Source of the DNA: Pseudonocardiales bacterium
Lineage (GTDB): Bacteria > Actinomycetota > Actinomycetes > Mycobacteriales > Jatrophihabitantaceae
Direction of reading: 5' to 3'
Assembly: GCA_030840285.1 (NCBI GenBank)
Contig: JAVEES010000107.1
Location: 1 to 34,398 of the forward strand
DNA length: 34,398 nucleotides
The notes beneath the pieces are model-generated. The model saw nothing but the letters and a program-made list of their open reading frames with translations, was not told the origin of the DNA and ran no database searches. The translations under genes and the position numbers were made by a program. Shown one piece after another: positions 1-34,398 of the stretch. The first letter of the stretch is position 1. Each line of letters begins with the position of its first letter.

Positions 1-456
1 CTCGCTCCACAACGACGAATACGGGATGCCCGCCTTCGTCATGCTGGCGGTGAGATTCAGCAGTCCCACCAAACCTGGGAATTCGCCGCTCCAGTTCGCC
101 ACGACCAGAATCGGTCCGCGGTGGCTGCGCAATCCGCTGAGCACATGATGGCTGTACTGCCACACGCCCTCGACGACGATCAGCGGCGCGTCGACGGGCA
201 GCGTCTTGAAGACCTCGATGCCCGCTCGCTGGCTGTCGATGAAGCCGTGACCCTTGGCCGCGTCGAACGGGTGACCACGTTCCACCCGCCAGCCCAGCTT
301 CTCCACGGCAGCGGTCAGATCCGCCTCGAGCTTTTCCTGGATGGGCCAACCAGCGACGTTGGCGCTCAGGCGCAGGTCACCGCTGGCAACCGTGTAGACG
401 ACGCCGGCTTCCGCCGCTGGCGGCTTGACGAGCTGCGGCATGGCGTAGGGAGTCAT
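1..456 (-). CDS. L-fucose/L-arabinose isomerase-like family protein, N-terminal part (3' end outside window)
   Basis: Not in the ORF track (open at edge). Reverse strand reads [152 protein letters not shown], preceded by GAAGGAG SD 15 nt after the kinase stop. Confidence 0.75.
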
Positions 457-471
457 CGAAAGCTCCTTCAT

Positions 472-1968
472 TCAAAGGGATGTGAACGGTTGGTTTTCTT
501 GCCACTCAGCCAGCACATGAGTCAGCTCCGCCGAGTTCAGGTACAGCTGGCGATACAGCGAATACAGGTGGTCATAGACCGGGCGGGCATCCTCGCTGGG
601 CGTGATGATCTCCTTCACCGGATTCCAGAGATCGATATCTGCCTCGCCCACGAGTTGGGCGGCCAACAGCGCGCCGCCGTAGCTTGCTCCGATGGAATAG
701 GTGCGAAGCTCCTGCTGCTGCCCGGTGATATCGGAGACGATCTGGGTCCACAACGAACCCTGGGCGCCTCCGCCGACCGCCACCACCCGCCGGATATCGC
801 CGCCTGCCGCGATCATCGCCTCGATGTTGTGACGGACGCCGAAGCCGGTGGCTTCCAGCGCGGAACGGTAGAGGTCACCGCGCCCGTGCGACAGCGTGAG
901 TCCGGCGATCATTCCGCGGGCCTGCGGATCCATGATCGGTGACCGCTCTCCGGCGAAGTAGGGAAGCATCAGCAGCCCTCGAGCACCGATGCCGGAATCG
1001 CGGGCCAGTCCGAGCAGTTCGGAATAGTCCGGCGAGCCGAACAATTCTCGCAGCCAGCTTGTGATGGCTCCGGAGGTCGCCATGCCACCGGCAAGGTTGC
1101 GGGTCTCGGGCAGCGCGCCGACCGTCCCCCACAACACCGGACTGGTAAGGCGATCAGGGATCGTGTGAACCAGGAACATCGTCGTGCCATACATCAGCAT
1201 CAGGTCGCCGACCCGGTGCGCGCCGACGCTGAGCGCCTCGGCCCACGCATCGATGGTTCCGGTGATAACCGGAATACCGACCGGCAGCCCGGTAGCGGCC
1301 GCGGCGGCGGCGGTCACACTGCCGGCCGCCTCACCAGCCCAGCGCAACGGCGGCAGTTCGAGTTGCGGGGCGACAAGGTCAACCCATGGCTGGTACCAGG
1401 TGCGCGAGATGGTGTCATAGAGCGGTGTGCACTGGCTCGCCGAGTGTTGGTCGAGAACGTAGTCACCGGTCAGCTTGCGAACGAGCCACGAGCTCGGCAT
1501 GTACAGCCGCCGCGCCTTGGCGAAGATCTCCGGCTCGTTGTCGGCGACCCAGGCAACCTTGGCGCCCGCGGCCTGGGTGGTGAGGGCGGATCCGCAGCGC
1601 TCGAGAACATTCGTGGCGCCGAGTTCCTTGTCCAGGCGAGCAAGCTGAGCAACCGAGCGGGTATCCACTCCGTAGAGGATCGCCGGACGAAGCGGAACGT
1701 CATCGCCGTCGGTGAGCAGGACGCACGGGCCCATTCCGCTGACGCCGACCGCCACGACCTGCGCGTCAGCGGTTGCCAACAACTCCCGGGTGATAGCGAC
1801 GAATTCGCTCCACCACAGGTTGCCGTCCATCTCGACCATGCCGGGTCCTGGCCGGTCGACGGAATGCTCTCGGACGGCAGAACGAAGCACGTTGCCGTCC
1901 ACCCCGACGAGGACGCCCTTGCTGCTTGACGTGCCGATGTCGACACCGATGACGGCCCTGCGAGGCAT
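472..1968 (-). CDS. FGGY-family carbohydrate (xylulokinase-like) kinase
   Basis: N-terminal GVDIGTSSSKGVLV phosphate-binding motif, C-terminal VVAVGGGAQGSLWTQIVSDITG typical of FGGY kinases. Confidence 0.9.
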   Translation of the reverse strand: MPRRAVIGVDIGTSSSKGVLVGVDGNVLRSAVREHSVDRPGPGMVEMDGNLWWSEFVAITRELLATADAQVVAVGVSGMGPCVLLTDGDDVPLRPAILYGVDTRSVAQLARLDKELGATNVLERCGSALTTQAAGAKVAWVADNEPEIFAKARRLYMPSSWLVRKLTGDYVLDQHSASQCTPLYDTISRTWYQPWVDLVAPQLELPPLRWAGEAAGSVTAAAAAATGLPVGIPVITGTIDAWAEALSVGAHRVGDLMLMYGTTMFLVHTIPDRLTSPVLWGTVGALPETRNLAGGMATSGAITSWLRELFGSPDYSELLGLARDSGIGARGLLMLPYFAGERSPIMDPQARGMIAGLTLSHGRGDLYRSALEATGFGVRHNIEAMIAAGGDIRRVVAVGGGAQGSLWTQIVSDITGQQQELRTYSIGASYGGALLAAQLVGEADIDLWNPVKEIITPSEDARPVYDHLYSLYRQLYLNSAELTHVLAEWQENQPFTSL

Positions 1969-1985
1969 GTTTCGAAAGTGTGCCA

Positions 1986-1997
1986 GAAATCGATTTC
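1986..1997 (-). promoter_or_regulatory. LacI-type operator GAAATCGATTTC in spacer of predicted promoter TTGACC-N17-CACACT
   Basis: Perfect 12-bp palindrome; -35 at 2000-2005, -10 at 1977-1982 (minus strand), upstream of the FGGY kinase. Confidence 0.8.
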
Positions 1998-2079
1998 ACG
2001 GTCAAGGATGGGTGGCCGTGCGAGGGTCACCCATCCTTGAGCCGGCCCTTGAGCGGGCGACGCGCAGCCTGAAGGCGCT

Positions 2080-3264
2080 TCAGCGTTGAAATACCGCGAC
2101 CGGCAGGTCGGTGAGTCGCTCCACCTGGCCGTTCTGATCGACCAGATATGGGTCTTCATGCCGCGAGCCGTGGAAGGTCGGATGGTGGAACAGGCCGATG
2201 TCCAGCATCATCGAAATTCCGGTCGGAATCTCGTAGTCGCTGACGGCGGTGGCCGTCTTCTCCTCCAGGCACTCGCTCAAGCCGATGCCGTGGCCGACCC
2301 CGTACATGTGGAAGCGATCCAGCCCGACGGTGGCGAGATAGTTCCGTGCCGCAAGGTCGATCTTGTTTGCTGTGTTACCGACGAAGAGCTGCTCGGCGGA
2401 CAAACTCAACGCAACTGCCGCGTGGTTGAGGAATTCCGCCTGCTCGGCCGTCGGGGAGCCGGCCACGACGGTACGGCCAACGGTAGAGGCGTAGCCGCGA
2501 AAACGTGGGCTTGCTCCGATCAGCACCATGTCGCCGCTCTCAATCCGGCGCTCGCTGGCCCTGCCGATGACTGTATTGATACGCGGGCCTGAGCAGACCA
2601 TCGTGTCGAAACCGGTCGAATACGCGCCGAGTGCCTTCATCGTGCTGTCCCCGACGGCGGCCACTTCCAGCTCGGTGATTCCCGGTCGGAGCTCGTCCAG
2701 CATTGCTCGTACGGCCGCGCCTGCGATCGCGCTGGAGCGCCTGAACAGGGCAAGTTCGGCCGGGGACTTCTGATAGCGCAGGACCCGCAGTATTTCGCTC
2801 ACATCGACGGGCTGGGCGCCTAGGTCAGACAGCTCGTTGTAAATGCTGGCCGGGATGCTGTCCAGGGCAGAAATTAGGCCCACGAGCGTAGGTATCTCAC
2901 CCAGCAGATCCCGCAGGACCTCGCCGAGGCTCCAGAACTTCGTGTCACCGTAATCCTGATACGGGATCTCGAAGCTGTTCAGATTGCGCCAGGTGCCCAG
3001 CCGGCCGGAATCGGCGAACATCGCCTCACCCTCTGGGCCGCCCATCGGCACGACCTCGTCCTGGGTGACTGCCAGCAAGCCGCACTCCAAGTGCGGGTCA
3101 TAGCCGGTCAGGTACTGGATATCGCCGGGAAGGTGCGGGCTTGCGTAGGCAATGCCGACGCTGAGTTGCGCAGCGGCAAGGCGTTCGCGAAGCCGTGCCA
3201 CCCGTGTCTCATATTCGGTTGCCGACAACTCCGGCACGCTGTCTAGGGCTAATAGATCTGTCAT
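2080..3264 (-). CDS. M24 family metallopeptidase (Xaa-Pro aminopeptidase/creatinase fold)
   Basis: Creatinase-type N-domain, PITELEVAAVGDSTM..., GVGHGIGLSECLEE, MMLDIGLFHHP. Confidence 0.85.
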   Translation of the reverse strand: MTDLLALDSVPELSATEYETRVARLRERLAAAQLSVGIAYASPHLPGDIQYLTGYDPHLECGLLAVTQDEVVPMGGPEGEAMFADSGRLGTWRNLNSFEIPYQDYGDTKFWSLGEVLRDLLGEIPTLVGLISALDSIPASIYNELSDLGAQPVDVSEILRVLRYQKSPAELALFRRSSAIAGAAVRAMLDELRPGITELEVAAVGDSTMKALGAYSTGFDTMVCSGPRINTVIGRASERRIESGDMVLIGASPRFRGYASTVGRTVVAGSPTAEQAEFLNHAAVALSLSAEQLFVGNTANKIDLAARNYLATVGLDRFHMYGVGHGIGLSECLEEKTATAVSDYEIPTGISMMLDIGLFHHPTFHGSRHEDPYLVDQNGQVERLTDLPVAVFQR

Positions 3265-3314
3265 TGCAGCCTCCGAGGCTGTGCGGAATCAGCGGTCTGG
3301 TTGCGCGCAATCCT

Positions 3315-3326
3315 GGTATCGTTCCC
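3315..3326 (-). promoter_or_regulatory. Possible second-class LacI operator GGTATCGTTCCC in spacer of TTGACA-N17-CAGGAT
   Basis: -35 at 3333-3338, -10 at 3310-3315 on minus strand, upstream of M24 gene and divergent LacI-1. Confidence 0.5.
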
Positions 3327-3447
3327 ACATCGTGTCAAGACGTGAGCGGTACTTCGGACGGGGACTGGCCTATCCGGGGACGGTTCATGTGGTGGACTTC
3401 ACGGATAACCGAATTCTTGGGCTGTCGCCGTACCGGAGGTCTCTGCG

Positions 3448-4458
3448 ATGACAACGCTGTCCGACGTAGCCAAGCACGCCGGCGTCTCTGTCTCCACAGC
3501 GTCCCGAGTGTTGTCCGGGCAAGGCTATGTCAGCCAGGCAAGCCGGATTCGCGTTGTGGACGCGGCCGAAATGCTCAACTATGCACCGAACCACATGGCT
3601 CGAAGCCTGCGCCTCAACCGCACCCATATCATCGGCCTCGTCGTGGCAGACATTGAGAACTTCTTCTATTCCCAGATCGCGAAGGGTGTCACCTCAGTGG
3701 CCCGCGAACACGGCTATCACGTCGTGCTGGCCAACAGCGAGGAAAACCGAAAGCTCGAATCGCAGCAGATTCAGATGCTGGCCAATCTTAGAGTGGACGG
3801 CTTGATCTTCACCCCCACCGGAGGTAACCGCCGTCAGCTTGAAAGTAGCTTCATCTCCAGCGGGATCCCTGTGATTCAGGTGGACCGGCGGGTGCGGGGG
3901 CTACCGGCCGATGCCGTGCTGGCCGACAACGTGGGCGGCGCTCAGCAGGCGGTCGAGGCGCTGCTGGACGCAGGACATACCCGGATCGGGATTCTCGCCG
4001 GTTCGCAGCTTGTGACGACCGGCAAAGCGCGGTTGGCGGGCTATCGTCGGGCACTCGAAGCGCGCGGGATCGCATTCGACGAATCGCTCGTCGGTCGCGG
4101 CTTGTTCACCCGAGACTCGGCTCTCAAAGATGCGCATGACATTCTCTGCCAGCGCCCTCGTCCCACAGCCTTGTTCGCTGCGAACAACATCCTGGCCGAA
4201 GGGGCCGCTCGAGCACTGGTCGAACTAAGGCTGGTTGCTCCGAAGGACATCTCCATCGTCGCCTTCGATGATGCGCCGTGGATGTCGGCGATCGCCCATC
4301 CCTTGACCACCGTGGACCAGCCCGCCAGAGAGGCAGGACGGGTGGCCGCCACGCTGTTGCTGGACAGGCTTAGCGGTGGCCAAGGGGCCGAACCACAAAC
4401 TGTCGTTCTGAGCCCGCGCCTGATCAGCCGAAATTCGGTTGGACCGCCTCGTCGTTGA
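3448..4458 (+). CDS. LacI-family transcriptional regulator (LacI-1)
   Basis: N-terminal HTH TTLSDVAKHAGVSVSTASRVLSG, periplasmic-binding-like effector domain. Confidence 0.95.
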   Translation: MTTLSDVAKHAGVSVSTASRVLSGQGYVSQASRIRVVDAAEMLNYAPNHMARSLRLNRTHIIGLVVADIENFFYSQIAKGVTSVAREHGYHVVLANSEENRKLESQQIQMLANLRVDGLIFTPTGGNRRQLESSFISSGIPVIQVDRRVRGLPADAVLADNVGGAQQAVEALLDAGHTRIGILAGSQLVTTGKARLAGYRRALEARGIAFDESLVGRGLFTRDSALKDAHDILCQRPRPTALFAANNILAEGAARALVELRLVAPKDISIVAFDDAPWMSAIAHPLTTVDQPAREAGRVAATLLLDRLSGGQGAEPQTVVLSPRLISRNSVGPPRR

Positions 4459-5104
4459 CGTCCCGCGCCGCCGCACGCAGCGCAGCGAGTGCTGCCGAAG
4501 GATCGGGTTGATTCACCAACGCACGGCCGACCACGAAATGTCGCGCCCCCGCCTGAGCCAACGGGCCGATGTTCGAACTGCTGAGGTCGCCGTCTACTTG
4601 GATCTCCAATCGGGTCCCGAAGACCGCCCGGGCACGCCGGACCCGTTCGGCCATCATCTCAAGCATGCGCTCGCCGGCCAGATCCGGTTCGGTGGTGAGA
4701 AGATTGATGAAGTCCAGGCCTTCGGTCAAATAGCCGAGTGCTGCCAGTTCGCTGACCGGATTCAGAGCCATTCCGGCAGTTACGCCAAGGTTTCGGGCGA
4801 CGCTGGCGACTCGCGCCGGATACCTGGTCGACTCACAATGAAATGCGACCCTGCTGGCGCCCGCATCCGCTGCGGCACGAAGTTGTTCCTCCGGTGTGGA
4901 CACCATGAGATGCGCCTCGACGGGAATGTGCACGACGTCGGTGAGCGCCCTGATGGTCCGATGGCCGAAGGTCAGATCCGGCACGAAGACGCCATCGGCG
5001 ACGTCGACGTGAATGCCGTCCGCGCCAGCCTCCTGCAATGACACGGCGACATCCGCCAGCCGACCGAGATCGGCGCTCGTTATCGATGCCCAGATGGTGT
5101 TCAT
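4424..5104 (-). CDS. Ribulose-phosphate 3-epimerase family protein (Rpe/SgcE/AlsE-like)
   Basis: HVDVADGVFVPDLTFG, VEAHLMVSTPEEQL, MALNPVSELAALGYL, IQVDGDLSSSNIGPLAQAGARHFVVGRAL motifs. Confidence 0.9.
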   Translation of the reverse strand: MNTIWASITSADLGRLADVAVSLQEAGADGIHVDVADGVFVPDLTFGHRTIRALTDVVHIPVEAHLMVSTPEEQLRAAADAGASRVAFHCESTRYPARVASVARNLGVTAGMALNPVSELAALGYLTEGLDFINLLTTEPDLAGERMLEMMAERVRRARAVFGTRLEIQVDGDLSSSNIGPLAQAGARHFVVGRALVNQPDPSAALAALRAAARDVNDEAVQPNFG

Positions 5105-6231
5105 GGCGGCGGAGCCGGCTGGTTGATGCCACGTCCCAGATCGAGCGACGCGGCATCGGATACCAGTGCATGCAACAGCCTGATGGTGGCCGAGAGATCG
5201 GAAAGCTGGCCGGTTTCGACGGGACTGTGGGTATAGCGAACCGGTATTCCCAAGCCGACAGCGGCAATTCCCTCGGCACTGGCCATCGGCAGGAACGCCG
5301 CGTCCGTGATGAGTCCGATGATCGCCTCGTACTGAAGATCGACGCCGGCAGTTGCCGCCGCGGACTCCACCGCCGTTACCAGCGCCGGATGCGGGATCAG
5401 GCCACCCAGCGTTCCCCGGCCGTGGAAGGAAAGTCGCGAAAGGACGACTCCGCCACCTAGGCGGACTGGCGAAACGCCTGCTAGATCAGGCGTATCTGTC
5501 GCCGGCGAGACGTCGACGTTGATGACTATATCGGGGTTGAAACGCTCAGCCAGGGCGAGCGTGCCACGGACGTGAAACTCCTCCTGGGTGCTGAAGGCAA
5601 TCGCCACCGGACCGATCGCGGGATCCGCCGTCAGCCTGTCCACCAGCGCCAACAGGGCCGCGACACCGAATCGATCGTCCAAGGAGGTGGTCGCGACCCG
5701 GTCGCTGGCAAGCAGTTGCCAGGTGAAGCCGTAAGCGCAGGGGTCGCCCACCCTGATACCGAGCTGGGCGACCTCGCTGGGGTTGCGTGCTCCGACGTCG
5801 AGGTACAACTCGGTGACGGGCTGACCTCGGTATTTCTCCTCCGGCGGTGTTAGGTGATGGCTCTTGACACCCACCACCGCGGGAACATCGCCGTTGCGGG
5901 TCATCACTGTGATCTGCATCCCGGGTAGAACCCGTTCAGGGACGCCTCCCAATCGCTGAACTCGGAGATAGCCAGTTGGTTCGATCGAGGCAACCACCAG
6001 ACCCAATTGGTCCAGATGAGCCGTGACGAGCACCCTGTTTCCGTCACCGGTTCCCAGGCTGACCGCCACCTGGCCGAGCCGGTCGGTCACCGGATCGAGA
6101 CCACGACTGATCAGATGTCTCGTGATAAGCGCCGAAAGTCGATCCTCGTGACCCGACGGTGCCGGGACGGCACACAGATCATGAAGCACACCACCGAGAT
6201 CGTCCTCGAGGTTGTCCGGCCAGCTGGTCAT
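5101..6231 (-). CDS. M42 family metallopeptidase (SgcX/FrvX/YpdE-like)
   Basis: Start at MTSWPDNLEDD (ATG 6231); LCAVPAPSGHEDRL, VTAHLDQLGLVV, LDDRFGVAALLAL, FSTQEEFHVRGTL, YTHSPVE; 4-bp overlaps with both neighbours. Confidence 0.88.
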   Translation of the reverse strand: MTSWPDNLEDDLGGVLHDLCAVPAPSGHEDRLSALITRHLISRGLDPVTDRLGQVAVSLGTGDGNRVLVTAHLDQLGLVVASIEPTGYLRVQRLGGVPERVLPGMQITVMTRNGDVPAVVGVKSHHLTPPEEKYRGQPVTELYLDVGARNPSEVAQLGIRVGDPCAYGFTWQLLASDRVATTSLDDRFGVAALLALVDRLTADPAIGPVAIAFSTQEEFHVRGTLALAERFNPDIVINVDVSPATDTPDLAGVSPVRLGGGVVLSRLSFHGRGTLGGLIPHPALVTAVESAAATAGVDLQYEAIIGLITDAAFLPMASAEGIAAVGLGIPVRYTHSPVETGQLSDLSATIRLLHALVSDAASLDLGRGINQPAPPP

Positions 6232-7760
6232 GTATGTGATCCCTCTTCCGGCTCGGCGCCGGAACCCTCGTCGGCAGGCGGACTGTCCAGCTGGCTGCTC
6301 ACGGTGCTCACCGTGGCATAGCGCGCGTTTCGCTGTGCGGCGTACTCGCGGTCTCCACTCTGCGGGTCGGCTACCACTTCGAGCTTGGGAGCCCACGCCG
6401 AGGCGATCTCACCGACGGGCGCGCCGAGCAGGACCGCGGCGGCCTGGACTGCAGCTCCGCGCGCTGACATCGCGTCCCCTTCGGTAGCGGGTACGTGCAC
6501 GGATTGGCCGGACAACGAGGCGAGCAGCTGGCGATAGGCCGCCGATCTTGCGGCTCCACCCGTCACGAGAAGCCTTCCGTTCATGGGCATTCCGGTGTCG
6601 GCGAGGGCCTGACGCCCCTGCAACAGCCCCAGTACGACGCCTTCGACCACTGACAGCGCAAACTCCTCGCGGGTCGTTGCGGAGCCGAGATCGGCCAGCA
6701 CGCCATGGGCGAAGGGCCGGTTCGGCGTGCGCTCGCCGTCGAGGTAGGGCACCAGAATCGGACGCCGGTCATCGTGGCGGTCGGCCGCAAGTGCGAGCAC
6801 AGCGAACGTGTCGTGGTCCACGCCCAGCAACCGCGCGAAGGTATCGCTCACCTTCGCCGCGTTGAGGGTGATGACCACCGGCTGGAACGCGCCGGACGCG
6901 CTGGCCGTACCGTTCACCAGGCCCGCCGAGTTGCTGACCTGACTCGTGCTGAGGCCGGTCACGACGCCAGAGGTTCCCAGTGAAAACAGCATGTCGCCCG
7001 GCTCGATGCCAAGGCCGAGTGCCGCCGCGGACTGGTCGCCGGTGCCCGGCCCGACGATCGTGTCGGCGGTGAGTCCGAGCGCCTGCGCGCGGTCGGTGCA
7101 TGCCAAGCCGGCAGCCGTCTGCGGGCCCCGCACCTCCGGTAGTTGGTTGACCCAATCCCGGTGTGGGTCGATGTGGGCGAGCAGATCCTCACACCAGCGG
7201 TTTTCCACGGGATCGAAGTAGCCAGTGCCGGAGGCATCGGCCCGATCGGTGACCGGCACGCCCGTCAACTGCATCGTCAACCAGTCGTGGGGCAGAAGTG
7301 CCATCGTCATCCGTTGGAACGCCGCGGGCTCATGTTCGGCGAGCCAGGCCAGTTTCGTCACCGTGAATGCCGCCGTCGGAACGGAGCCTGTCCGACGAAT
7401 CCACTCCGCTGGACCTAGCTGGCGAACGAGCTTTGCCGCTTGCGGCGCGGAGGTCGTGTCGTTCCACAACTTCACCGGTCGAAGCACTTCGGCATCGGGA
7501 CCAAGAGCGACCAGTCCGTGGTGCTGCGCGTCGATCGAGATTGCCGAGATCGCCGAAGGGGTACACCGCGCCCGAGCACAAGCACTCGTCAGCGCCTGGG
7601 TAAACGCCTCCCACCAGCTCTCGGGATGTTGCTCGCTGATCGGTGGCGTCGTACTCGGATGCGGGGCGCTTGCCACGGCCAGCCTCGCTCCGCTGTCCAC
7701 GTCATGCAGCACAACCGTGCAGGACTGGGTTGAGGAGTCGACCCCCGCGACCAGACCCAT
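6228..7760 (-). CDS. xylB: Xylulokinase / FGGY-family kinase
   Basis: GVDSSTQSCTVVLHDVD, SIDAQHHGLVALG, LWNDTTSAPQA, LLVTGGAARSAAYRQLLAS; ATGA overlap with the M42 gene. Confidence 0.9.
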   Translation of the reverse strand: MGLVAGVDSSTQSCTVVLHDVDSGARLAVASAPHPSTTPPISEQHPESWWEAFTQALTSACARARCTPSAISAISIDAQHHGLVALGPDAEVLRPVKLWNDTTSAPQAAKLVRQLGPAEWIRRTGSVPTAAFTVTKLAWLAEHEPAAFQRMTMALLPHDWLTMQLTGVPVTDRADASGTGYFDPVENRWCEDLLAHIDPHRDWVNQLPEVRGPQTAAGLACTDRAQALGLTADTIVGPGTGDQSAAALGLGIEPGDMLFSLGTSGVVTGLSTSQVSNSAGLVNGTASASGAFQPVVITLNAAKVSDTFARLLGVDHDTFAVLALAADRHDDRRPILVPYLDGERTPNRPFAHGVLADLGSATTREEFALSVVEGVVLGLLQGRQALADTGMPMNGRLLVTGGAARSAAYRQLLASLSGQSVHVPATEGDAMSARGAAVQAAAVLLGAPVGEIASAWAPKLEVVADPQSGDREYAAQRNARYATVSTVSSQLDSPPADEGSGAEPEEGSHT

Positions 7761-7838
7761 CGGGACGCTCCTGTCTGCATCAGCTTCAGCGGGTCACGAG
7801 GACGTTGACACTGTCCGCTCTATGCCCCTACCATTCCA

Positions 7839-7850
7839 GCAATCGATTTC
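7839..7850. promoter_or_regulatory. LacI-type operator GCAATCGATTTC shared by divergent xylB and amidase promoters
   Basis: 11/12 match to GAAATCGATTTC; minus promoter TTGACA (7856-7861)-N17-TGGAAT (7833-7838); plus promoter TTGACA (7805-7810)-N18-TACCAT (7829-7834). Confidence 0.75.
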
Positions 7851-7933
7851 TCGGTTGTCAATCCCGGTATGCCATGCCCCCGTCCGGCTGGCACCGCTGC
7901 TAAGACCGAGGCCCGAAAACAGAGGAGCGGTCC

Positions 7934-9406
7934 ATGGCCGACGACGTATTTTTCACCTCAGCCACCGAGCTCGCGCGCCGCATCAGGACTGGCGAGCTTT
8001 CGGCCGGCGAGGTTGCCGAGACGTTCCTGCGCAGGATCGACGATCTCAACCACGAGACGAACTCCTTCACCGAGGTCACGCACGACCTGGCGATGGACAC
8101 AGCGAAACGCTGCGATGAAGCGGCGGCACGAGGAACGAGTCTGGGTCCGTTGCACGGCGTCCCGGTCGGCATCAAGGACCTATTCGATTTCCGGGCCGGT
8201 GTCCGAAACACGTTCGGCTCGCTGCCACTCAAGGACTTTGTGCCAGCGAGCACAACGGAATACATCCAGCGGCTCGAGAACGCCGGCGCGGTCATCGTGG
8301 GCAAGACCAATGCTCCTGAATTCGGCCACAAGGGAATCACCGACAACTTCGTCAGCGGGCCTTGCAGCACGCCCTTCGACCTGAGCAGGAACGCAGGTGG
8401 ATCATCCGGGGGCAGTGCCGCCGCGGTGGCGGCAGGCTTGGTACCAATGGCGCAGGGCACCGACGGCGGCGGCTCGGTACGAATCCCATCAGCCTGGTGC
8501 GGCACCTTCGGATACAAGCCCTCATTCGGCCGCATTGCTGACATCGCCCGTCCGAACTCGGCTGTTTCGACCAGCCCGTTCGTCTCGACCGGCCCGATCA
8601 CCCGCTCGGTGGATGACGCGGCGCTGATGCTCTCGGTTATGGCTGGTCCACATCCTCGTGACCCGTACTGCCTGCCTGCGATCGCTGGTGACTGGTCTAT
8701 TCGGGACCACTCGGGCCTGGCAGGCAAGCGAATCGCGTTCAGTGCAGATCTCAGCGGCTTCCCTGTCGATGCGGAAATCGCCGCCAAGATCAGCGATGCG
8801 GCGACCTCACTTGAGCTTGCCGGCGCATCGGTACACCACGTCGACATCAAGTGGCCGGCCGACCAGTTCGAGCTCTCGAGTTTATGGCTGCGCATCACCG
8901 GCCTGATGTACATCTCGGCGCTCGAGGCGATCAAGGGTTGGGGCGTAGACCTGATGAACGACCACATCGACGCTCTTACGCCGGCCTTCCGCGACATGGT
9001 GCTAGCCGCTCAGCTGCTGAGCGAGGACGAGGTGCTGCAGGACAAGATCCTTCGCACCGCTGTGCAGGACGCGGTCCAGGACGTATTCGACGACTATGAC
9101 TTCATCGTCTCGCCTACCCTGGCGACCTCTCCGGTGCCCAACGCATCGGACGGCCTGACCGTCGGTCCGAGCGAGCTGAACGGAACCGCGGTCGATCCGT
9201 CTATCGGCTGGTGTTTGACGTACCCCTTCAATTTCACCGGCAACCCCGCCGCATCCGTCCCAGCGGGGCTGACCAGCGCGGGGCTGCCGGTCGGCATGCA
9301 GATCGTCGGCCGCCAGCACGCTGACCTCGATCTGCTGGCAGCCTGCGCTGCCTACGAGGCCGTTGCTCCGTGGCTGGACACCTATCCAGGCCACACGGGA
9401 TCGTAG
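7934..9406 (+). CDS. Amidase signature family (GatA/AtzE-like) amidohydrolase
   Basis: HGVPVGIKDLFDF, GKTNAPEFGHKG, NAGGSSGGSAAAVAAGLVPMAQGTDGGGSVRIPSAWCGTFGYKPSFGR (amidase signature Ser-Ser-Lys). Confidence 0.95.
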   Translation: MADDVFFTSATELARRIRTGELSAGEVAETFLRRIDDLNHETNSFTEVTHDLAMDTAKRCDEAAARGTSLGPLHGVPVGIKDLFDFRAGVRNTFGSLPLKDFVPASTTEYIQRLENAGAVIVGKTNAPEFGHKGITDNFVSGPCSTPFDLSRNAGGSSGGSAAAVAAGLVPMAQGTDGGGSVRIPSAWCGTFGYKPSFGRIADIARPNSAVSTSPFVSTGPITRSVDDAALMLSVMAGPHPRDPYCLPAIAGDWSIRDHSGLAGKRIAFSADLSGFPVDAEIAAKISDAATSLELAGASVHHVDIKWPADQFELSSLWLRITGLMYISALEAIKGWGVDLMNDHIDALTPAFRDMVLAAQLLSEDEVLQDKILRTAVQDAVQDVFDDYDFIVSPTLATSPVPNASDGLTVGPSELNGTAVDPSIGWCLTYPFNFTGNPAASVPAGLTSAGLPVGMQIVGRQHADLDLLAACAAYEAVAPWLDTYPGHTGS

Positions 9407-9419
9407 GTACCCGGCTTAG

Positions 9420-10601
9420 CTAGAGAAGATCGAACCGGGGCGCCCGTTCGACGGGTTGCAGGCAGTCCAGGAGCCCCTCGACCACAGGCACGGTCCACGC
9501 AATGTTCGCCGCGCTGGCGCGGTTGGGAATGTCCTCCGGACGGTGGAGCAGGTCGAAATCGTTGAAGGTCAGGTGCAGACTCGGAATTCCGGCCGCGTAG
9601 AACGGGGCATCATCTGTTCCGATCAGCGGCGGGAAACGTGAGGACAGCCGCAGCGCTGATCGCCCCGATGATCGGGCGGCAGACCTTAGCTGGGTGGTCA
9701 CGTCGAATTCGAGGGTTTCAGGACCAACCGAATACTCCAGAAGATCTCCCCGTCCAAGCCCGTCGATATTGATCACCAAGCCCGTCGAATCCCGTTCATC
9801 CGCTGTCATAGCTGCCACGTAGGTACGTGAGCCGGCAAGGTGCCATTCCTCCGCGGCGAAGAAAACCAGCCGTACCGGACAACGTGCCGGACGGGCTGAC
9901 CACCTGCGCGCCAGTTCCAGTAGGGCGATCGTTCCACTGCCGTTGTCGTAGGCGCCCGGCGTGTTCCAGAACGTGTCGTAGTGGCCGCACACGATAGCGC
10001 GCTGCGCGCTCGGGTCTCGGCCTGGCAGATCGAGGTAAAGATTGCTGCCAGTGGCAAGCGAGGCCTGTTGAGTGTCGACGGTGAGCCGCACGCTGACGTC
10101 GTTGCCGTTCGCGATCCAGTTGGTGAGCCTCACGCCGTCCTGGTGACCGATCGCGAGGTGAGGGATGGCGGCGGCCGATCCGGATGGCAGCGGTTGAGGT
10201 GCGGCGGGGCCACTGTCGCGGGCTAGGAGGTAGGCCACCGGAGCGCCGTTCGCGACAACCGCGAACTTCTGCCAGACCATCGCGTTGATCCAGAGTCCCT
10301 GCCTGCCCAACGGGAGCACGAAACCTTCGATAGGACCGGAGGATGACGCACTCCAGAGCATCGGCCAGCATTCGACCGCCTGCTCGATCGGTGAGGTAAG
10401 GAGCAACTCGGGGGAGCCCTCCGGGCGCCATCCGATCGTCTGTACCTGTTGAGTGGTAGCCGCGATACCGAGGTCGGCGAGCTGCTTGGCCAGGTACTCG
10501 GCTGCCAGCGTCTCGCCGGACGAGCCGTGAAACCGCGGGCCGAGTTCTACCAGTGAGCAGAGCGCTTCATAGACCTTGTCCGTGTCCGGTGCACCATTCA
10601 C
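9420..10601 (-). CDS. M28 family zinc peptidase
   Basis: IVCGHYDTFWNTPGAYDNGSGTIALLELAR, VFFAAEEWHLAGSRTYV, GTDDAPFYAAGIPSL. Confidence 0.88.
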   Translation of the reverse strand: MNGAPDTDKVYEALCSLVELGPRFHGSSGETLAAEYLAKQLADLGIAATTQQVQTIGWRPEGSPELLLTSPIEQAVECWPMLWSASSSGPIEGFVLPLGRQGLWINAMVWQKFAVVANGAPVAYLLARDSGPAAPQPLPSGSAAAIPHLAIGHQDGVRLTNWIANGNDVSVRLTVDTQQASLATGSNLYLDLPGRDPSAQRAIVCGHYDTFWNTPGAYDNGSGTIALLELARRWSARPARCPVRLVFFAAEEWHLAGSRTYVAAMTADERDSTGLVINIDGLGRGDLLEYSVGPETLEFDVTTQLRSAARSSGRSALRLSSRFPPLIGTDDAPFYAAGIPSLHLTFNDFDLLHRPEDIPNRASAANIAWTVPVVEGLLDCLQPVERAPRFDLL

Positions 10602-10649
10602 AGAGGTTCCTTTCGGCGGTGCGCGCGCTGCGGCCGATCGGATCGGCCG

Positions 10650-11963
10650 CTAGTTGGCCTGCCAGCACCAATCGAGAATCATGCCCGCGTATGCCTTTGC
10701 CGCCTGGACGACTTCCTCGATCAGAATGTGCTCGTTGAGCCCGTGGACCCCGTTGCCGACCAGCTTGCCAGGGCCGCACACGATGGCTGGCTGCCCCGCG
10801 GCGGCGAACAGGTTCGCATCGGACGGCGTTCGCATCAGGCTGACCGGCGAGGCGTTTCCGGTCACCTCGGTGATCGCGCGGGCGAGTGAATTGACCGCGG
10901 GATCATCGAGCGGAATATCGATGGGGTCATAGAAGGTATGCAGGAAGGGGTAGGTGATAACGGGGGGATGTGCCGATAGCCATGGGTCGCCGACGCAGAC
11001 CGTATCTATCACCTGCTGAATCTCCTTCAGCCCTTCCGCACAGCTGCGAGTCGGGCTCAAGGTAACGGCGAGAACGGCCGAGCAGCTGTCCGGAGTGGTC
11101 GCCTGCATGCCGCCACCGGCAATCTGGACAGGGTTCATCGCCATCGTGCCCGGGACCATCAGCGGGTGCTTCTCATACAGTCCCCACTGTTGCTCCAACT
11201 CGCGAAGCCGGGCGAGGATCCGAGTCATCACCTCAATCGCGTTGACTCCGACAACCCCCTCCACCGACGGGTGGATCGATCGCACCCGGCCCGCCGCATG
11301 ACCTGCCTCGCCCTCCACCGTGATCTGGAAGAAGAACCACCCGACCGCTGCCGGGCATACCTCCAGGCCGGTGGGCTCTGCGATGACGGCCATATCCGCC
11401 GTCGCCCCGTTGTCCAAGATGTTGTGCGGCCCGAGATCGACCTCACCTGACTCCTCGCCGATGATGAAGGCGGCGGTCACCTGACCTGGTGGAACTATTC
11501 CGACCTCGGCGAGCGCGCGGATCGCCCATACGATCGCGGCGTTGCCGCCCTTCATGTCTGAGGCGCCTCGCCCGTACAGCGCTCCGTCGACGACGTGCCC
11601 GCTCCACGGATCTCCACCGAGCCACTGCGCGTAGTGCTGTTCGGTCACCGGCACAACATCGGTATGGCCGTTGAACAGGACCGACCGGTGTGTCTTGGGA
11701 GAACTCGAGCGCATCGAAGCGATGACGTTGAAGTCGTCCGGACCAGCTTGGACAAGTTTCACCTCGTCGAAGCAGCCCAGATCTGACAGGTAGCCGCTGA
11801 GCCAGCGCTGACACTCGGTCGTACCACCCGGTTCGAAGTCGAGTTCACGGTTGGGATTGATCGACTTGTGCTGAACATATTCGGCCAGAAATTCGGTCAA
11901 GGCTCCGCGGGTGGTGTCGATCTCGGCGAAGACACGCTCCTTGACGTTCTCAGACTCCACCAT
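10650..11963 (-). CDS. M20 family metallopeptidase (ArgE/DapE-like)
   Basis: FNGHTDVVPVTEQHYAQWLGGDPWSGHVVDGALYGRGASDMKGG; start MVESENVKERV at 11963 preceded by CAGGAG SD (track ORF extends further 5'). Confidence 0.9.
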   Translation of the reverse strand: MVESENVKERVFAEIDTTRGALTEFLAEYVQHKSINPNRELDFEPGGTTECQRWLSGYLSDLGCFDEVKLVQAGPDDFNVIASMRSSSPKTHRSVLFNGHTDVVPVTEQHYAQWLGGDPWSGHVVDGALYGRGASDMKGGNAAIVWAIRALAEVGIVPPGQVTAAFIIGEESGEVDLGPHNILDNGATADMAVIAEPTGLEVCPAAVGWFFFQITVEGEAGHAAGRVRSIHPSVEGVVGVNAIEVMTRILARLRELEQQWGLYEKHPLMVPGTMAMNPVQIAGGGMQATTPDSCSAVLAVTLSPTRSCAEGLKEIQQVIDTVCVGDPWLSAHPPVITYPFLHTFYDPIDIPLDDPAVNSLARAITEVTGNASPVSLMRTPSDANLFAAAGQPAIVCGPGKLVGNGVHGLNEHILIEEVVQAAKAYAGMILDWCWQAN

Positions 11964-12085
11964 TTGCCCAATCTCCTGGAGCGTTGATCGCGTTGTTCTG
12001 AAGGCCGCCACCGGTGACTGCGAGCCGCCTGAACGATACCCCACCATTGCGGCCGATCCGACGAATGAACCGCCTTGTTAAGCCC

Positions 12086-13027
12086 TTACCGGTTGGCCCC
12101 ACTCATGGTCATTCCCGCCACCACGTAACGCTGGCCCAGGGTGTACATCAGCAGCAGCGGTATGACGCTGAGAGTCGAGGCCGCCATCAGCCAGGACCAG
12201 ATTGCCGAACCCTGTCCATTGAGATATGCCAGGCCGACCGCCACCGGCATCTTGTTCTGATCGTTGACGAAGATCAGCGGCGAAATCATGTTGTTCCATG
12301 AGTTGATGAACGTCACGACGCCCAGGGCGGTGAACGCCGACGTGCTTAGCGGCACGTAGATGTTGCGCAGCACCCGCAGGGGACCGCAGCCATCCAGGGT
12401 CGCTGCCTCACCGAGTTCCCGAGGAATGCCACGGAAGAGCTGCCTCAGAAGGAAGATGCCGTAGGCGTTGCCGAGGAACGCAGGAACGATGAGTGGATAC
12501 CACGTATTGATCCAGCCGATCTTGGACATCTCAGCGAAGATCGGAACCATCGTCGCGGCAAAGGGAACGGTCAACGTCCCGAGGATCACGAGGAAAATGA
12601 ATTCCCGGCCGCGAAACCTCAGATACACCAAGGCGAATGCAGCCATCGCGCACGAGATGAGGGTTCCGATCGTGACTGCCGATGAGATGAGCAGAGAGTT
12701 GAGCAAGAACCGCAGGAACGGGTACAGCTTGAGAATCTTGCTGTAGGCATCCACGGTCCAGGTGTGCGGAAGGATCGTGGGCGGAAACGCGTTGACCTCA
12801 CTCTCGGTCTTGAACGAGGTGAGCAACATCCAGATGATCGGAAACAGCACGATCAGAGTGACGATTATCAGTAGGGTGTAAAGGCTTGTCACCACCAGAA
12901 CCCGGCCCACTGCCGGCCGGCTCAGGGTCCTCTGGGCCTTGGCGGGCCGACGACCGTTAACCGTAGTGGTCTGCGCGGCGGCCGCTGGGGCCGTTTCGCT
13001 CTCGGCTGTCCTCGGATTAGTTCTCAT
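12086..13027 (-). CDS. Carbohydrate ABC transporter permease (MalG/UgpE type)
   Basis: Multiple TM segments; EAA-loop ELGEAATLDGCGPLRVLRNIYVPLS. Confidence 0.92.
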   Translation of the reverse strand: MRTNPRTAESETAPAAAAQTTTVNGRRPAKAQRTLSRPAVGRVLVVTSLYTLLIIVTLIVLFPIIWMLLTSFKTESEVNAFPPTILPHTWTVDAYSKILKLYPFLRFLLNSLLISSAVTIGTLISCAMAAFALVYLRFRGREFIFLVILGTLTVPFAATMVPIFAEMSKIGWINTWYPLIVPAFLGNAYGIFLLRQLFRGIPRELGEAATLDGCGPLRVLRNIYVPLSTSAFTALGVVTFINSWNNMISPLIFVNDQNKMPVAVGLAYLNGQGSAIWSWLMAASTLSVIPLLLMYTLGQRYVVAGMTMSGANR

Positions 13028-13949
13028 AGTGCACCAACCGGTTCTGAAGTCGCAGCATCAGCGCCGTACCAACCGAAAGGATCACGAGGAAGGTCACTGA
13101 TGCAGCCGAGGCGTAGCCCATTCGCAGGTAGCTGAAGCCTTGCTGGAATATGAAATAGATGATCGTCAAGGTGGTATTGCCTGGACCGCCCTGAGTCATG
13201 ACGTAGGTCTGCTCGAAGACCTGGAACGACATGATGATGCCGATCAGTGCACCGAAGAAGATGGTCGGTGACAGGAGCGGAATAGTGATGTGCCGAAACT
13301 TTCGCAAGTTGCCGGCGCCATCGATCGCGGCGGCGTCATACAGTGTCTCCGGAACAGCCTGCAGGCCGGCCAGGAAGACGATGATGTTGAAACCGATCGA
13401 TCGCCATACCCCCACGATGATGATCGAGGGCATGGACATGTTCGCGCTCGTCAACCACTTGTAGGGGCCGAGGCCCACGAAGTGGAACAGGTAGTTCAGC
13501 AGGCCGTATTGCGGGTTGAACATCCAGGACCACAGAAGGCCGCTGGCAACGACCCCGACTGTCATCGGCACGAAGAACAGAACCCGGAACAGGGACATCG
13601 CCGGCAACTTCTGGTTCAACAGCAGGGCGATACCCAGGCCGAGAGCCATGCTGAGCGGCACCGAGATTCCGGTGTAGTAGAGCGTGTTCTTCCACGCGGT
13701 CCAGAAGACGGTGTCGTGAAACAGCTGCTTGAAGTTTGTCAGGCCGACCCAGGTGGGACTGCCCAACAAGCTCCAGTCGGTAAAGCTGATGTAGATGGCA
13801 ACGAGAAACGGACCGACGGTGAAGAACAGCAGGCCGAGCAGCGTCGGGCTGACGAGCGCCCAACCCCACAGAGATTCGCGACGCGCTGCCTTGCTTCGTG
13901 GACGAATAACTCTGCGGGACGTCTCGGTTCTGGCAAACACCGCTAACAC
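13017..13949 (-). CDS. Carbohydrate ABC transporter permease (MalF/UgpA type)
   Basis: Multiple TM segments; EAA-loop TLYDAAAIDGAGNLRKFRHITIPLLSP; overlaps downstream permease by 11 bp. Confidence 0.92.
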   Translation of the reverse strand: MLAVFARTETSRRVIRPRSKAARRESLWGWALVSPTLLGLLFFTVGPFLVAIYISFTDWSLLGSPTWVGLTNFKQLFHDTVFWTAWKNTLYYTGISVPLSMALGLGIALLLNQKLPAMSLFRVLFFVPMTVGVVASGLLWSWMFNPQYGLLNYLFHFVGLGPYKWLTSANMSMPSIIIVGVWRSIGFNIIVFLAGLQAVPETLYDAAAIDGAGNLRKFRHITIPLLSPTIFFGALIGIIMSFQVFEQTYVMTQGGPGNTTLTIIYFIFQQGFSYLRMGYASAASVTFLVILSVGTALMLRLQNRLVHYEN

Positions 13950-13966
13950 TCTCCTTCGATCATTCG

Positions 13967-14006
13967 CTCGGCCCTTACGCTGGCCGATGCCCAGCTCTCG
14001 GCCGAG
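13967..14006 (-). other. Intercistronic hairpin between SBP and permease genes
   Basis: CTCGGCC (13967-13973)/GGCCGAG (14000-14006) enclosing GCTGG (13979-13983)/CCAGC (13991-13995). Confidence 0.55.
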
Positions 14007-14009
14007 GCG

Positions 14010-15380
14010 TTAGCTCCACGCGATGGGTGAAAGCTTGCTGGAGTCGAACCACGGGTAGCGGGATAGGGAGTTGTTCACCTGCGAGGTAGCGGACTTCATC
14101 GCGTCGGCGACGTTGGCGTTGGTATTGAAGCAGGCATCCAGCGCCTTGCTATAGATGCCCTGGTACTCCAGCCACGCCGGATGGAAGGCAAAGTCGAAGT
14201 GATTCTTCCAACCGTCCGTCCACGCCTTCATATTCGGGGCACCCGTCTGCAGGAACGATGGGCTGGCCGCGGCACTCTTCAGCGACGGCGTCAAACCACG
14301 TCCTGGCGTCTTGGCCGTGATGTCCTGACCTTGGGTGACGATGAAGTCGAGCAGCTTCCAAGCCTCGTCCGGGTGCTTGGTGGTTGAACCCATGACCCAG
14401 GACTGGTACCAGCCGATGCCGCCGGGCTTCTGCTTCTTCGGCATCTCGACGACGTTCCACTTGAAGTCCTTGATCTGGGAGAGCAACGCCATCTCATAGT
14501 TGCCCTGCACCTTCATGCCGATCAGGCCGGTCAGGAACGGGTTACCGGTGGACTGGATGTAACCGGGCAGGGATGAGATGCCAAGCGGCGCCGGTGAAAC
14601 CTTGTACTTGTGGATCAGATCCACGGCGAACTGGATGGCCTCGATGGCCTCTGGCTGGTCCAGCGCGCCCTTGGTGTACGTCGAATCGAGGAAGTTGCCG
14701 CCGTTTTCACGTACGAAGCTTCCCCAGACCTCCTGGGAGCTGTTCCAGGAGTAGAAGCCGTACTGTTGCTTGCCATTCTTGTTCTTCTTGGTCATCGCTT
14801 GCGCCGCGTGCAGCAGTTGGTCCCAGCTCCAGCCGGCCGTCGGCGCATCCAGACCAGCAGCCTCGAACATGTCCTCGTTGTATGCCAGCGCGACGTGGTC
14901 GATCTCGCCCGGGATGCCGTAGACCTTGTTCTCCCACACGGTGTCCTCGCCGGTCGGCGAGCCGAAGTAGTTGTCCAGCGAGATGTTCGCGGTCTTGATC
15001 CGGTCGGTGAGATCCATCAGCGCCTTGTTCTGAACCGCCTGGTAGAAATAGGCGCCGCTCATCATGAAGACGTCAGGCAGTGTGCGGGATGCAATCGATG
15101 TCGCCAGCTTGCTGTAGTACGTCGAGAAGTCGGTCCGGGTGAGCTTGATATCGATATCTGGGTTGGCCTTCTTGAACGCTGCGATGATGTTGTCCTGAAT
15201 CGCCGTCCGGGACGGTTCGGAGTACATCCACACATTGAGCGTTGCCTTGCCGGATTTCGATCCGCCTCCGGAACTGCCGCCGCAGCCCGCAAGAAGGCCG
15301 CCCAGCGATGCCGCGCCAACCACTGAGCCAGCTGCTCCGAGGAACCCGCGTCGCGAAAGCCCGCGCTCCAGACCGTCCAT
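14010..15380 (-). CDS. Extracellular sugar-binding lipoprotein of ABC importer (Tat-type signal)
   Basis: Start MDGLERGLSRRGFLGAAGSVVGAASLGGLLAGCGG at 15380 with AGGAG SD; twin-arginine plus lipobox LLAGC; solute-binding family 1 body. Confidence 0.92.
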   Translation of the reverse strand: MDGLERGLSRRGFLGAAGSVVGAASLGGLLAGCGGSSGGGSKSGKATLNVWMYSEPSRTAIQDNIIAAFKKANPDIDIKLTRTDFSTYYSKLATSIASRTLPDVFMMSGAYFYQAVQNKALMDLTDRIKTANISLDNYFGSPTGEDTVWENKVYGIPGEIDHVALAYNEDMFEAAGLDAPTAGWSWDQLLHAAQAMTKKNKNGKQQYGFYSWNSSQEVWGSFVRENGGNFLDSTYTKGALDQPEAIEAIQFAVDLIHKYKVSPAPLGISSLPGYIQSTGNPFLTGLIGMKVQGNYEMALLSQIKDFKWNVVEMPKKQKPGGIGWYQSWVMGSTTKHPDEAWKLLDFIVTQGQDITAKTPGRGLTPSLKSAAASPSFLQTGAPNMKAWTDGWKNHFDFAFHPAWLEYQGIYSKALDACFNTNANVADAMKSATSQVNNSLSRYPWFDSSKLSPIAWS

Positions 15381-15481
15381 GATCGCTCCTAATCTAAGAC
15401 TCGATATACCGGCAAAGGTTCCGCCAGTTTCCGGGGACTCCGGTGTTCGTGACGTTGTGTTGCCACTCGCGACAGCGAGTG

Positions 15482-16261
15482 TCAGGGTGTTGTCGATCGT
15501 TCGCCTGCCAGCCAGGTGAGCAGCTGCACGAATACATCGGCGAATGGCGGCCACTCGAGAAAGTCGAGGCTTGCCCAATGCGGCGCGCAGTCGGTGGTGA
15601 ACGCCCCGACGCGCCCGGAACCATGGCTACCGACGACGATCAGCGGGTCGTCTTCGACCGCAACGATCGTGGTGGCATCCGGCTTCGCCCGGACCTTGTT
15701 GTAGCCAAGGACATACGGCCAGGCCGCGGGCAGATCGGTCACGGCTGGGTGCGTGGACTGCACGACCTTGGGCTCTACGCCATCCGGACGTTCCACCCGA
15801 TCGTCGTAATCGCTCATGATCACCGGAAGCACCTCGGCCAGCGGGCTGCTACCGAATCTGGCCCTGCCCTGCATTCCAGCAAAGGACATGTAGCCGCCAA
15901 CCATCAGCAGCGCACCGCCCTGCGAGACCCATTCCGCGAGGACTCTCAGCCGGCTGACGCTGCGCCTGCCGGCGAGGCAGTCGTCGGTCAATTCGAAAGA
16001 ATCCGCACCGACATCGCTGAGCACCACGACGTCAAATTCGTTCAGCGCTGCTACCGAGGCGGGAAAGTCCCGGGCGACGAGGTGGGCTGGAATGCGCGAC
16101 ACTTCGATGCCAGCCGCCTCGAGCCCATTGACGAGCTCGATGCCGCCTTCCTCGTAACGCGGTTGTGTAAAGACATCGCTGCCCTTGATATGCGTGCCAC
16201 CCGAGACCCAACTTTCGCCGGCAAGGATCACGCGCGGCTTCCTCAGCGCTGGCAAGTCCAT
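15482..16261 (-). CDS. Glutamine-amidotransferase-like protein (DUF1355/PF07090 type)
   Basis: PRVILAGESWVSGGTHIKGSDVFTQPRYEEG..., DVVVLSDVGADSFEL, GGALLMVGGYMSFAGMQGRARF; first gene of the ABC operon. Confidence 0.75.
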   Translation of the reverse strand: MDLPALRKPRVILAGESWVSGGTHIKGSDVFTQPRYEEGGIELVNGLEAAGIEVSRIPAHLVARDFPASVAALNEFDVVVLSDVGADSFELTDDCLAGRRSVSRLRVLAEWVSQGGALLMVGGYMSFAGMQGRARFGSSPLAEVLPVIMSDYDDRVERPDGVEPKVVQSTHPAVTDLPAAWPYVLGYNKVRAKPDATTIVAVEDDPLIVVGSHGSGRVGAFTTDCAPHWASLDFLEWPPFADVFVQLLTWLAGERSTTP

Positions 16262-16288
16262 TTTGAACCCTTCATGCGGGGCGCTTCT

Positions 16289-16300
16289 GAAATCGATTTC
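16289..16300 (-). promoter_or_regulatory. LacI-type operator GAAATCGATTTC at predicted TSS of promoter TTGACA-N17-TAATTT
   Basis: Perfect palindrome; -35 at 16329-16334, -10 at 16306-16311 on minus strand, driving the DUF1355-SBP-permeases-M20-M28 genes. Confidence 0.82.
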
Positions 16301-16405
16301 TCGGAAAATTACCAGCCTGGCTGTGGAGTGTCAACGGTTCTTCTTGCGGTGCCTTGCATCGGCTTGCTGCCGTGGCCGTTACGACGAATCGGCCTACATG
16401 CCAGG

Positions 16406-16434
16406 TTCACAACGGCGCTGTGCGCCTGTAACGT
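16406..16434 (+). promoter_or_regulatory. Predicted promoter TTCACA-N17-TAACGT for the BtpA-family gene
   Basis: -35 16406-16411, -10 16429-16434, followed by a 12-bp hairpin in the leader. Confidence 0.45.
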
Positions 16435-16605
16435 TTTAGCTCCGCGCAGGCCGCGCTGTGCTTTCAGCACAGCGCGGGTCCTTCGGCAGCGCGTCGTCAT
16501 TTTCACCCAACCGCGCGCTGGATTTCCGGCGCCGGCGCTCGTGAGGTGACCCAAGCCAGGGGCTGGCACCGTCGGCAGAAGTTCGGCAACCATTCAGGAG
16601 GATCT

Positions 16606-17412
16606 GTGACATCACGTTTCGCCAAGACATTTCCCGGCATCAGTAAACCGCTTATTGCGATGGCGCATGTGCCGCCCCTGCCGGGTACCCCGCTCTACGA
16701 TTCCGCCGCCGGGGTTCAGGGCCTGGTGGATCAGGTGAAGGGCGATACCGAGATCCTGCTGGAAGCCGGTTTCGATGCCATTCTCTTCTGCAACGAGGGA
16801 GACCGTCCCTACCAGCTGCGCGCCGGATTGGAGTCCTCGGCGGTGATGGCGCGCGTGGTGACGGAATGCCATCCGACCGATCGCCCCTATGGCGTCGACT
16901 TCCTTTGGGACGCCTCGTGTGCGCTGGCGGTCGCCGTAGCGACCGACGCGAGTTTCATGCGGGAAGTCGTAACCGGCGTATGGGAATCCGACATGGGGCT
17001 CTGGCAGACCGATGCCGCGACTGTCCTGCGGGAGCGCCGGCGGCTCGATCGTGACGACCTTGCGATCTTCATGAACATCACGCCCGAATTCGCCTCGCCG
17101 ATCGGGCAGCGCAGCGCGGCGCAGAGCGCGCGTTCCGCGGTGGTGTCCAGCCTGGCCGACGGCATCCTGGTCTCCGGACCGATGGCCGGCGCGGAGCCGG
17201 ACGTCCGGACCGTCGCAGAGGTGCGGGAGGCAGTCCCCGTTGATGTGCCGGTCCTGCTCAATACCGGAGCCAAGGCCGCAACCATCGCCCAGTATCTCCA
17301 GCATGCCGACGGATGCATCGTCGGCAGCGACCTGAAGGTGGACGGCTACACCTGGAATCCGGTGGACCCGCAACGCGCCAGGCGATTCATCGAATCCGCC
17401 CGAGCTGTTTAG
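16606..17412 (+). CDS. BtpA/SgcQ family protein
   Basis: GTG start at 16606 with CAGGAGGATCT SD; KPLIAMAHVPPLPGTPLYD, FDAILFCNEGDRPYQL, DGILVSGPMAGAEPD, PVLLNTGAKAATIAQYLQHADGCIVGSDLKVDG (TIM-barrel BtpA pattern). Confidence 0.85.
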   Translation: MTSRFAKTFPGISKPLIAMAHVPPLPGTPLYDSAAGVQGLVDQVKGDTEILLEAGFDAILFCNEGDRPYQLRAGLESSAVMARVVTECHPTDRPYGVDFLWDASCALAVAVATDASFMREVVTGVWESDMGLWQTDAATVLRERRRLDRDDLAIFMNITPEFASPIGQRSAAQSARSAVVSSLADGILVSGPMAGAEPDVRTVAEVREAVPVDVPVLLNTGAKAATIAQYLQHADGCIVGSDLKVDGYTWNPVDPQRARRFIESARAV

Positions 17413-17435
17413 GCAGCGCACTCCGAGGCGTGAAG

Positions 17436-17470
17436 GCGGTGCGGGCGACAAGGTAGGACGCCCGCACCGC
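17436..17470. terminator. Hairpin between convergent BtpA-family and ManA-like genes (possible bidirectional terminator)
   Basis: GCGGTGCGGGCG (17436-17447) / CGCCCGCACCGC (17459-17470), 12-bp perfect stem, 11-nt loop; no clear T tract. Confidence 0.5.
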
Positions 17471-17471
17471 G

Positions 17472-18422
17472 TCATTCAGCCGGTCGGCATTGGACGCCGC
17501 CCACCTCTCCCACGACCTGGCAGCGTGCGGCGTGCGGCACGACGACCGTTGCGCCGCGCGCGATCGCGAGCGCCCCCCAGGGGCCGGTGAGTTCGCCCGC
17601 GCCATCGGTGATGACCAGAACCGAGAATCCCGCGGGCAGGGGCCCGGCGCTGAAACGCTGAGCACGAAAGAACTCCGCGGCCTCGGCTGGCAGCAGGGAG
17701 CCGGCTGCCGCGCTTCGAAGCGATTCGATCCTCTCCGGTGTGCAGGCCCGCCGGTCCACGCAGGCCAGCGCCTCATCAAAGGGCAGGCCCAACGTCGCCT
17801 CGTCGGGCGAGAGCGGGAAACCCTTCCACTCGAGCAGGACTGAGAAATCTGTCGGTTCCTGCAGTTCGATGAGCAGGACGTTCTTGTCGATCGCATGTGG
17901 CATGCCGGCCGGACAGAGAATGGCATCGCCGGCGGCGACCGGAATTCGGTTGGTCGCGCCGAGCAGCGAATCCACGTCCTGCTCATGGACCCACCGGGAA
18001 AGCTCTGCCGGCTCGATGTCGCGAGCGAAGCCGAGATGGACGCCGGCGTCCTCGGCGGCGTCGAGAACGATCCACGCCTCCGTCTTACCGTAGGGACTCG
18101 CCAGGTGGGACTGGGCAAATGGCCTGTTCGGGTGCACGTGAACCGGTAATCGCTGCCCCGCGTCGAGCAGTTTCACCAGCAGGGCAGCGTCGGCGTCATC
18201 GGAACCGAACCATGAGGCGCGATCTTGGGCGATGACGTCAGACAGCAGCGTGCCGTCGTCGAGAGTGGCCAGTCCTGCCGATTCCTGGCCGAACCGCGTC
18301 GTCAGCGAAGCGACCCAATCCTCGGGTCGAGGCGCGAGTTCCAGACCGCGAAATGCGGCCAGCCGACCGGACCCCCGATAGAAGGTCTCGGGCTGGTTGG
18401 GTCCCAACAGAATGGGTTGCAT
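17472..18422 (-). CDS. Class I mannose-6-phosphate isomerase-like protein
   Basis: LPVHVHPNRPFAQSHL, YGKTEAWIVLDA, LCPAGMPHAIDKNVLLIELQEPTDFSVLLEW (cupin metal site). Confidence 0.85.
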   Translation of the reverse strand: MQPILLGPNQPETFYRGSGRLAAFRGLELAPRPEDWVASLTTRFGQESAGLATLDDGTLLSDVIAQDRASWFGSDDADAALLVKLLDAGQRLPVHVHPNRPFAQSHLASPYGKTEAWIVLDAAEDAGVHLGFARDIEPAELSRWVHEQDVDSLLGATNRIPVAAGDAILCPAGMPHAIDKNVLLIELQEPTDFSVLLEWKGFPLSPDEATLGLPFDEALACVDRRACTPERIESLRSAAAGSLLPAEAAEFFRAQRFSAGPLPAGFSVLVITDGAGELTGPWGALAIARGATVVVPHAARCQVVGEVGGVQCRPAE

Positions 18423-18701
18423 GTTTCACCTCGGACTAGGCGCGCCACAGAGCGCGATGAGCAATTGCGGTCACGGATAAGCTCAATCGCAGTCTTAACC
18501 GCATAGATCTACACGAACAGCGGCGTCGCCGGCAGTCCGTGCGGCACTAGTTGATGCGATGGATCCTCGCATCTTCACCGAAGCCCAGCAAGGCACGGGT
18601 CGCCTCATCGGGCGCCCTTCGGGGTGGGCCGATGCCCGGTATGAGTTCTCACCCTGAGATGGTTTAGACCACCGGTTACCTCCGATTCGCCGTTTCGGCG
18701 A

Positions 18702-18713
18702 TAAATCGATTCC
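18702..18713. promoter_or_regulatory. Degenerate LacI-type operator TAAATCGATTCC upstream of LacI-2
   Basis: 10/12 match to GAAATCGATTTC, just upstream of a TATATT -10-like box (18721-18726). Confidence 0.6.
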
Positions 18714-18825
18714 TAGGCGGTATATTTCCCAGCGCGCTACAACGGCAGCGACCGACGCGAACAGCATCGACCGTGCAGTACCGCTGGAGTGGCACAGCCC
18801 CGACGGTTGCTGGTGGGAGTACGCA

Positions 18826-19857
18826 ATGACGACGATCTATGACGTGGCAAAACACGCCGGGGTGTCACCGGCCACCGTGTCGCGCGTGCTCAACGGTCAT
18901 GCCCGGGTGAATCCCACCCTTGCCCGCCGGGTGAACCAGGCGACCGCGGAACTCGGATTCCAGCGCAATGCGGTGGCTCGCAACCTCAGGCGCAGTCGCA
19001 CCTCGTTGTGGGCGGTCATCATCTCCGACATCGAAAACCCTTTCTTCACCTCGCTCGTTCGAGGCGTCGAGGACGTCGCGCAGTCCGCTGGTTATTCCGT
19101 CGTGTTGTGCAACAGCGACGAGAATTTGAAGAAGGAAGCCGACTACGCCTCTGCCGCGATGGCCGAACGGATGGCAGGCGTGATCATCTCGCCGGCGTCC
19201 GAGCGATCCAGTGATGTCAGCGCGTTGCTCGAAGCCAAGATGCCGGTGGTGGCGATCGACCGCGCGATTCGCGGCGCGCAGATGGACAGTGTGCGCGTCG
19301 ATAACGCCCAGGGTGCGGCAGAAGCGACAAAACATTTGTTAGCGGTCGGCTACCGCCGGGTCGCCTGCATAACGGGTCCGCAGCGGGCCACCACGGCCGG
19401 TCAGCGGCTCAAGGGCTACGAGCGAGCGCATCGCGCGGCCGGGGTGGGCCTAGATCCCCACCTGGTCCGGCACGCCAACTTTCGTCAGCAGGGTGGCTAT
19501 GAGGCGATGGAGTCGCTGCTCGCGCTGCCTGAGCCACCCGACGCTGTCTTCGTTGCCAACAACTTGATGACCGTCGGTGCGCTCGCCTGCCTGACTGACC
19601 ACGGAATCGCTATTCCGGATGAGATGGGCATCGTCGGCTTCGACGACATTCCGTGGGCGCAGCTGATCCGGCCGACGCTGTCGGTGGTCAGGCAGCCGAC
19701 CTATGACGTCGGGCAGACCGCCGGGCATCTGTTGATGCAGCGGATCGCTCATCCGACCCGGTCACCGTCAACCGTCGTCCTGTCGACCCGACTCAGCATC
19801 GGACACAGCTCGTCTCGGGCCGCGGCGCCGCGCGCCCTGGTCGCCGACCGGCGCTGA
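18826..19857 (+). CDS. LacI-family transcriptional regulator (LacI-2)
   Basis: TTIYDVAKHAGVSPATVSRVLNGHARVNP HTH; effector domain. Confidence 0.95.
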   Translation: MTTIYDVAKHAGVSPATVSRVLNGHARVNPTLARRVNQATAELGFQRNAVARNLRRSRTSLWAVIISDIENPFFTSLVRGVEDVAQSAGYSVVLCNSDENLKKEADYASAAMAERMAGVIISPASERSSDVSALLEAKMPVVAIDRAIRGAQMDSVRVDNAQGAAEATKHLLAVGYRRVACITGPQRATTAGQRLKGYERAHRAAGVGLDPHLVRHANFRQQGGYEAMESLLALPEPPDAVFVANNLMTVGALACLTDHGIAIPDEMGIVGFDDIPWAQLIRPTLSVVRQPTYDVGQTAGHLLMQRIAHPTRSPSTVVLSTRLSIGHSSSRAAAPRALVADRR

Positions 19858-19879
19858 TCGGGCTCCTCGGCTCCATTTC

Positions 19880-19935
19880 GTTGATCAACTCGCGTTTCGC
19901 GTCGCCATAACGACGTCAGACGTAAGTTGATCAAC
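19880..19935. repeat. Symmetric 56-bp imperfect palindrome with two GTTGATCAAC ends
   Basis: GTTGATCAACT (19880-19890) / AGTTGATCAAC (19925-19935), internal CGTCG/CGACG (19900-19904/19911-19915), 9-nt unpaired segment on each side. Confidence 0.7.
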
Positions 19936-19979
19936 AAGTGGGGCACGGCCCGGTAGGGATCTCGGCGCTCCCAGTTGTG

Positions 19980-20051
19980 TGCCCCCGGCAGGATTCGAAC
20001 CTGCGCTCCCGCCTCCGGAGGGCGGTGCTCTATCCCCTGAGCTACGGGGGC
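19980..20051 (-). tRNA. tRNA-Arg (anticodon CCG)
   Basis: Reverse strand folds as GCCCCCG-TA-GCTC-AGGGGATA-GAGC-A-CCGCC-CTCCGGA-GGCGG-GAGC-GCAGG-TTCGAAT-CCTGC-CGGGGGC-A, 72 nt; CCA not encoded. Confidence 0.97.
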
Positions 20052-20197
20052 CGTATCGACCCGGTTGCCTCGACATTGCTACGCCGCATAGCTAGCTCGG
20101 AACCGCGGTGAAGCTTATCAGCCTCGATCGCTCGCCTTGACCGCGTGCCACGCGCTCGCAACCCGCCGGGGCAGCCGCCCGCAGCGCAGCCGACCGG

Positions 20198-20884
20198 TCA
20201 GGCCGGCGGGGGCAGCGGGCTAGCCCCGCGCTCGCGGAGCAGTTGTTCCATGTAGACGACCTCACCGCTCTGGCTGTCGGCCATCTTCTGCGCCGAGTTA
20301 CGGACGTAAGCCTCGCTGGCATGCGAGGCACCCCACTGCACCATCGGCAGGCCACCCTGGTGATGCCGCAGCATCAACTGCAAGAAATAGGTATCCAGTG
20401 CCTTGCCCGACAGGGATTGCAGCTTGGTCATCTCAGCCGGCGTTGCCATTCCTGGCATCAGGCCGTCGGATTGGGTGTGGTCGTGTCCGGATCCCGCCAT
20501 CCAGGACATCACCGGGTTGGGGTTGTTCGTGGGCAGCCCCCACGCGTCCAGCCAACCCTGCATCTGCCCGACCTGGTTGAACTGGCTCGTCTCGATGTCA
20601 TAGGCAAGGATCTTGATCGCCGGGTCCGTCGTGTGGTCGCGCACGAACCCGGCCATGCTGACGGCCTGCCGGTGATGCGTGGTCATGTCCCAGGCGAAGC
20701 CGGCGTCGATCGAGGTCGCCGAGGGCGTGGCGGCTTTCGAGGATCGGTGGCCGACCAGGTAGCCGGCGGCACCGGCCAGCACCAGCAACGCCAGCACGAG
20801 TACCGCGGCCAGTGCCGTAGGTGCCCGGCGCGGCTGGTACTCGGCGGGGCTCAGATCCTCGGATGCGTTCACAACGGCGGTCAT
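20198..20884 (-). CDS. DUF305 domain-containing membrane-anchored protein
   Basis: N-terminal TM; FAWDMTTHHRQAVSMA and LMLRHHQGGLPM motifs. Confidence 0.88.
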   Translation of the reverse strand: MTAVVNASEDLSPAEYQPRRAPTALAAVLVLALLVLAGAAGYLVGHRSSKAATPSATSIDAGFAWDMTTHHRQAVSMAGFVRDHTTDPAIKILAYDIETSQFNQVGQMQGWLDAWGLPTNNPNPVMSWMAGSGHDHTQSDGLMPGMATPAEMTKLQSLSGKALDTYFLQLMLRHHQGGLPMVQWGASHASEAYVRNSAQKMADSQSGEVVYMEQLLRERGASPLPPPA

Positions 20885-20897
20885 TCGGCGCTACCGA

Positions 20898-21671
20898 TCA
20901 GGACTCGGTCGGATGACCCGGCGTGCTCGGGTTGGATTTGAACGAGGGGTTGTCGCACGAGGCGCCGAGTTCCGGGGTGTTGGACTGGTTGAGCTTGAGG
21001 TCGCTGATGAACTGCTTCACCCTCGGATCGCTGGCCGAGTCGACGAACAGCTGGTATCCCCAGGCCTGCAGCGAGACGTTGGACTTCAGGCCGGCGTACG
21101 GGGTCAGCAGCATGTACTGCTGGCCGGCGACCAGCTTGGAGAGGATGTCCACCTGGCTCGCGGCCAGGCCGGGCTTGTAGGTGATCCAGACAGCGCCGTG
21201 CTCCAGCGTGTGGACCGCGTTCTCGTTCGCTATCTGATTGGGGTACACGGTGCCCGTGCAGTCTGCCCAGACGGGGGAGTGATTGCCACCGACCGGCGGC
21301 GACTGCTGGTAGGTCACCGTCGTCGTCTGGTGGGTGCGGCTCAAATTCGCGTAGTGCTGAATCCCCGCGATCTTGATATCGCTCGCGGCCGAGGTGCCGC
21401 CCTGGGCCGAGTTCGACTTCTTGCCCGAGTTCTGGCTGACCGCGTAGCCGATCACCCCGATCGCGAGCAGCGCGACGACAGCGGTCACCACGATGAGGCC
21501 CCACGGCGTCTGACGCCGATTCACGATCTTGCGGGACTGGACCTTCCTGGCCTGAGGACTACCAGGCGCCTTGTTCGCGGGAGCCTTCTTGGCGCCCTTG
21601 GAGGCGGTCGAGCCCGTGCCGGTCGCGGCTTTGTCCGATGTGCGAACTGACGGTCTGGGGGGCTTGGTCAT
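20898..21671 (-). CDS. DUF3105 domain-containing membrane-anchored protein
   Basis: Single TM; PPVGGNHSPVWADCTGTVYPNQIANENAVHTLEHGAVWITYKPGL. Confidence 0.88.
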   Translation of the reverse strand: MTKPPRPSVRTSDKAATGTGSTASKGAKKAPANKAPGSPQARKVQSRKIVNRRQTPWGLIVVTAVVALLAIGVIGYAVSQNSGKKSNSAQGGTSAASDIKIAGIQHYANLSRTHQTTTVTYQQSPPVGGNHSPVWADCTGTVYPNQIANENAVHTLEHGAVWITYKPGLAASQVDILSKLVAGQQYMLLTPYAGLKSNVSLQAWGYQLFVDSASDPRVKQFISDLKLNQSNTPELGASCDNPSFKSNPSTPGHPTES

Positions 21672-21805
21672 CTCGTCGCTTTCGTGGTCCGGGACACTTG
21701 AGGGCGGTACGGCTTGCCCCGAGTCTAGGTCGGCAAGCTGAGAGGTGCCGACCAGACCGGCTGGCCCGGGGAAATCCCGCGCGCGACGCCACTAACATTG
21801 GTCCA

Positions 21806-23458
21806 GTGACGCCAGCAGATCTCATAACCAGCATCCGGGCCGCAGTGTCGCGGGCGATCGATGCGGGCGCCTTCACCGCTGAGGTGCCGGACGAGATCGT
21901 GTTGGACCGGCCCAAGAATCCCGAGCACGGTGACTACGCGACCAACGTGGCGCTCCGGTTGGCCAAGCCGTCCGGTAAACCGCCGAGGCTCGTCGCTGAG
22001 GCGATCGCTGCCGAGCTGCGGCAGGACCCCGGAATCGCATCCGTCGACATCGCGGGTCCGGGCTTTCTCAACATCAGAGTGGATGCCAGTTCGCTGGGCG
22101 GCGTTGCCCGCACCGTCGTGCAGGAGGGCAGCTCCTACGGCCGGACGGATACGCTGGCCGGCTCGAAGATCAACGTCGAGTTCATCTCGGCCAACCCGAC
22201 GGGGCCCCTACATCTGGGCCACACTCGGTGGGCGGCGGTAGGCGACGCGCTGGCCCGGGTACTCAGCGCCGCGGGCGCCGACGTCTCGCGCGAGTTCTAT
22301 ATCAATGACCGAGGCGTACAAATGGACGCATTCGGTGCATCTCTTCGCGCTGCCGCGCTCGGCGCAGCGATTCCCGACAACGGCTACCACGGTGACTACA
22401 TCCCCGCACTCGCCGCGCAGATCGTGGCCGAACATCCCGAGATCCTCGAGCTCGATGCCGAAAAGCAGGTCGACGCCTTCCGCGAGGAGGGGTACCGCTT
22501 GCAGCTGGCCGAACAGCGGCGGACGTTGGAGGATTTCGGCACCGAGTTCGACACCTGGTACTCCGAGCGCTACCTGCACACCTCCGGCGCGGTGGAGCGG
22601 GCTCTGGATCAGCTGAAGGCCCAGGGGCACCTTTACGCCGATGCAGACGCGCTCTGGCTGCGCACCACGGACTTCGGTGATGACAAGGACCGGGTGCTGC
22701 TCAAGAGCGACGGCGACCTCACCTATTTCGCCTCTGATGCCGCGTACTACCTCGACAAGCGCAACCGTGGTTTCGACCTGTGCGTCTACCTGCTGGGCGC
22801 CGACCATCACGGCTACGTGAACCGCCTCAAGGCGATCGCGGCCTGCGCGGGTGACGATCCGGAGGCCAACATCGAGGTGCTGATCGGGCAGCTGGTGAAG
22901 ATCCTGCGGGCCGGCCAGGAGGTCCGCCTGTCCAAGCGCGCCGGTGAGATCGTCACGCTGACCGACTTCGTCGAGGCCGCCGGAGTCGATGCGGTGCGCT
23001 ATTCACTCTCGCGCTACCCCAGCGACTCGCCACTCACGCTGGATCTGGACCTGATTACCCGGCAGTCCTCGGACAACCCGGTCTTCTACGTCCAATATGC
23101 GCACGCCCGCACGTGCAGCGTTATCCGAAACGCCGGCGAGGTGGGCATCGTGCTGGATACGTTCGTGCCTGAATTGCTGACGCACGAGACGGAAACAGCA
23201 CTGCTGACCGCGCTCGGAGACTTTCCCCGGATCGTCGCGCAGGCCGCCGAACTGCGCGAGCCACACCGAGTCGCGCGCTACCTGGAAGAGCTGGCCGGCA
23301 CCCTGCATCGCTGGTACGAGGCGTGCCGCATCATCCCCAGAGGCGATGAGGAGATTACCGATCTGAACCGGACGAGGCTCTGGCTCAACGTCGCGACTCG
23401 GACCGTCCTTTCCAACGGCCTTCACCTACTCGGCGTCTCGGCGCCGGAGCGGATGTAG
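21806..23458 (+). CDS. argS: Arginyl-tRNA synthetase
   Basis: GTG start at 21806 (MTPADLITSIRAAV); FISANPTGPLHLGHTRWAAVGDALARVL, LLGADHHGYVNRLKA; DALR-type C-terminus. Confidence 0.96.
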   Translation: MTPADLITSIRAAVSRAIDAGAFTAEVPDEIVLDRPKNPEHGDYATNVALRLAKPSGKPPRLVAEAIAAELRQDPGIASVDIAGPGFLNIRVDASSLGGVARTVVQEGSSYGRTDTLAGSKINVEFISANPTGPLHLGHTRWAAVGDALARVLSAAGADVSREFYINDRGVQMDAFGASLRAAALGAAIPDNGYHGDYIPALAAQIVAEHPEILELDAEKQVDAFREEGYRLQLAEQRRTLEDFGTEFDTWYSERYLHTSGAVERALDQLKAQGHLYADADALWLRTTDFGDDKDRVLLKSDGDLTYFASDAAYYLDKRNRGFDLCVYLLGADHHGYVNRLKAIAACAGDDPEANIEVLIGQLVKILRAGQEVRLSKRAGEIVTLTDFVEAAGVDAVRYSLSRYPSDSPLTLDLDLITRQSSDNPVFYVQYAHARTCSVIRNAGEVGIVLDTFVPELLTHETETALLTALGDFPRIVAQAAELREPHRVARYLEELAGTLHRWYEACRIIPRGDEEITDLNRTRLWLNVATRTVLSNGLHLLGVSAPERM

Positions 23459-23518
23459 CTCCCGCTACCGTTGTGACGCCGCACGGCTGAGTGCAGCTGA
23501 CAGACAGGACCGAATTCG

Positions 23519-24967
23519 ATGAGCCGTTCCGCCCATCCGGCCGGCCCCCGCCATGCCGACGTGCTTGCCCCCAGTGCGTCCCACGCTGTCCCGAGCCAGT
23601 ACACCGGGGTGCTCAATCCACGGGTCTGGCCGTCCTCGGCCCGACGGGTCGACGGTGAGCTGGTGCTCGGTGGACTGCCCGTGTCGCGGCTGGCACGCGA
23701 GTTCGGAACACCCGCGTTCCTGCTGGATACCGAGGACCTGCGGGGCCGGGCCCGGGACTATGCGGCAGCGTTCGAGGGTGCCGACGTGTACTACGCCGGC
23801 AAGGCGTTTCTGTGTACCGCGGTGGCGGGCCTGATCGCCGAAGAGGGCCTGGGTATCGATGTGTGTTCGGGGGGCGAGCTCGCGATCGCGCTACGGGCCC
23901 GGGTCGATCCCGAGCGGCTTGCCTTTCACGGCAACAACAAGAGCGTCGCGGAGTTGAGCACGGCCATCGAGTCGGGCATCGGGCGGATCGTTGTGGACAG
24001 CCACCTCGAGATCGAACGCCTGGCCGAACTGGCGCGCGAGGCAGGTGTCCGTCAGCCGGTGCTGGTCCGGATCACTGTCGGGGTCGAGGCACACACCCAC
24101 GAGTTCATCGCCACGGCGCACGAGGACCAGAAGTTCGGATTCTCACTCACCAACGGTGAGGCGCTGGAAGCGGTCGCGGCGGTGTTGACCCATCCGTCAC
24201 TCGAGCTGCGCGGCCTGCACTCCCACATCGGTTCGCAGATCTTCGACACCGCCGGCTTCGAGGTGGCAGCGCATCGGGTCATCGGACTGCTCGCCACCAT
24301 CCGGGACGAATTCGGCATCGAGCTGCCGGAGGTAGATCTCGGTGGCGGGCTCGGAATCGCTTACACCGAAGCGGATTCCCCGCAGTCGCCGCAGGAGATT
24401 GCCTTGCGGTTGCGCGCCATCATCGATTCCGAATGCGCGCTGGCGAAGCTGACAGCGCCCCGGCTGGCGGTGGAGCCCGGCCGCGCCATCATCGGCCCGG
24501 CGATGGTCACCCTCTACGAGGTCGGCACCGTGAAGCCGATTGCCCTGGACGGGGACACGGTCCGCCATTACATCTCCGTCGACGGAGGGATGAGCGACAA
24601 CATTCGTACCGCTCTCTACGACGCCGAGTACACGGTGGTGCTCGCCAACCGCGATTCCCAGGAGCCGGCGCAGTTGTCGCGCGTCGTCGGAAAGCACTGT
24701 GAGAGTGGAGACATCGTGGTCCGGGACTGCTGGCTGCCCTCGGACGTGGTGCCCGGCGACCTGCTCGCGGTCGCGGCGACCGGCGCCTACTGCTACGCGA
24801 TGGCCAGCAACTACAACAGGGTCCCCAGGCCACCGGTGGTCGCGGTCGCCGATGGCTCGGCAGGGCTGATCGTCCGCCGCGAACGCCTCGACGAGGTAAT
24901 GGCAACCGACGTCGGGTGGTACCCGGCGCACGAGGATTCCCCAATCAATGCAGGAGTGTTCGGATGA
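23519..24967 (+). CDS. lysA: Diaminopimelate decarboxylase
   Basis: YYAGKAFLCTAVAGLIAEEGLGIDVCSGGELAIALRA, HGNNKS, LHSHIGSQIFD, VDLGGGLGIAY, EPGRAIIGPA. Confidence 0.96.
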   Translation: MSRSAHPAGPRHADVLAPSASHAVPSQYTGVLNPRVWPSSARRVDGELVLGGLPVSRLAREFGTPAFLLDTEDLRGRARDYAAAFEGADVYYAGKAFLCTAVAGLIAEEGLGIDVCSGGELAIALRARVDPERLAFHGNNKSVAELSTAIESGIGRIVVDSHLEIERLAELAREAGVRQPVLVRITVGVEAHTHEFIATAHEDQKFGFSLTNGEALEAVAAVLTHPSLELRGLHSHIGSQIFDTAGFEVAAHRVIGLLATIRDEFGIELPEVDLGGGLGIAYTEADSPQSPQEIALRLRAIIDSECALAKLTAPRLAVEPGRAIIGPAMVTLYEVGTVKPIALDGDTVRHYISVDGGMSDNIRTALYDAEYTVVLANRDSQEPAQLSRVVGKHCESGDIVVRDCWLPSDVVPGDLLAVAATGAYCYAMASNYNRVPRPPVVAVADGSAGLIVRRERLDEVMATDVGWYPAHEDSPINAGVFG

Positions 24968-26292
24968 TGAGCAGCAGCACCGAAGGCGCGGACAAGCGCG
25001 CTCCGCTGAAGGTGGCGCTGCTGGGCTGCGGGGTCGTGGGCTCCGCGGTGGCGCGGTTGCTGAGCGAGCAGGCCGATGATCTGGCCGCTCGGGTCGGCGT
25101 TCCGCTGGAGCTGGCCGGGATCGCGGTTCGCCGGCCTAACCGGCACACCGACGTACCGGCCGAATTGCTGACCACTGACGCCGAAGCCCTGGTCAGCCGT
25201 CCGGACATCGACCTGGTCGTCGAGGTCATCGGCGGTATCGAGCCGGTTCGAAGTCTGCTGCTGACCGCCCTGAAGTCGGGCAAGAGCGTGGTCAGCGCGA
25301 ACAAGGCATTGCTGGCCGAGGACGGTGCGACGTTGCACGCCGCCGCATCGGCCAATGGTGTCGACCTGTACTACGAGGCCGCGGTCGCGGGCGCGATTCC
25401 GCTGCTGCGCCCGCTGCGGGAGTCGCTGGCCGGTGATCGCATCACCCGGGTCATCGGAATCGTCAATGGAACAACCAACTTCATCCTCTCCCGGATGGCG
25501 TCGACCGGCGCCGGGTTCGCCGAGGCGCTGGCGGAGGCGACCGAATTGGGCTATGCCGAAGCGGACCCGACCGCCGACGTGGACGGGTTCGATGCCGCCG
25601 CCAAGGCCGCGATACTGGCGGGACTGGCCTTTCACACCCGGGTGACAACGGCCGACGTGTACCGCGAAGGGATCAGCGGGGTCACCGCGGCCGACGTTGC
25701 CAGTGCCGCCGCGATGGGCTGCACCGTGAAACTGCTCGCCATCTGCGAGCGCACTGAGGCCGACGGCGAGGAACTTGTTTCGGTGCGGGTGCACCCGGCA
25801 ATGATCCCGCTGTCACATCCGCTGGCGGGCGTCGGAGATGCCTTCAATGCTGTGTTCGTAGAGGCCGAGGCCGCCGGATCGCTGATGTTCTACGGACGGG
25901 GAGCCGGCGGCGCTCCCACCGCCAGCGCCGTGCTGGGCGATCTTGTCGCGGTGGCGCGTAACCGGGTCAGCGCGAGCCGAGGCGCGGGCGAAAGCGCCTA
26001 CGCCGATCTGGGCGTGCAGTCGATGGGTGACGTGATGACCCGCTACCACGTCGCCCTGGATGTTGCAGACCGTCCCGGCGTGCTCGCCACGGTCGCGAGC
26101 GCCTTCGCCGACAACGGAGTCAGCATCCAGACCGTCCGGCAGGAAGGGCGGGGAGATGCCGCGACTCTGGTGTTGGTGACGCACACCGCGCCCGATGCCG
26201 CACTGGCCTCGACCGTCGAACGCCTTGCCCAGTTCGACTTCATCCGCCGAGCGGGCAGCGTCATGCGGGTCGAGGGTTTGCCCTCGGACTGA
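24964..26292 (+). CDS. hom: Homoserine dehydrogenase (C-terminal ACT domain)
   Basis: KVALLGCGVVGSAVARLL, SVVSANKALLAE, YEAAVAGAIPLLRPLRESLAGDRITRVIGIVNGTTNFIL; ATGATGA overlap with lysA stop. Confidence 0.96.
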   Translation: MMSSSTEGADKRAPLKVALLGCGVVGSAVARLLSEQADDLAARVGVPLELAGIAVRRPNRHTDVPAELLTTDAEALVSRPDIDLVVEVIGGIEPVRSLLLTALKSGKSVVSANKALLAEDGATLHAAASANGVDLYYEAAVAGAIPLLRPLRESLAGDRITRVIGIVNGTTNFILSRMASTGAGFAEALAEATELGYAEADPTADVDGFDAAAKAAILAGLAFHTRVTTADVYREGISGVTAADVASAAAMGCTVKLLAICERTEADGEELVSVRVHPAMIPLSHPLAGVGDAFNAVFVEAEAAGSLMFYGRGAGGAPTASAVLGDLVAVARNRVSASRGAGESAYADLGVQSMGDVMTRYHVALDVADRPGVLATVASAFADNGVSIQTVRQEGRGDAATLVLVTHTAPDAALASTVERLAQFDFIRRAGSVMRVEGLPSD

Positions 26293-26361
26293 GCCGTCCC
26301 GCTTGCCGGACGCAGCCGCGTCTTCAACAGAGATTGTCCATAGGTAAAAAGGAGAAATCCA

Positions 26362-26391
26362 ATGAACGCGCCGCGGAGTGAGCACCCGTGA
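26362..26391 (+). CDS. Predicted 9-codon upstream ORF (MNAPRSEHP), GTGA-coupled to thrC
   Basis: AAAAAGGAGAAATCCA-ATG strong SD; stop TGA overlaps thrC GTG start; out of frame with thrC. Confidence 0.5.
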
Positions 26392-27464
26392 CCGGACGCA
26401 AGTACCAGGGCCAGGCTTGGCCTGGTCTGATCGAGGCGTATCGCGAGCGGTTGCCGGTCACGTCCGGCACGCCCGTGATCACCCTGTTCGAGGGCGGCAC
26501 TCCGCTGGTGCCCACCCGGGCGCTGTCCGAACGGGTCGACGCCGAGGTCTACCTGAAGGTGGAGGGCGCCAACCCGACCGGATCCTTCAAGGACCGCGGC
26601 ATGACGATGGCTATCTCCAAGGCTTCCGAGACGGGTGCGCAGGCGGTCATCTGCGCCTCGACCGGCAATACCTCTGCGTCGGCGGCTGCCTACGCGGTGC
26701 GGGCCGGAATGGTCTGTGCGGTGCTGGTGCCACAGGGAAAGATCGCCCTGGGAAAGATGGCGCAGGCACTCGTGCACGGCGCCCGACTGCTCCAGGTCGA
26801 CGGAAATTTCGACGATTGCCTCGAACTGGCACGAAAACTTGCGGTCGACTATCCCGTTGCCCTGGTGAACTCCGTCAACCCCGACCGGATCGAGGGCCAG
26901 AAGACGGCAGCGTTCGAGATCTGCGACGTTCTCGGCAGGGCACCCGACATTCACTGCATACCGGTCGGCAATGCCGGCAACATCACCGCGTACTGGAAAG
27001 GGTATTCCGAGTACGCGCGGGATGGGGTCGTGTCGGGCACCCCGAAGATGTACGGCTTCCAGGCGGCCGGGGCAGCCCCCATCGTGTTGGGCGCACCGGT
27101 GTTGAAGCCGATGACCATCGCGACGGCCATCCGGATCGGAAACCCAGCATCATGGAGCCAAGCAGAGCAGGCCCGCGACCAATCGGGTGGCTTGATCGAC
27201 TCGGTGACGGACAAAGAGATTCTCGAGGCGTATCGCCTGCTCGCCCGCACCGAGGCGGTCTTCGTCGAACCGGCATCCGCCGCGAGCGTGGCCGGGCTGC
27301 TCAAGGCTGCCCGCGCAGGCCGGGTGGCGGCCGGCTCAACGGTGGTCTGCACGGTGACCGGTAACGGGCTGAAGGACCCCGAGTGGGCGATCGCGGGTGC
27401 CCCGGCGCCGGTGACGATCCCGGTCGACGCACACTCGGCTGCCCTTGAATTGGGCCTGGCTTGA
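26388..27464 (+). CDS. thrC: Threonine synthase
   Basis: GTG start; [59 protein letters not shown]. Confidence 0.96.
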
Positions 27465-28402
27465 TGGCACCGGACTTCATCCAGGAGCCCGTGCGGGCCG
27501 AGGTGCCGGCTACCAGTGCCAACCTCGGCCCGGGTTACGACAGCTTCGGTCTCGCGCTGAGCATCCGCGACCAGGTGAGCGCTCGGCTCATTGAATCCGG
27601 TCTTGAGATAGCGGTCACCGGCGAGGGCACCGACGCCGTCGCGCGCGACGAGACGCACCTCATCATCCGTTCGATGCGCGCGGCCTTCCAACGGCTCGGC
27701 GGGCAACCGGGCGGAATCCGGCTCGACTGCCTCAACCGGATCCCGCACGGGCGGGGACTCGGCTCGTCGGCCGCTGCCATCGTGGCTGGCGTTGAATTGG
27801 CCAGGTCGCTGGTTCGCGACGGCCGCACCCGGCTGGACGACGCGGCCGCGCTGGCCCTTGCCACCGAACTCGAGGGGCACCCGGACAATGTGGCCGCGTG
27901 CCTCTACGGCGGGCTGACGGTCGCGTGGACTGCCGACGGAGTCGGACGGGCCGTCCGTGTAGAGCCCCGGACGGTGCTTCCGGTCGTATTCATCCCGACC
28001 GAACTGTCGGCCACCGAAGCAGCGCGTGCCGCGTTGCCCCAGCAGGTCCCGCATGCCGATGCCGCCTTCAACGCCGCCCGGTCGGCCCTGCTGGTGCTCG
28101 CATTGACCGGACGGCCCGATGTGCTGCTGGCTGCTACCGAGGATCGCCTCCACCAGGCCTACCGGGCGCCCGGGATGCGGGCCAGCGCTGATCTGATGGA
28201 TCGGCTGCGGTCCAGCGGCATCGCAGCGGTGATCTCGGGCGCCGGGTCAAGCGTGCTGGCATTGGCGGCCTCCGCCGATCAGGTGGCCGCCGCGGCGGCC
28301 CTGAGCCCGGACGGGTGGCGATGTGTCGAGCTGACCGTTTCCGGTGGTGCACGGGTCGGGCCGGCCGGTCCGCCGGTGTCCTCAGATCCGTACTCGGAAT
28401 AA
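27464..28402 (+). CDS. thrB: Homoserine kinase (GHMP family)
   Basis: VPATSANLGPGYDSFGLAL, RIPHGRGLGSSAAAIVAGVELA, ISGAGSSVLAL; start overlaps thrC stop (TTGATG). Confidence 0.95.
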   Translation: MAPDFIQEPVRAEVPATSANLGPGYDSFGLALSIRDQVSARLIESGLEIAVTGEGTDAVARDETHLIIRSMRAAFQRLGGQPGGIRLDCLNRIPHGRGLGSSAAAIVAGVELARSLVRDGRTRLDDAAALALATELEGHPDNVAACLYGGLTVAWTADGVGRAVRVEPRTVLPVVFIPTELSATEAARAALPQQVPHADAAFNAARSALLVLALTGRPDVLLAATEDRLHQAYRAPGMRASADLMDRLRSSGIAAVISGAGSSVLALAASADQVAAAAALSPDGWRCVELTVSGGARVGPAGPPVSSDPYSE

Positions 28403-28709
28403 GACACGCCCCTACCCATGTTGTGCAGGCGTGTGAACAGCGTCTAGGCTGTTGACATTCTCGCGGGGCTGCTATTCGTGGCGTACCGCGAAGAACGCAG
28501 CGCGATGACTTTGCGGATGCGATCCTGAGTCGAAGAAATCGTTGAGTCGACGACCTCTAGCCTCACAGGCGAAGCCCGCACCAGCATCGGCTGGGTAGTT
28601 CATTCGATCGGCTCGCCGATCACTCCTGGCGAGAACTCCGCCGAATTACACACCGGCGTATGCCATCACACCTCGGCATACGGCCACCTCGGAAGGATCC
28701 GACACCACA

Positions 28710-30893
28710 GTGACAGACACCCAGGACCAGCTCGACGTCCTGTCCAGCGCCGACGCCTCATCGACCGGCGCCTCCATGAGCCAGCCCACCGGCTCGGTCG
28801 CCCGCGCGAAGCGTCGCTCGGGCTCGCTTTCGGCCATGCTCCTGCCAGAGCTTCAGGCCCTGGCGACCTCGATGGGCATCTCGACCGGCAAGCTCCGTAA
28901 GAGCGACCTGATCGCGGCGATCGAAGGCGTCAACCTCGGTAGCAGCGAAGGGAGCGCCACGCGATCGAGCGCCGCGAAGACGCCCCGGACGGCTGCCCAA
29001 GCGCCGTCGGCGGGCGACAGCATCGCGCCCAGCACGCCGCCCACCGCGACAGCCCCCGAAGCTGCCCGCGACGCTGCCAGCGAGACCAAGCCGCGCACCC
29101 GGCGCGGAGCAAGCCGCCCGGCCGGTCCGGCGCAACCGACCCTCACCGACGGCGAAGCGGCTACTTCCGTCGAGAGCGCTGCACCGAAGGCGGACAACCA
29201 GACGGCGGATGCCGCGACGGAGCAGACCGAGCGGGCGCGTGAGCCTCGCGAGTCCACCGGGGGGCGTGCCAACCGCGAGCCCGGCAACCGTAACCGGGAC
29301 AGCCAGCGGGACAACCAGCGTGACGGCGGCCAGAACCGCGACAGCCAGCGGGACAGCGGCCAGAACCGCGACAGCCAGCGCGACGGCGGCCAGAACCGCG
29401 ACAGCCAGCGCGACGGCGGCCAGAGCCGCGACAGCCAGCGTGACAGCCAGCGCGAGACCCAGCGGGACAGCCAGCGCGACGGCGGCCAGAACCGCGACAG
29501 CCAGCGTGACAACCAGCGCGAGACCCAGCGGGACAGCCAGCGCGACGGCGGCCAGAACCGTGACGGCGGCGGCAACAACCGCAACCAGAGCCAGAACCGT
29601 GACAACAACCGCGCCGACGAGGATGACGACTTCAGCGGTGGCCGTCGTGGGCGGCGCTATCGCGACCGTCGAGGCCGCAACCGTGACCGTTTCGACGGCA
29701 ACACCGCCGGCAACGGTCGCAACGACGCCGAACCGGCGATCAGCGAGGACGACGTCCTTGTTCCGGTAGCCGGCATCCTGGACGCGGTCGAGGACAAGAA
29801 CACGTGGTTCATCCGGACCGCTGGTTACTTCGCGAGCCCCGATGACGTCTATGTCGCGAATTCGCACGTGCGCCGTTTCGGCCTGCGCCGGGGCGATGCG
29901 GTGACCGGGGTCGTCCGGCAACCGCGCGACGGCGAGCGCAAGGAGAAGTTCAATCCGCTGGTGCGGCTGGACACGGTCAACGGGGTCGACCCTGAACAGG
30001 CCAAGAACCGCGTCGAGTTCACGAAGCTGACGCCGCTCTACCCGCAGGACCGGTTGCGCCTGGAGACCGAGCCGCACATCCTGACGACGCGGGTCATCGA
30101 CCTGGTCATGCCGATCGGCAAAGGCCAGCGCGCGCTGATCGTCTCGCCTCCCAAGGCGGGCAAGACCTCTGTGCTGCAGGCGATCGCGAATGCCATTGCG
30201 GTCAACAATCCGGAATGTCACCTCATGGTGGTGCTCGTCGATGAGCGTCCGGAGGAAGTGACGGACATGCAGCGCTCGGTCAAGGGCGAGGTCATCGCCT
30301 CGACCTTCGACCGCCGCCCGCAGGACCACACGATGATCGCCGAACTCTCCATCGAGCGAGCCAAGCGCCTCGTCGAGATGGGCCATGACGTGGTCGTGCT
30401 GCTGGACTCCATCACCCGGCTCGGCCGCGCATACAACCTTGCCGCACCGGCTTCCGGCCGGATCCTGTCCGGAGGTGTCGATTCGACGGCGCTCTACCCA
30501 CCGAAGCGATTCCTCGGCGCTGCTCGCAACATCGAGGACGGTGGCTCGCTCACCATCCTGGCGACGGCGCTCGTTGAGACCGGCTCCACGATGGACACGG
30601 TCATCTTCGAGGAGTTCAAGGGCACCGGCAACGCCGAGCTGATCCTTGATCGCAAGATCGCCGACAAGCGGGTTTTCCCCGCCGTGAACGTCGACACGTC
30701 CGGTACCCGCAAGGAAGAGATCCTGATGTCGCCCGACGAGTTGGCCGTCGTGCTCAAGCTGCGCCGGGTCCTGCATGCGCTGGATCCTCAGCAGGGTATC
30801 GACCTGTTGCTCGACCGGCTCAAGAAGTCGCGGACAAACATCGAGTTCCTGATGCAAATTGCCAAGACCGCACCCGGGTCTGACGATCGGTAG
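28710..30893 (+). CDS. rho: Transcription termination factor Rho with long disordered N-terminal insert
   Basis: Rho_N segment [54 protein letters not shown] (Walker A), [40 protein letters not shown]. Confidence 0.97.
29295..29558 (+). repeat. In-frame tandem repeat inside rho ([10 protein letters not shown]; 42-bp, 3x30-bp and 2x66-bp units)
   Basis: Units 29295-29336, 29337-29366, 29367-29396, 29397-29426, 29427-29492, 29493-29558; the two 66-bp units differ at one base. Confidence 0.95.
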
Positions 30894-30916
30894 CCGTTAG
30901 CGCCGATTCGTTTCGC

Positions 30917-30957
30917 AAAGCCCCGTCCGGCTCCCTTCCGGGCGGGGCTTTTGCTTT
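30917..30957 (+). terminator. Intrinsic terminator downstream of rho
   Basis: AAAGCCCCGTCCGG-CTCCCTT-CCGGGCGGGGCTTTTGCTTT: GC-rich stem followed by T-rich tract. Confidence 0.85.
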
Positions 30958-31223
30958 CTCGTGCGACCGGTCCCGATTGGTGTGACCGCGCGTTACGCGC
31001 TACGAGTGCAACTTTCAATCCCACCGATGGTCGTTACATGCTCACTCTGCGCGGCATTTAAGCGCCCATCTCACGCACCGATTTCGCACTGTCGACCACC
31101 AAGTAACGGTTGCGTATCGGGTGGTTCGGGGGCGTAGCGCGTAGTGCGGCCGAGTGTCATGGTTGCGTCGATGTAAGCGGTATCAACCGCGCTAATAAAG
31201 GCGTCCACCGAGGGAGACTGGGA

Positions 31224-32486
31224 ATGCGAACAAACCGCGTGGCAGTGGCTGCTCTAGCGGTCGGCCTGGTTGCTGCATCCGTTACTGGCTGTAGCTCGAG
31301 CAAGAAAAAGAGCGGCAGCTCATCCGGCAGCGACCGCGGCCCGATCACGGTGGTTCAGGGTAAGGACAACAACAACGTTCTTCCTGACATTGCCGCATTG
31401 TGGAACAAGGACCACCCCACCGAGAAGGTGACTTTCAGGCAGCAATCCGACTCGGCCGACGACCAGCTTCAGGACCTGGAACAGCACTTCCAGTCCAAGG
31501 ATTCTGGCTATGACGTCGTCTCCGTCGACGTGGTGTGGACCGCGGAATTCGCGGCCAAGGGATGGATCGTCCCGCTGAAGGACCAGTACAACCTCGACAC
31601 CAGCAAGCTGCTGCCGGCGACCGTCAAGTCGGCTACGTACAACGGCACTCTGTTCGCCGCGCCGGCATCCTCGGACGGCGGTTTGCTGTATTACCGCAAG
31701 GACATCATCCCCACCCCGCCGAAGACGTGGGACGAGCTCATCGCGGACTGCGCCAAGAAGGGCTCTGTGAAGGGCTGCTACGCCGGCCAGTTCGCCAACT
31801 ATGAGGGTCTGACGGTCAACGCCGCCGAGGCGATCAACGCCGCCGGCGGGCAGATCGTCAAGGAAGACGGCAAGACGGCCAACGTCAACACGCCCGAAGC
31901 GGCCAAGGGCTTGGACTTCCTGGTGAACGGGTTCAAGCAGGGCTACATCCCCAAGGAGGCCATCGGCTTCAAGGAAGAGGGCAGCCTGAACGCCTTCCAG
32001 GACGGCAACTTGCTGTTCCTGCGCAACTGGCCCTACGCGGACAGCCTGCTGAACACCAACGCCGCCTCCAAGGTCAAGGGTAAGTTCGATATCGCCCCGC
32101 TGCCTGGCCCGAACGGTCACGGCGCCTCGAGTCTCGGTGGCCACAACTGGGCTATCGGTGCCTTCTCCAAGCACAAGGCGACCGCGCTGGACTTCCTCAA
32201 GTTCGCCGAGTCCGACGAGGTCCAGAAGCTCCTGATCAACAAGGCTTCGCTCGCTCCGGTGGTCACAAGCCTGTACAGCGATCCGACGCTGGTGAGCAAG
32301 TTCCCGTACCTGCCGGTGCTGTTGAAGAGCATCGAGACCGCGGTTCCGCGTCCGGTCACGCCGTTCTACCCCGGTGTCACCAAGGCCATCGAGGTGAATA
32401 CGTTCGCCGCGCTGCAGGGTCAGAAGTCGACCCAGCAGGCATTGGCTGACATGCAATCCGCAATCCAGTCGGCGACCAGCGGCTGA
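31224..32486 (+). CDS. Sugar ABC transporter substrate-binding lipoprotein (LpqY/ThuE-like)
   Basis: MRTNRVAVAALAVGLVAASVTGCSSSKKK lipobox; DVVSVDVVWTAEFAAKGWIVPL; LFLRNWPYADSL. Confidence 0.92.
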   Translation: MRTNRVAVAALAVGLVAASVTGCSSSKKKSGSSSGSDRGPITVVQGKDNNNVLPDIAALWNKDHPTEKVTFRQQSDSADDQLQDLEQHFQSKDSGYDVVSVDVVWTAEFAAKGWIVPLKDQYNLDTSKLLPATVKSATYNGTLFAAPASSDGGLLYYRKDIIPTPPKTWDELIADCAKKGSVKGCYAGQFANYEGLTVNAAEAINAAGGQIVKEDGKTANVNTPEAAKGLDFLVNGFKQGYIPKEAIGFKEEGSLNAFQDGNLLFLRNWPYADSLLNTNAASKVKGKFDIAPLPGPNGHGASSLGGHNWAIGAFSKHKATALDFLKFAESDEVQKLLINKASLAPVVTSLYSDPTLVSKFPYLPVLLKSIETAVPRPVTPFYPGVTKAIEVNTFAALQGQKSTQQALADMQSAIQSATSG

Positions 32487-32492
32487 GCAAAT

Positions 32493-32543
32493 CCGTGCGG
32501 CTCAGCGGTGGACCCAATGGGTCAGATCCGTTGAGCCGCGCGG
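32493..32543 (+). other. Intercistronic structured RNA element after the second SBP gene
   Basis: 16-bp stem (2 G.U) 32493-32508/32528-32543 enclosing GACCC-AAT-GGGTC hairpin. Confidence 0.75.
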
Positions 32544-32600
32544 TTTGCGGTCCTACACTCCGAACGAGGTCGTGAGACGTCGGTAGCCCGAGGAGGCTCC

Positions 32601-33617
32601 ATGACAATCGCCGGACCAGCCGCTGGAAGCGCGCAAACCACCCCGACTTCGCCTCCGAAGGCGGTCGCTCGGAACAAGATCAAAACTGGAGAGGGCCGCC
32701 TGGCGTGGATGCTCATCGCGCCGACCGTCCTGCTCCTGGCAGTTATCACCGGTTACCCGATCGTCAAGGCTCTTTATTCGTCCTTTCAGAAGGACTCCGG
32801 GCTGAACGCAGCGACCGGTTTCTTCGATCAAGGCGGCGGTTCAGCCGGTGTGAGCAACTACAAGCACTGGTTGCTGCAACAGTGCCCCGTCCAGGGCGGC
32901 GGCGTCGGAAAGTGTCCGCCCGGCACCCTGGGACATGAGTTCTGGCCCTCCCTTTCGGTCACCGTCGGATTCACCGTGGTGTCGGTGGCCATCGAGGCCG
33001 TCATCGGAATGGGCATGGCGCTGATGATGCATCGCGCCTTCAAGGGCCGCGGCTTGGTGCGCGCCGCGATCCTGGTTCCGTGGGCAATCCCTACCGCAGT
33101 CACCGCAAAGCTCTGGACCGTGGTCTTTGACCCCAACGGCGTCCTGAACAAGGTCCTCGGGACTAACTACCAATGGACGTCGGACAAGTGGCCCGCTCGT
33201 GCGGCTGTCGTCATCGCCGATGTCTGGAAGACGACGCCGTTTATCGCGCTGCTCATTCTCGCCGGTTTGCAAGGGATCGGTGCTGAGCTCTACGAGTCGG
33301 CGAAGGTGGACGGTGCGTCTGCGTGGCAGCGGTTCACCAAGATCACACTGCCTCTGGTAAAGCCGGCGCTCGCCGTCGCGCTGATCTTCCGCACCCTGGA
33401 CGTGCTGCGGATGTATGACCTTCCCAAGATCCTCACCGGTGGCGCCAACGGCACTTCTACCCTGTCGATTCTGGTGGTCGACCAACTGCAGCAAGGTCCG
33501 AACTCGGCGGCCGCGTTGTCGACGATCACCTTCATCTTCATCTTCGGTGTTGCCTTCCTGATGGTCCGCATCTTCGGTGCGAACGTAACGGGAGCATCAA
33601 AGGGGGGAACGAAATGA
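32601..33617 (+). CDS. Sugar ABC transporter permease (MalF/SugA-like)
   Basis: TM segments; EAA loop LYESAKVDGASAWQRFTKITLPLVKPAL. Confidence 0.93.
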   Translation: MTIAGPAAGSAQTTPTSPPKAVARNKIKTGEGRLAWMLIAPTVLLLAVITGYPIVKALYSSFQKDSGLNAATGFFDQGGGSAGVSNYKHWLLQQCPVQGGGVGKCPPGTLGHEFWPSLSVTVGFTVVSVAIEAVIGMGMALMMHRAFKGRGLVRAAILVPWAIPTAVTAKLWTVVFDPNGVLNKVLGTNYQWTSDKWPARAAVVIADVWKTTPFIALLILAGLQGIGAELYESAKVDGASAWQRFTKITLPLVKPALAVALIFRTLDVLRMYDLPKILTGGANGTSTLSILVVDQLQQGPNSAAALSTITFIFIFGVAFLMVRIFGANVTGASKGGTK

Positions 33618-34398
33618 CCCAGGCAGTGGAGCGTCCGGCCCGCCGGCCGGTAGTGGTCGACTCCAACTCAGGCCCGAAGAAGAAGCTGAGCGGCGGCGAC
33701 ATCGCGGGGATCGCCTCCATCGCGGTGATCATCATCTGGTGCCTGTTGCCGTTCTACTGGATGGTCGTCATGGCCTTCCGCGACAAGGACTACACCTTCT
33801 CGACCACCCCGTGGCCGACCCACATCACGCTCGACAACTTCCGCTTCGCGTTCAACACTACGAACAACCACTTCGGCAGGTCATTGATCAACGGCCTGAT
33901 CATCGGTGGCGTGGTGACCGCGCTCGCCATGATGATCGGTGTCTTCGCCGGTTACGCGTTGGCGCGCCTGCAGTTCCGTGGCAAGTTCTTCGTTCTGGCT
34001 GCGATCCTGGGCGCCTCGATGTTCCCGGGTGTCGCGGTGCTGACCCCGCTCTTCAAGCTGTTCACCGATCTGGGCTGGCTCGGCACCTACCAAGCGCTGA
34101 TCATCCCGCAGATTTCAGCGTCGTTGCCGCTGGCCGTTTATACGCTGAGCAGCTTCTTCGCGGACATGCCCTGGGAGCTGGAACAGGCGGCCCGGGTTGA
34201 CGGGGCGACGCCGGGGCAGGCATTCCGGCTCGTCATCTTCCCGTTGGCCGCACCGGCACTCTTTACCACCGCAATCCTGGTCTTCCTCGCGGTGTGGAAC
34301 GAGTACCTGCTGACCAGCGTGCTTTACAACGGAAATGACAAGGTCGCGACACCTACAGTCGCTATCGCCAAGTTCACGGCCGGTCCGCACGTTGTCCC
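33614..34398 (+). CDS. Sugar ABC transporter permease (MalG/SugB-like), truncated by window end
   Basis: ATGA overlap with upstream permease; MTQAVERPARRPVVVDSNSG...; EAA loop ELEQAARVDGATPGQAFRLVIFPLAAPAL; open at edge so absent from ORF track. Confidence 0.93.
   Translation, partial: MTQAVERPARRPVVVDSNSGPKKKLSGGDIAGIASIAVIIIWCLLPFYWMVVMAFRDKDYTFSTTPWPTHITLDNFRFAFNTTNNHFGRSLINGLIIGGVVTALAMMIGVFAGYALARLQFRGKFFVLAAILGASMFPGVAVLTPLFKLFTDLGWLGTYQALIIPQISASLPLAVYTLSSFFADMPWELEQAARVDGATPGQAFRLVIFPLAAPALFTTAILVFLAVWNEYLLTSVLYNGNDKVATPTVAIAKFTAGPHVV

Follow-up and report, generated by a model that had tools for sequence, protein, structure and literature searches.

Overlapping promoters facing in opposite directions, with a common operator, serve divergent metabolic genes in the bioA/bioBFCD and argE/argCBH regions of Escherichia coli, which are controlled by BirA and ArgR, respectively. 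These regions resemble the xylB/amidase gap described here in their general layout, though their repressors belong to other families and their operators are longer or double. Bidirectional promoters, in the sense of Warman et al., have been defined by divergent start sites lying 7-25 bp apart (PMC10268837), with preferred start spacings of 18, 10, and 23 (PMC12825309). In the five E. coli bidirectional promoters that were tested, basal activity was in every case insufficient for competition, and strong interference appeared when one direction was made stronger, by activation or by a better -35 element (PMC12825309). At PacrA/acrR, opposed promoters have -10 DNA in common and the repressor AcrR shuts both RNAs (PMC12825309). 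Among actinobacteria, the divergent genes scbA and scbR of Streptomyces coelicolor have overlapping promoters with one repressor acting on both, the promoters overlapping by 53 bp and the transcripts being convergent and overlapping (PMC7384680). For the LacI family, operators are commonly even palindromes with a central CG, located mostly 30-140 bp upstream, and autoregulation is common (PMC4052901).

The closest described kind to the xylB/amidase gap is the bidirectional promoter with common -10 DNA under one repressor, as in PacrA/acrR. The repressor of PacrA/acrR, however, is an autoregulatory protein of the TetR family and is joined by the activators SoxS and MarA, whereas the gap has a candidate repressor of the LacI family, no known activator site, full consensus in both -35 boxes, and a predicted start separation of 15 bp. 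This separation differs from the preferred spacings (PMC12825309), while falling inside the defining range of 7-25 bp (PMC10268837). The gap is like scbA/scbR in joining divergent actinobacterial genes through overlapping promoters, although its predicted transcripts, unlike those of scbA/scbR, do not overlap. Two-way promoters with one repressor site are already known, and the xylB/amidase gap is a further actinobacterial case.

Promoter elements of the xylB/amidase gap

The start codons of xylB (7760, minus strand) and of the amidase gene (7934, plus strand) are separated by a gap of 173 bp, the features of which are collected in Table 1 together with those of the surrounding cluster. The second gene of the xylB operon probably starts near 6231, overlapping the end of xylB, judging by the congeneric genome G010, rather than at the limit of the listed reading frame. 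An earlier note on this DNA had proposed two opposed promoters and an operator in the gap, and all letters and coordinates of the hexamers, spacers, and operator were verified in the sequence, as was the overlap of the -10 boxes, TACCAT and TGGAAT having two bases (7833-7834) in common on opposite strands. Both of the opposed -35 boxes have the full consensus.

Table 1. Coordinates of genes, promoter elements, and predicted operators in and around the xylB/amidase gap
Feature	Position	Strand	Remarks
LacI1	3448..4458		LacI family, inside cluster
Ribulose-phosphate 3-epimerase family protein	4424..5104	minus	xylB operon gene 3
M42 peptidase family protein	5101..6396	minus	xylB operon gene 2; listed ORF
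xylB (xylulokinase)	6228..7760	minus	TIGR01312 match above cut-off
Amidase promoter -35 TTGACA	7805..7810	plus	exact consensus; invariant in G010
Amidase promoter -10 TACCAT	7829..7834	plus	18-bp spacer; TANNNT type; scanner match 10/12
xylB promoter -10 TGGAAT	7833..7838	minus	17-bp spacer; 4/6 match; invariant in G010
Predicted LacI-family operator GCAATCGATTTC	7839..7850		one mismatch to GAAATCGATTTC; invariant in G010
xylB promoter -35 TTGACA	7856..7861	minus	exact consensus; invariant in G010
Amidase	7934..9406	plus	PF01425
Perfect operator GAAATCGATTTC	1986..1997		spacer of kinase-1 promoter TTGACC-N17-CACACT, ahead of FGGY kinase
Perfect operator GAAATCGATTTC	16289..16300		predicted start of GATase1-like/ABC/peptidase operon, TTGACA-N17-TAATTT; conserved in G010
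Probable autoregulatory operator TAAATCGATTCC	18702..18713		weaker site, upstream of LacI2
LacI2, proposed repressor	18826..19857	plus	PF00356 and Peripla_BP domains

A search for exact TTGACA followed after 16-18 bp by a -10 box with at least four of six matches yielded exactly two hits in the window, that is, the whole stretch of 34,398 nucleotides that was analysed, and these are the plus and minus promoters of the gap; shuffled windows gave a mean of 0.28 matches to the same search. Dinucleotide shuffling of the 173-bp gap, repeated 20,000 times, never produced an overlapping, opposed pair of promoters, and such a pair was absent, at a looser threshold (10/12), from 666 kb of other loci. 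A chance match is thus rejected for the promoter pair by the shuffles together with its conservation. The pattern TTGACA-N30-60-TGTCAA occurs once in the whole draft genome (3.83 Mb), in the xylB/amidase gap. Across 24 genomes of the family, the bare pattern stays at chance level, being about as frequent as a reversed control, and inverted TTGACA pairs as a general theme of the family were rejected on this ground; it is therefore the context that carries weight and not the pattern alone.

Conservation could be followed in a single orthologous gap, on contig C312 of the draft assembly of G010. Footprinting is limited to these two genomes because the relatives of xylB, whether from genomes throughout the order or from GTDB contigs, have other contexts, and 395 genomes sampled from the class yielded nothing closely related to the amidase. 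Between the two genomes, xylB is 84% identical and coding DNA about 81-85% identical, and the gap block 7800-7865 retains 62 of 66 bases; no change affects any hexamer, the operator, or the five bases that separate the operator from the minus -35 box. All four changes fall within the plus spacer, despite which its TACCAT is unchanged. The flanking leaders are identical at 27/39 and 49/69 positions (69-71%), a significant difference from the block (Fisher P = 2e-4), the limits of which approximately coincide with the two -35 boxes. G010 (L055:6858-6991) is also without a stretch matching 2007-4006, which holds the M24 peptidase gene and most of LacI1, through either a deletion or an assembly effect, and keeps the C-terminal end of LacI1 as a remnant.

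These observations bear on how many promoters are at work in the gap. It is unlikely, though deserving of some weight, that only one promoter functions, most likely the plus promoter of the amidase, with the opposite TTGACA being fortuitous or paired with an unrecognised -10 box. The minus box TGGAAT is without the key A at -11, so that its exact position is less certain than that of the plus -10, and a simple promoter scanner listed the plus promoter and left out the minus one because TGGAAT is without A at position 2; the alternative box AATGGT (7835-7830) has A and T rightly placed, but would require a spacer of 20 bp. Against this, the minus promoter has both a perfect TTGACA, spaced by 17 bp, and the TGC of an extended -10 element preceding TGGAAT, all of them invariant in G010, and the gap on the xylB side has no other comparable promoter. 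Far less probable, to the point of being hardly credible, is that the block was conserved for another reason, such as the site of a further regulator or a recent transfer of the cluster, and that the genes use activator-dependent starts elsewhere. The cluster was found in only two of the nine genomes of the genus that were examined, making an exchange between the two possible, but the block is 94% identical as against 69-85% for coding DNA and leaders, and its limits are those of the two -35 boxes.

Operator, regulon, and candidate repressor

The predicted operator of the gap, numbered from the predicted amidase start, spans approximately -2 to +10; numbered from that of xylB, it covers about -24 to -13. 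It lies some 80 bp away from the start codon of each gene. Its perfect form, GAAATCGATTTC, has two exact copies in the 3.83-Mb genome, at 1986 and 16289, both of them in this cluster. The site at 1986 is conserved in G010 and recurs at the equivalent position in two genomes of another family, where the layout TTGA.., operator, TGG, and.ACA.T precedes a kinase of 71% identity. At 16289, both the sequence and the length (18) of the promoter spacer are altered in G010 while the -35 box, -10 box, and operator are kept, which supports the view that the hexamers are genuine promoter elements in the lineage. The operator variant of the gap is also found ahead of LacI2 orthologs and ahead of one ortholog of kinase 1. 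Judged from these recurrences, the operator of the gap is part of a real local regulon, and the earlier proposal that a single operator is positioned for blocking the amidase and the xylB operon alike gains support from the comparison. The regulon uses a start-site placement (16289) and a spacer placement (1986) separately, and the gap therefore merges both on one operator. An even palindrome with a central CG at several target promoters (1986, 7839, 16289, and 18702), autoregulation, and sites about 80 bp upstream are likenesses to local sugar regulons of the LacI family, the searched text of the paper describing these (PMC4052901) containing no match to the GAAATCGATTTC-type motif.

LacI2, not the nearer LacI1, is the likely regulator acting on this operator, because all that is left of LacI1 in G010 is a C-terminal piece of 88 residues (87.5% identity), LacI2 is kept there at 92% identity, and the motif is found upstream of LacI2 orthologs. 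The gap upstream of many, though not all, of the LacI2 orthologs examined in the order contains GAAATCGATT[TGC]C or a motif close to it, counted within two mismatches. The view that LacI1 binds the operator, either instead of LacI2 or together with it, draws on its position within the cluster and its membership of the same family, but appears improbable: all operators are intact in G010 despite the truncation, no other match to LacI1 above 38% identity is found in that genome, and no GAAATCGATTTC-like site precedes LacI1. As the main repressor candidate, LacI1 was rejected for its truncation in G010, a draft assembly, where the operators remain. Two observations were made on relatives of LacI2. 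At L115:11006-14160, a LacI2-linked kinase-1 ortholog adjoins a gene whose matches to L-fucose-isomerase domains are weak (below cut-off), a neighbour that gives a hint of the class of sugar sensed by LacI2 relatives. Genomes of another family have a single operator common to a LacI2 homolog and an ABC permease gene divergent from it, beside TACTAT/ATAGTA (L119:9896-9907 and L118:4553-4564), which may be a further bidirectional promoter with a lone LacI site.

The cluster itself (4424-17412) encodes FGGY kinases, homologs of ribulose-phosphate epimerase, M42 peptidase, and BtpA/SgcQ, and a sugar ABC transporter. It is reminiscent of the little-understood sgc cluster of E. coli (sgcX, sgcQ, and sgcE), except that the PTS is replaced by an ABC transporter and kinases. 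The order xylB-M42-epimerase recurs together with a BtpA homolog on an Acidimicrobiaceae contig (L029). Four genes of different metallopeptidase families (M20, M24, M28, and M42) and the amidase lie in or beside the sugar regulon (9420-12047 and 2080-6396), which suggests that the substrate may be an N-acylated or amino-acid-conjugated sugar.

A proposed bidirectional switch

The gap quite probably works as a compact bidirectional promoter of the sigma-A type, both directions of which would be shut by one operator bound by LacI2. Counting 7 nt from each -10 box places the predicted starts at about 7841 for the amidase (plus strand) and about 7826 for xylB (minus strand), or at 7823 if AATGGT with its 20-bp spacer is used, the latter giving a separation of 18 bp. 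The earlier description of the promoters as face-to-face is loose, since transcripts from the predicted starts diverge without overlapping; the 5' transcript overlap of face-to-face promoters of the scbA/scbR type is absent on these starts, and the arrangement they define is that of a bidirectional promoter with overlapping -10 elements.

RNA polymerase would bind in either orientation over the same DNA of about 57 bp, in mutually exclusive modes, producing an amidase mRNA in one direction and an xylB-M42-epimerase mRNA in the other. A LacI2 dimer on the single operator would occupy the amidase start site and sit within the xylB spacer, such that one binding event would close both directions. 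The operator covers part of each promoter, and a bound dimer should therefore block both, making repression of both directions by one protein likely from the positions of the elements. Both genes would be freed, along with the remaining operons of the regulon, by an inducer that is presumably a sugar or sugar phosphate belonging to the pathway. As the predicted transcripts diverge, elongating polymerases should not collide, and any competition would take place between two holoenzymes for the same DNA. Competition after derepression is plausible on account of the two consensus -35 boxes. That the operator is fitted into the bidirectional promoter to give all-or-none repression, with polymerase exclusion on induction setting the ratio of amidase to xylB-operon mRNA, is a more doubtful idea and is offered tentatively; if true, the arrangement would be a selected dual-output switch and not a by-product of -10 symmetry.

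How bidirectional promoters are controlled has been examined at no more than a few sites in E. coli, to which the xylB/amidase gap adds a compact example from an actinobacterium, where two consensus -35 boxes go together with a single operator and a candidate repressor. The gap is suited to a direct test of both the block of the two orientations by a repressor and the competition between polymerases after its departure. For the organism, the arrangement would bring an amidase into the same regulon as a sugar-kinase operon.
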